From assembly GCF_009372235.1 (NCBI RefSeq), contig NZ_ML762920.1, positions 651,298 through 715,297 on the forward strand: a stretch of 64,000 bases of DNA, read 5' to 3'. Below, piece after piece: positions 1 to 64,000 of this stretch (positions are counted from its first letter, which is position 1; each line of letters opens with the position of its first letter). The position numbers and the translations under genes were made by a program. This stretch comes from Dickeya oryzae (GTDB lineage Bacteria; Pseudomonadota; Gammaproteobacteria; Enterobacterales; Enterobacteriaceae). The notes under the pieces were generated by a model. It was not told where the DNA came from and searched no databases. It saw nothing but the letters and a program-made list of their open reading frames with translations.

Positions 1-35
1 TCTTACGTAGCCACTACAGCCTTCACTCACAGGGG

Positions 36-710
36 TCAAATCTCATCAGGAGAACGCAGGTTGGTTACCGCAATGCGCTCGCCTCGTTTACGTTCGCGCT
101 CGGATTGCATGTTCGCGCGGTAAACCCCCTGATCGCCTACCACCCATGACAGAGGACGGCGTTCCTTACCAATAGACTCTTTCAGCAGCAACAGTGCCTG
201 CATGTAGGCTTCCGGGCGTGGCGGGCATCCAGGGATGTACACATCGACCGGCAGGAACTTATCCACTCCCTGCACTACGGAATAAATATCGTACATACCG
301 CCGGAATTCGCACAGGCTCCCATGGAGATAACCCATTTAGGTGCCAACATCTGGTCGTATAAACGCTGAATGACCGGCGCCATTTTTAAGAACGGCGTAC
401 CGGCCACGACCATGAAATCCGCCTGACGCGGTGAAGCACGAATAACTTCGGAACCAAAGCGCGCCACATCGTGCACTGAGGTAAAGGATGTCGCCATTTC
501 TACATAGCAACAGGAAAGACCGAAGTTATAAGGCCACAAGGAATTGCTGCGCCCCCAGTTGACCATGCTGTGCAGCGACTGTTCCAGGTTGCCCATGAAA
601 ACGCTGCGATTGACATGCTGCTCAAGCGGATCGCTGACAATCTCTTGCTTCTGGAGGGGGTAACGGTCGTTCTCACCGTCCGGGTCAATGCGGGTGAGCG
701 TATAATCCAT
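36..710 (-). CDS. nuoB: NADH-quinone oxidoreductase subunit B (NuoB)
   Basis: Peripheral-arm subunit of respiratory complex I, which passes electrons from NADH to ubiquinone at the inner membrane. It carries the terminal iron-sulfur cluster N2. The four cluster ligands can be read: the tandem cysteines at 67-68 (LSCCYVEM), Cys133 (GACANSGG) and Cys162 ([10 protein letters not shown]). The length of 224 residues is normal for the enterobacterial protein. The gene follows nuoA by 18 nt on the same strand. The next gene of the operon, nuoCD, should begin at or just beyond position 1 and is not usefully contained in the window. Identification is very secure. Confidence 0.98.
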
Positions 711-728
711 CTTCTAAATGCCTCGCTA

Positions 729-1172
729 TTACTGCTGATGAGTGTTAGTGGTCTGGGTCACGACATTGGATTTCACGACTTGTCTTTTGGAACGCACAGG
801 CGTCCAGTCCAACGCGCCGATGCGCACCAGATAGACCAAACCAGCCAACAGCACCAAAATGAAAATTGTAGCCTCGACGAAGCCTATCCACCCGCTTTCC
901 CGGACAGAAACTGACCAGGCATACAGATAGAGCGCTTCAACGTCGAAAATAACGAAAAACATGGCGACCAGGTAAAACTTGGCAGACAGGCGCAACCGCG
1001 CTGAGCCAACAGAAGCGATACCTGATTCATAAGGGATGTTTTTGTGTCGTGCCCGGGCTCTGCCTCCTAGCAGGAAGCCGCCGAGTAACATAAAGCCGCA
1101 GAGACCTACAGCAATGATAACGAATAGCGCAAAGGCCCAGTGATGGGCGAGGACTTCAGTAGTTGTTGACAT
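729..1172 (-). CDS. nuoA: NADH-quinone oxidoreductase subunit A (NuoA)
   Basis: Small membrane subunit of complex I and first gene of the nuo operon. The 147-residue protein has three hydrophobic segments (about residues 13-35, 68-90 and 98-117). Between the first two lies the conserved cytoplasmic loop with KNIPYESGI, which contacts the quinone-binding region in this family. It starts with ATG at 1172. About 660 nt of non-coding DNA upstream presumably holds the nuo promoters. Confidence 0.97.
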
Positions 1173-1831
1173 ACTCTTGCTTACTCATCAAAAGTGATCA
1201 GACACCTGCTCTTTACCCGGCAGTTTGTCGCCACATCGATTAAAAGGAAGGATTTTTCGCCACAAAAACGCCACAACGTATAAGGTTAAGCAGCGCTTTA
1301 ATGCGGTCTGATTCCCTGTTATGTAACCTTATTTTCAACGCCACTAAAAATAACAGCACATTACTTTACATGCACGTGGTTTCGTTAACATTTTGTGTGT
1401 AACACGGTAACTAAATCGAGTCAGTCAATCACCTCACGTTAACGATTCCTCCTGCAAAAACCCCTTAAGAGGCTGGGTGACTATACCATTTTCGACAAGA
1501 ATTCCTGTTCCCCCATAGAGTTAATAGGGGTATTTTTTGATCCAGAACACACTTTTTTCATTTATGTTAGTAAAAAAATTGCGCCAGTTGCTCACCCATT
1601 CGCCTTTCCATTCGATCAACATAGCTTTAAAAAAAAAGAAAAGCAGTTTTAATAAAATGGGAACGCAACGACGTGCAGAATAATGATAAGCGATTGGAAA
1701 ATGTAGTGATAACCCTTCATCAGGGGAAAGCGGAGAGTAAGTCGGCGGGGCAAAAGAGACGTTCAAAAAAAGCAACATAGCGAGGCTTATCGCCCCGCCA
1801 TGTTGGTATATTGATAATATCGCGTAACGGA
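1173..1831. other. Intergenic region nuoA-lrhA (nuo promoter region)
   Basis: About 660 nt between the start of nuoA and the end of lrhA. The part next to lrhA holds a strong terminator for that gene (1765-1803). The rest should carry the nuo operon promoter and regulatory sites, as in E. coli, where this gap is also long. I see no individual binding site that I would defend. One 85-codon open frame (1521-1778, minus strand) has low-complexity codons and overlaps the terminator, so I do not call it. Confidence 0.7.
1765..1803 (-). terminator. Rho-independent terminator of lrhA
   Basis: On the minus strand, 12 paired bases (two of them G-T) enclose a 5-nt loop and are followed by a run of seven T (plus-strand A 1765-1771). 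It lies 30-70 nt past the lrhA stop codon. Confidence 0.8.
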
Positions 1832-2761
1832 TCAGTCGTTGGGCGGCTCACGCATATCGTTTTCTCCCCCAGCACTCACCGGCAGCAGATGAGACCGCGT
1901 ACCCGACTCGATAGCGCTGAAAATAGCATTCGTCAGCTCGTTGTCATGATCCGGATTTTTGCACAGGTAGTAGCGAGTATCAGGCAGCTTGGGCAGCCCT
2001 TCCTCTTCGCCCAACACGCGCAACTCCGGGCTCATCATTTCGACTGAACGAACCGTAATCCCCAGGCCCGCTTTCACCGCCGCACGCACGGCAGACAACG
2101 TAGAAGCGACATAAGAGATTTTCCACGGAATACCCGCCGCAGTCAGTTGCTCAAGCGCCAGCGTACGGAACGGACTCGGCTCATCCAATACCACCAGGGA
2201 AACGGTCTCTCCCGGCTGATACTGGTAGTCGGCAGCGCAATACCACAATGTCGGTGATGTACGCAGCAACACATGGGGTAAATCCTCGGCATTAGACGTA
2301 GTAATGACCAGATCAATTTTCCCCTGTTGCAGCATATCTGCCATTTCTGCGCTGCGTTTGATACTGACCGCAATCGACAATTTCGGGAATACGGTAGTCA
2401 CACGCTGCAGGATGAAAGGGAGAATAGTATCTGCCGTATCATCCGAAGCACCGATAGTCAGTGTCCCCTGGATATCGCTATACATCAGTGAGGCACACGC
2501 CTCATCATTAAACTGCAGAATTTTTCTGGCATACCCGAGAAACTGGATGCCATGCTCAGTCAGCAGCTTGTTTCGCCCGTGGCGGGCAAACAGCTCTTTA
2601 CCAATTAACTGCTCCAGACGCTGCATCTGCTGGCTTACCGCCGACTGTGTTCGACACACAGCGACAGCGGCTGCCGCAAACGTATTCAAATCTGCAACAG
2701 CGACGAACGTTCTCAACAGATCGAGATCAAGGTTGAGGACAGGGCGACTTGTATTTGTCAT
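1832..2761 (-). CDS. lrhA: LysR-type regulator LrhA/HexA/PecT
   Basis: LysR-family transcription factor. In E. coli LrhA represses flhDC and so motility; in soft-rot bacteria the orthologue (HexA or PecT) represses plant-cell-wall-degrading enzymes and motility. The N-terminal winged helix-turn-helix (about residues 10-68, with [15 protein letters not shown] and the recognition region around [15 protein letters not shown]) is nearly identical to E. coli LrhA as I recall it. The co-inducer domain follows. I chose ATG 2761 (309 residues) because a purine-rich GAAGAG precedes it. An in-frame GTG at 2773 would add four residues but has no ribosome site. Position between nuoA and alaA is as in E. 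coli. Confidence 0.95.
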
Positions 2762-4096
2762 ACGGCTCTTCACTTATCTATTTTAATTTTTAACAAACAT
2801 ACCTGGTGTTGATGTTGATGCCCCGACAAAGGCCGGATGCACAATAAAAGACGAACAGTATCGCAGACGAACGGTTACGGCAAAAGGCTATCTCTACTAT
2901 ATTCCTTTCCCCGAATCACCTCTCTCCCCTACCCTCCCTATTTAAGCATCTTATTACGGAATCAGACCATCAAGAAGGACCCTTTTATTATTTTAGATAG
3001 TAAAATAAAAATGAAAAAAACACCAGCTATCTCACTGCGCTGAAATTGACTGTCAGCAGATATAAGATTCTGATTGCGCTTACTTTACGAGCCGCTACCA
3101 TCAAAATATACGACATCTCTTATTTTTCACTTTTGACGCATGCTTTGTGCATCATTGATTGTTTGTTTGCTTGAAAAAGACATTACGTACAAAACATCGG
3201 CAGACCGTCAAATCACACTATTACGGTTGAAATCTTGATTTAATCCTGTCGAAAACCCATCAGCCGGCCTGATTAATCTGCATCTATCGATGATCCTGCC
3301 GCTAATCTGCTATCCGTAATCGCCCTGCAATCTGTAGGCACAATCATAAATAATACAGTGAGTTACTATCGCCCTACGGCATATCTTTTATGTAAAGATT
3401 ATTTCTTTTTTGTAAATGAATTAAAAAATACACAAAAATGTCACATGTAACATAAACTTCCATGAAGTTATATGCTGCGAGTTCCAACGGAAAATAATTA
3501 TCGTATTCACGGCAAGATAGGCCTGCTCTTTTTATTCCCGTACCATCATTTACGCTATTCGGTTAAATAGTCTGGTTTTTTATTATCAGAAGCCTGGATA
3601 GTTTTTATTTCATCACCAATAAGGGAACTTTTCGTGCTGCTCCACAGAGAAACATTTGCTTGTGCTTCCGTTATTACCTTATTTAAAAAATGGTTTTTAT
3701 GACACCAGAACTCATCGCCCATTTTATGATACCGGTTTCAGCACTTAAAACGGGTATCTCAATTACGTCAATACGTGACCGAAATTATTTCCCATCCCTT
3801 CACCATAAGATGATTAACATGTCGTTATGCGAGCCAGATCGAATTATCGAACGAATCCAGATGGTTTTTTCTGGCCATCTACTTCGGGATGTGGTCGAAA
3901 AACAAAAACGCTGCCACAATTTCAGAACATTCCGTTAACAAAAAGCACTTTTTATCGCCGCTATGTCGATAATCACTAATCTGGAAGCATCATCACAGCC
4001 ATAGTAATGATTCTTCAAAACACACAACGAGAAGAGTACATTAGTATCGTTAGGCGATTACTCATCAGGAATAGGATCCTGTAAAAGGCTTGTTAC
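2762..4096. other. Long AT-rich intergenic region lrhA-alaA
   Basis: About 1.3 kb between two divergent genes, much richer in A and T than the flanking coding DNA, with many oligo-T and oligo-A tracts (for example 3390-3450). It must contain promoters for lrhA and alaA. Open frames of 60-80 codons (2837-3043 and 3690-3938, plus strand) have no convincing ribosome site and unremarkable translations. I see no tRNA, terminator or repeat family here. Such a long spacer next to a pleiotropic regulator is a reasonable place for multi-input control or a small RNA, but the sequence alone does not show one. Confidence 0.6.
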
Positions 4097-5311
4097 ATGT
4101 CACCGATAGAAAAATCGAAAAAACTGGAAAACGTTTGTTACGATATTCGTGGCCCAGTACTAAAAGAAGCAAAAAGACTGGAAGAAGAAGGCAACAAGGT
4201 ACTTAAGCTGAATATTGGCAACCCGGCGCCTTTTGGGTTTGATGCTCCGGATGAAATTCTGGTGGATGTCATCCGCAATTTGCCAACCGCGCAAGGTTAC
4301 TGTGATTCAAAAGGGTTGTACTCTGCCCGTAAAGCTATCGTGCAGCACTATCAGGCGCGCGATATGCGTGATGTCACGTTGGAAGACGTCTACATTGGTA
4401 ATGGCGTATCCGAACTGATTGTCCAGTCAATGCAGGCGTTGCTGAATACCGGTGACGAAATGCTGGTGCCTGCACCGGACTATCCACTGTGGACAGCCGC
4501 CGTTTCGCTTTCCAGCGGTAACGCCGTGCACTACCGTTGTGATGAAGAATCCGACTGGTTCCCGGATCTGGATGATATCCGTAGCAAAATCACCCCTCGT
4601 ACCAGGGGGATCGTCATTATTAACCCGAACAACCCGACCGGGGCGGTATACAGTAAAGAACTGCTGCTGGAAGTGGTTGAAATCGCGCGTCAGCATAACC
4701 TGATCATTTTTGCCGACGAGATTTACGACAAAATCCTTTATGACGACGCCCAACATCATTCCATTGCCGCACTGGCACCCGATTTGCTGACCGTGACCTT
4801 CAATGGCCTGTCCAAGACCTATCGTGTCGCCGGGTTCCGCCAGGGGTGGATGGTGCTCAATGGCCCGAAAAAACACGCCCGCGGTTATATTGAAGGCCTG
4901 GAAATGCTGGCATCCATGCGCTTGTGCGCTAATGTGCCGATGCAGCATGCGATCCAGACGGCGCTGGGCGGTTACCAGAGTATCAGTGAATTCATTCATC
5001 CGGGCGGGCGTCTGTATGAACAGCGCAATCGTGCATGGGAACTGATTAACCAGATTCCCGGTGTTTCCTGTGTAAAACCGAATGGCGCGCTGTACATGTT
5101 CCCCCGCATTGACGCCAAACGGTTCAACATCCACGACGACCAGAAATTGGTACTGGACTTGCTGCTGCAAGAAAAAGTGCTGCTGGTACAGGGTACCGCA
5201 TTTAACTGGCCGGAACCGGACCACCTGCGTATCGTGACGCTGCCGCGTGTTGATGATCTGGACATGGCAATCAGCAAACTGGGCCGTTTCCTGGAAGGGT
5301 ATCACCAGTAA
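4097..5311 (+). CDS. alaA: Glutamate-pyruvate aminotransferase AlaA
   Basis: PLP-dependent class I/II aminotransferase that makes alanine from pyruvate and glutamate in the cytoplasm. The 404 residues align over their whole length with E. coli AlaA (YfbQ). Visible motifs are the substrate/PLP segment NPNNPTGAVYS, the FADEIYDKI segment with the Asp that contacts the pyridine nitrogen, and the Schiff-base lysine in NGLSKTYRVAGFRQGW. An AAGG lies about 8 nt before the ATG. A hairpin at 5318-5345 lies just past the stop. Confidence 0.97.
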   Translation: MSPIEKSKKLENVCYDIRGPVLKEAKRLEEEGNKVLKLNIGNPAPFGFDAPDEILVDVIRNLPTAQGYCDSKGLYSARKAIVQHYQARDMRDVTLEDVYIGNGVSELIVQSMQALLNTGDEMLVPAPDYPLWTAAVSLSSGNAVHYRCDEESDWFPDLDDIRSKITPRTRGIVIINPNNPTGAVYSKELLLEVVEIARQHNLIIFADEIYDKILYDDAQHHSIAALAPDLLTVTFNGLSKTYRVAGFRQGWMVLNGPKKHARGYIEGLEMLASMRLCANVPMQHAIQTALGGYQSISEFIHPGGRLYEQRNRAWELINQIPGVSCVKPNGALYMFPRIDAKRFNIHDDQKLVLDLLLQEKVLLVQGTAFNWPEPDHLRIVTLPRVDDLDMAISKLGRFLEGYHQ

Positions 5312-5317
5312 TGCGTT

Positions 5318-5345
5318 GCGTCCGGCGCTGCACGGTGCCGGACGC
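5318..5345 (+). terminator. Possible terminator hairpin after alaA
   Basis: A perfect 9-bp stem (GCGTCCGGC with GCCGGACGC) and a 10-nt loop lie directly after the alaA stop codon. The downstream U-run is poor, so termination may be partial. Confidence 0.45.
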
Positions 5346-5511
5346 ACCTTCTATCTATTCCGAACCTTTATTCCGAACCTTCCTATTATTCTGACCCGTT
5401 ATCTTCTCCTGCCCCTTTCACCACAGCTGCTTTTTCAGGCTAGCCCTGATTTGCTTCTTGCTGTCAGAGCCGCCACAATAAACCTCTATTGCCTTACGCC
5501 GAGAGATGTTC

Positions 5512-6111
5512 ATGGTCCAGAGTCACTTCTTCGCTCATTTATCCCGCCTGAAACTCATTAGCCGCTGGCCGCTGATGCGCAATGTCCGGACAGAAAATGT
5601 CTCAGAACACAGTTTGCAGGTCGCCTTTGTCGCGCACGCGCTGGCCGTGATCAAAAACCGTAAATTCAACGGCAATATCAATGTTGGCCGTATTGCTTTG
5701 CTGGCCATGTACCATGATGCCAGCGAAGTGTTGACCGGCGATATGCCCACGCCGATTAAGTATTACAACGCACAGATTGCCCACGAATATAAGAAAATCG
5801 AAAAAATTGCCCGCCATAACCTGATCACTATGTTACCTGCCGAACTGCAACAGGACTTCAGCCCACTGCTGGACGAATCCCACATCAGTGAAGAGGAACA
5901 GGCGATTGTTAAACAGGCGGATGCGCTTTGCGCGTACCTGAAGTGTCTGGAGGAGCTGTCGGCAGGCAATAATGAGTTTCTGCTGGCCAAAGCGCGACTG
6001 GAAAAAACGCTCCAGCAACGCCATAGCCCGGAAATGGATTACTTCATGACGGTGTTTATTCCGAGTTTTAGCCTGTCGCTGGACGAAATCAGCCAGGAAT
6101 CGCCGCTGTAA
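5512..6111 (+). CDS. yfbR: 5'-deoxynucleotidase YfbR
   Basis: HD-domain phosphohydrolase that removes the 5' phosphate from deoxyribonucleoside monophosphates. From the ATG at 5512 the protein is 199 residues, the same as E. coli YfbR. The metal and catalytic residues fall at the same numbers: His33 (SEHSLQ), His68-Asp69 (MYHDASE), Glu72 and Asp137 (KQADALC). An upstream in-frame ATG at 5506 would add only two residues; [14 protein letters not shown] matches the family N terminus. It converges on yfbS. Confidence 0.95.
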
Positions 6112-6132
6112 TCGCTCTTGCAGGTCAACTCA

Positions 6133-6160
6133 AACAGCCTGAGTCAGGCCTCAGGCTGTT
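6133..6160. terminator. Hairpin between convergent yfbR and yfbS
   Basis: Perfect 11-bp inverted repeat (AACAGCCTGAG and its complement) with a 6-nt loop, placed between two convergent genes. It is positioned to act on both transcripts, but neither side has a long U-run. Confidence 0.55.
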
Positions 6161-6174
6161 CTCCTCGTTCGCGG

Positions 6175-8010
6175 TCAGAATGGGTATAACCAGGGCACCA
6201 TCACCACACTAACGATCATCACCACCAGGGTAAAGGGTACGCCGACCCGAACAAAATCGCTGAAACGATATCCACCCGGTGCCAGTACCAGCGTATTAAC
6301 TGGCGAGGAAACCGGCGTCATAAATGCAGCCGAAGCAGCAATCGCGATGATCATTGCAAACGGGTAAGGCGAAACCTGCATCTGTTCTGCCGCAGCAATC
6401 GCAATCGGCGCCATCAGGACCGCTGTCGCCGTGTTGGAAATAAACAACCCCGTCAATGCGCACAGTAGAAACAGGCATACCAACATCACATGCGGCCCGG
6501 CATCACCGCCAATTTCCATCAGCCCTTTTACCACCAGCGCGACCCCACCTGTTTGCTGCAATGCCAGCGCAAACGGCATCATCCCGACGATAAGAATCAG
6601 GCTCGGCCAGTGTACTGCGCGGTAGGCGCTTTCCATGTCGATACAGCGGAACTGCCCCATCAACAGACACGCAATCAAGGCAGCAATCGCATTAGGAATT
6701 TCGTCGGTGAGCATCATCGCCACCATCAGCGCCAGACAAAATAATGCGTGTGGGGCCTGATTACTGGCGGGAGCGACTTCATCGACTTCCGCTGGTAAAT
6801 TGAGCACAATAAAATGACGCTTATGTTGGTGTAACAAACGGATGTTTTTCCAGTCGCCGATAACCAGCAGGATATCGCCCAGCTTCAATGCTTCGTCAGC
6901 CAGTGTCCCTTCCATCGCCTCTCCGCCCCGGCGAATGCCGACAACCGTTAGCCCATAGCGACTCCGAAATGTGACCTCTTGCAACGTTTTACCCAAAAGC
7001 CCGGAATCCGGGATAAGCGAGACCTCTGCCATACCGACATCGCGAGCCTGCTCAGAGAAATATTCGCCACGCAGCACCATCGGTTCCAGCCGCTGGGTAG
7101 CGCAAAACTCACGCAGATCGACCTCCGATGCCGACATGTCCACCAGCAGCACATCATTGAGCCGTAACTCGCTATTACCGCTGACGCTCACCATAATACG
7201 CCGGAATTTTTGCCAGCGTTCAATCCCGACCACATTGGCACCATAGCGCTGGCGCAATTGCGAATCGTCCAGACGTTGACCGATGAGCGGTGATCCGGTT
7301 CGGATTGCCAGCCGACGCGCCCGTCCGGTCAGCCGATACTCCCTGATAAGGTCCCGAAACGTTTTACGCTTCCACCTGTCTTTCTGGCCATCGCTATCGG
7401 TTGCGGTCAGCCAGAAACGCGCAACCAGCATATACACGACCCCGGTCAACAGAACGACGACACCGATAGGCGTGACGCTAAAAAAGCTGAACCCGGCCAT
7501 TCCGGTTCGCATCAACTCACTACTGACAACCATATTGGGTGGCGTCGCCACCAATGTCATCATCCCACTGATAAGCCCGGCGAAAGCCAGCGGCATCATC
7601 AGACGAGCTGGCGTCGTTTTCATTCGTGCGGCAACATTCAGCACAACGGGAATAAAAATAGCCACCACGCCGGTCGAGCTCATGAAAGCCCCCAGCAGCG
7701 CCACCGTGCACATCAGCAAAATCAGCATGCGGGTTTCACTCTGCCCGGCCACACGCATCAGCCAGTCGCCGACCTGATAAGCGACGCCCGTTCGCACCAG
7801 ACCCTCACCAATCACAAACAACGCCGCGATCAGGAATACGTTTGGATCACTGAAACCAATCAGTGCCTCCTGCAGCGTTAGCGTACCACTCAAGACAAAC
7901 GCGACGATCACCAGCAACGCGATCACGTCCATGCGCAGCTTACCGGTGGCAAACAACACAATCGCAATCGATAACAGAATGACGACCCAGACTAGCGAAC
8001 TGCTCAACAT
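6175..8010 (-). CDS. yfbS: SLC13-family transporter YfbS with RCK domains
   Basis: Inner-membrane permease of the divalent anion/sodium symporter (CitMHS/SLC13) group. The 611 residues show the family layout: a block of hydrophobic segments (about 1-200), a soluble centre with two TrkA-C (RCK_C) domains (about 205-395), and a second membrane block (about 415-611). Both halves carry the short serine/threonine-proline motifs near re-entrant loops (STGVV near the front, NTATAVL and PVSSPVNTL near the end). Substrate is unknown; sulfate or dicarboxylates are guesses from the family. AGGAGG lies just before the ATG. Confidence 0.9.
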
Positions 8011-8103
8011 GCCTCCTCCTGACGTTAACAGTCCTTATTCATCAGGCGGCACTCCGGTCAGAAGTGGTTCTTCCAAAGGAGCCGCTTAAGTCCAGAATGC
8101 CAT

Positions 8104-8138
8104 AAAAAAAACCCTCTTGATCATGGTTAGCGGGGTTT
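8104..8138 (-). terminator. Terminator after hxpA
   Basis: On the minus strand AAACCC pairs with GGGTTT across an 18-nt loop and is followed by a run of eight T (plus-strand A 8104-8111). It lies directly downstream of the hxpA stop. Confidence 0.5.
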
Positions 8139-8144
8139 GTGTCA

Positions 8145-8801
8145 TCATTTCAGGGTGATATTCACCCAGCCATCTGCTGTACGCGAAATCTGCAATTGCT
8201 CAAGAGAAGATAATGCGGCATCCACCTCATCCAGACGTGGTGTATCGGCAGGTGCCTTCACCGCGATAACCTTGCACCCGGCGGCTAAACCCGACAGCAC
8301 GCCAGCTGGCGCATCTTCCACCACGACACACTCTGCGGGTGACAACCCCAATCGTTCGGCACCCAGCAGGTAAGCATCCGGGTTCGGTTTACCCCGTGCT
8401 ACCTGCTCCGCGGTAATAAACTCATGCGGAGCAGACAACCCCGCCTCGCGATGGCGGGCATGGGCAATCGGCACCGTTCCTGACGTCACTATCGCCCACG
8501 GGATATCCAGTTCGTCCAGACGGGTCAGCAACGCCTGTGCGCCTGGCATGGCGACAATACCTGCCGTATCCGTCGCTTCAACCTGCTCCAGCTCAACAAA
8601 CTCGCGTTGGATAGTCTCTTCGCTGGCACCTGCCAGAAAATGACGCAACGAGGTAATAGCTTGTTTACCATGAATAAAATCCAGGACCGTTTGCGGCGCA
8701 ATATCATGATCTCGTGCCCAGTTACTCCAGGCCCGCTCCACCGCGGGCAATGAATCCACCAGCGTGCCGTCAAGATCAAACAGAAAACCTTTACACTCCA
8801 C
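8145..8801 (-). CDS. hxpA: HAD-family sugar phosphatase (HxpA/YfbT)
   Basis: Cytoplasmic haloacid-dehalogenase-like phosphatase acting on small sugar phosphates. The nucleophile motif FDLDGTLVDS is at residues 8-17, followed by the threonine motif IVTSGT and the acidic loop VVEDAPAGVLSGLAAG. The 218-residue protein is nearly collinear with E. coli YfbT (MxCKGFLFDLDGTL). It begins with GTG, preceded by AAGGGG at about 8 nt. It precedes yfbS on the same strand, with a terminator-like hairpin between them. Confidence 0.93.
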   Translation of the reverse strand: MECKGFLFDLDGTLVDSLPAVERAWSNWARDHDIAPQTVLDFIHGKQAITSLRHFLAGASEETIQREFVELEQVEATDTAGIVAMPGAQALLTRLDELDIPWAIVTSGTVPIAHARHREAGLSAPHEFITAEQVARGKPNPDAYLLGAERLGLSPAECVVVEDAPAGVLSGLAAGCKVIAVKAPADTPRLDEVDAALSSLEQLQISRTADGWVNITLK

Positions 8802-8839
8802 AAAAAGCCCCTTCTTTACTTATCTGCCCCTGAACCTAA

Positions 8840-9334
8840 TCAGGCATTGATGATTTGCGCGATCTCCACCGCACTCAGGTGATACTGACGCGGGCAGGAT
8901 TGCCAAATCGCCAGCATGCGGACGTATTTATCCCACATTTTGGTCTGTGAGTTAAAGCCATGCGTGCCGGAATCAAAATGAGGATAACGGCCTTCCACAT
9001 GCACCATGAAGCGCACGTAGCCAAGATAACGCGCCTCCGTTGCCGCATCGAACCCTAGAAACGCCAGGCGGCGCTCATCCATATCCGGTTTTTCTTTCAG
9101 GTTGGCCCAGGACACCTGCAACGCATGGTGCATTTCCATGACATTGATGAGGGTGCGGCATACCTCTTCGCTCAAATCGCCAAAGTCACGATCCAGCTCC
9201 CGCATTTGCAACCCATATCCTCGCTCAATAATGGTTTGCAAGCGACGGTAACGCTCTGCGTTATCGGGATCCAGCATCGACATCATTTTGTACTGGTTAG
9301 ACAGGATAAGTCTTTGAGCATTGGTCATTTCCAT
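8840..9334 (-). CDS. yfbU: UPF0304 family protein YfbU
   Basis: Conserved cytoplasmic protein of unknown molecular function. E. coli YfbU is recorded as an essential or near-essential protein in some screens. The translation from ATG 9334 ([18 protein letters not shown]) is 164 residues, the E. coli length, and matches it along its full length. The start is supported by AGGAG 8 nt upstream; the open frame extends further but without a ribosome site. No catalytic motif is visible. Confidence 0.93.
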
Positions 9335-9470
9335 GGTGCACTCCTGAATCTGATTCCGACGAAAGGGATATTGACAGCAGAATCGCACACTGACTGGCAG
9401 TCGTTTCTTGATTTAAAACAGAATCGAATGGAAAAAAATTCAGCGTCTTTGGCTAAAAACCGGGTTTACA

Positions 9471-9926
9471 TCAAAGAGAGTCCAGGAATGTCTTATCAAG
9501 TTGCTTGAAGGCACGATTCAGCACATCCGCCAGCATCTGATAAGTGGGCTCCCCCTCCACCGGTGCCAACGCCATCCCCGACGCCAGCAGCTTATGACGA
9601 ATTTCATGAAACCAGTGTAATAAAGAAGGCGGTAGCGGTGTCACCGAACGACGTCCCAGCCACCATAACCCTTGCATTGGCAGGCTAAGCGCAAACAGCG
9701 CCGTTGCCACGCACGGGCCTAATTGCCCGCCCAATCCAATTTGCCAGGTCAGGGTAAATACAGCCAGTGGTGGCATGATGCGAATGGCAAACCGGGTGGC
9801 TCGCACCACTCGATTTTCAGGAAACACCGGCGCCAGACGCTTATCCGCAGGCCAGGTTTTCATATAGTGCTGACCAAGACGGAACCGTTGTAGCCATCCT
9901 GTTTTACCGGAGGGTTTCGTTGTCAC
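9471..9926 (-). CDS. yfbV: UPF0208 membrane protein YfbV
   Basis: Small inner-membrane protein with two hydrophobic segments (about residues 42-62 and 67-90, containing [19 protein letters not shown]). In E. coli, YfbV has been linked to insulation of the Ter macrodomain. I place the start at GTG 9926 because GAGG lies 6 nt upstream and it gives 151 residues, the E. coli length. The ATG at 9944 has no ribosome site. The C terminus ([12 protein letters not shown]) is diagnostic. Confidence 0.92.
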
Positions 9927-10398
9927 GCTTAACCTCAATTTCATGTATAAAAAATAAAAAATTTGTACAAATCACCAACTGCAATTGACAAACTTAAAAT
10001 ATATTTTGTGTTTAATGATTGCTATCGGTATTCTAAAATAGCCTTTTGGCCGCGATAAAAGCCGTCTGACGCCGTTTGGTATTCGCTGTCGTGTTACTGT
10101 CGTATCTGTGTATTTTCAGGCAGCATGTTACCCTGTCATTCAGCGGGTCGGCCCACTGTTGTTGTTGATTTAGCGCGCAGCGCACCTCGCGTTTTTTTGC
10201 TGTCGCCGTTTTTTGCTGCGCCGATGTCACTTCGTCAGGGCGTCCATACGCCGCCAGTCGATCAATATCGGTGCTTTCCGTTGTCATGGCTGGAAAGTTG
10301 ACCCGGCCATGATGTTAATCATAAATGTCGACCGTCTTCTGCGCTACGCTAGTCGTTGTATGACATTTTTTAACCACGTATAACAAGTAGGTACTTCC
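9927..10398. other. Intergenic region yfbV-ackA
   Basis: About 470 nt between divergent genes, expected to hold the ackA promoters. AT-rich near yfbV (9945-10030). An 84-codon frame on the minus strand (10033-10287) lacks a clear ribosome site and has no recognisable translation, so I do not call it. I see no defensible binding site. Confidence 0.5.
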
Positions 10399-11601
10399 AT
10401 GTCGAGTAAGTTAGTACTGGTTCTTAACTGCGGTAGTTCTTCTCTGAAGTTCGCCATCATTGATGCCGTTAACGGGGATGAATACCTGTCTGGTCTGGCC
10501 GAATGTTTCAATCTGCCCGAAGCGCGCATCAAATGGAAAATCGATGGCGGCAAACAGGAAGCCGCACTGGGTGCCGGTGCCGCCCACAGTGAAGCACTGA
10601 GTTTTATCGTTAACACCATCCTCAGTCAGAAGCCGGAACTCTCCGCTCAACTGGTAGCGATTGGTCATCGTATCGTACATGGCGGCGAAAAGTTCACCCA
10701 GTCCGCTGTGATCAACGACGAAGTGTTGCAGGGTATCAAAGATGCGGTTCCATTCGCACCACTGCATAACCCGGCTCACCTGATCGGCATCGAAGAAGCA
10801 CTGAAAGAATTCCCGCACCTGAAAGACAAGAACGTCGCTGTTTTTGACACCGCGTTCCATCAGACTATGCCGGAAGAAGCCTACCTGTACGCCCTGCCGT
10901 ACAAATTATACAAAGAACATCACATCCGTCGTTACGGCGCTCACGGTACCAGCCACTACTTTGTTTCCCGTGAAGCGGCAAAAGTCCTGAACAAGCCAGT
11001 AGACGAACTGAACGTCATTACCTGCCATCTGGGCAACGGCGGTTCTGTTAGCGCGATTCGCAACGGCAAATGCGTTGATACCTCTATGGGTCTGACACCG
11101 CTGGAAGGTCTGGTGATGGGTACCCGCAGTGGTGATATCGACCCGGCGGTGGTTTTCCACCTGCACGATTCCCTGGGTATGAGCGTAGACAGCATCAACA
11201 AAATGCTGACCAAAGAATCTGGTCTGCTGGGCCTGACTGAAGTGACCAGCGACTGCCGTTACGTGGAAGATAACTACGAGACCAAAGAAGACGCCAAGCG
11301 TGCGATGAACGTGTACTGCCATCGTCTGGCCAAGTACATCGGTTCTTACTCCGCGCTGATGGAAGGCCGTCTGGACGCGGTTATCTTCACCGGTGGTATC
11401 GGTGAAAACGCCGCCATGGTGCGTGAGCTGACGCTGAAGCAACTGGGTCTGCTGGGCTTCGAAGTTGACCATGAGCGCAACCTGGCTGCCCGCTTCGGCA
11501 AAGGTGGCAACGTCGCTAAAGACGGTACCCGTCCGGCATTGGTTATCCCGACCAACGAAGAACTGGTCATCGCTCAGGATGCACTGAGCCTGACCGCCTA
11601 A
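10399..11601 (+). CDS. ackA: Acetate kinase AckA
   Basis: Interconverts acetyl phosphate + ADP and acetate + ATP, the last step of overflow acetate production. The 400-residue protein has the acetokinase family features: the N-terminal [14 protein letters not shown], the HRIVHGG segment, [17 protein letters not shown], and the C-terminal [11 protein letters not shown] nucleotide-binding motif. AGG lies 8 nt before ATG. Followed by pta, with an intercistronic terminator-like hairpin. Confidence 0.98.
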
Positions 11602-11610
11602 GTCTCCCCC

Positions 11611-11642
11611 ACTCCGTCAGCCCAGGCTGACGGAGTTGTTTT
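11611..11642 (+). terminator. Intercistronic terminator/attenuator ackA-pta
   Basis: A 12-bp inverted repeat (ACTCCGTCAGCC and its complement, effective loop about 4 nt) begins just after the ackA stop and is followed by TTGTTTT. It would give partial termination or stabilise the ackA message before pta. Confidence 0.7.
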
Positions 11643-11690
11643 AGCCGCATCGTTTTTGAACAACGAGCAACCGCAAACAGAGGTTAAGCC

Positions 11691-13832
11691 GTGTCCCGTA
11701 CAATCATGTTGATTCCTACTGGCACCAGCGTGGGCCTGACCAGCGTCAGCCTGGGTGTCATTCGTTCCATGGAACAAAAAGGCGTGCGCCTGAGCGTATT
11801 CAAGCCTATCGCCCAGCCGCGTTCTGGTGATAGCACACTGGATCAGACCACCACTATCGTTCGTGCCACATCCGCCATTCCAGCCGCTGAACCGCTGGCA
11901 ATGAGCTACGTGGAATCCATGCTGAGCAGCAACCAGCAGGACGTTCTGCTGGAAGAGATCATCGCTCGCTACCACGAAAACACCAAAGACGCAGAAGTCG
12001 TGTTGGTTGAAGGTCTGGTTCCGACCCGTAAACACCAGTTCGCCAACGCGCTGAACTATGAAATCGCCAAAACGCTGAATGCGGAAATCGTCTTCGTACT
12101 GGCGCTGGGTAATGACTCCCCGGCACAGTTGAAAGAGCGTATCGACATCGCCCGTTCCAGCTTCGGCGGCAGCAAGAACAAAAACATCACCGGCGTTATC
12201 ATCAACAAACTGAATGCACCGGTCGATGAACAGGGTCGCACCCGTCCTGATCTGTCTGAGATTTTTGACGACTCGACCAAAGCCAGCGTGGCCAACATCG
12301 ATCCGAAGCTGCTGTTTGCCAACAGCCCGCTGCCGATTCTGGGTTGCGTACCCTGGAGTTTCGATCTGATCGCCACCCGCGCTATCGATATGGCCAACCA
12401 CCTGAACGCACGCGTTATCAACACCGGCGACATTCAGACCCGTCGCGTGAAATCGGTAACGTTCTGCGCCCGCAGCATTCCGCACATGCTGGAGCATTTC
12501 CGCCCTGGTTCACTGTTGGTGACCTCTGCTGACCGTCCGGATGTACTGGTTGCCGCCTGTCTGGCTGCCATGAACGGTGTTGAAATCGGTGCCCTGCTGC
12601 TGACCGGCGGTTACGAAATCGACCCGGCTATCAGCAAGCTGTGCGAACGTGCCTTCCAAACCGGCCTGCCGGTATTCATGGTCAAGACCAATACCTGGCA
12701 GACCTCACTGAACCTGCAGAGCTTCAATCTGGAACTGCCGCCGGACGACCATGAGCGTGTGGAAAAAGTGCAGGAATACGTAGCTCGCCACATCGATGCC
12801 CAGTGGATCGACTCCCTGACCGCTACCTCTGAGCGTTCACGTCGCCTGTCTCCGCCAGCCTTCCGCTATCAGTTGACCGAACTGGCACGTCAGGCTGGCA
12901 AACGTATCGTACTGCCGGAAGGCGACGAACCGCGTACCGTTAAAGCCGCTTCCATCTGTGCCGAACGCGGTATCGCACAGTGCGTGCTGTTGGGCAACCC
13001 GGATGAAATCCAGCGTGTCGCCGCTGCACAGGGTGTTGAACTGGGCAAAGGTATCGAGATTATCGACCCGGTTGAAGCCCGTGAACGCTATGTCCCGCGT
13101 CTGGTTGAACTGCGTAAGAGCAAAGGCATGACCGAAGTGGTCGCCCGCGAACAACTCGAAGACAACGTGGTTCTGGGTACCCTGATGCTGGAACAAGGCG
13201 AAGTTGACGGTCTGGTCTCCGGTGCCGTTCACACCACCGCTAACACCATTCGTCCGCCGTTGCAGTTGATCAAAACCGCACCGGGCAGCTCACTGGTGTC
13301 TTCCGTGTTCTTCATGCTACTGCCAGAGCAGGTGCTGGTGTATGGCGACTGCGCCATCAACCCGGACCCGACAGCCGAACAGCTGGCTGAAATCGCTATC
13401 CAGTCCGCCGACTCGGCTGCCGCCTTCGGCATCGACCCGCGTGTGGCGATGATCTCCTACTCCACCGGTAACTCTGGTGCGGGCAGCGATGTAGATAAAG
13501 TTCGTGAAGCAACCCGTCTGGCGCAGGAAAAACGCCCGGATCTGGTCATTGACGGCCCGCTGCAGTACGACGCGGCTATCATGGCTGACGTTGCCCAGTC
13601 CAAAGCACCGAACTCACCGGTTGCGGGTAAAGCCACCGTGTTCGTGTTCCCGGACCTCAACACTGGTAACACCACTTACAAAGCGGTACAGCGTTCTGCC
13701 GACCTGATTTCCATCGGGCCAATGCTGCAAGGCATGCGTAAACCGGTTAACGACCTGTCCCGTGGCGCACTGGTAGACGACATCGTCTATACCGTAGCCC
13801 TGACTGCTATTCAGGCAACACAGATTGCCTGA
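11691..13832 (+). CDS. pta: Phosphate acetyltransferase Pta
   Basis: Converts acetyl-CoA and phosphate to acetyl phosphate and CoA. This is the long enterobacterial form (713 residues). It has an N-terminal P-loop-like, dethiobiotin-synthetase-type domain ([17 protein letters not shown]), a central DRTGG domain (about 215-330), and the C-terminal catalytic PTA_PTB domain (about 390-710) with [16 protein letters not shown] and [16 protein letters not shown]. It is 89 nt from ackA and closed by a good terminator. Confidence 0.98.
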
Positions 13833-13881
13833 TGAGGGTGTGGCGGCGCATCAACTGATACGTCGCTACGACAGAAACACA

Positions 13882-13907
13882 AACGCCAGCATCCGCTGGC
13901 GTTTTTT
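13882..13907 (+). terminator. Rho-independent terminator of pta
   Basis: Perfect 9-bp stem AACGCCAGC / GCTGGCGTT with a 4-nt loop, followed by six T in total. It lies between convergent pta and yfcD, and its opposite strand ends in a T-rich run, so it may serve both. Confidence 0.85.
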
Positions 13908-13935
13908 ATTCAACCCATTATTACCGCAACGACAA

Positions 13936-14550
13936 TTAATGCTCTTCTTCTACGGTATCATGGTCTTGTGTTCCGCTTGGCTCCTCGTTTTGAGCGCGTG
14001 ACGTCACACGTGTCGGCTTGATGTAATCATTGTTGCTGCCACTGTTGCGGCTTAGCCAAAGCGATAATGCTTTGAGTGAATCTGGGGTGAACTCATCACA
14101 ACGCGCGGTAATCTCCTCTGGTGTCAGCCAGCTCACCTCGTCAATCTCTTCAGCTTGCAAGGCAAACGGGCCATGCATGACACAACTGAACAGCGCGCCC
14201 CACACCCGGCAATCATCGCTTTCATAATAAAACAGGCCGTGTTCGGCAAACGGAACACCCGCGATACCCAATTCCTCTTCCGCTTCACGGCGCGCCGACT
14301 CCAGCAGATTCTCACCCGTTTGCACCACGCCGCCTGCGGTCGCATCCAGCCAGCCGGGGTAAAAATCTTTGGTTTCGGTACGGCGCTGGACCAGAATCTT
14401 GCCCATGCCATCATGTACGACAATATAGGTAGCGCGGTGTCGCAGATGCTGAGCACGCATCTGTTGGCGGCTCGACTGGGCAATCACCTCGTTGTTCTCA
14501 TCAACGATGTCGACCCACTCTGTACCTGCCGTCTGTGTTTGTTCCACCAT
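13936..14550 (-). CDS. yfcD: Nudix hydrolase YfcD
   Basis: Cytoplasmic Nudix-fold pyrophosphohydrolase of undefined substrate. The Nudix box runs from about residue 73 to 95 ([22 protein letters not shown], then G), with all glutamates of the REUXEE core present. It resembles isopentenyl-diphosphate isomerase-type Nudix proteins in the [11 protein letters not shown]-terminal strand. Start set at ATG 14550; AAAGGG lies about 9 nt upstream. GTG/ATG codons at 14574/14571 are upstream alternatives without a ribosome site. The C-terminal tail is acidic and about 20 residues longer than in E. coli. Confidence 0.92.
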
Positions 14551-14643
14551 CCTCTGAAACCCTTTCGTCATCACGCGCTGATGCGCATCAGTTTTTAGAA
14601 ATATTGGAATTATCGATGTAACCTGAGAGTAGTAGCGTCTAAA

Positions 14644-15195
14644 TTAGTGGCTAATCGCAACCTGTGCAATAGTCTCCCCGCCTTGTAATGGCACAGCCTG
14701 CAACACGCCGTTTTCCAGTAAGCCGTAACTGGCAGGGTAACCGCCCTTCGGCAGGCTGACGGAACCGGGGTTGAAGCAAAAAATATCATCACGTCGCTCG
14801 GCTACCGGGATATGAGTGTGACCAAACACCAGCACATCACCAGCGTGCAGCGGTGGTCGTTTTTCCGGATGATAAAGGTGCCCGTGGGTTAAAAATAAGC
14901 GGTTGCCCGGTAACAGCACCTGCTGCCAGGGGGCAGTAATGGGAAATTGCAGCAGCATCTGGTCAACCTCGCTGTCGCAATTTCCCCGCACCGCCATAAT
15001 CTGCGACGCATAACGGTTCAACAAACTCGCGACATCCGCAGGTTGATAACGATCCGGTAACGGGTTGCGGGGGCCGTGATTAAGAAAATCGCCCAACAGA
15101 ATCAGCCAGTCGGCACCGCTTTGTTCAAAACGCTCCAACAGGGTTTCAGTGGCTGACAGTGAGCCATGCAGGTCAGAGGCAAACATCAGTTTCAT
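14644..15195 (-). CDS. yfcE: Metallophosphoesterase YfcE
   Basis: Calcineurin-like manganese-dependent phosphodiesterase of the MJ0936/YfcE family. The five metal motifs can be read in order: ASDLHGS, GDFLNHGPRN, GNCDSE, THGH and GHTHIP. The length from ATG 15195 is 183 residues, close to the E. coli protein (184), and the N terminus MKLMFASDLHGS matches it. The open frame continues upstream but the extra 48 residues are not part of the family. Physiological substrate unknown. Confidence 0.94.
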   Translation of the reverse strand: MKLMFASDLHGSLSATETLLERFEQSGADWLILLGDFLNHGPRNPLPDRYQPADVASLLNRYASQIMAVRGNCDSEVDQMLLQFPITAPWQQVLLPGNRLFLTHGHLYHPEKRPPLHAGDVLVFGHTHIPVAERRDDIFCFNPGSVSLPKGGYPASYGLLENGVLQAVPLQGGETIAQVAISH

Positions 15196-15446
15196 GGTTC
15201 TATCCCGATGTGTGAATACATTCAGTCTCGCTATAGTACCAAAAACCCATGTCATCACAGGCAAAATTATCAGCCCTGACGCTTTTCGAGAGGAGCCCAT
15301 ACCGTAGCGCTGTCTGTATGAAAGGAAAAGAATAGCCATAACGGTTATTTATGTCTTATCCGCGAAGGTGCTAGGCTTTTGTCTGCCGATTGCTTTTCGG
15401 AGTCTTCAACCTCAGGTCAATGACTCCCTCACTGGAGAGATGATTC

Positions 15447-16076
15447 ATGATTGATGTGTATTACGCCCCGACGCCTAACGGCCACAAAATCACCCTGTTC
15501 CTGGAAGAAGCACAATTACCTTACCAATTGCACAGGGTAGATATCAGCGCAGGCGACCAGTTCAAGCCCGCGTTCCTGGCGATTTCCCCGAATAACAAAA
15601 TCCCCGCGATTGTGGATAACCAACCGGCAGATCAGGGAGCTCCGCTCAGCCTGTTCGAATCCGGGGCTATCTTGCTCTATCTGGCGGAAAAAACCGGCAA
15701 GCTATTGAGTACTGACATGCGGGAGCGCGCTACCACCCTGCAATGGTTATTCTGGCAGATGGCAGGCTTTGGCCCAATGCTGGGACAAAACCATCATTTC
15801 AATCACTATGCGCCGCAGCCGGTGCCCTATGCTATCGACCGCTATCAGAAAGAAACGGAACGCCTGTACGGCGTGTTGAACACACAGTTGTCCGAGCACA
15901 CCTGGCTTGCTGGCAATGAGTACAGTATTGCCGATATCGCCACCTATCCCTGGGTGGTGTCACATGAACGCCAGCGTATTGACCTTGACGACTTCCCGGC
16001 GGTGAAAAGCTGGTTTGAGCGCATCCGCGAACGTCCGGCCACAGAGCGCGCCTACCAACTGGCAACCAAAGCCTGA
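15447..16076 (+). CDS. yfcG: Glutathione S-transferase-like disulfide reductase YfcG
   Basis: Nu-class glutathione-transferase homologue; E. coli YfcG has glutathione-dependent disulfide-bond reductase activity. The N-terminal thioredoxin fold has YYAPTPNGHKITLFLEE, with the Thr-Pro-Asn active-site region, and the glutathione-binding motif SPNNKIPAI...LFESGAILLYLAEK. The all-helical C domain follows with QWLFWQMAGFGPMLGQNHHFNHYAP. At 209 residues it is slightly shorter than E. coli YfcG. GGAG precedes the ATG. Confidence 0.93.
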   Translation: MIDVYYAPTPNGHKITLFLEEAQLPYQLHRVDISAGDQFKPAFLAISPNNKIPAIVDNQPADQGAPLSLFESGAILLYLAEKTGKLLSTDMRERATTLQWLFWQMAGFGPMLGQNHHFNHYAPQPVPYAIDRYQKETERLYGVLNTQLSEHTWLAGNEYSIADIATYPWVVSHERQRIDLDDFPAVKSWFERIRERPATERAYQLATKA

Positions 16077-16395
16077 TAAAAATCGGATGAAAGTGCCACG
16101 TCCGGTGTACCGGGCGTGGTTTCGTCCTCCCTTCCTCGCACTTCCTCTCCCTTCGCTATCGCCACGAAGGCTGTCACTGCACTTTGTGTTGTCATCCCAG
16201 CACGCTATGCTGTTTCGACTACCCTGAAAAGTGCTTGTTCCACTGATAAAAATTCCCTGAGATGTGGGTAATATCACCGGCAGGTGCAGATGAATCATCT
16301 ATGCTGAAATCAGAGTGAGTCAACGCGATACCAGCGTATAAAACACCACCATCACTCCCAGGGGAATAACCTGATACACGAAGCGAGGCCAGCTT
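16077..16395. other. Intergenic region yfcG-yfcH
   Basis: About 320 nt. The first part contains a hairpin (16096-16119) that probably ends yfcG. The remainder should hold the yfcH promoter. Nothing else is recognisable. Confidence 0.5.
16096..16119 (+). terminator. Terminator-like hairpin after yfcG
   Basis: An 11-bp stem with one G-T pair (CCACGTCCGGT pairing with ACCGGGCGTGG) lies 20 nt after the yfcG stop. Only a short U-run (TTTC) follows. Confidence 0.5.
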
Positions 16396-17304
16396 ATGAA
16401 GCTACTGATTACTGGGGGAACCGGCCTTATTGGGCGTCATCTGATTGCGCGTTTGTTGTCCCTGTCACATCAGGTCACTGTCGTTTCCCGCTCGCCGGAA
16501 CGCGCGCGACGACTTCTGGGCGATCAGGTTACGTATTGGCATGGACTGGAAGATAAGACCTCGTTGGATGGCTTTGATGGCGTTATCAATCTGGCGGGGG
16601 AGCCTATCGCTGATAAGCGCTGGACCAAAGCCCAGAAAGCCCGTCTGTGCCATAGCCGCTGGGACATCACCCGGCAACTGGCACAGTTGATCCGCCACAG
16701 TCAGACGCCGCCAGCGGTGTTTTTGTCCGGCTCAGCCGTTGGTTATTACGGCGATCAGGGGCAAGCGCTGGTAACCGAAGATGAACCGCCTCACGATGAC
16801 TTTACCCATGAACTCTGCGCCCGTTGGGAAGCACTGGCACTGGAGGCTGAAAGCGATAAGACCCGTGTATGCCTGATGCGTACCGGGGTGGTGTTATCGG
16901 CAGAAGGCGGCGCGCTGGCAAAAATGCTGCCGGTTTTCCGCCTCGGGTTAGGTGGCCCGATAGGCTCTGGCAGGCAATACCTGCCGTGGATTCATATTGA
17001 TGATATGACCAACGCTATTTTATACCTGCTGGATACCCCCATGCTGAATGGCCCCTTCAACATGGTGTCGCCTTATCCGGTGCGTAACGAGAAATTCTCC
17101 GCCATGTTGGCGAATGTGCTGGATCGCCCCGGTTTTATGCGCACACCCGGTTGGGCACTCAGGATAGTGATGGGCGAAGCCGCGACACTGTTGTTGGGTG
17201 GACAACGTGCCATTCCCCAACAACTGGAGAAAGCCGGGTTCGGTTTTCGCTTTTTCGAGCTGGAAGAAGCCTTGAACGACTTGTTGCACCCTCGCGCCAG
17301 CTGA
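16396..17304 (+). CDS. yfcH: NAD(P)-binding epimerase-like protein YfcH
   Basis: Member of the SDR39U1/YfcH family of extended short-chain dehydrogenase-like proteins, with a Rossmann fold at the N terminus ([19 protein letters not shown]) and a C-terminal DUF1731 domain. Other family motifs are [25 protein letters not shown] and WIHIDDM. The 302-residue length is normal. Substrate is not known. It is convergent with hisP, only 41 nt away, with a hairpin overlapping its 3' end. Confidence 0.93.
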
Positions 17305-17325
17305 ATTATATCAACCAGCGCGAGG
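17290..17325. terminator. Hairpin between convergent yfcH and hisP
   Basis: Perfect 8-bp inverted repeat CCTCGCGC / GCGCGAGG separated by 20 nt and overlapping the yfcH stop codon. Without a U-run it is at best a weak bidirectional stop or an RNA-stabilising stem. Confidence 0.3.
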
Positions 17326-17345
17326 AGCGTGTGACGTACGCCGCG

Positions 17346-18119
17346 TTACTTCAGCGCACCAGACAGGAACTGCTGTAAACGAGGGCTTTGCGGGTTGCCG
17401 AATACGGCCTCCGGCGGGCCCTCCTCTTCTACTACCCCTTGATGCAGGAAAATCACATGGCTCGACACATGCCGGGCAAACTCCATTTCGTGGGTCACCA
17501 CCACCATGGTTTTACCCTCTTCGGCCAGTTGCTGCATGATGCGCAGCACTTCACCCACCAGTTCTGGATCCAGCGCGGAAGTCGGCTCATCAAACAGTAA
17601 CACATCCGGCTCCATCGCCAGTGCGCGGGCAATGGAAACACGCTGCTGTTGACCACCCGACAAATCAGAAGGGTATTTCTCCTGTGACGCCCCGGTGATC
17701 CCAACCTTATTCAGGTAGAACTCCGCGCGTTTACGGGCTTCCGCCTTACTCAGCCCCAACACCTGTACCGGCGCTTCCATAACGTTTTCCAGCGCCGTCA
17801 TGAAACTCCACAAGTTGAAATGCTGAAACACCATCGTCAACCGGGTACGCAGCAACTGTAGCTGCTTTTTGTCAAAGACCTTGAGCTGACCGTCTTTGTC
17901 CCGCACCATGTGGATTTCCTGTCCATTCACATGGATAGATCCTTCGCACGGTTTTTCCAGAAAGTTGATACACCGTAATAAGGTGCTCTTCCCCGACCCT
18001 GATGATCCAATAATCGAAATAACGTCCCCGGCTTTAGCCTCTAATGAAATGCCTTTCAGCACCTCATGCTGACCATAACGCTTACGCAATTCCGTCACCA
18101 TCAGCTTATTATTCTGCAT
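17346..18119 (-). CDS. hisP: Histidine/lysine/arginine/ornithine ABC transporter ATPase HisP
   Basis: Cytoplasmic ATPase of the periplasmic-permease complex HisQMP2. Walker [10 protein letters not shown] is at residues 38-46, the signature LSGGQQQR at about 154, and Walker [15 protein letters not shown] follows; the H-loop is in VVTHEMEF. At 257 residues it is the standard length. It is the last gene of hisJQMP, 38 nt after hisM. Confidence 0.97.
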
Positions 18120-18157
18120 GCTTTATCTGTTCCTGCACTATTTCATGGAATGAACGG

Positions 18158-18874
18158 TTAATGGGATGAACGGGTGTGAAGATGCCGTAACCAGCGGCGT
18201 TCTGCCTTCCTGAACAACGCAATCAGTACAAACGATATCGCCAGGTACATCACCCCCGCAATGCCAAAGGCGTAAAACGGTTGATAGGTGGCGGCATTGA
18301 TATCGCGCGCTACTTTCAGCAAGTCCGGCACCGTGACGGTAAACGCCAGCGCAGTAGAATGCAGCATCAGGATCACTTCGTTGCTGTAAGCCGGTAAGGC
18401 GATACGCAATGCGCCCGGCAAAATGATGCAGCGATACTGTTTGAAACGCGAAAAGCCATAGGCACGTGCCGCTTCGATTTCACCATGCGGCACCGAACGA
18501 ATAGCACCGGCAAAAATCTCCGTGGTATAGGCACAGGTGTTGAGCGCCAGCGCCAGAATAGCGCAATTCAGACCACTACGAAAAAAGGCGTTCAACAAAT
18601 CGGTACCGCGCACAATCTCCAGGCTGTACACGCCGGAATAAAACACCAGCAGTTGCACGTAGAGCGGTGTACCGCGAAACACGTAGGTAAAAACCCATAC
18701 CGGCAACCAGTAACGACGACGCGGCGAAACGCGGGCCACCGCCAACGGAACCGCCATCAGACCACCGAGGGTCACCGAGATAATCAGCAGCCACAGTGTC
18801 ATCGCCAGCCCGGTAAGGCGATAGCCGTCGCTCCACAGCAGTGCCTGCCAATATTGTTGTAGAATCTCACTCAT
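18158..18874 (-). CDS. hisM: Histidine/basic amino acid ABC transporter permease HisM
   Basis: Inner-membrane permease, 238 residues with about five membrane segments and the EAA loop (EAARAYGFSRFKQYRCIILPGALRIALP, from about residue 140) that docks on HisP. It overlaps the 3' end of hisQ by 8 nt, which suggests translational coupling. Confidence 0.96.
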   Translation of the reverse strand: MSEILQQYWQALLWSDGYRLTGLAMTLWLLIISVTLGGLMAVPLAVARVSPRRRYWLPVWVFTYVFRGTPLYVQLLVFYSGVYSLEIVRGTDLLNAFFRSGLNCAILALALNTCAYTTEIFAGAIRSVPHGEIEAARAYGFSRFKQYRCIILPGALRIALPAYSNEVILMLHSTALAFTVTVPDLLKVARDINAATYQPFYAFGIAGVMYLAISFVLIALFRKAERRWLRHLHTRSSH

Positions 18875-19556
18875 AATTTACTTTCCGGACTCCCTGCGAG
18901 TAGCGTTTTTCCAGCCACCACAGCACCCCGTTGGAAAGGGTGGTAAAAATCAGATACAGCACACCGGCAACAATGGCGAAAAAGAACGGATGGTGCGTAC
19001 CTTTCCCCGCCAATTGCGTTGCTTTGATCACATCGCTCAGCCCCAGCAGCGACACCAGCGCCGTCGCTTTCAGGATAACCTGCCAGTTGTTGCCGATGCC
19101 CGGCAACGCAAAACGCATCATCGACGGAAACATAATGCGGCAAAACACCTTCATCGGCGTAAAGCCAAACGCCACAGCCGCTTCAATCTGGCCACGCGGC
19201 ACGGCCAGATAGGCACCACGGAAGGTTTCAGTGAAGTACGCGCCGTAGATGAATCCCACCGTAATAATCCCGGCACCCATCGGGTCGATATCGATTTGAG
19301 CCGCGCCCAGCGTTTCGGTGATGCTGTTAAGCACCATCTGCAACCCATAAAAAATCAGCAGCATCAGCACCAGGTCTGGTACGCCGCGAATCAGGGTGGT
19401 ATAGCCAGAAAAAAAGCCGGACAGCAATCGACTGGATGAGAGCTTCGCCGCCGCCCCCACCAGACCAATCAGCAGTGACAGCACCAGTGAGCACAACGCC
19501 AGTTGCAGCGTCATGCGCGCGCCATCCATGATTAACTCGGAATAGCCATAAAGCAT
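18867..19556 (-). CDS. hisQ: Histidine/basic amino acid ABC transporter permease HisQ
   Basis: Partner permease of HisM, 229 residues. The HisQ/GlnP-type segment LIRGVPDLVLMLLIFYGLQ and the EAA-type loop EAAVAFGFTPMKVFCRIMFPSM are visible. It follows hisJ by 68 nt, a gap that holds a strong hairpin (19584-19610), and overlaps hisM. Confidence 0.96.
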   Translation of the reverse strand: MLYGYSELIMDGARMTLQLALCSLVLSLLIGLVGAAAKLSSSRLLSGFFSGYTTLIRGVPDLVLMLLIFYGLQMVLNSITETLGAAQIDIDPMGAGIITVGFIYGAYFTETFRGAYLAVPRGQIEAAVAFGFTPMKVFCRIMFPSMMRFALPGIGNNWQVILKATALVSLLGLSDVIKATQLAGKGTHHPFFFAIVAGVLYLIFTTLSNGVLWWLEKRYSQGVRKVNYE

Positions 19557-19583
19557 TACATCAATCCGCTCAGAAAAGACATG

Positions 19584-19610
19584 CCACTGCCCGCACCGGG
19601 CAGGCAGTGG
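19584..19610 (-). terminator. Intercistronic hairpin hisJ-hisQ
   Basis: Perfect 8-bp outer stem CCACTGCC / GGCAGTGG around an 11-nt segment that can itself pair (TGCCCG/CGGGCA). It lies 15 nt after the hisJ stop, and on the transcribed strand a T-rich stretch (TGTCTTTTC) follows. This matches the position of the REP elements first described in the Salmonella histidine transport operon. It probably lowers hisQMP expression relative to hisJ. Confidence 0.65.
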
Positions 19611-19624
19611 TTAATCAGGAAGGC

Positions 19625-20404
19625 TTAATCACCGTACACGTTGAAGTCAAAGTACTTCTTCGCCAGTTTGTCGTAGGTACCGTCTTTACGCATATCAGCA
19701 AACGCTTTATCCAGCGCCACTTTCAGATCGGTCTCGTCCTTACGCAGCCCCATACCGGTACCAACGCCAAACAGTTTGTCGTCTTTCACCGCCGGGCCAG
19801 CAAACGCATAATCTTTACCCGCAGCCTGCTTGAGGAAACCTTCGCTGCCCGCCACTTCATCCTGGAAGGCGGCATCAATGCGCCCGGAAGTCAGGTCGGC
19901 ATAGATCAGATCCTGGTTCTGGTAGGCCACCACATCCACCCCTTTCGGCTGCCAGTACTGGTTGGCGTAAGCCTCCTGCGTGGATGCCTGCAATACGCCG
20001 ACACGCTTACCTTTCAGTGCGTCCAATGTCGGCACAATCGGTGAGCCTTTTTTCGCGATCAGGCGAGCATTCGCAGCGTACAGCTTGTCGGTAAACGCAA
20101 TTTCCTGCTGACGTTTTTCAGTGATAGACAAGGAGGAGATGATGGTATCGATCTTTTTCGCTTTCAGCGACGGGATCAACGCGTCGAAATCACTTTCCAC
20201 GAAGGTGCAATTGGCCTGAATGCGTTTGCACAAGTCTTTTGCCAGATCGATATCAAAACCGACCAGTTGACCACTGGCATCCTTGGATTCGAACGGCGCG
20301 TACGTCGGGTCAGTCCCAATTTTAATATTTTTCGGAACCTCGGCGAACGTACTGCCTGCAGCGAATACCAGTGCAAGGGGCAAAAGTTTCAACATTTTTT
20401 TCAT
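19625..20404 (-). CDS. hisJ: Periplasmic histidine/lysine-arginine-ornithine binding protein (HisJ/ArgT type)
   Basis: Substrate-binding protein of the HisQMP importer. A signal peptide (about residues 1-21, [21 protein letters not shown]) is followed by a bac_3-type fold with the family signature in [20 protein letters not shown]. Two cysteines (about 60 and 67) match the disulfide of HisJ and ArgT. Compared from memory, the protein is a mosaic: the N-terminal part is HisJ-like while [24 protein letters not shown] and the ending FNVYGD are ArgT-like. Only one such gene is present, while E. coli has two in tandem. AAGGG lies 7 nt before the ATG. The upstream region looks nitrogen-regulated (see the sites below). 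Confidence 0.94.
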
Positions 20405-20521
20405 TGCATTACCCTTATTTTATGATTGTCTATGCCTAAGTGATGTTGACGGCGAACGCAAAACCGTTGTGATGAATACGTTTGCTGTGTGCATTAATTT
20501 ATGTGCTTTTTGTCAAAATAT

Positions 20522-20537
20522 AGCAAATTTTATGCCA
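20522..20537 (-). promoter_or_regulatory. Sigma-54 (-24/-12) promoter of hisJ
   Basis: On the minus strand TGGCATAAAATTTGCT fits the consensus TGGCAC-N5-TTGCW with the exact spacing of the invariant GG and GC doublets. The single departure is C to T at the end of the first box. Predicted start of transcription is near 20511. Confidence 0.7.
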
Positions 20538-20597
20538 TAAAAAATATGCCACTCTGCATAAAATCAGATTCCGTGATCATGACAATCACATCAATAT

Positions 20598-20610
20598 AAT
20601 CAATAAATTA
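20598..20610. promoter_or_regulatory. IHF binding site
   Basis: AATCAATAAATTA matches the IHF consensus WATCAANNNNTTR at every fixed position. It lies between the NtrC-like boxes and the -24/-12 promoter, centred about 93 bp upstream of the predicted start, where DNA bending would bring NtrC to the polymerase. Confidence 0.65.
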
Positions 20611-20662
20611 TCCTGGTATCAGCAATAGCGAGGGGGATAGTGCAACACCGCCCTGCATGATG

Positions 20663-20679
20663 AGCACAATCATGGTGCA
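20663..20679. promoter_or_regulatory. NtrC box 1
   Basis: AGCACAATCATGGTGCA keeps the GCAC-N7-GTGC core of the NtrC consensus (TGCACCAANATGGTGCA), with most other positions also matching. Centre is about 160 bp upstream of the predicted hisJ start. Confidence 0.6.
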
Positions 20680-20694
20680 TCGATATGCACCATG
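20671..20694. repeat. 24-bp inverted repeat overlapping NtrC box 1
   Basis: CATGGTGCAT and its exact complement ATGCACCATG flank CGAT. The half-sites are in the reverse order to an NtrC dyad, so this may be a second protein's operator or a by-product of overlapping half-sites. Confidence 0.6.
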
Positions 20695-20703
20695 AAAATA
20701 ATA

Positions 20704-20720
20704 TGCATCGAAATAGTGCA
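20704..20720. promoter_or_regulatory. NtrC box 2
   Basis: TGCATCGAAATAGTGCA has the outer TGCA/GTGCA halves at the right distance and departs from the NtrC consensus at three of the sixteen defined positions. It lies 41 bp upstream of box 1, about four helical turns. Confidence 0.5.
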
Positions 20721-20788
20721 ACTTATGACGCTGTCGTCAGGCAGCCTGACGCGATAATAGCGCCGCGAAGGGATATCACATGAAAGGC

Positions 20789-21358
20789 TTACGCACCCTG
20801 CCAGCGTGTAAAGAGATCTTGCGGCAACTCGATATCAAATTGGTCAAGTACCCGATTGACCGTCTGATCGATGATATCTTGCACAGTTTGCGGGCGATGG
20901 TAAAACGCAGGCACTGGCGGCATGATGACAGCCCCCATTTCTGCTACGGCATTCATCAAGCGTAAATGGCCGATGTGAAGCGGCGTTTCCCGCACACACA
21001 ACACCAGCGGGCGACGTTCTTTCAGCACCACGTCAGCCGCACGAGTCAGCAAACTATCGGTATAGCTGTGGGTAATCCCAGATAGCGTTTTGATAGAACA
21101 TGGCAGGATCACCATCCCTGCGGTTTTAAACGAACCGGATGAAATGCTGGCGGCAATATCACGCGAATCATGCACCACATCAGCCAGCGACTGCACATCG
21201 CGCACGGTTAGATCGCTTTCCAACGCCAGTGTTTGTCGGGCTGCCGGGCTCATCACCAAATGGGTTTCAACCCCATTTACCGGTTGCAGCACCTGCAACA
21301 ACCGCACCCCATATATCACGCCGCTGGCACCAGAAATACCGACAATCAGTCGTTTCAT
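20789..21358 (-). CDS. ubiX: Flavin prenyltransferase UbiX
   Basis: Makes the prenylated FMN cofactor used by the UbiD decarboxylase in ubiquinone synthesis. The 189-residue protein has the FMN-binding N terminus (MKRLIVGISGASGVIYGVRLL), the SSGSFKTAGMVILPCSIKTLSGI segment and VLCVRETPLHIGHL. The start at 21358 is preceded by GAGG; the longer open frame upstream is not conserved. Located between the hisJ control region and purF, as in E. coli but without argT. Confidence 0.95.
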   Translation of the reverse strand: MKRLIVGISGASGVIYGVRLLQVLQPVNGVETHLVMSPAARQTLALESDLTVRDVQSLADVVHDSRDIAASISSGSFKTAGMVILPCSIKTLSGITHSYTDSLLTRAADVVLKERRPLVLCVRETPLHIGHLRLMNAVAEMGAVIMPPVPAFYHRPQTVQDIIDQTVNRVLDQFDIELPQDLFTRWQGA

Positions 21359-21449
21359 TTTCACCTCACGGACCACCGCCGCAGCGGTACTCACAACTTG
21401 TGCGCTGACTTTGCCGCATCACCTACAGATTGGCAAGAATAACAGCAAC

Positions 21450-21471
21450 AAAAAAGGGAGCTTGCGCTCCC
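21450..21471 (-). terminator. Rho-independent terminator of cvpA-purF
   Basis: Perfect 6-bp GC-rich stem GGGAGC / GCTCCC with loop GCAA, followed on the transcribed strand by six T. It lies 32 nt past the purF stop. Confidence 0.88.
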
Positions 21472-21502
21472 TGTATCGTTATCGGTCGATAGCTGATGAT
21501 GC

Positions 21503-23020
21503 TCAACCTTCGTTGTGCAGCTCCAGATCTTCGACTTCATTCTGGCTACGCATCGCTTTGGCATCGTCATTGCGCAACGCTTCCAGGTAGTCGAGATAGT
21601 CCTGATTCACATCCTTGGTGACATAAACACCGTTGAACACTGAACATTCGAACTGGACGATTTCCGGATTATCTTCCCGCACCGCCTCGATCAAATCGTT
21701 CAGGTCCTGGAAAATCAGGGCATCGGCACCAATGATCTTACAGATTTCGTCCACTTCACGGCCATGAGCAATCAGCTCATTCACGCTTGGCATATCAATA
21801 CCATATACGTTCGGGAAGCGAATTTCCGGTGCGGCAGACGCCAGATAGACCCGGCGAGCGCCCGCTTCACGTGCCATCTCCACAATCTGCTGGGACGTGG
21901 TGCCACGCACGATAGAGTCATCCACCAGCAGGACGTTTTTACCGCGGAATTCGGCCCGGTTAGCGTTCAGCTTACGGCGCACGGATTTGATGCGGGTTTG
22001 CTGACCCGGCATGATAAAAGTACGGCCGACATAGCGGTTTTTCACAAACCCCTGACGGTACGGTTTATTGATAATGCGAGCAATTTCCAGCGCGATATCG
22101 CAAGAGGTCTCTGGAATCGGAATCACAACATCGATATCCAGTTCTTCCCACTGGCGGGCAATTTTCTCACCCAGCTTCTGCCCCATACGCACACGCGCGC
22201 TGTAGACTGAAATTTTGTCGATGAAGGAATCAGGGCGCGCGAAATAGACGTACTCAAACAGGCACGGGTGACTTTTCGGGTTTTCCGCACACTGACGGGT
22301 AAACAGCTGGCCGTTTTCGGTAATGTATACCGCCTCGCCCGGTGCCACATCACGCAGAAACTCAAAGCCCAACGTATCCAACGCGACGCTCTCCGAGGCC
22401 ACGATATACTCGTTACGCCCATCTTCCAACTCACGTTTGCCGATCACCAGCGGACGGATACCATTTGGATCGCGGAACGCCACCATGCCATGGCCGATAA
22501 TCATGCCAATGCATGCGTAAGCGCCACGAATTTGCTGATGTACGGCTGCCACCGCTGCAAAAATGTTATCCGCTTCCAGCGGATAATGCTGAAAACGGTC
22601 CAGCTCTTTGGCAAAGACGTTCAGCAGAATTTCGGAATCCGATGTGGTATTGACGTGACGACGGCCTTCTTCAAACAGCTTTTGACGCAACTCATGGGCG
22701 TTGGTCAGGTTGCCGTTGTGAGCCAGCGTAATCCCGAACGGGGAGTTGACATAGAAAGGCTGAGCCTCTGAGGCGCTGGAACTGCCCGCGGTGGGATAGC
22801 GCACGTGGCCGATCCCCATATTGCCCTGCAACCGTTGCATGTGCCGGGCCTCAAACACATCTTTCACCAGACCATTGGCTTTACGCAGGCGAAAGCAATT
22901 GGTCTCATTAATGGTGACGATGCCTGCGGCATCCTGCCCACGGTGCTGTAACACCGTTAACGCGTCATAAATCGACTGGTTGACCGGTGTAAAACCGGCG
23001 ATACCGACAATACCGCACAT
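21503..23020 (-). CDS. purF: Amidophosphoribosyltransferase PurF
   Basis: First committed enzyme of purine synthesis; it makes 5-phosphoribosylamine from PRPP and glutamine. Cys2 of [10 protein letters not shown] is the glutaminase nucleophile after Met removal. The glutaminase domain spans about 1-235; the phosphoribosyltransferase half has the PRPP loop [14 protein letters not shown] near residue 365. The 505-residue length is normal. It lies 30 nt after cvpA, under the PurR box upstream of that gene. Confidence 0.98.
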
Positions 23021-23050
23021 GTGGTCTTTTCCTCATCAGCGCTACCGCGG

Positions 23051-23542
23051 CTAGATGTGCCGCGGCAAGAAACTCGACGTGCTTTGCAGGTAGTCAAAAA
23101 ACCACCTGATGATATAACTGAACTGCGGGATTAAATGGGACTGCTTCCAGTCGGCACTCTGTGAAAAACCGGTGAAGGTATCAAGAAAAAACAGTAACGC
23201 AGAGACTATCAACACCCCCCGTAAGGCACCAAAGCAAATCCCCAGTACCCGATCAGTGCCTGATAATCCTGTGCGTTCCACCAACGAACCGATCACATAA
23301 TTGACGATAGCACCCACAATCAACGTCGCAATAAACAGAATGGCAATAGCGATACCGTTGCGCACCAGCTCATCAGTAAACCGCGTGAAATAGACCGCGA
23401 GATAGGCATAGTAGTGGCTGGCGATAAAGAACGCCGCCCCCCAGGTCACCAGCGACAGCGCTTCACGTACAAACCCCCGGATGAGACTGACCAAAGCCGA
23501 GAATCCGACAATACCGATAATGACGTAATCAACCCAAACCAT
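23051..23542 (-). CDS. cvpA: Colicin V production membrane protein CvpA
   Basis: Inner-membrane protein of 163 residues with four hydrophobic segments. In E. coli it is needed for colicin V export and is linked to envelope stress and bile resistance; the molecular role is unclear. [30 protein letters not shown] is the family N terminus. First gene of the cvpA-purF operon. Confidence 0.95.
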
Positions 23543-23613
23543 GAACTATCCTAATAATGAACGATGACAATCATAACGCCGCTCATCCTGTTCGCGGCGC
23601 ATTCTAACAGAAA

Positions 23614-23629
23614 AAGAAAACGTTTGCGT
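23614..23629 (-). promoter_or_regulatory. PurR operator of cvpA-purF
   Basis: On the minus strand ACGCAAACGTTTTCTT matches the PurR consensus ACGCAAACGTTTNCNT at every defined position. It lies 72 nt upstream of the cvpA start and should repress the operon when hypoxanthine or guanine is available. Confidence 0.9.
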
Positions 23630-23803
23630 AGCGTATTTCCTGCCGATTTTTTCGATAGGCGAAGAAATTAAAAAAACCGCCTGTCGCGAGACAAATAACG
23701 CCTGCTGTTCGCTACCTGCCGTATTGCCCTGCCCCACAAAACACAAGGGGCAAGGTCGCTATGCTCCCCTACCCCTCGATGTACTGACTGACGATTGGCC
23801 GAC

Positions 23804-24673
23804 TCAGCGCGCGCTGTACGACCGGACCTGCCCGCTCAACCCACTCAGTTGCTGCAAGTCTCCCAATGCTGACTGCAGTTTCTGCTTCGATGCATCCGGC
23901 CCGACGTAGATACGGGTAATCTGCCCGGCTACCGGTGCCGATGGCACGGTATAGGCACGATATCCCGACAAGCGCAACTTCGCGACAATTTCATTGACCT
24001 TGTCAGCGTTCTTCAGCGCCCCTAACTGCACCACAAAAGCCTGACCAGCCGGAGCCTGCTCCTGCGATGTCGCTTTAGCGTCCGCTGGCTTGTTTTCCGT
24101 CGATCGATTTTCTGCCGATCGGGTGTCGGTTTTAGCTTCTGCTACCGGTTTTTCGCTCGGCTTGCTGTCAGACGACTTGTTATCAGGCGTTTTGCTTTCA
24201 GCCGTTTTCACGTCGGGCTTAGGCCGGGTGTCCGCTTTCGTTTCCGGCTTTTTCGGTTCCGGTTTCGCTGGCTGCGCTTTCATCGCTGGCGGAGCAAGCT
24301 GCTGCACTGGCTGACGCGGCTCGGTCACCACCGGGGGGACAGACATCGCCGGATGAGAAGGCGACGATGATGCCCCACGCCGCTCCGGTACAGCGGGTGC
24401 CGGGGTCGGCTCAGGCACCGTGTCGGCATCAGCGTTATTTTTGTTTTGCATCGCGGCTTCAGCGCCTTCAGGCGGCTGGACAGGCAACGACTGATTGACC
24501 GGCGGCATCGACTCCGCCTCCAGTGTATCGCCCGGCTTGGGAACCAGCGGGATGGCAGCAAACTCGTCTTCGTAATGCTTTTTTTTGCCATCCAACAGCC
24601 CAGGCAGCACGATAACACCCAGCGCCACCAGCACAACGGTTCCCACCAGGCGATTCTGAAACTTACTCGCCAT
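23804..24673 (-). CDS. dedD: Cell-division SPOR-domain protein DedD
   Basis: Septal-ring protein that binds denuded peptidoglycan. One N-terminal membrane anchor (about residues 9-27, LVGTVVLVALGVIVLPGLL) is followed by a long, low-complexity periplasmic linker rich in Pro, Lys, Ala, Glu and Ser (about 45-205). A C-terminal SPOR domain (about 208-286, FVVQLGALKNADKVNEIVAKLRL) closes it. At 289 residues it is longer than E. coli DedD (220), the difference being the expanded linker. It overlaps folC by 11 nt. Confidence 0.94.
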   Translation of the reverse strand: MASKFQNRLVGTVVLVALGVIVLPGLLDGKKKHYEDEFAAIPLVPKPGDTLEAESMPPVNQSLPVQPPEGAEAAMQNKNNADADTVPEPTPAPAVPERRGASSSPSHPAMSVPPVVTEPRQPVQQLAPPAMKAQPAKPEPKKPETKADTRPKPDVKTAESKTPDNKSSDSKPSEKPVAEAKTDTRSAENRSTENKPADAKATSQEQAPAGQAFVVQLGALKNADKVNEIVAKLRLSGYRAYTVPSAPVAGQITRIYVGPDASKQKLQSALGDLQQLSGLSGQVRSYSAR

Positions 24674-25931
24674 GCATTCCGCTCCCGTCCAACGCTTCCA
24701 TCACATGCGCGACAGTATGGAAAGAACCACAAACAATCACCACATCATTTTCTCCGGCATCCTGCATCGCCTGACGCCAGGCTGTCGCCACATCCGAATA
24801 CCGGGTACAACGCGCCAGATGCTCAGCCAATTGATCAGCACTGGCACCGCGCGGGCCTTCCAGCGGCGCACAGTACCACACATCCACCTGCGACTTAAGA
24901 TGCGCCAACGTACCGGGAATATCTTTATCGGCCAGCATACCGACTACCGCCCGCACCTGGCCGGTACGCGGCAAATCGGCCAGTCGGGCCGCAAGGTAAG
25001 CGGCTGCATGAGGATTATGCGCGACATCCAGAATCAACAACGGTTTTTCGCTCACAATCTGGAAGCGGCCCGGTAGCTGCGCCTGACGCAATCCCTGGCG
25101 AATGACATCGACACGCAGTGCAATGTCAGAAACCTGCAACGCTGCCAGCGCGGTGGCTGCATTGGCCAACGGCACAGAGGGGATAGGCAGCGCATCATAG
25201 CAAACGTCACCGCTCTGCCAGCGCCAGCCGCCATCCTGCAATGAAAACTGCCAATCCGCACCACGGCGAAACAGTCGGGCACCTTTTTCCTGCACGACAG
25301 CGGCGATGGATACCGGCATGTCCGGCTCACCCACCACTGCTGGTCGGTTACCACGGAAGATCCCTGCTTTTTCCCGACCGATGCTGTCACGGTCGTTACC
25401 CAGCCAGTCGGTATGATCGAGCGCGATGCTGGTTACCACCGCGACATCGGCATCCACAATGTTAGTGGCATCCAGGCGCCCCCCCAGACCCACTTCCAGT
25501 ATCACCACATCCAGTTGTGCCTGCTTGAACAGCCACAATGCCGCCAGCGTACCGAATTCAAAATAGGTCAGCGACGTACCATCGCGACCGGCTTCGATCG
25601 CCGCAAAGGCTTCAGTATGCAGTGATTCTGCTAATTCCTGTCCCTGAATGCGTACGCGCTCGGTGTAACGCAGCAAATGTGGCGAACTGTACACCCCAAC
25701 ACGTAACCCGGCAGCACTCAGGATGGATTCCAGCGTACAGCAGGTCGTGCCTTTGCCGTTGGTTCCCGCCACGGTAAATACGCGGGGAGCGGGTTGTTGT
25801 AGCTGCAGATGTTCCGCGACATGCCGGATGCGATCGAGGCCCAGATCAATGGCCTGACTGTGCAGATGTTCAAGATAGTGAAGCCACGTGGCCAAAGGCG
25901 ACGTGGCTCGAGGTGTCTGAAGATTGTCCAT
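24663..25931 (-). CDS. folC: Bifunctional folylpolyglutamate/dihydrofolate synthase FolC
   Basis: Adds glutamate to dihydropteroate and to tetrahydrofolates. The ATP loop TVAGTNGKGTT begins near residue 54. The omega-loop SSPHLLRYTERVRIQG, the EVGLGGRLDATNIVDADVAVVTSIALDHTDWLG segment and ILDVAHNPHAA follow. 422 residues, family-typical. Translationally coupled to dedD through the 11-nt overlap. Confidence 0.97.
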   Translation of the reverse strand: MDNLQTPRATSPLATWLHYLEHLHSQAIDLGLDRIRHVAEHLQLQQPAPRVFTVAGTNGKGTTCCTLESILSAAGLRVGVYSSPHLLRYTERVRIQGQELAESLHTEAFAAIEAGRDGTSLTYFEFGTLAALWLFKQAQLDVVILEVGLGGRLDATNIVDADVAVVTSIALDHTDWLGNDRDSIGREKAGIFRGNRPAVVGEPDMPVSIAAVVQEKGARLFRRGADWQFSLQDGGWRWQSGDVCYDALPIPSVPLANAATALAALQVSDIALRVDVIRQGLRQAQLPGRFQIVSEKPLLILDVAHNPHAAAYLAARLADLPRTGQVRAVVGMLADKDIPGTLAHLKSQVDVWYCAPLEGPRGASADQLAEHLARCTRYSDVATAWRQAMQDAGENDVVIVCGSFHTVAHVMEALDGSGMHGE

Positions 25932-26010
25932 GAGTCCCGTTCACTGACTTACGGTTGATTACTGACGGGAACACGGCAACAACGCCGCCCTGCTCCCGGT
26001 TCATCATTGA

Positions 26011-26922
26011 TTAGGCATCACTCTGTGCTTCGTGCGAGGCGGACAACCGCACCACCGCAGGTTCCTGCGGTTCCGGGCGATTAGTCAACCGGGACAGGAT
26101 GCTGGCCAGTTTGTAGCGCATATCCGCACGACGAACGATCATGTCGATAGCACCTTTTTCCAGCAGGAATTCACTACGCTGGAAGCCCGGCGGCAGTTTT
26201 TCACGAACAGTCTGCTCAATAACACGCGGACCGGCAAAACCGATCAACGCTTTCGGTTCGGCGATATTCAAATCACCCAACATCGCCAGACTGGCGGATA
26301 CACCGCCCATGGTCGGGTCAGTCAGTACCGAAATATACGGCAAACCACGCTCGCGCATTTTCGCCAGCGCCGCACTGGTTTTCGCCATCTGCATCAGCGA
26401 CATCAGCGCTTCCTGCATACGGGCACCGCCACTGGCGGAGAAGCAAACCAGCGGGCAGTTATCTTCCAGCGCCTGCTCCACGGCACGAACGAAGCGCGCA
26501 CCTACCACCGACGCCATAGAACCGCCCATGAAAGAAAACTCGAACGATGCCGCAACCACCGGCATGTCGTACAACGTTCCTTTCATCACCACCAGCGCGT
26601 CTTTTTCATCAGACTGTTTCTGCGCTGAAGCAATACGGTCTTTGTACTTCTTCGAGTCTCTGAACTTCAGGACGTCCTTGGGCTCCAGTTCACTGCCCAG
26701 TTCGACCATACCTTCCTTGTCCAGAAACGCATGGAGACGAGCCCGGGCAGATAACCGCATGTGGTGATCACATTTCGGACACACTTCCAGATTACGTTCC
26801 AGCTCAGCGCGATAAAGCACCTGACCGCAACTGTCACATTTCGTCCAGACCCCCTCAGGAATATTCGCCTTACGGGTAGGTGTGACATTACTTTTATTGA
26901 GAATTCGTTCAATCCAGCTCAT
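26011..26922 (-). CDS. accD: Acetyl-CoA carboxylase carboxyltransferase subunit beta AccD
   Basis: Beta subunit of the carboxyltransferase that makes malonyl-CoA, the first step of fatty-acid synthesis. The N-terminal zinc ribbon has its four cysteines at 29, 32, 48 and 51. The crotonase-like domain carries [18 protein letters not shown] and [18 protein letters not shown]. 303 residues. It lies 79 nt upstream of folC; the 230-nt gap before it (26923-27152) is expected to contain its promoter. Confidence 0.98.
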
Positions 26923-27152
26923 TGATAACCTTTCTGCTTGAACCTGGCACCAGCCAGTACGCTGCTACACGTTGCCCAATCCCTGGCAACGCCGCCGATA
27001 AAGCGATGTCCCATCCCGGCAAGCCGGGGCAAGACTATAGGTATTAAGGCTTGTTAATACAAACACAGCCGTAAATGCTGCTCATTAAACCATAACGATC
27101 CGGGCGTGTGGATAAAAAACTGGTCAAACCGGATGTTAAAATAATTTTCCAC

Positions 27153-27818
27153 TTATTTCATATTTTGCCGTGTCATGGCCCGCTTATGCCGCCAGAACTC
27201 GATCAACCCCGGCAAAATGGAGATGAAGATGATCGCCACGATCAATAACTTCAGGTTCTCCTGCACCACCGGCAAGTCGCCAAACAGGTAACCAGCATAG
27301 GTGAATAACAACACCCACAACACGGCCCCAGTCACGTTATATAGCGCGAACTCACGATAGCGCATATGCCCCATACCGGCGACAAAGGGCGCGAATGTTC
27401 TCACAATCGGTACAAATCGCGCCAGAATTATTGTCTTGCCACCGTGATGTTCGTAAAACGCATGGGTACGATCCAGGTAGCTGCGGCGGAAAATGCGTGA
27501 GTGAGGATTGCGGAACAATTTCTCACCGAACAATCGACCGATAGTGTAATTCACCGCATCCCCCAGCACCGCCGCGACCACCAACAGCGCCACCATGGTG
27601 TGGACGTTCAAATCGTTGGTCGGCAGCGAGGCCAGCGCACCGGCAACAAACAGCAACGAGTCACCAGGCAGGAATGGCGTCACGACTAACCCGGTTTCAC
27701 AAAACAAAATCAGGAACAAAATGGCGTAAACCCATATGCCATACTGCGCTACCAGCTCAGCCAGATGCACATCAATGTGCAAGATAAAATCTATGATAAA
27801 CCGTACAACATCGAGCAT
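27153..27818 (-). CDS. dedA: DedA-family membrane protein
   Basis: Inner-membrane protein of the DedA/Tvp38/VTT family, which has roles in membrane lipid (undecaprenyl phosphate) recycling and proton homeostasis. The 221-residue protein has the amphipathic/re-entrant motif [19 protein letters not shown] and the second one [27 protein letters not shown], with the conserved basic residues. Located 30 nt after truA as in E. coli. Confidence 0.95.
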
Positions 27819-27848
27819 AATCGCGTCCTTATTCAGTTCAATACCAAC

Positions 27849-28727
27849 TCAATTCATATCAACATCGGCTTCGCCGTTTATCACCGTCACACCGGTGTCT
27901 TTTACCTCATCGGGTAAAAAAAGCGGCCCCATCGACGCGCAGGGAATCCCGAAATGCGGTGGATAGTCCACGGCAACCAGATACAGTCCATCAGCCTTTG
28001 CCGTCGCGGCAGCCAGCGTGCGATCTTTCGCCGCCAGCAGCTCAGCCATCCATTTTTCCGGCTGGTTGCCGCACCCGACCTCCATCAGGCTGCCGACAAT
28101 ATTACGCACCATGTGATGCACAAAGGCGTTAGCTTTGATGTCTACCACCACATAATCACCCAGACGCGTTACCCGCAGGTGCATCAGGTTACGCCAGGGC
28201 GTACGTGACTGGCATTGCACCGCCCTAAACGAGGTAAAATCGTTCTCGCCCAGCAGGCACTGCCCGGCTCGATGCATGCGCTCGGCATCCAGTGGCAGGT
28301 AATAATGCGTCACCCCGTGCGACAGGATGGCTGGCCGAAAACGCCGGTTATAAATCACATAGCGATAACGGCGTGCCGTGGCGCTAAAACGGGCGTGAAA
28401 CGCCTCATCCACCGTTTTGACCCAGCGCACCGCGATATCCGGTGGTAGGTTGGCATTCACCCCCATCGTCCAGGCGGCGTCTTTGCGCACCGCGTGGGTC
28501 GTGAAGTGCACCACCTGTCCGGTTGCATGCACCCCGGCATCGGTACGGCCAGCGCAAAACACATCGATACGTTCGTTCGCCACCTGAGACAATGCCGCTT
28601 CCAGACACCCCTGAACGCTGTCTACCTCGGCCTGACGCTGCCAGCCGTAATAGCGACTGCCGTCATACTCAATCCCCAGGGCGATTTTCAGCGGTGCCTC
28701 ATCGTCCGCGTGCTGCAACGCCGTCAT
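27849..28727 (-). CDS. truA: tRNA pseudouridine(38-40) synthase TruA
   Basis: Converts uridines 38-40 in the anticodon arm of tRNAs to pseudouridine. The catalytic aspartate is Asp63 in [18 protein letters not shown]. The dimer/tRNA-binding segments ([15 protein letters not shown] and [13 protein letters not shown]) are present. The 292-residue protein has a C-terminal tail about 20 residues longer than in E. coli. The start codon shares one base with the usg stop (TAATG), indicating coupled translation. Confidence 0.96.
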
Positions 28728-29737
28728 TACCCCAGGTACTCCTCAATCAGCCGTTCCGCGGTTTCTATCGCCATCAACGCACCGCCGAAGCGGATATTGT
28801 CGGCCACCGACCAGAACTGCAACAGCTCAGGTATGCCGTAATCGTTACGCAGACACCCAATACTCAGTTGTACATTGCCAGAGGCATCTTCCACCTGCGT
28901 CGGATAGTCGTCTTCCTCGCTCAACGCGATATCCGCCGCCTGCGCCAGCACATCACGCGCTTCATCGGCAGACAGCGGGCGCAACGCTTCCAAATGCACC
29001 ACCTGCGCATGACCGTAAAACACCGGTGATTGTACACAACTGACCGATATCGGCAGGCCATCATCCTGCAATACCTTGCGCACCTGATCGACCAGCCGAC
29101 GCTCCTCACGGACACTGCCTTCACTGTCGGCCAGCAGCGGTAACATATTGAACGCCAGTTGTTTCGGGAACAGCCCCGCTTCGGCCGGAATACCGTTGAG
29201 AAGACGAGCGCTTTGCCCCGCCAAATCATCCACCGCCGCTTTACCATGCGCCGACACCGACAACAGGTTACTGACGTGCAAACGCGACAACCCAGCCTGT
29301 TCCGTCAACGGTTTGATCGCAGTCAGTAACTGACTGGTCAGGCTATCCGCCACCGCCACGATATTGCGATTACGGTAATCCCCCAGTACATGCGGATTCA
29401 CCCCCGGTACCACCAGCGGGACATCCGGTTCCAGCGCAAACAGGCCGCTACTGTCAATCACCAGACACCCGGCGTCACCTGCGGCTTGCGCATAGCGAGC
29501 ACTGGCATCGATACCGGCGACGAAAAAGGCCAGTTGCACCTGCGACCAGTCGAAATCAGCCGCGTCTTCTACCCGCAGCGAACGGCCGTTAAAACGCAAA
29601 CTCTCACCGACGCTGTTTTCACTCGCCAGCGCATAGAGCTCACCCACGGGAAACTCACGCTCCTGCAATAGCTCCAGCAACGCAGTGCCGACAGCGCCGG
29701 TCGCTCCCAGCAACGCGATATTCCAGCCATTGGACAT
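28727..29737 (-). CDS. usg: Aspartate-semialdehyde dehydrogenase-like protein Usg
   Basis: Homologue of aspartate-semialdehyde dehydrogenase with no demonstrated activity. The N-terminal NADP-binding motif [17 protein letters not shown] is intact. Where true enzymes have the active-site cysteine in NPNCSTIQ, this protein has VADSLTSQ, with serine at residue 132, so it should not be a normal dehydrogenase. 336 residues, as in E. coli. It lies between pdxB and truA and is coupled to truA. Confidence 0.93.
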
Positions 29738-29822
29738 GTGGTTGTACTCCCCAAGAATAATGAATAAAACACACCGGACGATGATGACATCGCCCGGATT
29801 ACTCTGATTTTGATACAGGAAA

Positions 29823-30956
29823 TTAGCGTTCGTTCACCGACGCGGTGAAACCTAACCGGTTCAGTTGCTCGGCACTTTCGCGATCAGCGCAGATGACATG
29901 CAACGATGACCACTCGCGCCGCTCCTGATAGCACTTACGCAACCGGTCGAATTCACCGGGAATCTGAGCGACCTGACGCAATAAGGCATCATCGCGGCGC
30001 ACATCATACACCAGATGCACCAGTCGTTTGAGTTGATACTCATCGAGTGGCACCGTCAGGGCCACCTCCGCCAGTTCCGGCGTCGGTAGCAACGACGACA
30101 AGGCGACCTGCTGCGGTTGACCGATAAAACGGCTCCAGGCTTCGAACACCTGCGTGGTGCCGCGTGCTTTGCCTTCCAGCGTATAACCGGCGATATGGGC
30201 CGTACCGATATCAACGCGCTCCAGCAGTTCAAGAGATAACTCAGGCTCGGGTTCCCACACATCCAGCACCACGCTAAGGTGTTGGCCGCGTTTAAGGGCA
30301 GCCAACAAGGCAGCGTTGTCCACCACCGGCCCGCGACAGGCATTAATCAGGATGGTGCCAGCTTTCAAGCGCGCCAGCAGTGCGGCATCCACACAATGTA
30401 AGGTGGCATAAGGCCCCGCTTTCAATAGCGGTGTGTGGAACGTCAGCACATCAGCCTGCTCCACCACCTCGTCTAGCGATACAAATGACCCTTCGTCACC
30501 GCGATCCGCCCGCGGCGGGTCGCACAGCAACGTCCGCACCCCCAGCGCCGTCAACCGGTCATTGAGGCGAGACCCCACGTTCCCTACCCCGACGATCCCA
30601 ACGGTACGGTCTGTCAACGCAAAGCCATCACGTTCTGCCAGCATTAACAGCGCGGAAAACACATACTCGACCACCGCAATCGCATTGCAGCCGGGGGCGG
30701 CGGAAAACGCGATCCCCTGCTGGCGCAGAAACGCTTCATCCACATGGTCGGTGCCCGCGGTTGCCGTACCGACAAACTTTACCGCTTTGCCGCTCAGCAG
30801 GTCAGCATTCACTTTCGTGACTGAGCGCACCATCAGGGCATCCGCCCCGTTCAGGGCCTCTGTCGGAATCGGGCGGCCCGGTACCGCCGTTACCTCGCCA
30901 AGGCGGCTGAACAGCGTCTGAGCGTAAGGCATATTTTCATCAACAAGGATTTTCAC
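29823..30956 (-). CDS. pdxB: Erythronate-4-phosphate dehydrogenase PdxB
   Basis: Second enzyme of the DXP-dependent pyridoxal-phosphate pathway; oxidises 4-phosphoerythronate. It has the D-2-hydroxyacid dehydrogenase fold: NAD loop [16 protein letters not shown], catalytic Arg in NACRGPVVD, Glu in VWEPEPELS and His in [10 protein letters not shown], plus the C-terminal PdxB dimerisation domain. I place the start at GTG 30956 because it gives the family N terminus ([11 protein letters not shown]) and AGGA lies about 8 nt upstream. The resulting 377 residues compare with 378 in E. coli. In E. coli the next gene outward is flk; here about 12 kb of accessory genes intervene. Confidence 0.96.
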
Positions 30957-31077
30957 GTTGGCTTTCCTGATAGACCGCTGACGACACCCGCGTCGCCGCG
31001 ACAAAACGAAGGGCGTTATTCTGCCATAAACCAACCGCTGGTAACACTGACGAGCGGCATCGGTTCATGATGGCTAT

Positions 31078-32337
31078 TCAGCTTACTGGCAGGCCAGCAA
31101 CACGATCAAAATAGATTTCGGGGTCAATCACCACCGTCCTTGCTCGCATCAGTGACAATCGCCTGAAAAATGGGCTACCGTGCGCAATAATCGGCAGCAA
31201 TGCCGCGCCGATAGCAGCGGCCTCAGCCCCCAGTCTGGCATGTTCCAGTCTTGGCATATGTCTTACTTTTCTGGCAGCCACAGAGGGAAGTAATGGATAA
31301 GTACGATCCACCAGCGATGCGAAAAGTGCGGGAGGAAGACATCCGCCGATTAAAATTTTTTGGGGATCAAACATGTTTTCAATGATTGAAACCAGAATGC
31401 GCAGACGTTTACTGTTGAGTTCAAGCCATGCCATCAACTCACTGTTGCGTTGCTGATAGAGCGAATTAAGAAAATCTGGCTGTTCAAGTGCGCTCAAATC
31501 CACTGCCAGGGTAATAGCCAGTTCTTCTAATGAAAAAGGGGTCACATCAGCCGCAACAGGTTGTAGTTCTGATGGCCAACTTAGTAAGCCAATCTCACCG
31601 GCATTGTTGAAGGCACCTTGAAACGGCAAACCGTCAACGATAATCCCGGCACCGAGTCCATGACCAACAAAAATATAAACATAGTGGGTAAGCCCAACTG
31701 CCGACCCAACCTGGCGTTCAGCAAGCGCCGCCGCCGTCGCGTCATTCTCTACAATGACCGGCATGCCGCACAACGCTTCAACAGCATCAGCTGTCGGCAC
31801 ATGGCTCCATGCCTGCCATCCAGGCGATCCTACATACTTCTCGAAGTCAGCCTCTTGCAAAGTTGGCATTGCGATACCCGTCCCCCATACAGGGACACCT
31901 TCACATTCCTGGGAAAGTTCGGCGACAAGCTTGGCGATGTTGCTAATACTCGCCTCAGGGTTTTGCCATGATACAGGCGCAGTTCTGCGAGCTAGCTCGC
32001 ATGCAAACAGGTCGCACGCAACAGCAGTGATACCATTTCGATCCAGATGAACACCAAAAACACAGCCAGCACGTGCATTGAGTCGTAAAAACTTCTGTGG
32101 AGCCCCACGGCGGTTGGTTGAGCGCCCCTCTTCAATTAGTAAACCCCGTTTAAGCAAATCTTGAGTGATATTAGCGATAGTTTGCGGTTGTAACCCAGTG
32201 CTCTCGACAAGGTCACTACGGGATAATTCCCCTGTAGTTCGTAGTAGATCAAACACCAGTCGGCGATTGTACCGACCAGAATAAGCATGATTGTTACCAG
32301 TATGCACGACAGCACCTTCGCTCTTTATTATTTCCAT
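31078..32337 (-). CDS. ROK-family (NagC/XylR/Mlc type) transcriptional regulator
   Basis: Probable sugar-responsive repressor of the divergent importer operon. A winged-helix N domain (about residues 22-85, LVFDLLRTTGELSRSDLVESTGLQPQTIANI) is followed by a ROK sugar-kinase-like domain with VENDATAAALAERQVG and VGHGLGAGIIVDGLPFQGAFNNAGEIG. The zinc-binding CxCGxxGC motif of classical ROK proteins is absent after AGEIG, so metal binding and possibly ligand recognition differ. Start is uncertain: ATG 32337 has no ribosome site, while an in-frame GTG at 32307 has AAGG 7 nt upstream. The gene has visibly lower GC than its housekeeping neighbours. Confidence 0.88.
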   Translation of the reverse strand: MEIIKSEGAVVHTGNNHAYSGRYNRRLVFDLLRTTGELSRSDLVESTGLQPQTIANITQDLLKRGLLIEEGRSTNRRGAPQKFLRLNARAGCVFGVHLDRNGITAVACDLFACELARRTAPVSWQNPEASISNIAKLVAELSQECEGVPVWGTGIAMPTLQEADFEKYVGSPGWQAWSHVPTADAVEALCGMPVIVENDATAAALAERQVGSAVGLTHYVYIFVGHGLGAGIIVDGLPFQGAFNNAGEIGLLSWPSELQPVAADVTPFSLEELAITLAVDLSALEQPDFLNSLYQQRNSELMAWLELNSKRLRILVSIIENMFDPQKILIGGCLPPALFASLVDRTYPLLPSVAARKVRHMPRLEHARLGAEAAAIGAALLPIIAHGSPFFRRLSLMRARTVVIDPEIYFDRVAGLPVS

Positions 32338-32503
32338 TAAATAGATAATAAAATCTTCGTTTTTATCGTGTCCAGCTAATTAAAATTTCAAAAAAATGGC
32401 TTTTGTCATCATAACTTCACCTTAATTTCGTCTAATGCCCTTCATCACCGACTTAATAAAACCATTTAGTGGATTTAATTTTTTGTCTGGAGTTTATCCC
32501 GCT
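32338..32503. promoter_or_regulatory. Divergent promoter region, ROK regulator / ABC operon
   Basis: An AT-rich 166-nt spacer between the divergent regulator and importer genes. It must hold both promoters and, by analogy with other ROK systems, the operator. A/T-rich half-sites around 32375-32400 are the most likely place, but I cannot define a box. Confidence 0.5.
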
Positions 32504-33460
32504 ATGAGCAAGCAGCATATTCATCTTACTGCGTTAACCATTGTTACTGCTTTATCTGCCATAAACGCTACGGCTGCAGAACTGGTCATCTACACTTCTC
32601 ATGGAGAAACGACCTCCGCACCTGTTCTTGACGCGTTTAAAAAGACGTACCCAGACATTAACGTGACAGTCGTACGTGGCGGTACAGGGGACGTGGTTGA
32701 ACGTATACGTGCAGAGACAGCTAATCCAACGGCTGATGTGCTTTGGGGCGGGCCTATCCAGACATATGAAGAGAACACGGCTCTTTTCCAGCCTTTTCAA
32801 AGCGACACAGATGCGAGCATGGTGACCATAGATCCACAGCATATCTGGCACCCTTTTACTCTGCTTTTGCAACCCATTATGGTCAGCACAAAACGAGTCT
32901 CCCCGGCCGATATGCCGACGTCTCAGGTTGATCTCGCTCGCGATAAATGGAAAAAATTAGGTGCGCTGATTATTCCAGATCCCGCACGTTCAGGGACGGG
33001 GTATACCATTGTCTCTGCGCTGGCTGGCCAGTTCGGCTGGAATTTTATCAATCGTCTCGTCAAAGATGTCCGTATTGCTCCCGGTTCGGACGATGCATTC
33101 AACGCCATACGCGATGGAGAAGCGGCCATTGGTTGGATCAATGAAGATTTAGGTGCCAAATGGACGGCAGATGGCCTGCCAATCAAAATTATCTATCCGA
33201 CTGATGCCATTACCGGCCAGATTGACGCACAGGCGATTGTGGCAAACGCACCACATATCGAGCAGGCCAAAATCTTTATCGACTTTCTTGGCTCGAAAAC
33301 AGCGCATGAACGGGTACGTGACGCAACCGTCCGCCGCTCAGCCCGTATAGATATAGCGCCTCCCGCCGTTCTGCCGAATGTGAGCCAGCTCAATATTATT
33401 TCCCCACAGGATCCTAAACAGGTTGTCGTCGCACGCTTTCAGGCAGCAGTCGCCAAATGA
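32504..33460 (+). CDS. Periplasmic binding protein, Fbp/Afu-type ABC transporter
   Basis: Extracytoplasmic solute-binding protein of the iron(III)/thiamine/sugar-phosphate cluster (SBP_bac_6/11 type), 318 residues from ATG 32504. GGAG lies about 11 nt upstream; the ATG-like start 23 codons earlier has none. A signal peptide (about 1-25, ending NATAA) precedes ELVIYTSHGETTSAPVLDAFKKTYP. The anion-binding strand IPDPARSGTGYTIVSAL is shared with AfuA. The paired tyrosines that bind ferric ion in FbpA are not seen in the expected C-terminal part, which argues against iron. Substrate by inference is an organic or phosphorylated compound. First gene of a four-gene operon. Confidence 0.88.
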   Translation: MSKQHIHLTALTIVTALSAINATAAELVIYTSHGETTSAPVLDAFKKTYPDINVTVVRGGTGDVVERIRAETANPTADVLWGGPIQTYEENTALFQPFQSDTDASMVTIDPQHIWHPFTLLLQPIMVSTKRVSPADMPTSQVDLARDKWKKLGALIIPDPARSGTGYTIVSALAGQFGWNFINRLVKDVRIAPGSDDAFNAIRDGEAAIGWINEDLGAKWTADGLPIKIIYPTDAITGQIDAQAIVANAPHIEQAKIFIDFLGSKTAHERVRDATVRRSARIDIAPPAVLPNVSQLNIISPQDPKQVVVARFQAAVAK

Positions 33461-35466
33461 AGATACTTCGTGATCCCTGGCGACTGACAGCCATTATTGC
33501 GCTGCTCTTTTGCTGTACGACAATTTTACTGCCCCAGGCTCGCCTGCTGAGTGCCTCGTTGCTGGGAGACGGTGGTCGCTTTACCTTCGTTAATCGACCA
33601 ACCGGGCTCGAGGTTATACCCGAGATGTCCAACGGTTTTACCATCGCCATGAAACCAAATGGAAGTCTTGATGTTAGCAAGGGGGCGAACTTTCATCTCA
33701 ACTTTCTGGCACGAGATAAGAACAGTATTCTGATTCGAGGAACCGCTAATCCTCAATTCACCGTCCTGAATAACGGGGCATTACAGTTAGCGTCAGACGA
33801 CTTTTCACTGATAGTGAGCCAACAGACGCCGCGAGGCCTGTTTAACCGAACTACCGCCACACCACTGACTGCCATACGCCAATCGGATGGGGTGGTGGTG
33901 TTGCAACATGCGGCTAACGCCTATATCAGCATTGAAGAGCCCACCCTCTCTTTCACAGCGAGGCACTACCTTTCCTTCTTCACCCATGAGGAAACACGCA
34001 GCGCAACGCTTAACAGCCTGATGATTTCCCTGTGTGCAACGGCATTCGCCGCTATACTGGGCGTATCACTGGCTTACATGATTGCCCGGTTCCGGGTCAC
34101 TGGTTCAACGGCCATCATTCTGCTGGTCACCATGGCATCAGTATCCCCTCCCTTTCTGGGGGCTTATTCCTGGCGTCTGCTACTGGGGCACAACGGCATC
34201 ATCACTACAAGCCTTGGACTAACGACGTCTATTGTCGGCATTTATGGCGTTATCTGGGTGATTGCATGGCTTGTCTTTCCAGTCATCTTTCTTCTTAGTT
34301 ACAGCGCATTTCGCCGTGTCGATGCTTCACATATCGAAGCCGCAGAAAGCCTGGGTGCGACACCCTTACGTGTGCGGCTGTCGGTAGAGATTCCATTGGC
34401 TATGCCCGGTATTGTCACCGGCCTTTATCTGGCGACGATGGCCGCCCTCTCAGACTTCGGCACGCCGCGAATCATCGGCCTTGATCTGAATGTACTGCCA
34501 GTCTTGATTTACACCTCTTTTCTGAGCGAAGCAGGACGAAATCCTGCACTCGCGGCAACAGGTGCGGTGGTGCTGGTGGCCTTATCCAGCCTCTTCCTGA
34601 TGGCGCAACAAATCTATCTTGCCAGACGCGGCTATGCCGCCGTGTCATCAAGGCAGTCTGCACCAAGGGAACTATCTCGTTTGGGACATATCCTGACCCT
34701 ATCTTTTACCGCACTCGTTCTGCTCCTGGCGTTCGTACCACATATAACAGTTCTCATCACCAGTTTTGTAAAATGGCGCGCCGGGTTGCCAACAACCAGC
34801 CCAACGCTCGATAACTATCTGACAATGTGGAAAAACGGCCTGGCCTCAGCCTGGGTTACCCTTTCGCTGGGAGTTGCCGGAACATTACTGGCTTTCTCCG
34901 TCGGTATTGCCATTGCCTATATAGTGGTACGTAAACGCTACACGTTGATCGCACCTGTGCTTAACAACGTCGTCATGATGCCCTACGTCATACCAGGCAC
35001 AGTTCTGGGAATTGGACTGATACTTATTTTTAACCAAGCACCACTTCAGCTTACCGGTACGTGGTACATCCTGGTGCTGGCCTACGTTATCCGAAATCTC
35101 CCGTTTACCGTCAAAGCATCAGAGGCAGCCTTGCGTCAGGTGCACCCAGCACTGGATGAAGCGGCAATCAGCCTTGGAGCAAGACCCATCAGGGTATTTT
35201 TGACTATCACTGCGCCACTGATGCTGGCAGGCGCAGTGACTGGAGCAACGCTGACGTTTCTGCACATTGTGACGGAATTATCATCAACTATCGTGCTTTA
35301 TCGCCCCCCCTGGAAGCCCATGACAGCAGTAATCTTTGAAAATACGCTCGCAGATTCCGATTTCGGCGTCTGCGCAGCACAGACCATCATACTCATGCTT
35401 ATTGTTTATGTGCCCCTTTATATCGTTGTTCGCTATGGACAGTCGGAGAAAAACCGTCATGCCTGA
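33457..35466 (+). CDS. ABC transporter double permease (FbpB/AfuB type)
   Basis: Fused permease of 669 residues with two BPD_transp_1 modules. The EAA loops are at about 294 (EAAESLGATPLRVRLSVEIP) and 568 (EAAISLGARPIRVFLTITAP). Before the first module lie one membrane segment (about 11-28) and a hydrophilic stretch of about 150 residues, probably periplasmic (about 35-180). Iron-type FbpB/HitB permeases of about 500-550 residues lack this stretch; AfuB-like sugar-phosphate permeases are similarly long. It overlaps the upstream stop codon by ATGA and the next gene by 8 nt, so the operon is tightly coupled. Confidence 0.88.
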   Translation: MKILRDPWRLTAIIALLFCCTTILLPQARLLSASLLGDGGRFTFVNRPTGLEVIPEMSNGFTIAMKPNGSLDVSKGANFHLNFLARDKNSILIRGTANPQFTVLNNGALQLASDDFSLIVSQQTPRGLFNRTTATPLTAIRQSDGVVVLQHAANAYISIEEPTLSFTARHYLSFFTHEETRSATLNSLMISLCATAFAAILGVSLAYMIARFRVTGSTAIILLVTMASVSPPFLGAYSWRLLLGHNGIITTSLGLTTSIVGIYGVIWVIAWLVFPVIFLLSYSAFRRVDASHIEAAESLGATPLRVRLSVEIPLAMPGIVTGLYLATMAALSDFGTPRIIGLDLNVLPVLIYTSFLSEAGRNPALAATGAVVLVALSSLFLMAQQIYLARRGYAAVSSRQSAPRELSRLGHILTLSFTALVLLLAFVPHITVLITSFVKWRAGLPTTSPTLDNYLTMWKNGLASAWVTLSLGVAGTLLAFSVGIAIAYIVVRKRYTLIAPVLNNVVMMPYVIPGTVLGIGLILIFNQAPLQLTGTWYILVLAYVIRNLPFTVKASEAALRQVHPALDEAAISLGARPIRVFLTITAPLMLAGAVTGATLTFLHIVTELSSTIVLYRPPWKPMTAVIFENTLADSDFGVCAAQTIILMLIVYVPLYIVVRYGQSEKNRHA

Positions 35467-36520
35467 TATATACGATAACACCAGCCATCGCCGGGGGTGC
35501 GAAGTCGCTATTCAGTCTGTCTCGAAACGCTACGACTCGCACCTTGTGCTGCATGACATATCAATGACCATCATGCCGGGTGAGTTCTTTACGCTTCTTG
35601 GCCCATCAGGCTGCGGTAAAACAACGTTGCTTCGGGCTATTGCTGGTTTTCACCCCATCAATGATGGCCGTATCCTGTTTGATGGCGTCGACGTTTCGCA
35701 ACGCGCGCCGTGGGATCGTAATATCGGTTTTGTCTTTCAAAACTATGCGTTATGGCCGAATAAAACGATCTTCGATAACGTGGCTTACGGGCTTCGGCTG
35801 CGAAAAATACCCAGACAGGATATCCAGAAACGGGTACGTCTTGCTCTTGAGCAGGTGCAACTCAGTCATGTGGAAGAGCGCTATCCCGGCGAAATGAGTG
35901 GCGGCATGCAACAGCGGATTGCGATGGCCCGTGCGCTCGTTATCGATCCTCCGCTGCTGCTATTGGATGAACCCCTGTCGAATCTTGATGCCAAACTGCG
36001 AGTATCGCTGCGTCAGGAATTGCGCGAATTACAAAAACGCATCGGCGTTACCGCTATCTATGTCACCCACGATCAGGAAGAAGCCCTGGAACTCTCAGAC
36101 AGGATCGCTGTTATGCAGGGTGGAAAAGTCGAGCAATTGTCTGCGCCAGAAGTGCTTTATGCGCGCCCTGCCTCACGTTTTGTGGCTGAATTCGTCGGTC
36201 AGGCAAACTTTATCAAAGGTGTGATAACCGAACAGGGTTTTACTCCTGACAACGGTACCTGTCTTAACCTCTCTCATGCGTTTCATCGTGGCCCAGCCAC
36301 ACTGTTTGTTCGTCCAGAAAACGTGCATATATGCGAGGCAGGTCAGGGGCTCATTGACGGTATCGTCACTGATGTTCGTTATATCGGACGCGCTTGGGTC
36401 TATCGTCTGACGATCCCCGGCTGGGACAGCCTATGGGCAGAAGCAACCAGACGTATCGCTGTCGATAATAAGGTCGGTATCGTCTTCAATGAAACAACCT
36501 TTCTGGAAGCACACGCATGA
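35459..36520 (+). CDS. ABC transporter ATPase (FbpC/AfuC/PotA type)
   Basis: Cytoplasmic ATPase of 353 residues from ATG 35459. Walker A GPSGCGKT at 48-55, Q-loop FVFQNYALWPNKT, signature MSGGMQQR at 146-153, Walker B LLLLDEPLSNLDAK near 167, H-loop VTHDQEE. A C-terminal TOBE domain (about 250-353) is typical of the maltose/iron/spermidine group. The signature reads MSGGM, a small change from LSGGQ that is common in this group. It overlaps the permease gene by 8 nt and the phosphatase gene by ATGA. Confidence 0.9.
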   Translation: MPDIYDNTSHRRGCEVAIQSVSKRYDSHLVLHDISMTIMPGEFFTLLGPSGCGKTTLLRAIAGFHPINDGRILFDGVDVSQRAPWDRNIGFVFQNYALWPNKTIFDNVAYGLRLRKIPRQDIQKRVRLALEQVQLSHVEERYPGEMSGGMQQRIAMARALVIDPPLLLLDEPLSNLDAKLRVSLRQELRELQKRIGVTAIYVTHDQEEALELSDRIAVMQGGKVEQLSAPEVLYARPASRFVAEFVGQANFIKGVITEQGFTPDNGTCLNLSHAFHRGPATLFVRPENVHICEAGQGLIDGIVTDVRYIGRAWVYRLTIPGWDSLWAEATRRIAVDNKVGIVFNETTFLEAHA

Positions 36521-37320
36521 CAGACTACTCTCTGGATAACAGCCAACTGCTTCGCGTGGCCAAAAAGGCCGCCCAGGCCGGTGGGATTGAGCTATTAAAG
36601 CGCTTTGGCAAAATGAATGCGTCTTGTATCAGCAAAAAGGAACAAGCCAATTATGTCTCACAAGCCGACCTCGCCGCCGAACGTGCAATATTCAACACAT
36701 TAACGGAGGAAGCGGTAGGCTTTGGGCTCCTTGGTGAAGAAACAGGCTTTCAGGCTGGAACGCGTAAAGAGATGTGGGTTGTCGACCCCCTCGACGGAAC
36801 CAGTAATTTTATCTGGGGCATTCCATATTTTGCCGTCAGCATAGCGCTCTGCGACGATGAAAGAGAAATTCTTGGCGTAGTATACGACCCGCTGCGTGAA
36901 GAGTATTTCACCACCATCGCGGGAGAAGGAACTTACCTGAACGATCAACGAGTAGCGCGCTTAGCGGATAAATTGCCAGAAGAGTCACTGTGCTCACTCT
37001 CATTGCCCGTTCCGGGTCAACTGCGGGTGATAACACAGGATCAGCTATTCTCTGGGCTGACCCGCATTATGGCAGAGTCTGCCGGTGTCCGGCGGCTTGG
37101 GTCAGCCGCACTCGATCTCGCCTATGTCGGAGTCGGAAGACTGGACGCTTATTTTGAAGACAGTCTCAGTTATTACGATGTCGCAGCGGGTAAACTCATC
37201 GCCCAGGAAAATGGCGTACGGGTAAGCACATTCCATGGTGAAAAAGTACGGGAAGGTTCAGTGCTAGCCGCGCGCCCAAGCATTTATGACTGGTTCCGGA
37301 ATGCATTCTTATACCGGTAA
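36517..37320 (+). CDS. Inositol monophosphatase family phosphatase
   Basis: Magnesium-dependent phosphatase of the IMPase/FBPase superfamily, 267 residues. The metal motifs are present: GEETG at 73-77 (Glu ligands), the diagnostic DPLDGTSNF at 90-98, and the second signature YYDVAAGKLIAQENG near 217, where Tyr replaces the usual Trp of WDxAAG. Asp51 in SQADLAAE matches the first acidic position. The gene overlaps the ABC ATPase by 4 nt and is the last in the operon. This location suggests that it dephosphorylates the imported compound, which is inference. It could also be a histidinol-phosphate phosphatase-like enzyme. Confidence 0.88.
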   Translation: MTDYSLDNSQLLRVAKKAAQAGGIELLKRFGKMNASCISKKEQANYVSQADLAAERAIFNTLTEEAVGFGLLGEETGFQAGTRKEMWVVDPLDGTSNFIWGIPYFAVSIALCDDEREILGVVYDPLREEYFTTIAGEGTYLNDQRVARLADKLPEESLCSLSLPVPGQLRVITQDQLFSGLTRIMAESAGVRRLGSAALDLAYVGVGRLDAYFEDSLSYYDVAAGKLIAQENGVRVSTFHGEKVREGSVLAARPSIYDWFRNAFLYR

Positions 37321-37419
37321 CTCACTGTAGGTCATCGTATCGCGTATTGCGCTCGGTGTACGTCTTCGTAAAAAGCATTGCACAATAAAGCGTTGAGTAT
37401 TGCAGAACCGATTTGACCG

Positions 37420-38797
37420 TCAGGAGGAATCCTCCCCAAAGGCGATGCGTACCCGCAGTCCACCCAATGACGGGCAATCCAGCAGTTGAAGTCGGGCGTG
37501 ATGCCAGAGCGCGATATCCCTGACCAGTGCCAACCCCAGCCCGGCGCCCGGTAAACCGTGATGGTTATCTAACCGGTGAAATGGCCTCATCGCCTGCGCG
37601 CGTTCCAGTGTCGGAATCCCCGGGCCACTGTCGTCGATTTCCAGTTGCTGCGCCTGTACCCGAGCCGTCACCACGCCGCCTTGCGGTGTGTATTTCAGCG
37701 CATTATCCAGCAAGTTGGCGCACAATTCCGCCAGCAGTAACGGTTCACCACGAATCAGGCAATGCTCATCGCCTTCGTATCCCAGGTCGATCTGTCGGCT
37801 ACGCGCCTGTGGCAGGCGGGAAAAGCAGGCATCCCGCACCAGTTCAGCCAAATCCACGGTTTGCCAGATGTGTTCTTTGCTGTCTTGCGCTCTCAGGCGC
37901 GATAGCTGCAACAGACGATCGGTCAGTTGGATGGTATCGTCCAGCGTGGCGCTCATGCCGGTCAGGCTGTCACGCCACTGCGCAGGATAGGAGCTATTGA
38001 GCGCCACCCCCACTTGTGTTTTCAGCACTGCCAGTGGTGTTCTGAGTTGATGCGCAGCATCAGCGCCAAAACGTTCCTGCCGTTGAAGTACGCCTCTAAG
38101 CCTTGCCATATACCGGTTGAACGCCACCAGTAACGGCTGCATTTCAGACCAGGGTAATAACGGGGGCAACGGCGTCAAATCACCGGGCTCACGGCGCGCC
38201 ATCACCCCAGACAGCTGGCGCAACGGCCGCAACAATTTACGAAACAGCAGCAGCACCAGTAGCAGCGCCAGCAACACCAATGCGCTTTGGCTAATCAAGG
38301 CAATCAGCCATTGCTGGTGCGCAAAGGCCTCGCGGGAACGCAGCGTTTCCGCCACCAGAATCAGCACCATTCCTTCAACGCCCGACTCATTGACCGGTTG
38401 CCATAACGCCGCCACCCGGATAGCCCGGCCGTGATAATGCGCATCATAGAAATGGGCCAGCGCCGGATAATGTCGGGACAACGGGATACCACGCGGCAAC
38501 GGTGGCAGATCGTCATAACCAGAGAGCGTATTCCCCTGCGGGGTCAGGACCTGATAATACAGCTGGTCGTTCATGTTGCGCTCAAAACTATCCAGCACCA
38601 CCCAAGGCACATCCACCGCCAGTTGGCCGTTGCGTACCGTCAACCGCTCAGCCACGGTACGTGCCGACGCCAACAGCGTGCGATCATAAGCCTGGGTCGC
38701 CGCCGCTTTGGCGCTGTGGTAGTGGCTCCATACCGACAACGCCCACAGCAGCGCCATCGGCACACCGAGGTAGAGCATCAACTGGCCACGCAGCGAA

Positions 38798-38811
<14 letters not shown>
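37420..38811 (-). CDS. tctE: Sensor histidine kinase TctE
   Basis: Inner-membrane sensor of the TctDE pair that controls tricarboxylate uptake. From ATG 38811 (463 residues) the order is TM1 (about 8-27), a periplasmic sensor (about 30-165), TM2 (about 172-193), a HAMP-like linker, the HisKA box FGADAAHQLRTPLAVLKTQ with the phospho-accepting His, then the ATP domain with NLLDNALKYTPQGG, DSGPGIP and GAGLGLALVRDIA. The start overlaps the tctD stop by 14 nt. A longer open frame starting at 38853 is not needed. Confidence 0.93.
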
Positions 38812-39472
<661 letters not shown>

Positions 39473-39674
39473 CACCGTCAGCCTTTATCCACATTGGTTT
39501 CTCCTTTCATCACCCTATGGTGACCATTCTCCCTCAAGACCGTTCGTCTTTTTAAGCGACGGCAATCACATCCTGAACACATTTTCACTAACCGAAAGGT
39601 AACTGAAAGATTACTTCATTAACAATCCCTCAACATCCCCGTTCCGGGAACAATAAAAACAGGAAGAAATGACA
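39473..39674. promoter_or_regulatory. tctD-tctC divergent control region
   Basis: About 200 nt. It should contain the tctCBA promoter and TctD-binding direct repeats. A short dyad GTAA-N8-TTAC near 39600 and a perfect 11-bp palindrome GTTCCGGGAAC at 39641-39651, close to the tctC start, are the only structured elements I can point to. Neither is a known TctD box. Confidence 0.4.
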
Positions 39675-40652
39675 ATGAAAAAATACCTCGCCCTTTCCCT
39701 GCTGCTGTGCGGTTCGATTGCCACCGCCGAGACCAACCCGGCAACCGCACCGACACGTACCGAGTGCATCGCCCCTGCCAAGCCAGGCGGTGGATTTGAT
39801 TTGACCTGTAAATTGCTGCAGATATCGCTGCAAGAGACCGGCACGCTCACCAGTCCGATGCGCGTCACCTACATGCCAGGGGGAGTCGGCGCGGTGGCGT
39901 ATAACGCGATTGTGGCGCAACGGCCAGATGAACCCGGCACCGTGGTGGCCTTTTCCGGCGGTTCGCTGCTGAACCTGGCACAGGGTAAATTCGGACGCTA
40001 TGGCGTCGATGATGTGAAATGGCTGGCGGCGGTCGGCACCGATTACGGCATGATCGCCGTACGGGCCGATTCCCCTTATCAAACGCTGAAAGACTTGCTC
40101 GGTGCCATGCAGAAAAACCCCAGTCAGGTGGTGGTCGGGGCCGGGGCCTCTATCGGCAGCCAGGACTGGATGAAAACCGCGATGCTGGCGCGCCATGCAG
40201 GTATCAGCCCGCGCGACATGCGCTATGTGGCGTTTGAAGGCGGCGGTGAACCGCTGACCGCGATGTTGGGCGGACATGTGCAGGCAGTTTCCGGCGATAT
40301 CAGCGAAATGGTGCCCCACCTGCAAGGCGGCAAGATTCGCGTACTGGCAGTATTTTCCGAGCAACGCCTGCCGGAGCCGCTGGCCAGCATCCCTACGGCT
40401 AAAGAGCAAGGCTACGATTTAGTCTGGCCAATCATTCGCGGCTTTTATCTCGGCCCCAAAGTGAGCGAGGCCAGCTACCAGTGGTGGGAACAGGCATTCA
40501 AACACATCGCCACCACCGACGAATTCAAAAAACAACGCGACCTGCGTGGTCTGTTCGAATTCAACCTGACCGGACCAGCGCTGGATGCCTACATCAAAAA
40601 GCAGGTCGCGGATTACCGCGAGCAGGCGAAGCTGTTTGGGTTAGCTAAATAG
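39675..40652 (+). CDS. tctC: Tricarboxylate-binding periplasmic protein TctC
   Basis: Periplasmic citrate/tricarboxylate receptor of the tripartite tricarboxylate transporter (TTT) family, 325 residues. The signal peptide MKKYLALSLLLCGSIATA is followed by a mature part that matches Salmonella TctC nearly end to end (RTECIAPAKPGGGFDLTCKL, VTYMPGGVGAVAYN, AGASIGSQDWMK, AVFSEQRLP). AGGAAG lies 8 nt before ATG 39675; an ATG at 39669 is too close to the ribosome site. Confidence 0.96.
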   Translation: MKKYLALSLLLCGSIATAETNPATAPTRTECIAPAKPGGGFDLTCKLLQISLQETGTLTSPMRVTYMPGGVGAVAYNAIVAQRPDEPGTVVAFSGGSLLNLAQGKFGRYGVDDVKWLAAVGTDYGMIAVRADSPYQTLKDLLGAMQKNPSQVVVGAGASIGSQDWMKTAMLARHAGISPRDMRYVAFEGGGEPLTAMLGGHVQAVSGDISEMVPHLQGGKIRVLAVFSEQRLPEPLASIPTAKEQGYDLVWPIIRGFYLGPKVSEASYQWWEQAFKHIATTDEFKKQRDLRGLFEFNLTGPALDAYIKKQVADYREQAKLFGLAK

Positions 40653-40685
40653 CTGAATGTCAGCCGCTAAATAGAGGAGAAACAC

Positions 40686-41117
40686 ATGATGAGCGATCGT
40701 CTGTTTGCCGGGGTCTGGTTGTTGCTGTGTCTGATTGGCCTGGTTATCGGCTGGGAAATCCAGAGCGAATACAGCTACGAACCGGTTGGCCCTCGCCCGT
40801 TTCCCATCACGATTCTGGGGTTGATGGCGCTGTGTGCCGTGTTGATGTTGCTGCGTAAACCTGATGTCCTCGTCTGGCCTTCTGCTGTGGTTCGTCAGCG
40901 CTTGTTGCTGCTGGTCATCATGCTGGCACTGTACGCCTGGCTGTTTGAACCGCTGGGCTTTCCGCTGACCACCGCATTACTGGGTTGCGGTATCGGCATG
41001 TTGTTTGGCGCGGTGTGGTGGATGGCAGCGTTATCCGGCGCGGTCATGGGCATCTCACTGTTTTACGCCTTCGATAAACTGCTCGACGTCACGCTGCCCG
41101 CTGGCGCGTGGCTCTAA
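40686..41117 (+). CDS. tctB: Tricarboxylate transporter small membrane subunit TctB
   Basis: Small membrane subunit of TctABC, 143 residues with four predicted membrane segments (about 6-24, 39-55, 75-92, 98-130). AGGAG precedes the tandem ATG codons at 40686 and 40689. It lies between tctC and tctA in the standard order. Sequence identity is low in this family, so the call rests partly on context. Confidence 0.93.
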   Translation: MMSDRLFAGVWLLLCLIGLVIGWEIQSEYSYEPVGPRPFPITILGLMALCAVLMLLRKPDVLVWPSAVVRQRLLLLVIMLALYAWLFEPLGFPLTTALLGCGIGMLFGAVWWMAALSGAVMGISLFYAFDKLLDVTLPAGAWL

Positions 41118-41132
41118 CCGGGAGGCAGGTTC

Positions 41133-42650
41133 ATGGATATCTGGTCTTTTCTGATGCAAGGCTTTGCGGTGGCGATGACGCCGCAAAACCTGATGATTGC
41201 GCTGATTGGCTGCTTTATCGGTACCGTGGTCGGGCTGTTGCCCGGTTTGGGCCCGATTAACGGTGTGGCGATTCTGATGCCGCTGGCTTTCGCGTTGAAA
41301 CTGCCAGCGGAATCGGCGCTGATTCTGCTCGCGACGGTGTACCTCGGCTGTGAGTACGGCGGACGTATTTCTTCCATTCTACTTAACGTCCCGGGCGATG
41401 CGGGGGCAATCATGACCGCCCTTGACGGCTACCCGATGGCGCAACAAGGGAAAGCGGGGGTGGCGCTGTCGATTTCCGCTGTCAGTTCGTTTGTCGGTTC
41501 CAGTATTGCGATCCTCGGTATCATTTTGTTTGCGCCGCTATTGGCTAACTGGTCACTGGCATTCGGCCCGGCGGAATACTTCGCGCTGATGGTGTTCGCC
41601 ATCGCCTGCCTTGGCAGCATGATGAGTCACAATCCGCTGAAATCGTTTCTGGCCGCGCTGATCGGCTTATCGATGGCGACAGTCGGCGTGGACGCCAACA
41701 CCGGTGTCTACCGCTTCACCTTCGACAGTGTCCACCTGTCAGACGGGATTCAGTTTGTGGTGGTGGTCATTGGCCTGTTTTCCGTGAGCGAAATCCTGTT
41801 GATGCTGGAACAAACCGGTAGCGGACAAAAGCTGACCAGGGCCACCGGACGCATGCTGTTTAACGTTCGGGAAGGCATGCAGTGCGTTGGGGCGACATTA
41901 CGTTCTTCATTACTGGGGTTCTTTGTCGGTATCCTGCCCGGCGCGGGGGCCACTATCGCCAGTGCGATGGCCTGGATGACGGAGAAAAAAATCAGCGGCA
42001 ATAGCGACAGTTTTGGTAAAGGCGACATTCGTGGCGTGGCGGCACCGGAAGCGGCTAACAACGCCTCTGCCTGTGGTTCGTTTATCCCGATGCTGACGCT
42101 GGGTGTTCCCGGTTCCGGTACCACCGCGGTGATGATGGGCGCACTGACGCTGTACAACATTACGCCGGGGCCAGCCATGTTTACCGAACAACCGGATATC
42201 GTCTGGGGGCTTATCGCTGCCATGCTGATCGGTAACCTGATGCTGTTACTACTTAACCTGCCGATGATTGGCCTGTTTACCCGTATGCTGGCGATTCCGA
42301 TGTGGTTTCTGGTACCGACGATTGCTGCGATTTCCGCCGTCGGTGTCTATGCCGTACACAGCACCACCTTTGACCTGTTACTGATGGTCGGGCTGGGGGT
42401 GTTCGGCTACCTGCTACGCAAAATGCACTTCCCGATGTCGCCGCTGATCCTCGGTTTTGTGCTGGGTGAAATGCTGGAGCAGAACCTGCGCCGTGCGTTG
42501 TCCATCAGCAACGGCGGGTTATCCATCCTGTGGGAAGGGCACATCAGCCAGACGTTACTGGGGATGGCGGTGCTGATTCTGGTGGTGCCGCCGGTATTGA
42601 AACGCTGGCGACATCGCCGTGCTCAGCTTCAGTCCGTCCCTCGCACATAA
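41133..42650 (+). CDS. tctA: Tricarboxylate transporter large membrane subunit TctA
   Basis: Large permease subunit, 505 residues and about 12 membrane segments. The duplicated family motif is seen twice: GLLPGLGPINGVAILMPL near residue 35 and GILPGAGATIASAMAW near 266. EYGGRISSILLNVPGDAGA is also diagnostic. GGGAGG lies before the ATG. It closes the tctCBA operon, which imports citrate and related acids using a cation gradient. Confidence 0.96.
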   Translation: MDIWSFLMQGFAVAMTPQNLMIALIGCFIGTVVGLLPGLGPINGVAILMPLAFALKLPAESALILLATVYLGCEYGGRISSILLNVPGDAGAIMTALDGYPMAQQGKAGVALSISAVSSFVGSSIAILGIILFAPLLANWSLAFGPAEYFALMVFAIACLGSMMSHNPLKSFLAALIGLSMATVGVDANTGVYRFTFDSVHLSDGIQFVVVVIGLFSVSEILLMLEQTGSGQKLTRATGRMLFNVREGMQCVGATLRSSLLGFFVGILPGAGATIASAMAWMTEKKISGNSDSFGKGDIRGVAAPEAANNASACGSFIPMLTLGVPGSGTTAVMMGALTLYNITPGPAMFTEQPDIVWGLIAAMLIGNLMLLLLNLPMIGLFTRMLAIPMWFLVPTIAAISAVGVYAVHSTTFDLLLMVGLGVFGYLLRKMHFPMSPLILGFVLGEMLEQNLRRALSISNGGLSILWEGHISQTLLGMAVLILVVPPVLKRWRHRRAQLQSVPRT

Positions 42651-42667
42651 CACCACCGCCAGTCTCT

Positions 42668-42705
42668 AACGCAGCACGCGGGCTCTTCACCCCGCGTACT
42701 GCGTT
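42668..42705 (+). terminator. Hairpin after tctCBA
   Basis: A long interrupted stem in which AACGCAG pairs with CTGCGTT and ACGCGGG pairs with CCCGCGT, with an 8-nt loop, starting 18 nt after the tctA stop. No U-run follows, so it may be a Rho-assisted or stabilising structure. Confidence 0.45.
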
Positions 42706-42819
42706 GCCCACGGGGAACGCTGACGTCACGCCCATCCTGCGTTTTCTCGCCTTTTTTCCCTGCTTAACGAAATATTAACCAGTTCATACACCACGACTAT
42801 CGGGAATACCGCACCGTTG

Positions 42820-42879
42820 TTATGATGACAATAGTTATGATCACAACTGCTGTGATAACAATAGCTGTGATGACAATAA
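42820..42879. repeat. 15-bp tandem repeat, four copies, upstream of flk
   Basis: Units are TTATGATGACAATAG, TTATGATCACAACTG, CTGTGATAACAATAG and CTGTGATGACAATAA, with decayed further copies possible up to about 42910. The shared core is TGATnACAA. The tract ends 82 bp before the flk ATG. Confidence 0.85.
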
Positions 42880-42961
42880 ACCTGCAGATAACACCGATCA
42901 TGGTGATAACGTCATCAAGCTCTGGTGAAATCCGTCACGCGTCTACGGTAAGGAGAGCAGC

Positions 42962-44170
42962 ATGCAACCGATCAGTAATCCCGGTAATGTTTCCCTGCCG
43001 GGAGAAAAAACGCTGGACCCCACGCTGTCAAAAACCGCGACATCCCAGACGGATGACCTTCCGTTAACGCTGGCACAACGCACCACGCTGGAAAAGCTGG
43101 TGACGCAGATTTCCACCCTGAGCGGTGCCAGACCCGCAGAAGTCTGGGCAACCGTGCGCGCAGAATTGGGTAACAAAAATAATGCGGAACTGCTCGCCAG
43201 CCAGTTTCCGGCCGCCGAGCAAAGTTTGCAAAACCGGCTGAGCACGGTACAAAGCTCACAGGATACCCGCCAGTTGCTGCAACAACTGACCAGTCTGCTC
43301 TCTCAGGGGAATAACCGTCAGGCGGCCAGTGACTTTATCCGCCAGCAGTTTGGTCACACCGTGTTAAGTTCACTGACGCCTTCACAACTGAAACTGGTGG
43401 TGACGCTGCTGCAAAACGGCCAGTTACCTCAGGCCGCCACACTGTTGTCTACGGACGCTAACGCCACGGTGTCGCCTGGTCAAACCGCTAACGGACAAAC
43501 ACTGCCGTTGGCACAAACGCCTACCGCGACCACGATCCCTCCCCCCTTGCCGCAAACATCCCAGCAACTGGCGGCGATGTTACAAGCGGGCGTGGCACCA
43601 GGCGGGTTGGGGACCAATACCTCAACCGCCGCCTTGCTGAACCGCGCCTTATTACCCGCAGAACACAACCAGCTCAACCAGTTGGTTGCCAAACTGGTTG
43701 CTCTGAGCGGTGAATCGCCCGCCAAAGTCTGGCATACGCTGATGGACATGCAGGGGTTAAAAATCGGCGACCCGATACCGGCGAAGAACTTTCACGTGTT
43801 AAGTCAGTTCATTAACACACAAAGCGCGCTGCTACAGCAGCACACACCGACCACGTTGCAGACGTTACAGACGGCGCTAAAGCAACCGCTCGACCAACAA
43901 GAGCAGCAACTGTTGCAGGATTTCACCCGTAATACCCTGAACCTCACGCCGCAAATGCCGCTCACCCCTTCGCAGGTTAGTAATGTGGTGGCCTTTCTGT
44001 ACCGGCGGCGGTTGCAACAGATACAAGACACCACCACACCGATGCAGCCATTTATCAACCCACTGATCATGGCGTTGCCACCGGAGTGGCGGGCGCTGGT
44101 CAATAAACCTATTGGTCTGGTGTTAGTCGCCGTTGTGGTCGTGGCGTTGCTGATGTGGGTAGTACTCTAA
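42962..44170 (+). CDS. flk: Flagellar assembly regulator Flk
   Basis: Tail-anchored inner-membrane protein that in Salmonella (Flk/RflH) couples flagellar ring completion to gene expression and prevents premature secretion of the anti-sigma factor FlgM. The 402-residue protein is soluble up to a C-terminal membrane segment (about 383-402, IGLVLVAVVVVALLMWVVL). Family motifs are DFIRQQFGHTVLSSLTPSQLK and LLPAEHNQLNQLVAKLVALSGESPAKVW. It is about 70 residues longer than E. coli Flk because of a low-complexity linker (about 165-215). Two similar modules (about 38-65 and 230-265) suggest internal duplication. AGGAG precedes the ATG. The stop codon lies inside a tandem repeat. Confidence 0.92.
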   Translation: MQPISNPGNVSLPGEKTLDPTLSKTATSQTDDLPLTLAQRTTLEKLVTQISTLSGARPAEVWATVRAELGNKNNAELLASQFPAAEQSLQNRLSTVQSSQDTRQLLQQLTSLLSQGNNRQAASDFIRQQFGHTVLSSLTPSQLKLVVTLLQNGQLPQAATLLSTDANATVSPGQTANGQTLPLAQTPTATTIPPPLPQTSQQLAAMLQAGVAPGGLGTNTSTAALLNRALLPAEHNQLNQLVAKLVALSGESPAKVWHTLMDMQGLKIGDPIPAKNFHVLSQFINTQSALLQQHTPTTLQTLQTALKQPLDQQEQQLLQDFTRNTLNLTPQMPLTPSQVSNVVAFLYRRRLQQIQDTTTPMQPFINPLIMALPPEWRALVNKPIGLVLVAVVVVALLMWVVL

Positions 44171-44239
44171 CTGTGGTCGTGCTCTAACTGTGATCGTACT
44201 CTAACTGTGATCGTACTCTAACTGTGATAGTGCTCTAAC
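44162..44239. repeat. 17-bp tandem repeat at the flk stop codon
   Basis: About 4.6 copies of GTACTCTAACTGTGATC with one or two changes per copy, starting inside the last codons of flk (GTA CTC TAA). Each unit carries a TAA and a TGA; because 17 is not a multiple of three, successive copies present these stops in different frames. Confidence 0.9.
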
Positions 44240-44299
44240 GCGTCACAACGCCAAATAAAGGCAGGCGTTGGGGATAGCCGGTCAGCCAGTTTCAGGCAA

Positions 44300-44327
44300 A
44301 AAAATACCGGGCAAGCCCGGTATTTTT
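44300..44327. terminator. Bidirectional terminator between flk and fabB
   Basis: Perfect 13-bp inverted repeat (AAAAATACCGGGC and its complement) around AA. Read in either direction, a GC stem is followed by five T, so it should end both flk and fabB transcripts. Confidence 0.9.
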
Positions 44328-44350
44328 ACGCAATGACAAGGTTCTGGCGT

Positions 44351-45568
44351 TTACTGTGCGTATTTACGCATCACCAGCACCGCGTTGGTACCGCCGAAGC
44401 CGAAGCCATTGGACATCACTGTCGTCAACTCGCGCTCAGTCGGCTCGGTCACCACGTTCATGCCCACAGCCTGCTCGTCGAGTGTTTCAACGTTAATGCT
44501 TGGCGCGATGAAACCGTGCTCCAGCATCAGCAGTGAATAAATGGCTTCCTGAACACCAGCAGCACCCAGTGAGTGACCGGTCATCGCTTTGGTAGAAGAG
44601 ATAGGCGGTACGTTGTCGCCGAACACCTGACGGATAGCCCACAGTTCTTTTACATCACCCACCGGTGTTGACGTACCATGGGTATTGATGTAATCCACCG
44701 GCGTATCGACATCCTGCAGTGCCATCTTCATACAGCGTACCGCGCCTTCGCCTGACGGTGCGACCATGTCGGCACCATCGGAGGTCGCGCCGTAGCCAAT
44801 CACTTCTGCGTAGATGTGCGCCCCACGCGCCAGCGCGTGTTCCAGCTCTTCCACTACCACCATACCGCCGCCGCCAGCAATCACGAAACCATCGCGATCA
44901 GCGTCATAAGTACGGGAAGCGCGTGTCGGCGTTTCGTTGTACTTGGTGGACAACGCGCCCATGGCGTCAAACTCGCACGCCAGTTCCCAGCACAGCTCTT
45001 CGCCACCACCGGCAAACACGATGTCCTGCTTGCCCATCTGAATCTGCTCAACGGCGTTACCGATACAATGTGCGGAGGTCGCACAAGCAGAGCTGATGGA
45101 GTAGTTCACACCCTGGATTTTGAACGGCGTGGCCAGACAGGCGGAAACCGCAGAACCCATCGCCTTGGTCACGACGTAAGGGCCAACAGCTTTCAGAGCA
45201 CGCGGGCTGCGCATAGCATCAGCGCCAAACACTTGAGAACGCGCAGAACCGCCGGAACCGGCGATCAGGCCAACACGCGGATTGTGCTGATATTGCTCTT
45301 CTGACAGGCCAGAATCCTTGATGGCTTCTTCCATGCTCAGATAAGCGTAAATGGAAGCATCGCTCATGAAACGCACGATCTTACGCTCAATCAGGCCTGC
45401 TGTATCTAACTTGACATTACCCCAGACGTGACTGCGCATGCCGGAATCTTTCAGCTCTTGAGAGAATGTGATGCCAGAACGGCCTTCACGCAGGGATGCC
45501 AGCACTTCTTCTTTGTTATTACCGATACTGGACAGGATCCCCAGACCCGTAATCACCGCACGTTTCAT
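44351..45568 (-). CDS. fabB: Beta-ketoacyl-ACP synthase I FabB
   Basis: Condensing enzyme of fatty-acid elongation, needed for unsaturated fatty acids. Catalytic Cys162 in [10 protein letters not shown], His in [11 protein letters not shown] and His in [11 protein letters not shown] are present. 405 residues, one fewer than E. coli FabB. The promoter region carries a FabR palindrome and a possible FadR site, consistent with the known dual control of fabB. Confidence 0.97.
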
Positions 45569-45614
45569 TCAATACCCCTTCCGCTTGTAGACTTTGGATT
45601 TAGCTCCGCACTTT

Positions 45615-45632
45615 AGCGTACAGTTGTAAGCT
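45615..45632. promoter_or_regulatory. FabR operator of fabB
   Basis: AGCGTACAGTTGTAAGCT is an 18-bp near-perfect palindrome (one mismatch) with the AGCGTACA half-site known for FabR at fabA and fabB. It lies 47 nt upstream of the fabB start. Confidence 0.75.
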
Positions 45633-45641
45633 GAACAAGTC

Positions 45642-45652
45642 CGATCAGACTA
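45642..45652. promoter_or_regulatory. Possible FadR site of fabB
   Basis: CGATCAGACTA matches 8 of 11 positions of the FadR core TGGTCAGACCA and lies just upstream of the FabR palindrome, as in E. coli where FadR activates fabB. Confidence 0.45.
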
Positions 45653-45726
45653 ACTTTTCTCAAATTTGCGACTTAATAAACCACTCGTTAGAATCGCGCC
45701 ATCGCCTGAATAATGAGTTAGTTGTC

Positions 45727-47763
45727 GTGACAAGCCCTTCCATCCAGCATGCGGACCTTAACTGGAACGCTCAGGGTACACCTGTATCGCAACAATTTGA
45801 TGACGTCTATTTTTCCAACCAGGATGGTCTGGCGGAAACTCGCTATGTCTTTTTACAGGGCAATGGGTTTCCACAGCGTTTCCTTCATCATGCAGGCCCG
45901 GTCTGTACCGTGGCGGAAACGGGTTTCGGCACGGGGCTAAATTTCCTGACCTTGTGGCAGGCATTCATGCAATTTCGCCAGCAACAGCCGGGTGCCGCGT
46001 TGCAACGCCTGCACTTCATCAGTTTTGAGAAATTCCCGCTGCGCCAGTCAGACCTCGCCGCCGCACACGCCAGTTGGCCGGAGCTGGCACCGTTCGCCGA
46101 GGAATTACGCCAGCACTGGCCACTGGCGCTACCCGGCTGTCATCGGCTGATTCTGGCGCAGGGGAGCATCACGCTGGATTTGTGGTTCGGCGATGTCAAC
46201 ACCCTGCTGCCAACGCTGGACCACAGCCTGACTCGCCATGTCGACGCCTGGTTTTTGGATGGGTTTGCGCCGGCCAAAAACCCGGACATGTGGACCGATG
46301 CGTTGTTTAACGCGATGGCTCGCCTGTGCCGAACCGGGGGCACCTTCGCTACCTTCACCGCCGCCGGTTTTGTTCGCCGGGGTCTGCAACAGGCCGGGTT
46401 CCAGGTCAGTAAAATAAAAGGATTCGGGCAGAAGCGGGAAATGCTGTGCGGCACCGTGTCACACAGTACTGAACCGTTACACCCTACGCCCTGGTATGCA
46501 CGCCCGGCGGCCACCAGCCCGCAGGAGGTGGCCATCGTCGGCGGTGGCATTGCCGCCGTACTCACTGCGCTCGCCCTGCTGCGCCGAGGCGCACAAGTTA
46601 CGCTGTATTGCGCCGACGACCAGGTGGGGCAACGCGCTTCCGGCAATCGCCAGGGAGCACTTTACCCGCTGTTGAACGACAAGCAGGATGCCTTGTCAGA
46701 GTTCTTCGCCGCCGCGTTTGGCTTCGCTCGTCGCTGCTATGACGACCTCGCTGCACAAGGCGTGGCGTTTGAACATGACTGGTGTGGCGTTAGCCAACTG
46801 GCCTACGATGAAAAAAGCACGCGTAAGATAACACAGATTCTGGCGGGCAACTGGCCCGATACGTTGGTGCGACCGGTTGATGCCCACCATCTGGCCGAGC
46901 AGGCGGGTGTCACATTGCACACCCACGGTATCACCTACCCGCAAGGCGGCTGGCTGTGCCCGTCCGAGCTGACCGCCTCCGCCTGCACGCTCGCGTGTCA
47001 GCAAGGTCTTCAGGTGCATTTATCAACGGGCGTAACGGCTCTCACGCACACCGACAGCGGCTGGCAATTGACACTGGCAGATGGGCGGCAGGTGCAACAT
47101 GCCACGGTAGTACTGGCAAACGGCCATCAGATAAACGACTGGGAACACACGCGCCACCTGCCCGTTTATGCGGTACGTGGTCAGGTCAGCCACATTCCTG
47201 ACACCCCGGCGCTGTCTGCGTTGCGCCAGGTACTGTGCTATGACGGTTACCTGACGCCGGTGAGTCCGCGTCACCAGACACACTGTATCGGTGCCAGTTA
47301 TCACCGTGGCGACACCGGCACCGACTACCGTGAGACCGATCAACAGCAAAACCGCCAGCGGCTGATTGACTGCCTGCCAGACTGTGACTGGCCAACGTCG
47401 ATAGACATCTCCGGGCAACAGGCTCGATGCGGCGTACGCTGCGCCATCCGTGATCATCTGCCACTGCTTGGTCAGGCACCGGATTATCACCAAACGTTGA
47501 CGGAATATCAGCACCTGCCGGGGCAGCTTGCTGCTGGCTCAGCAGTGAAAACGGCGCCATCCTGGCCGAATCTCTATCTGATTGGCGCGCTCGGGTCGCG
47601 CGGCTTATGCTCTGCGCCACTGGCAGCCGAAATTCTGGCCTCGCAGTTGTTTGGCGAACCGCTACCGCTGGCAAGTGATACGCTGGCAGCGCTGCACCCC
47701 AATCGTTTTTGGGTGAGAAAATTGCTCAAAGGCAAAAGCCCGATACCCGCGAGTGCGGAATAG
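45727..47763 (+). CDS. mnmC: Bifunctional tRNA 5-methylaminomethyl-2-thiouridine synthase MnmC
   Basis: Completes the mnm5s2U34 wobble modification. The N-terminal SAM-dependent methyltransferase domain (about 1-240) has [16 protein letters not shown] and [17 protein letters not shown]. The C-terminal FAD-dependent oxidase domain (about 260-670) begins with [21 protein letters not shown]. 678 residues, family length. Translation starts at GTG 45727. Divergent from fabB, as in E. coli. Confidence 0.96.
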
Positions 47764-47849
47764 CCGACCATAAGACGCGGGCCGCTGTGACTTCGAAGGA
47801 CAACACGGCCCGATTATCGTGCGCGACAGTGCAAAGATGATAAGCCATT

Positions 47850-47878
47850 GCTATGTAGCATCACTGATGCTACATAGC
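47850..47878. repeat. Perfect 29-bp palindrome after mnmC
   Basis: GCTATGTAGCATCA is followed by one C and then its exact complement TGATGCTACATAGC. It lies 87 nt after the mnmC stop. No T-run follows. Confidence 0.9.
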
Positions 47879-47913
47879 GTCGCTGATGTTGTGTAGCATC
47901 GTTGATATATAGC
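47856..47913. repeat. 19-bp tandem repeat overlapping the palindrome
   Basis: Three units beginning TAGC (TAGCATCACTGATGCTACA, TAGCGTCGCTGATGTTGTG, TAGCATCGTTGATATA) and a fourth TAGC. The middle and last units have diverged from the first. Confidence 0.7.
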
Positions 47914-48006
47914 TCGATGGGCCTCTATACCCGGTTGAAATTCTCACGCCGCCACCACAAACCACCACTCATAAGATCTCCTACCATTAATACGGCATGA
48001 CGCACT

Positions 48007-48030
48007 GATGCTCATGAGCATTTTATTTTT
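48007..48030 (+). terminator. Weak terminator-like element
   Basis: The 14-bp palindrome ATGCTCATGAGCAT is followed by TTTATTTTT. It is about 245 nt past the mnmC stop, so its link to that gene is uncertain. Confidence 0.3.
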
Positions 48031-48554
48031 CTTTTCATTTAGTTAGCTACGCAAACGTTTTCTTCCCAGCAGGGTGTTGATAGGGATTACGAATGATTTT
48101 GACGATCAATAACGCCATATCGATATGAGAATCATATTAATTATTTCACATTGAATGGTTTTTTCGATCAAAATTATCAAGACACCGGTTTCAATGCCGA
48201 TAATAGCTAATGAATCACGTGTTGTCGGTGGCCTATCCGGCGCAGGCACGCCACGATTCAGCAACGCTTTACACTATGAGCTGTATCCCAAAAGTTCGGG
48301 TTGCAGAACCCAATCTGGCATTTTCATCACGACTCCCCCACTGCACTTTCAGCCTGGGACACGTGATGATCATTACGACGTAGTGGCACGGTAGCCCTTC
48401 TGACAATAGCGACGAGAAAAAGCGACGCGGTCTATAGCAACAATTATTGAACACCGCGTACCACGACCCCACAGGGCGACGCCCGTGAAGGGGCAAAATA
48501 ATAAAGCCAGTACCCCTGCAATCTGACGCATCACAGGAATAAAACGGAGAGGTT

Positions 48555-50222
48555 ATGAATATTACGCAACGCCTGTTACTAACGTTTTCGCTGCTATCTC
48601 TGGCACTTATCGCACTGGTTGTGATTACCCTGTCATTGTTATCCGGCTTTCAAGCTCGCGCCGACTATATGCAGGATAATGCTGTCGCCAGTATTAAGGA
48701 CCTGAATAACGCCGTGGATAAAAGCAACGCTCTGGGGCTTTTTCTCTACCGTTATCAAACCACGCCAGACAGCAGTAAATTACCCGGTATAGAACAAAGC
48801 ATTAATCAAACTCTTGAGGATATCAAGTCACTCAATGACTACTATATGAAGAATGATATCTCCAATGATGAAGACAAAGCGCTAACCCTCGCGTCAATAG
48901 ACAATGCCAAAAAATTGCAGTCGGCGTTACCGCCTTTTTTGACAGCGGCAAAATCCAATCAGAAAGATCTCTCTTTGGGTATGCTGCAAGGCGAGGGGGG
49001 AGTCGGTGAAGCCCTGCGCAACATCCTCACCACCTACCGTAAACAGGTCGATTTGAATGTCAAAATCGGCGATGAGCTGCGCCAGACGAACTCCCGCATT
49101 TATAACCAGAGCTGGATAAGCCTATTAAGTGGTGCGCTGTTGACACTGTTGCTGACCAGCTTCCTGGCGATAAAAACGATTTTGAGCATCCGCAACAGCC
49201 TCAGCAACATGAGCCAGGTGATGGAAACAGCCAGCACAACGCTGGATTTGACTCTCAAAGCGGACGACCAGCGTAAAGATGAAATCGGCATCACCGCACG
49301 GGCGTTTAATGCGCTGATGCAGCGTGTCGCCAGCACACTGGCTTCCGTCAGTGTTTCTGCGCAATCGGTTGGCAGCGCCGCAACGCAAATCGCGGCCGGT
49401 AACGAAGACCTCTCTTCCCGCACGGAACAGCAGGCCGCCTCGCTCGAAGAAACCGCCGCCAGCATGACGGAAATCAGTGAAACCGTGCGTCAGAATGCGG
49501 AAAACACGCAACAGGCCAGCATGCTGGCAGGCAATGCCAGCCAGATATCCGTCAGCAGCGCCGACGCGGTCACGACCATGCTCGATACCATGGATAAGAT
49601 CCGCACCAGCGGCAGTAAAGTCACCGATATTATCGCCCTGATTGAAGGCATCGCGTTTCAAACCAATATTCTGGCATTGAACGCCGCCGTGGAAGCCGCT
49701 CGTGCCGGGGAACAAGGGCGTGGGTTCGCGGTTGTTGCTGGTGAAGTGCGTACGCTGGCGCAACGCTCCTCTACCGCAGCGCGTGAAATCAAGGACTTGA
49801 TTGATACTTCCAACGCCCTGATCCTCACCGGTGCCGAGCAGGCAGGCGATGTGGGCAAAAAAATGTCGTCCATGAAAGAGGCCATTCAGCAAGTCACTGA
49901 CCTGATGAGTGAAATCTCTGCCGCCACCGAAGAGCAAAGCAAAGGGATTGACCAGGTGCATCAGGCCGTCAATCAGATGGATGATGTCACGCAGCAAAAC
50001 GCCTCGCTGGTGGAAGAAGCCTCGGCGGCATCGCAATCCTTGCAGGAACAAGCGCTGATCTTAAACCAACTGGTGGGGCAGTTTACCGTCGGTCATCATG
50101 CGGCGGCGGCACTGGCTGCCAGTAGCACGCCATCAGCACCATCAGCCCCCGCGCCACGCCTTCTGTCACCCACCAAAAAGCGTGTCGCCACCGCCGGGGA
50201 AACGAGTTGGGAAAGTTTCTGA
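48555..50222 (+). CDS. Methyl-accepting chemotaxis protein
   Basis: Transmembrane chemoreceptor, 555 residues. TM1 is at about 6-29, followed by a periplasmic four-helix-bundle sensor (about 33-188), TM2 (about 189-210), HAMP (about 211-265) and the long signalling coiled coil with the hairpin tip [43 protein letters not shown]. The C terminus ends GETSWESF, a WxxF-type pentapeptide that tethers CheR/CheB in E. coli Tsr and Tar; this receptor is therefore probably of the high-abundance, self-adapting kind. The ligand cannot be told. GGAGAGG precedes the ATG. Confidence 0.95.
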
Positions 50223-50282
50223 TAACCGACGCTTTCCATTATCAACGTTTTGATTAACGCGGGGTTTCCACCTGCCTGAAAT

Positions 50283-50314
50283 CCATCGCATCAGAGCCTG
50301 CTCTGGTGCGATGG
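50283..50314. terminator. Long hairpin after the chemoreceptor gene
   Basis: CCATCGCATCAGAGC and GCTCTGGTGCGATGG form a 15-bp stem with one G-T pair and almost no loop, 60 nt after the stop codon. No U-run follows, so termination is uncertain; transcript stabilisation is an alternative. Confidence 0.5.
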
Positions 50315-50491
50315 ACCGGTATCCACCGCAGATAACCGGTTAAGAACCTCTCCCAACCGGTGTAATCGGTGCCGCATGTACACGCCATCCATAACGGTTA
50401 AGTGCGCGCAAATTGATGCACCGGCCAGAGGCAAGATGGCGAGAAAATTGCTTATTGGGATAAGGTTCTATAACACAATAAGGAAAACAAT

Positions 50492-50815
50492 ATGCACTGC
50501 GACGAACACGACAGGGAAAACAGGGACAACCATGCGTTACTGGTTGATGAATTTGAACAGCTTACGGCCTTGCTGGCGCAGTTGCTTAACAGCGATTACC
50601 GATCGTTCGAGAGTTATCTCAACAATTGCCGCCACGTGAGCTTACGGCAGATTGCGATCAGCAAAATGCTTACTAAACCGACATTCGAACATTATTTGCA
50701 ACAGCATGATGCCGCGCTCTATTACAACATCAACAGTATTGGTATTGCATTACGGCTGTTTGAAAACCTGCTCATCAATATTCGAACGCTGTCTGAGGTG
50801 GAGCGTTTTTGCTAG
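50492..50815 (+). CDS. Uncharacterised 107-residue protein
   Basis: I do not recognise a family. The protein is soluble and probably mostly helical: a very acidic, His-rich N terminus (MHCDEHDRENRDNHALLVDEFEQL), then LTALLAQLLNSDYRSFESYL, a basic centre (RHVSLRQIAISKMLTKPTFEHYLQ) and a hydrophobic C-terminal helix (SIGIALRLFENLLINIRTL). A good ribosome site (AAGGAAAAC) lies 6-8 nt before the ATG and codon use looks real. It stands alone between a chemoreceptor and a glutathione transferase on the other strand. A tetranucleotide repeat starts two bases after its stop codon. Confidence 0.6.
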   Translation: MHCDEHDRENRDNHALLVDEFEQLTALLAQLLNSDYRSFESYLNNCRHVSLRQIAISKMLTKPTFEHYLQQHDAALYYNINSIGIALRLFENLLINIRTLSEVERFC

Positions 50816-50816
50816 C

Positions 50817-50859
50817 TAGACAGATAGATAGACAGATAGATAGATAGATAGATAGATAG
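50817..50859. repeat. TAGA tetranucleotide microsatellite
   Basis: About 10.75 units of TAGA (two of them CAGA) in a row, starting 2 nt after the stop of the 107-residue gene. Such tracts are prone to slipped-strand change. It lies outside any frame I call. Confidence 0.95.
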
Positions 50860-51003
50860 TGCAGGACGCCATTAATAAGCCCCTTCACCACGAAGAACCG
50901 TCAGTCATCCGTACTATCAGGCCGACGGTTTTACAGGGGAGAGATCTTTTTCTCTGGGCGCATATCGAAGGGAGACCCTGACAGCCTCCCCTGCGATGGC
51001 TCT

Positions 51004-51633
51004 TTATGCCGGAGTGGACTCCAGATGTTTTGTCCGCTGCCAGCTTGGTGTGTCGGCAAGACGCGCCACATAACGGGCAAGATGAGGATACTGTTGCCCC
51101 AGATTAAACCGCTCTGTGACCAACTGCACCACAAACCCCAGCATAAAATCGGCCCCGGTCAGGCGCTGCCCGACAATGAACTCGCGTGAAGCAAGGTAAT
51201 CGTCCAGATAAGAAAATACCTTTGTGAATTCTGTGTCAGCATAGTCATCCAGAAAGTGCAGTGTCTGGCCGCTTTTCTTCTCAAACTGGTTAAATACTTT
51301 CAGTAACACCGGCAACATAGCAGAGCTTTCTGCAAAATGGATCCATTGCAGATACTCGACATAGCTCTCGTCCTGCTCGTCAGGGGCCAGATGTGGCGCG
51401 TATCGACGAATGATGTACTCAACAATCGCCCCTGACTCGGCAATCACCTTGCCATCAATCTCAACCACCGGTGATTTACCCAACGGGTGGATAGCCTTCA
51501 GTTCTTCCGGTGCCAGTTGTGTCTGCGGATTGCGCTGATAGCGGATCAGCTCATAAGGAAGCTGTGCCTCTTCAAGCAACCAGAGGATGCGCGTAGAGCG
51601 CGATTCATTCAGATGATGTAGCTTTATGACCAT
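51004..51633 (-). CDS. Glutathione S-transferase family protein
   Basis: Cytoplasmic glutathione transferase-like protein of 209 residues. The thioredoxin-fold N domain has LHHLNESRSTRILWLLEE, with the serine-containing active-site loop, and the glutathione motif GKSPVVEIDGKVIAESGAIVEYII. The helical C domain contains TGADFMLGFVVQLV. AAGGAAA precedes the ATG. It follows the DJ-1-like and aldehyde-dehydrogenase genes on the same strand, suggesting a shared role in handling reactive electrophiles, which is inference. Different from YfcG at 15447. Confidence 0.9.
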   Translation of the reverse strand: MVIKLHHLNESRSTRILWLLEEAQLPYELIRYQRNPQTQLAPEELKAIHPLGKSPVVEIDGKVIAESGAIVEYIIRRYAPHLAPDEQDESYVEYLQWIHFAESSAMLPVLLKVFNQFEKKSGQTLHFLDDYADTEFTKVFSYLDDYLASREFIVGQRLTGADFMLGFVVQLVTERFNLGQQYPHLARYVARLADTPSWQRTKHLESTPA

Positions 51634-51671
51634 GTCGCCGATTTCCTTTTTAGCCGATTACGTTTAGCCAA

Positions 51672-52349
51672 TTAAGCCAGTTGCTTTAACAATGCGTGGG
51701 CGACCGCTTCCGAGCTGGCCGGGTTCTGACCGGTTATCAGCTTACCGTCTTCCACCAGATAGGGGTGCCAGTCAGGGCCTTTGCTGTATTCGCCGCCCAG
51801 TTTTTGAAACTCGTCTTCAATCAAAAACGGAACCACATCGGTTAATTCCACCGCAGCTTCTTCCGAATTGGTAAACCCGGTTACCCGACGGCCTTTGATC
51901 AGCGGTTCACCATTAGCGGCTTTGACATGGCGCAATACGCCAGGCGCATGACACACGAAGCCGATAGGTTTCCCCGCCCGTTCGAACGCTTCGATAAGCG
52001 CAATCGAGGTGGCTGACTCGGCCAGATCCCACAATGGGCCATGCCCACCCGGATAAAATACCGTGTCAAAATCCTCCATGTGGACGCTGTTGAGTGTTAC
52101 CGTCGATGCCAGTGCCTGCTGAGCGGCGGGGTCAGCTTTGAAACGATGGGTCAGTTCAGTTTGAAAGTCCGGCAAATCGCTTTTCGGATCCAGTGGTGGC
52201 TGCCCACCTGCCGGCGATGCCAGAACAATCTCGGCACCCGCGTCTTTAAACACATAGTAAGGTGCGGCAAACTCTTCGAGCCAGAAACCGGTTTTTTTAC
52301 CCGTATTTCCCAGTTGATCGTGGGATGTTAATACCATCAATACTTTCAT
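51672..52349 (-). CDS. DJ-1/PfpI superfamily protein (Hsp31-like)
   Basis: Class I glutamine-amidotransferase-like protein of 225 residues, in the Hsp31/YDR533C-like branch. The nucleophile elbow is VCHAPGVLRHVK with the reactive cysteine; the acidic residue pairing with it is likely in FDTVFYPGGHGPLWDL. Family members act as glutathione-independent glyoxalases or chaperones. I use ATG 52349 because GAGGAG lies 7 nt upstream; the ATG at 52355 overlaps that site. It is 38 nt upstream of the transferase gene. Confidence 0.9.
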   Translation of the reverse strand: MKVLMVLTSHDQLGNTGKKTGFWLEEFAAPYYVFKDAGAEIVLASPAGGQPPLDPKSDLPDFQTELTHRFKADPAAQQALASTVTLNSVHMEDFDTVFYPGGHGPLWDLAESATSIALIEAFERAGKPIGFVCHAPGVLRHVKAANGEPLIKGRRVTGFTNSEEAAVELTDVVPFLIEDEFQKLGGEYSKGPDWHPYLVEDGKLITGQNPASSEAVAHALLKQLA

Positions 52350-52441
52350 TGTCATTCTCCTCACATCACCCTTTATTTCGCGGGTGCTTTTACGTTAACC
52401 GTTAAAAACATTGCTCGTTCAAATACATGAACCGTTCAGAA

Positions 52442-53860
52442 TTAGCCCTTGAGAAACGCTTCAAGCTGAGACAGTTTGTCGCTGTAGGGGGCTCGCAGGC
52501 GCAGGCTGGATGTTCCCTCTTCATTCTGGACCACGACTGGCTTGTCGTGGCTAAAACGGCGAAAACCGTGAATACCGTGGTACGCCCCCATACCGGAAGC
52601 CCCGACGCCACCAAACGGCAGCGCATCGATACTGGCATGCGTCATCACGTCATTAATCACCAGCGCACCAGACGTGGTACGTGCTGCGAATGTGGTTTGC
52701 CGCTCAGCCTGCTGACCAAAGTAATACGCCGCTAACGGACGAGGATGGGCATTGATATACGCTATCGCCTCCTCTTGTGACGCACAGGTGCGTATCGGCA
52801 GCAGCGGTCCGAAAATTTCTTCCTGCATGATGTGCATATCATCGGTAGCATTCAGTACCAGATGTGGCGCGATTTTGCGCGATGCGGCATCCGTGTCCGG
52901 TTCACCCGATGGCGCGAGGCTCACCAGTGTCGCCCCTTTGCTTGCCGCATCAGCTAACAGCGCGATCAGGCGCTCATAGTGCCGCGGCGAAATGATGGCA
53001 GTATAGTCCGGGTTGTGTTGAAGCGTCGGAAATGCCTGCGTCATAAACGCTTTGCTGGCATGAACAAAGGCGTCAATCTGCGCGTCCTGCAACAGGACAT
53101 AATCCGGAGACAGGCAAATCTGCCCGGCATTGAAGGTTTTCACCGTCAGGGTACGCTGCGCGGCCAGGCTGATATCGGCGTCATGGTCGATCACCACCGG
53201 CGATTTGCCCCCCAGCTCCAGCGTCACCGGCACCAGATTTTCTGCGGCAGCACGCATGACATGACGCCCGACAGCAGAACTGCCAGTAAAGACCAGGTGA
53301 TCAAACGGCAGGCTACTGAACGCCGCGCCGATGGTGGCATCCCCCAGCACTACTTCCAGCTCCAGTGGGTCAAAGTAGCGTGCGATAAGCTCAGCCAGCA
53401 GTTCGGAGGTGGCAGGTGTCAGCTCGGAAGGTTTCAGCATGGCGGTGTTACCAGCGGCAAAGACACCAGCCAGCGGGCCAAACGCCAGATTGATGGGAAA
53501 ATTCCATGGGCTTATCACCCCAACAACGCCCAGCGGCTGGCGCTGTATCCAACTTTGCATTCCCGGCATCGGGCTGTCGACAAACTCCGGCTGCATCCAC
53601 TGCTCAACGTGCTCTGCGGAGTGCTCCAGCGTTTTTACGGTTGTCGCCATATCCGCCACCAGCGACTGATAGCGGCTGCGATGACCAAAATCCGCACTCA
53701 TCGCCTTGCTGAGCGATTCATAATTCTCCCGAATCAGCTGAGCACTGCGTACCAACCGGTCACGACGCAGCGCCGCATCGGCAGGCCCATTGGCAAGGTG
53801 GGCATTCTTCATGGTCTGCAGTATCGCTTTTAAATCGTTGCTTGTTTGTACTAATGACAC
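52442..53860 (-). CDS. Coniferyl-aldehyde-type dehydrogenase
   Basis: NAD(P)-dependent aldehyde dehydrogenase, 472 residues, of the class 3-like/coniferyl aldehyde dehydrogenase subfamily. Visible motifs: GVVGVISPWNFPINLAFGPLAGVFAAGN, the cofactor site FTGSSAVGRHVMRAAA, general base Glu in LELGGKSPVV, and catalytic Cys in NAGQICLSPDYVL. It begins with GTG 53860, preceded by AAGGAG at 8 nt. Coniferyl aldehyde is a lignin-derived phenolic, so a role in detoxifying plant aldehydes is plausible; lipid aldehydes are also possible. Divergent from a LysR regulator. Confidence 0.93.
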   Translation of the reverse strand: MSLVQTSNDLKAILQTMKNAHLANGPADAALRRDRLVRSAQLIRENYESLSKAMSADFGHRSRYQSLVADMATTVKTLEHSAEHVEQWMQPEFVDSPMPGMQSWIQRQPLGVVGVISPWNFPINLAFGPLAGVFAAGNTAMLKPSELTPATSELLAELIARYFDPLELEVVLGDATIGAAFSSLPFDHLVFTGSSAVGRHVMRAAAENLVPVTLELGGKSPVVIDHDADISLAAQRTLTVKTFNAGQICLSPDYVLLQDAQIDAFVHASKAFMTQAFPTLQHNPDYTAIISPRHYERLIALLADAASKGATLVSLAPSGEPDTDAASRKIAPHLVLNATDDMHIMQEEIFGPLLPIRTCASQEEAIAYINAHPRPLAAYYFGQQAERQTTFAARTTSGALVINDVMTHASIDALPFGGVGASGMGAYHGIHGFRRFSHDKPVVVQNEEGTSSLRLRAPYSDKLSQLEAFLKG

Positions 53861-54047
53861 CGTAGTCGCTCCTTAAAAAGGGGATACCGTCTTTTCTGCC
53901 CTGCGGGTATAAATTTTCTTTGCTTTTTGCAAGGCGATTTTCTGAAAAAAGACAGTTATGCTTTGATAGAGCGCACTTTACTGATGTTAATGCACTGTGA
54001 CCAACTAGCATATTTAGGTATAGGTATAAAAAATTTATGGATAGGCT
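53861..54047. promoter_or_regulatory. Divergent promoter region, aldehyde dehydrogenase / LysR
   Basis: 187 nt between divergent genes, AT-rich toward the regulator. By the usual LysR arrangement it should contain a T-N11-A operator controlling both genes. I could not fix one with confidence. Confidence 0.5.
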
Positions 54048-54941
54048 ATGTCTCTCGTTCGGCTAAGAACCTTTATTGAGGTATACCGGCAGCGTTCTAT
54101 TAGCGGTGCCGCCCGCACGCTGAACCTGACGCAGCCTGCGGTATCGCAGCACATCGCCGGTCTGGAAGCATCGCTTGGGCATCCGTTGTTTGCGCGCCAA
54201 ACGCGTGGGGTCGTCCCAACCTCGGTTGCTGACGAGCTGGCGGCAGATATTGGTGACCGACTGGATGAGGCGGAAAACGCACTGGCGTCGGCAAAGGCAC
54301 GTTCGCTGGAACTGGCCGGGGCGCTACAAATTATTGGTCATGCGGATTTTCTGGCCGAAGTCGTAGCTAAGCAGCTGTTGCCACTGCTGGAGGTGGGAGT
54401 CCGCATCCGCATGCAAACCGGGGATTATGACGTGATTACCCAAAGTCTTATCGAAGGGTATTGCGACCTGGGGATCTCGGCGGCCCCGGCGAATGACGCG
54501 CGTTTAAAAAGCGAACTGATGCTGACCGATGAAATCATGGCGGTCGCCGCACCGCAGGTGGTCAAACGTCTGCTGAATACACCGGATACGCTGGCAGCCA
54601 TGCAAACCGAACCGTTGCTGGCCTACAGCCTGACACTGCCGCTTATCGATAACTGGTTTGCCGCTAATCGGGTACAGGCACCCGCCATTCTTCCGGCCAT
54701 GGTCGGGCAGGACTTACGGGCACTGTGCAGTTTATTGTGCCAGGGATTTGGCTGGAGCGCGCTCCCGGCTTACCTCTGCACACCGTATATCGAGCGAGGA
54801 GAGCTGGCTGAAATTCCCGCGCCGGTGGCACGGGCCAGCCGAAGTTACTATTTACTCTGGCAACCGAGTGCGCTGCGTCAGCCACGCGTCGCCCATGCCC
54901 GGCAGGCGCTGCTGTTTCGGTTAAGGCAAAAGCACGGCTAA
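54048..54941 (+). CDS. LysR-family transcriptional regulator
   Basis: 297-residue LysR-type regulator. The N-terminal helix-turn-helix (about 1-60) reads LRTFIEVYRQRSISGAARTLNLTQPAVSQHIAGLEASLGHPLFAR. A substrate-binding effector domain follows (about 88-290). By its divergent position it most likely controls the dehydrogenase/DJ-1/transferase genes, probably in response to an aldehyde or aromatic compound. The ribosome site is weak. Confidence 0.92.
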   Translation: MSLVRLRTFIEVYRQRSISGAARTLNLTQPAVSQHIAGLEASLGHPLFARQTRGVVPTSVADELAADIGDRLDEAENALASAKARSLELAGALQIIGHADFLAEVVAKQLLPLLEVGVRIRMQTGDYDVITQSLIEGYCDLGISAAPANDARLKSELMLTDEIMAVAAPQVVKRLLNTPDTLAAMQTEPLLAYSLTLPLIDNWFAANRVQAPAILPAMVGQDLRALCSLLCQGFGWSALPAYLCTPYIERGELAEIPAPVARASRSYYLLWQPSALRQPRVAHARQALLFRLRQKHG

Positions 54942-54966
54942 CGACCCCGCGTAAAAACGCGTTGGC

Positions 54967-54996
54967 AGGCCGAACAGGCATCACCCATGTCGGCCT
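54967..54996. terminator. Hairpin between the LysR gene and yfcL
   Basis: AGGCCGA and TCGGCCT form a 7-bp stem with a 16-nt loop between convergent genes. A smaller stem (CGCGT/ACGCG) lies just before it. No U-run. Confidence 0.3.
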
Positions 54997-55004
54997 GAGC
55001 GGTA

Positions 55005-55283
55005 TTAAGGCCGTTGCGCCTGCTGGTAAAGCGCTTCCCACACCTGGGCGACCAGCGTCTGATCAGGCGGCGACAACTCACCGTTTTTAATCGCCTGGTC
55101 CAGACTTTCCTGAACCCGTGCATGCAGTGCCTGTGCGGTCTGCTCGTCATGCGCTTCGACTTGCGCCACCGCCAGCGTCAGGTGACCACGCAGGTAACCG
55201 CTGGCAAACAGCTCATCATCACTGCCGTGCTCCACCAGATTGTCAATCAGCGTCAGGATGCGCGCCTCGAATTCTGCGATCAT
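55005..55283 (-). CDS. yfcL: YfcL family protein
   Basis: Small conserved cytoplasmic protein, 92 residues, of unknown function. It is collinear with E. coli YfcL ([37 protein letters not shown]). Last gene of the prmB-aroC-mepA-yfcA-epmC-yfcL run. Confidence 0.92.
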
Positions 55284-55318
55284 TCATAGTCCTTAGTTAT
55301 TGGAGTCGTTGCCGAACA

Positions 55319-55882
55319 TCACAGATCGGCTGGATAAGGAAAGTCCGCCGCCGTTTGCGGCGCGGTGTGGTAATAGTCCTGCAACGCCTCGATAAAACGC
55401 GCAGGCCGACTGGGTACGCCTTGTTGCAGATAGACCATCACTTGTGCGTGTACCCGGCGCTGGAAGGCGATACGGTCCGGATCGACATCGCCACTGAGGT
55501 TGTCGCAACTGACATTAAACGGGAACCCGGCCGCGACGCAAAACATCCATTCCAGCGCCTGTGGTTTGATTTCCACCACTTCGAACTGGCTCTGAGTCTC
55601 GGCATCACGTCCATCCGGGCAGTACCAGTAACCAAAATCCACCAATTTGCGCCGTTCTTCACCGGCAATACACCAGTGCGAAATTTCGTGCATCGCGCTG
55701 GCATAAAACCCATGCGCAAACACAATGCGGTGATACGGTGCCTGTTCGTCGGCTGGCAGGTAGATAGGCTCGTCATCGCCTTTCACCAGACGGGTATTGT
55801 ATTGCTCACTAAAACACCGGTTGAAAATAGTGATCAACTGTTGGTAATGGTGAGTACTTTCAGTGTCAGTCAACATCGTCAT
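55319..55882 (-). CDS. epmC: Elongation factor P hydroxylase EpmC
   Basis: Iron-dependent hydroxylase that finishes the beta-lysyl modification of elongation factor P. The metal-binding segment HEISHWCIAG and FGYWYCPDGRDAQ-like stretch (here FGYWYCPDGRDAE) are diagnostic. I use ATG 55882, whose first base is the last base of the yfcA stop (TGATG), giving 187 residues; an ATG at 55876 is the alternative. Translational coupling to yfcA is likely. Confidence 0.94.
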   Translation of the reverse strand: MTMLTDTESTHHYQQLITIFNRCFSEQYNTRLVKGDDEPIYLPADEQAPYHRIVFAHGFYASAMHEISHWCIAGEERRKLVDFGYWYCPDGRDAETQSQFEVVEIKPQALEWMFCVAAGFPFNVSCDNLSGDVDPDRIAFQRRVHAQVMVYLQQGVPSRPARFIEALQDYYHTAPQTAADFPYPADL

Positions 55883-56682
55883 CAAAATAGCTGTCCCAGC
55901 CAGCGAGCAATCTCGCTGCCGTGGTTATCGTGAATCAATTTAATGCTCATCAGGGCGGACATGACAACCAACATCGGGCGAATCAGTTTTTGTCCTTTGG
56001 TGAGCACCATTCTGGCACCCAGGCGGGCACCGATAATTTGTCCTACCAGCATCACCAGCCCCACACCCCAGACCACCTGACCGCCCAGCATGAAAAACAG
56101 CAGGCTGCCAAAATTGGAGGTGAAGTTGAGTACTTTGGCGTGTGCGGTAGCTTTGGCCAGATTGAACCCCAGCAGGGTGACATACGCCAGCGCGTAAAAC
56201 GACCCTGCCCCCGGCCCGAAAAAGCCGTCGTAAAACCCGACGCAGGCCCCGCCTAACAAAGAGAACGGCAGCAACGACAAACGGGCATGCCGATCTTCAT
56301 CCCCGACTTTTGGCATCAGCAAAAAATAGAGGCCGATGCCAATCACCAGCACCGGCAGCAATTTGCGCAGAAAGTCAGCATGAATCTGCTGGATAAGCCA
56401 GGCACCGAATACCGCGCCCAGAAACGTCAGCGGCACGGTCAGCCTGAGTATTTTCATATCTACCGCTTTGCGGCGCATGAAATACAGACTGGCGGAAAAC
56501 GATCCCCCCACCGCCTGCAATTTATTGGTCGCCAGTACCTGTGCCGGGGAGAGCCCCGCCGCCAGCAACACCGGGATAGACAACAACCCGCCGCCACCAG
56601 CGATTGAATCGACAAAGCCGGCAATCACGCTAGCCAAAAACAACAAGGCCAGAATATCTGGCCCGACAACAAACCATTCCAT
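55882..56682 (-). CDS. yfcA: TSUP-family membrane transporter YfcA
   Basis: Inner-membrane protein of the TauE/SafE (TSUP) family, 266 residues, about eight membrane segments in two repeats. The repeated motif is visible as GFVDSIAGGGGLLSIPVLL near the start and GFYDGFFGPGAGSFYAL near residue 154. Likely an anion or sulfur-compound exporter; substrate unproven. Close to mepA and coupled to epmC. Confidence 0.94.
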   Translation of the reverse strand: MEWFVVGPDILALLFLASVIAGFVDSIAGGGGLLSIPVLLAAGLSPAQVLATNKLQAVGGSFSASLYFMRRKAVDMKILRLTVPLTFLGAVFGAWLIQQIHADFLRKLLPVLVIGIGLYFLLMPKVGDEDRHARLSLLPFSLLGGACVGFYDGFFGPGAGSFYALAYVTLLGFNLAKATAHAKVLNFTSNFGSLLFFMLGGQVVWGVGLVMLVGQIIGARLGARMVLTKGQKLIRPMLVVMSALMSIKLIHDNHGSEIARWLGQLF

Positions 56683-56685
56683 GAA

Positions 56686-57516
56686 TTAGTCCGCAATCAA
56701 ATGACGATCAAGTAATGCCTGACAGGATGGCGGTAATGGCGGCGGCGTTGTTTTCACCGGCGCTTGTGTACCCGGTTGACGCGGCTGGAACCAACTGTTC
56801 AGTTCAGCACCGCACCCATCGCCCGCTGGCGGTGCGTCCTGCTCCTGACACTCCAGACTTTCCGGCGGACAACGCAGGCGCACATGCATATGAGCACGAT
56901 GGGCAAACCACGGCCGCACCTTGTGCAACCAGTTGCGATCGCTACCCGCTTCCAGACACAGTTGCTTTTTGATAGCCGGGTTCACAAAGATGCGCGTCAC
57001 GTCGTTATCCTGCGCCGCTGTTTTCACCAGTTTCAGTACATCTGGCGACCAGACGCGCGGGTTGACGTTTTTACCATCCGCCAGGACCAGATCCAGCGGT
57101 TGTGGTTGCAACAGTTGTTGTTGGCTCCAGCGCTGGCGGGGCAGCTGTAACCAGATATCCACATCCAGACCTGACTGATGACTGGCATGGCCGCTGCTAA
57201 AACGCCCACCAGCGGGCATCCCCATATCACCGATCAACACCGTACCACCGGTAGTACGATGGACTGTGGCGCTAAGCCGATGGATGAACGCCAGCAGGTC
57301 CGGATGACCAAAATAGCGCCGTTGATCAACACGCATCACCTGATAATCAGGTGACTGCAACGCCAGCGGCTGTGCCCCGACGATGCAGCCATTGGCAAAC
57401 GCGCCGATGGCCTGAGGCTGGCCTGCCACCGGATGCGTTATTTCCTGCCACGGTGTTTTCGCCAGCACGGCGCTGCAAAACAGCAGCGCGGCCATCCCAA
57501 TCCAGTTTGTTTTCAT
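56686..57516 (-). CDS. mepA: Penicillin-insensitive murein endopeptidase MepA
   Basis: Periplasmic LAS-type metallopeptidase that cuts D-alanyl-meso-diaminopimelyl cross-links in peptidoglycan. A signal peptide (about 1-19, ending VLA) precedes [20 protein letters not shown], with the zinc ligands His and Asp, and the final HMHVRLRCP with the third ligand. 276 residues, normal. No clear ribosome site lies before the ATG; an 18-bp tandem repeat begins immediately upstream and occupies that place. Confidence 0.94.
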
Positions 57517-57570
57517 TCTATTGTCGTCATTCGATCTACTGTTGTAATTCGATTTGTTGATGTCGTTCGT
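57517..57570. repeat. 18-bp tandem repeat abutting the mepA start codon
   Basis: Three imperfect units on the plus strand: TCTATTGTCGTCATTCGA, TCTACTGTTGTAATTCGA, TTTGTTGATGTCGTTCGT. The first unit begins at the base next to the mepA ATG, so the repeat occupies the leader and ribosome-binding region of mepA. Confidence 0.8.
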
Positions 57571-57600
57571 TATGGCCTGCGAGAACGGTGTATTACCGCC

Positions 57601-58686
57601 TTACCAGCGCGGTACCTGACAGATCACATCGGCACACTGCGCCCGTTGACGCAACAGGTGATCCATCAACACGATCGCCATCATCGCTTCGGCAATCGGT
57701 ACCGCACGGATACCCACGCAAGGGTCGTGTCGACCACGGGTGATCATTTCCGTGGCTTCACCGTCGCGGGTAATCGTGCGGCCCGGCACGGTAATACTGG
57801 ATGTCGGTTTCAACGCCAGATGGGCGGAAATGGTTTGGCCGCTACTGATGCCGCCCAGAATGCCGCCAGCATGGTTGCTCTGAAAACCATCCGGGGTGAT
57901 TTCATCACGGTTTTCACTGCCGCGACGGTTGACCACGGCAAAGCCGTCACCAATCTCTACGCCTTTAACCGCATTGATGCTCATCAGTGCATGGGCCAGG
58001 TCGGCGTCAAGACGGTCAAACACTGGCTCACCCAGTCCCGGCGGGACGGACTCAGCCACCACCGTCACCTTCGCACCGATAGAATCACCGTCTTTTTTCA
58101 GAGCACGCATCAGTTCATCCAGCGCCTCCAGTTTATCCGGGTCCGGACAGAAAAACGGGTTCTGCTCTACCTGTTCCCAGTCTTTCAGTTCGCACACCAC
58201 ATCGCCCATCTGTGCCAGATAACCGCGGATCGCCACACCATACTGTTGTTGCAGGTATTTCTTGGCTATAGCACCGGCAGCCACACGCATCGCCGTTTCA
58301 CGGGCGGAAGAACGGCCACCACCACGGTAATCGCGGATACCGTATTTCTGCTCATAGGTGTAATCGGCATGACCCGGACGGAATACGTCCTTGATGGCGC
58401 TATAATCCTGTGAACGCTGGTCGGTATTTTCAATCAACAACCCGATACTGGTGCCCGTCGTCACCCCTTCAAATACCCCAGACAGAATGCGAACCTGATC
58501 TGGCTCACGGCGCTGGGTGGTATAACGGGACGTCCCCGGACGACGACGATCCAGGTCGTGCTGCAAATCGGCTTCGGTTAACGGAATACCCGGCGGTACG
58601 CCATCTACCACACATCCCAACGCAATACCGTGGGACTCACCAAAGGTGGTGACACGGAAAAACTGACCAATACTGTTTCCTGCCAT
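57601..58686 (-). CDS. aroC: Chorismate synthase AroC
   Basis: Last step of the shikimate pathway: EPSP to chorismate with reduced FMN. 361 residues from ATG 58686, preceded by AGGAG. Motifs: [43 protein letters not shown] and the C-terminal [19 protein letters not shown]. It lies 72 nt after prmB on the same strand. Confidence 0.98.
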
Positions 58687-58758
58687 CACGGCTCCTTAGC
58701 ATTGAAAAAACATCAGTACGGCAGACGGGAACACACCGCCTGCCATCCTGCAGAATAA

Positions 58759-59691
58759 TTAATCCCGGTAAGCGCTGAAATGCGCCTGACAATCCAGCAA
58801 TTGGGAGCGGGTCAGCATAAACACCCCGTCGCCGCCATTGTCGAACTCCAGCCAGGTGAACGGAATGTCTGGGTACTGATCCATCAAATGCACCATGCTA
58901 TTGCCGACTTCGCAAATCAGCACCCCGTCTTCCGCCAGGTAGTCCGGCGCGCACGCCATAATCCGACGCACCAATGCCAGGCCGTCGCTGCCTGCCGCCA
59001 GCCCTAATTCCGGCTCGAAGCGGTATTCCTGTGGCAGGTCGGCCATGTCTTCTTCATCGACATACGGCGGATTAGTCACAATCAGGTCGTACTGAATCGC
59101 AGGCAGTTCGCGGAACAGATCAGAGCGAATCGGCGTCACGTTATATTCCATACCGTGCTGCTGAATATTCTGTTCGGTGACGGCCAGTGCATCGGCGGAA
59201 ATATCCACCGCGTCCACTTCTGCTTCAGGGAAAGCCTGCGCACAGGCGATAGCGATACACCCGCTACCGGTACACAAATCGAGAATATGACGCGGGGCAG
59301 CTGGCAGCAACGAGGCAAAGCGCTGGTTAATCAGCTCGCCAATCGGTGAACGGGGGACTAACACGCGCTCATCAACGTAAAACTCCAGTCCACAGAACCA
59401 GGCTTTATTCGTCAGATACGCTACGGGAATACGCTCGTTAACACGACGAATCACGCGCTCAACAATACGATGACGCTCGCTGGAAGTCAGCCGGGCCTGG
59501 TACATGTCTTCGGGAATATCAACCGGTAGAAACAACGTAGGCAGCACCAACTGTAACGCTTCATCCCAGGGATTATCGGTACCGTGGCCATAGTAGACGT
59601 TGGCGGCATTAAACCGGCTCACCGCCCAGCGCAGCATATCCTGAATGGTATGCAAATCGTTGACCGCCTCATCGACGAAAATTTTGTCCAA
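58759..59691 (-). CDS. prmB: 50S ribosomal protein L3 N5-glutamine methyltransferase PrmB
   Basis: SAM-dependent methyltransferase that modifies a glutamine of ribosomal protein L3. The AdoMet motif [16 protein letters not shown] and the catalytic NPPY in [12 protein letters not shown] are present. The start is probably TTG 59691, which gives 310 residues (the E. coli length, [10 protein letters not shown]) and has GGAG 8 nt upstream. Another TTG at 59706 is in frame but overlaps that site. No ATG start is available near the N terminus. Confidence 0.94.
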
Positions 59692-59754
59692 GTGTGTTCT
59701 CCGCAAACAACTGTTGCTGCGATCGCTGATTGTTGTGATCGCGTGTGTCTGTCA

Positions 59755-59825
59755 CCGTACTGGTTTTTATAACCGTACTGGTTCTATAAACGTACTGGTT
59801 CTATAAACGTACTGCTTTCTATAAG
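59755..59825. repeat. 17/18-bp tandem repeat, four copies
   Basis: Units CCGTACTGGTTTTTATAA, CCGTACTGGTTCTATAAA, CGTACTGGTTCTATAAA and CGTACTGCTTTCTATAAG. The common core is CGTACTGGTTCTATAA. It begins 64 bp upstream of the prmB start. Confidence 0.9.
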
Positions 59826-59967
59826 CGCAATAGTTTGCCATGAAGACGGCGACAAATCAGCAGATATCACCGCCAGACAGCGCGGGCCGGGGAAACCGGT
59901 GGGAGAATGGACTCAGCATGATAAGGTTTTGTTTAGCCACCGGCACGGAACAGGTAGACTACATCGA

Positions 59968-60005
59968 CACCTATTTCTATACCGATACCGTATTTCTATT
60001 CTGAA
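59968..60005. repeat. 19-bp imperfect duplication upstream of smrB
   Basis: CACCTATTTCTATACCGAT followed directly by ACCGTATTTCTATTCTGAA; 13 of 19 positions agree. It ends 32 bp before the smrB ATG. Confidence 0.5.
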
Positions 60006-60037
60006 ACAGAACGGCGACGAGACAGAGTAACGCACTA

Positions 60038-60580
60038 ATGAAAAAAAAATTCATGCTTGATGACGAGGAACAGGCGCTTTTCCGCACGTCGGTAGCGGGT
60101 GCCACCCGGTTGCGTCAGGATACCTATGTCCACCGTCCGGTTCGTCATAAACCCGGCGTACTGCCGCCCCGGCGAATGATTCAGGAGCAGGTAGACGCCA
60201 GCTTCTATTTTTCGGATGAGTTTCAACCGCAACTGGAAAACGACGGGCCGACACGTTATATCCGTCCCGGCGCCAGCCATTATGAGTTGAAGAAATTACG
60301 CCGGGGAGATTACTCACCGGAGCTGTTTCTGGATTTGCACGGGCTGACGCAACTGGAAGCCAAGCAGGAACTCGGGGCGTTGCTGGCCGCCTGTCAGCGC
60401 GAACATGTTTACTGTGCCTGCGTGATGCACGGTCATGGTAAACACATTCTCAAACAACAAACACCGCTGTGGCTGGCGCAGCACCCGGATGTGCTGGCAT
60501 TCCATCAGGCACCGAAAGAATTCGGCGGTGATGCCGCCTTGCTGGTACTGGTGGCACAAGAAAGCACTGACGATGAATAA
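60038..60580 (+). CDS. smrB: Ribosome rescue/endonuclease SmrB
   Basis: Smr-domain nuclease that cuts mRNA at collided ribosomes so that stalled ribosomes can be rescued. The N-terminal extension ([22 protein letters not shown]) precedes the Smr domain (about 95-175) with [17 protein letters not shown] and the [16 protein letters not shown] loop. 180 residues, close to the E. coli length (183). Confidence 0.95.
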
Positions 60581-60629
60581 CCACTGATCGTCGACGCAAC
60601 TTGTCAGCTACAGTCCATCGCCACCCTCA

Positions 60630-60654
60630 CCCCGAGGCGGCTCACCGCCCGGGG
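60630..60654. terminator. Hairpin between convergent smrB and sixA
   Basis: CCCCG-A-GGCGG pairs with CCGCC-CGGGG around a CTCA loop, with one bulged A. Very GC-rich and between convergent genes, but without a U-run. Confidence 0.5.
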
Positions 60655-60664
60655 CATTGACGAT

Positions 60665-61156
60665 TCAGAGTTTGGCTGCTTTAGCGGCTAACTGAGAGGG
60701 GGAAACCTGCCAGTGATAAACGCCGGTTCCGGATGCATCATCCAGTTCGACGCAGGCAATGGCCGAGGTGGCAAACATGGGCGCATTCTCAGCCGGGCAC
60801 AACCCGGCGACCAGATACCCTACCAGCGGCAGATGCGAGACCACCAGCACGGCGCTGGTGCCTTCTTTCGCCTGCGCCAGCAGGTAGTCACACACTAATT
60901 CGGCATTACCGCCCGGTGTCAACTCCGGCAGACATTCACTTTCTTCCGGTAGTGGCATGACATCGGCTACGACCTGTAACGTCTGTTGAGCCCGCACATA
61001 GGGACTCACCAGTACCCGTTCAATATCAATAGCCTGATCGTTAAGCCAGGCTGCCATCTGACGAGATTCTTCATCTCCCCGGCGGCTTAACGGCCGGAGT
61101 GCATCACTGGCGGCGTCAGGTACGGCATCACCATGACGCATGATCAAAACTTGCAT
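60665..61156 (-). CDS. sixA: Phosphohistidine phosphatase SixA
   Basis: Histidine-phosphatase of the RHG superfamily, 163 residues. In E. coli it dephosphorylates phosphohistidine, notably on the nitrogen PTS protein NPr and, by earlier work, ArcB. The RHG motif with catalytic His8 is in LIMRHGDAV; the second histidine is in VVSHLPLVG. No neighbour on the same strand within 950 nt upstream. Confidence 0.95.
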   Translation of the reverse strand: MQVLIMRHGDAVPDAASDALRPLSRRGDEESRQMAAWLNDQAIDIERVLVSPYVRAQQTLQVVADVMPLPEESECLPELTPGGNAELVCDYLLAQAKEGTSAVLVVSHLPLVGYLVAGLCPAENAPMFATSAIACVELDDASGTGVYHWQVSPSQLAAKAAKL

Positions 61157-62108
61157 ATTACACCGCTATATTGATGAAAAAGGGCAATAAATCCCTGGGG
61201 ATAGCTGTAGATTAACTGAATCGGCACAATGCCGTTTTGCGACAGGTCACAGCCTGGTGTCGGAGACCATCCTCGTCTTGCTGATGGTGTTTTGACCGAC
61301 GCAAAGCGCATTTTTTTACCCGAATTGTCAGGGAATCGCAACCAACCCCCTGTGTGGAGCACCGCCATTGTCATCCCACCCTACCATTACGTTCGCATCA
61401 GCACTGCCAACACCCCGTATTTTCAGGCAATTAACCTTGCTTTTAGCAGGGGGGAATCAGTATGAGTGCATCATAATATGCTACTCACCATCAATTCCCT
61501 CTCAGTTAACAACATTTTAAACTACGATATAATTTTTATTCGGATAAAAAAATCATCAATCCTGACAATACAGGACAAACCGACACCGGTTTTATTTTTA
61601 TGGCACTTTTACACTTTTTCATCTTATTAACATGGGAAATACTGGAAAAAAGACGCCGCCTCACTCATAGTAAACACAGACAACACTGGTAACGAATACA
61701 ACATATTTAAATAGTTCAGCGCGGTATTATGCTCAGCACTCAGGGAATTGTTATTCCGGGTAAAGGAAGACTATAAATCACCCGATTAAAAACACTGTTT
61801 TTCAAAAAGATAAAATAGACACCTTCAAAAAATTCGTCTTTGTATTTAATGCATTTATTAATTAAAGACCTTAACCAAAAATCAAATTCAGCGAAGGCCT
61901 TTCTCGTCATAAAATAATGATATTTTTTAAACAAGGACGGGTTAAGTCATTCAAAAAACCTGTTTCTAATACATTACCGTCTTTATTCCCCCTCTCGGGG
62001 GAAGAATAAACAAGATAACGCAACGTGGGGCTGCCCCTGCCTTTACCCTGTGGTGCTTATACCAAAACGGCAAGTAAATTAGCCCTAACGGAACAGGCTC
62101 CTAAGTTC
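61157..62108. other. AT-rich intergenic region sixA-fadJ
   Basis: About 950 nt, clearly richer in A and T than its surroundings. The only structured element I see is the small hairpin 61986-62003. A 64-codon frame on the minus strand (61740-61934) starts with TTG, has no ribosome site and a biased composition, so I do not call it. In E. coli the two genes lie much closer, so this is either inserted or decayed sequence. Confidence 0.55.
61986..62003 (-). terminator. Possible terminator after fadJ
   Basis: Perfect 7-bp stem TTCCCCC / GGGGGAA with a 4-nt loop, about 110 nt past the fadJ stop. Read toward lower coordinates it is followed by TAAAG, not a U-run. Confidence 0.35.
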
Positions 62109-64000
62109 TTAACTCATCGTGTCATCGATAAAACCGGTCTGTTCAGACTGCCGCCGGAGCAGCCCTTCAGCAGGGGCAAACCGATCGCCGTACTGCTTTT
62201 GCAATGACCGCAGCGTACCGACCACTGTCGTGATACCCAATTGATTCATATAATGAAATGGTCCCCCCAGGAACGGTGGGAACCCAATGCCCATGACTGC
62301 GCCGATGTCCCCCTCCCCTGGGCGACGAATCACCCCTTCATCCAGACAGCGTACCGCTTCATTAAGCATCATCATGACGCAGCGCTGCGTCATCAACGCC
62401 GGGTCCAGATGCGCGGTTGGCGTAACATCCAGCAAGCGATAGATACGGCTATCAGAGACTTTATGCTGCCGACGCCACCAGTTGCACAACCGCTCATAGC
62501 GAGACAGATCGTAGCGATAAAAACCCCGTCCGTTCTTACGCCCTTTGCGGTTATCTCTGGCTATCGCCTCCAGTGCCGCAGGCGCGCAGAATCGCTCTCC
62601 CAGTTCGGTGACCAGCACGGGCACAATTTTCATCGCCACATCAATCCCCACTTCATCCAGCAAGGTAAATGGGCCGACAGGAAAACCAAAACGGACCAGC
62701 GCCCGGTCAATCGACTCGACCGGTTCCCCTTCCAGCAGGCAGCGGGCCGCTTCATTCAGGTAAGGTGCCAGAATACGATTGACGTAAAACCCGGCTTTAT
62801 CCGCCACAACAATCGCCGTTTTGCCCTGCTTTCTCGCCAACGCCACTGTGGTGGCTAGCGTCGAGTTATCGGTTCCGGCATGAGGGATAACCTCAACCAG
62901 CGGCATCTTATCCACCGGGCTAAAGTAGTGCAGGCCGATCACCTGCTCTGGACGGCTGGCCCCCGCGGCAATCTGATGGATGGGTAACGATGACGTGTTG
63001 GTAGCAAACACGGTATGGGGCGGCGTGACTGCCTCGATATCCCGAACCATCTGCTGTTTGAGCGCGATATCCTCAAATACCGCTTCCACCACCACATCAA
63101 CATGCTCAAACCCGCGATAATCGGTGCCACCGGAGAGCAGGCTCATCTGTCGCCGCTGTTCTGCCGGTGTTATACGCCGACGGGCCACCTGCTTGCTTAG
63201 CCGTTGCCAGCTACTGTGTAATGCCTGGGTGATCCCCTGCTCTTGAATATCCTTAATCCTTACCGGTAACTGGCCGTTCAGTGCCGTCACACTGGCGATA
63301 CCGCCCCCCATTAACCCACCGCCCAGCACGCCGACACGACGTAATGGACCGGGAACCACCGGCGCACCAAAATCTTTTTTCAATGCCGTGGTGGTAAAAA
63401 ACAACCGCCGCAATGCCACGGATTCCGGCGACATCACCAGTTGCCCGAACGCGCGGGCCTCGGCCTGATACCCCGCCTGACTCCCCTGCTCCAGACCACA
63501 GCGCACCACCTCAATGATGCGCGTCGCCGCCGGATAGTTGCCCTGCGTTTTTGCCAGCGTCTGTCGCCGCACCCGCTCAAACAGCCAACGGCGAACATAC
63601 GGCAGCATCAGTAGCCGGTGTCGCCAGCCGGGTGAGGTCACCGGCCGTTTACCCCGGCGAATAAAACCCACCGCCGCCTCCAGCAAGACGGCGGGAGCCA
63701 CCACCTCATCAACCAGCCCGATACGCCGTGCCTGCGCAGCGCGCAGTTGTCGCCCGGTGAGTATTAACTCCAGCGCACGATCCACGCCTATCAGACGAGG
63801 AAGACGTTGGGTCCCCCCCGCCCCCGGTAATAGTCCCAGTTGCACCTCCGGTAATCCGAGGCGGGTGCTGTCATCAGCGGTACAGAGCCGATAGTCGCAC
63901 GCCAGCGCCAGTTCCAGCCCCCCCCCCAGACAGGTACCGTGAATAGCCGCCACCACCGGGAACGGCAGATGGGCGATCGCATCCAGCGCGTGCTGGCCGG
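62109..64000 (-). CDS. fadJ: Fatty-acid oxidation complex subunit alpha FadJ (partial)
   Basis: C-terminal part (about 630 residues) of the multifunctional enoyl-CoA hydratase / 3-hydroxyacyl-CoA dehydrogenase used in anaerobic-type beta-oxidation. The reading frame continues off the right edge, so the N terminus is missing. The hydratase part shows [23 protein letters not shown] and [21 protein letters not shown]. The dehydrogenase part begins with [18 protein letters not shown] and contains FASNTSS-like [27 protein letters not shown] and [13 protein letters not shown]. It matches FadJ better than FadB by context (next to sixA). Confidence 0.95.

What the first reader, a model, noticed from the sequence alone, without database searches (positions are those of the whole stretch)
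31078..37320. Candidate uptake-and-dephosphorylation system for a phosphorylated carbohydrate
A ROK regulator is divergent from a four-gene operon with overlapping genes: an Fbp-fold binding protein without the ferric tyrosine pair, a long fused permease, an ATPase, and an IMPase-type phosphatase. AfuABC, of the same transporter family, is known to import sugar phosphates. A phosphatase as the last coupled gene and a sugar-type repressor fit import of a phosphosugar, phospho-polyol or inositol phosphate followed by dephosphorylation in the cytoplasm. Automatic annotation would probably call it an iron transporter.
Basis: partly seen in the sequence, partly recalled or inferred. Interest (0 to 1): 0.72.

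Follow-up and report, generated by a model that had tools for sequence, protein, structure and literature searches.

The report
Phosphate-ester importer with its own phosphatase
A small set of co-regulated bacterial genes, usually labelled as an iron transporter, most likely imports a phosphorylated sugar-like compound and then strips off its phosphate inside the cell; the exact compound is not yet known.

Summary
In detail: a ROK regulator (31078-32337, -) is divergent from four overlapping genes: binding protein, fused permease, ATPase and IMPase-type phosphatase (32504-37320, +). Public records call the permease an iron transporter. Iron is unlikely: the protein has no adjacent tyrosines, and the Tyr pair of the genome's own SfuA aligns with Asp-Leu. 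The phosphate-binding helix starts described for P5PA are kept (T61, T165, S195 invariant in 22 sequences); AfuA's His205-Asp206 are replaced. All five genes are together in 14 of 14 proteobacterial relatives (51-73% identity). Ten of 12 more distant loci (spirochaetes, Bacillota) carry an MGH1-like glycosidase after the ATPase, and three of these then an IMPase. Still more distant transporters carry an IMPase in 5 of 13 annotated regions, four of them from another IMPase clade, which favours repeated pairing. Two 19-bp operator-like sites lie between regulator and operon in 13 of 13 regions. The operon is an insertion beside pdxB. Best reading: uptake of a phosphomonoester, probably a sugar or glycoside phosphate, then dephosphorylation. 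The ligand is untested. It is a new variant of a known kind, part of a broader class of phosphatase-coupled Fbp-type importers for which I found no description.

The parts
31078..32337 (-). ROK-family transcriptional regulator, probable local repressor
   Evidence: PF00480 93 bits; orthologue in 14 of 14 proteobacterial loci
32330..32348 (.). operator-like 19-bp near-palindrome, regulator side
   Evidence: scores 14 of 19 to the shared motif (two unrelated places in the window also score 14); two best sites per region in 13 of 13 regions
32458..32476 (.). operator-like 19-bp near-palindrome, operon side (AAAACCATTTAGTGGATTT)
   Evidence: scores 15 of 19, the best in the window; 128 bp from the first site; spacings 107-110 or 128-131 in relatives
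32504..33460 (+). periplasmic binding protein (signal peptide, type II fold), phosphate-type pocket T61/T165/S195
33457..35466 (+). fused (two-copy) ABC permease, 669 aa, with an extra domain (about residues 29-185) between the first and second membrane segments, no Pfam match
35459..36520 (+). ABC transporter ATPase with TOBE domain
36517..37320 (+). IMPase-type phosphomonoesterase, no signal peptide by inspection, GEE and DPLDGT motifs and the Asp of YYDVAAG present

Best explanation
An inducible ABC importer for an organic phosphomonoester, most likely a phosphorylated sugar or glycoside, coupled to its own cytoplasmic phosphatase. The binding protein holds the phosphate at three helix starts (inferred from structure and conservation) and hands the ligand to the fused permease/ATPase; the IMPase-type enzyme removes the phosphate in the cytoplasm, so the dephosphorylated product enters metabolism and Pi is released (inferred). 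The ROK protein, bound at two palindromic sites in the shared intergenic region, represses itself and the operon until ligand or product binds (inferred from the sites).
Confidence: 0.7

Rival explanations
1. Importer of a non-phosphorylated anionic glycoside such as glucosylglycerate or mannosylglycerate; the carboxylate occupies the anion site, and the IMPase has a side role.
For: The glycosidase beside distant relatives belongs to the MGH1-like family, whose characterised members include mannosyl- and glucosylglycerate hydrolases (PMC6608630, passages).
Against: It does not explain the constant presence of the phosphatase in 14 of 14 loci or its pairing with distant transporters; phosphate-type pocket; GluglyHdase model far below cut-off (104 and 120 vs 550 bits).
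Confidence: 0.12
2. 2-aminoethylphosphonate or other phosphonate importer (PhnSTU2 type).
For: phnS2, PhnU2 and PhnT2 are the best NCBIfam models; a 29% identical permease in Variovorax sits beside phosphonopyruvate hydrolase.
Against: All three models are under cut-off (121 vs 393, 142 vs 593, 371 vs 458 bits); no phosphonate-degrading gene among the annotated neighbours of L029, L030, L032 (the plasmid gene table is incomplete); a phosphomonoesterase would not help with a C-P bond.
Confidence: 0.06
3. Ferric iron importer, as annotated.
Against: No adjacent tyrosines; the genome has a real SfuA; ROK regulation and IMPase do not fit iron.
Confidence: 0.03
4. Pyridoxal phosphate importer, since pdxB lies next door and P5PA is a close sequence match.
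For: (6wce); pdxB at 29823-31034; a distant Paracoccus relative sits beside a His phosphatase and a PNP-oxidase-like gene.
Against: The operon is an insertion at pdxB: five of six relatives of the genus that were read have pdxB without it; no pdx gene among the annotated neighbours of L029, L030, L032; P5PA's ring-contacting His203 aligns with Asn.
Confidence: 0.04

Closest known systems
AfuABC hexose/heptose-phosphate ABC importer (Actinobacillus, PMC4546632, passages)
   Same: Same fold and transporter type; phosphate-site residues Ser37 and Thr150 correspond to T61 and T165; also annotated as iron uptake at first
   Different: His205-Asp206 replaced by Asn-Glu; ROK regulator and dedicated IMPase beside it. 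The AfuB permease was not compared
P5PA pyridoxal-phosphate binding protein (PMC8427247, passages)
   Same: GGTG and SGT phosphate loops, three helix starts at the phosphate
   Different: Ring-contacting His203 aligns with Asn; no linked B6 genes except by insertion next to pdxB
PhnSTU2-type 2-aminoethylphosphonate transporters
   Same: Nearest NCBIfam models for all three transporter parts
   Different: Scores below curated cut-offs; phosphatase instead of C-P bond enzymes
Distant Fbp-type ABC-IMPase operons: Sinorhizobium meliloti pSymB (L136), Rhizobium K102 (L133), Pantoea At-9b (L135)
   Same: Long fused permease (740-743 aa), ATPase, then IMPase in the same order
   Different: Permeases 27-29% identical over the shared part only; IMPases in another clade; two-component (L133) or LacI-type (L135) regulator nearby
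NAD-dependent sulfoquinovosidase SqgA (GH188, PMC10755693, passages)
   Same: Best PDB match of the Gfo/Idh/MocA protein next to the ROK gene (13 of 13 alphaproteobacterial loci have that gene; one, L035, was compared with the PDB); EH and EKCCH motifs shared
   Different: 75 bits only; sulfonate-binding Arg not kept, by my count of the printed alignment; only weak matches in the window genome

Membership tests
AfuABC sugar-phosphate importers | Phosphate-coordinating Ser37 and Thr150 positions | tested here: met
   Aligned with T61 and T165, invariant in 22 sequences; P5PA itself has Thr at the first position
AfuABC sugar-phosphate importers | Sugar-binding His205 and Asp206 (part of the motif used in PMC4546632) | tested here: not met
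   Asn213-Glu214 by alignment with AfuA; N, E, D invariant in 22 sequences. Glu229 was not mapped with certainty
AfuABC sugar-phosphate importers | Binds and transports hexose phosphates | not testable with these tools
   needs ITC or thermal shift
Ferric FbpABC/SfuABC importers | Adjacent tyrosine pair binding Fe(III) (recalled) | tested here: not met
   No adjacent Tyr in the window protein; YY of the genome's SfuA aligns with Asp-Leu
PhnSTU2 aminoethylphosphonate importers | Curated NCBIfam score | tested here: not met
   121.4/392.75, 141.5/593.25, 370.8/457.7 bits
IMPase-type phosphatases (PF00459) | Profile score and metal-binding motifs | tested here: met
   167.3 bits vs 27; GEE, DPLDGT, YYDVAAG (the meaning of the motifs is recalled)
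SuhB inositol-1-monophosphatase (NF008027) | Curated NCBIfam score | tested here: not met
   151.7 vs 332 bits; clade of its own 100/100; another gene of the genome has the top PF00459 score, 254.8 bits
ROK repressors | Profile score | tested here: met
   93 bits vs 22.9
ROK repressors | Binds palindromic operators next to its own gene and its target | not testable with these tools
   Candidate sites in 13 of 13 regions; binding itself needs an experiment
PLP importer P5PAB | Ring contacts Tyr103 and His203 | tested here: inconclusive
   His203 aligns with Asn213; Tyr103 was not mapped

The most novel reading that the evidence does not exclude
A phosphoglycoside uptake pathway with exchangeable glycosidase modules: one importer type takes up an intact phosphorylated glycoside, an IMPase removes the phosphate, and the glycosidic bond is cut by an MGH1-like (GH63-related) hydrolase in Bacillota and spirochaetes, by an SqgA-like NAD-dependent enzyme in Rhizobiales and kin, and by unlinked enzymes in Enterobacterales. 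More broadly, phosphatase-coupled Fbp-type ABC importers form a large, overlooked class of organic-phosphate scavengers filed as iron transporters.
Probability: 0.35. Interest if true: 0.65.

Novelty: new variant of a known kind. Interest (0 to 1): 0.5.

Why it matters
If right, many genes labelled 'iron ABC transporter permease' in plant-associated and other bacteria are importers of phosphorylated carbon compounds with their own phosphatase, a route to carbon and phosphate that annotation now hides. The conserved neighbours (glycosidase, SqgA-like enzyme, operator pairs) make the ligand directly testable.

Tried and rejected
Iron transport: rejected on the tyrosines and the presence of a real SfuA. 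Phosphonate: rejected on scores and neighbours. Link to pdxB: rejected as an insertion site. A wider regulon: the operator pattern with one mismatch gives 4 places in the genome, two of them here, against 5 for the reversed control, so no further targets are claimed; the two others, and one extra place each in G432 and G433, were not read. The operator consensus was chosen by eye from the same regions that it then scored; single-base shuffles give a best score of 14 or less in 99%, and two unrelated places in the window (56670, 58877) also score 14. A glycosidase elsewhere in the genome: no MGH1-like match and only weak Gfo/Idh/MocA matches. Foldseek search 'pdb' was never accepted. No match of the permease gene in E. 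coli genomes by DNA. Ten paper searches listed no paper that I recognised as describing this gene set; I saw listings only, 20 of 38, and only open-licence PMC papers are searched. I recall, from no call, that an 'afuA' of S. meliloti is listed in phosphate-starvation regulons; the paper I looked up for this was not held.

Full report
WHAT IS THERE. The window (64 kb, 53.7% G+C) carries a ROK regulator on the minus strand (31078-32337) divergent from four plus-strand genes that overlap at each junction: binding protein 32504-33460, fused permease 33457-35466, ATPase 35459-36520, IMPase-type phosphatase 36517-37320. The unit has 50.8% G+C against 56-57% in its flanks. The start of the binding protein is better placed at 32504 than at 32435: a signal peptide follows, and an operator-like site lies in between.

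IT IS AN INSERTION. Nine genomes of the genus are held. I read the region in six besides the window (G1486 and G1488 were not read). G1490, the closest (flk 96% identical), has the ROK, binding-protein and IMPase genes at the same place (94-98% identical), with a gap between the last two of the right length for the permease and ATPase, which were not queried. The other five gave no match to these three queries: in G1485 and G334 pdxB is directly followed by the tct kinase gene; in G1489 a truncated tct set lies between pdxB and flk; in G1487 and G1484 pdxB lies next to flk. In wider samples the permease is rare: 1 of 198 family genomes, the window's own (E 1e-60); 2 of 369 of the class, the second 36% identical over residues 162-665 only (E 1e-80); 1 of 385 alphaproteobacteria and 1 of 297 in the family of G432, in both cases the chosen centre itself. 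These searches score only three to six candidates per genome.

RELATIVES. On plasmids, 21 records match the permease at 60-80%; I read four of them. The scan of genome contigs gave 22 loci. All five genes are found in 14 of 14 proteobacterial loci besides the window (L029-L042; the permease was the bait, and L032 matches it in two frames). Identity to the window is 51-73% in the 11 of these compared gene by gene, and the divergence of every pair of genes is correlated over the 12 loci (rho 0.62-0.89). They are one descent group, so this is one long-kept association, not fourteen. In 13 of 13 alphaproteobacterial loci a Gfo/Idh/MocA gene and a GNAT gene lie downstream of the ROK gene; the window and Pantoea lack both. 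The Gfo protein of L035 has as best PDB match the NAD-dependent sulfoquinovosidase SqgA, with the EH and EKCCH motifs shared but the sulfonate Arg not kept, by my count of the alignment (PDB codes in PMC10755693, passages).

DISTANT RELATIVES WITH A GLYCOSIDASE. The 12 loci L043-L054 are six spirochaetes, five Bacillota and one other (permease 45-50%; L054 is a fragment at 66%). In 10 of 12 a glycosidase follows the ATPase (by tblastn; Pfam MGH1-like in the three tested, L044, L045, L050). The seven complete ones aligned have 746-815 residues, with no obvious signal peptide. L043 lacks it, and L046 ends within the ATPase. [quoted passage not shown] In 3 of 5 Bacillota loci an IMPase follows the glycosidase (L050 whole, L052 and L054 cut by the contig end; L051 ends in the glycosidase; L048 has 386 bases left and no match). 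In 5 of 5 spirochaete loci with over 6 kb of further sequence there is none.

A CONTROL THAT BECAME EVIDENCE. To see whether a phosphatase is simply usual beside such transporters, I read 13 annotated regions around plasmid permeases of 26-32% identity (H24, H36, H37, H38, H41, H43, H47, H49, H51, H54, H58, H66, H67). H24 came; the others are a hand-picked part of the 40 spread rows, unannotated and near-duplicate rows being passed over. Three more regions without annotation were fetched and are not in the count. An IMPase lies directly after the ATPase in 5 of 13 (H47, H49, H54, H58, H67), a His or HAD phosphatase in 3 (H24, H37, H38), and none is annotated in 5, one of which is a phosphonate locus (H41); the plasmid gene table is incomplete. 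Of the unannotated ones, Neorhizobium (L088) has a weak PP2C-like match (26.2 bits, cut-off 24), a SIS protein and a ROK-family protein after a ROK-regulated transporter. In the IMPase tree (43 rows) the 13 window-type enzymes form one clade (100/100); four of the five distant ones lie in another (98/99) with two IMPases from the genomes of L035 and L040, whose neighbours I did not read; the fifth (Shinella) has a long branch and no sure place; the Bacillota pair is a clade of its own (99/98). The deepest branches are weak (78/90), so the number of pairing events is uncertain; the tree favours more than one.

REGULATION. In 13 of 13 regions examined (L032 and L041 were left out) the intergenic stretch holds two near-palindromic 19-mers like TAATCCATTTAATGGATTA, scoring 13-18 of 19, the third best never above 11. 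Spacing is 107-110 or 128-131 bp, two classes about two helical turns apart, as expected if the two sites must face the same way, for instance for looping. The motif was chosen from these regions, so the score is partly circular, and two unrelated places in the 64-kb window score 14, as much as the weaker site; the pairing and spacing in all regions are the stronger point. Genome-wide no further site stands out from the control.

HOW IT MOST LIKELY WORKS. Shown here: gene order, co-conservation, pocket residues, phosphatase motifs, operator-like pairs, insertion. Inferred: the binding protein captures a phosphate ester; the permease and ATPase import it intact; the IMPase releases phosphate; the ROK protein responds to ligand or product. 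The sugar part is inferred from the ROK family and from the glycosidases beside relatives. The glycosidases also suggest that in some lineages the ligand is a phosphorylated glycoside whose bond is cut after import. The window genome has no MGH1-like match and only weak matches to the alphaproteobacterial Gfo protein, so that step, if it exists there, is done by something else.

NOVELTY. AfuABC and P5PAB are known importers of the same type; a phosphate-ester importer with its own phosphatase and local ROK control is a variant of that kind. The long permease is not unique: four of the five distant IMPase-linked permeases have 740-743 residues, but their N-terminal parts do not align with this one by BLAST. 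Ten paper searches listed no description that I recognised. What would be of wider interest is the class: phosphatase-coupled Fbp-type importers labelled as iron transporters.

CHECK. On re-reading the calls I corrected the residues aligned with the ferric tyrosine pair (Asp-Leu, not Glu-Asp), softened 'repeated pairing', limited the G1490 claim to the genes queried, and added the other places that score 14 for the operator motif.

Noticed in passing
L085 6698-13821 (same genome, contig 8): A second ROK-regulated ABC transporter followed by a glycerophosphodiester phosphodiesterase and an IMPase: looks like uptake of a glycerophosphodiester, then two-step dephosphorylation. Its IMPase is not in the window-type clade (long branch).
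   Followed up: partly
L136 4287-8404 (Sinorhizobium meliloti pSymB): Long permease, ATPase, IMPase in a row: the same layout in a species used as a laboratory model, with an IMPase of another clade.
   Followed up: partly
L088 2587-10654 (Neorhizobium): ROK-regulated transporter of the same type followed by a weakly PP2C-like protein, a SIS-domain protein and a ROK-family (kinase-like) protein.
   Followed up: no
L086, L128, L129: Distant relatives in Paracoccus, Azospirillum and Pseudochrobactrum with His or HAD phosphatases after the ATPase; two of the three next to a sigma-54 regulator and an ATP-binding (sensor-like) protein.
   Followed up: no
L043 7876-8622: A His-phosphatase gene just upstream of the binding protein in the one distant locus (UASB270) that lacks both glycosidase and IMPase.
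   Followed up: no
window 37420-42650: Two-component pair divergent from a tripartite tricarboxylate transporter set (TctC and TctA by Pfam, a small gene between); lost or truncated in three of the six relatives of the genus that were read.
   Followed up: no
L032 10001-11994: The permease of this Rhizobium plasmid matches in two frames and is not annotated, a probable frameshift or sequencing error.
   Followed up: no
window 33541-34011 (permease residues 29-185): Extra domain between the first and second membrane segments without Pfam match; the N-terminal 199 residues are only 22-47% identical to relatives, against 45-69% for the whole permease; fold unknown.
   Followed up: partly
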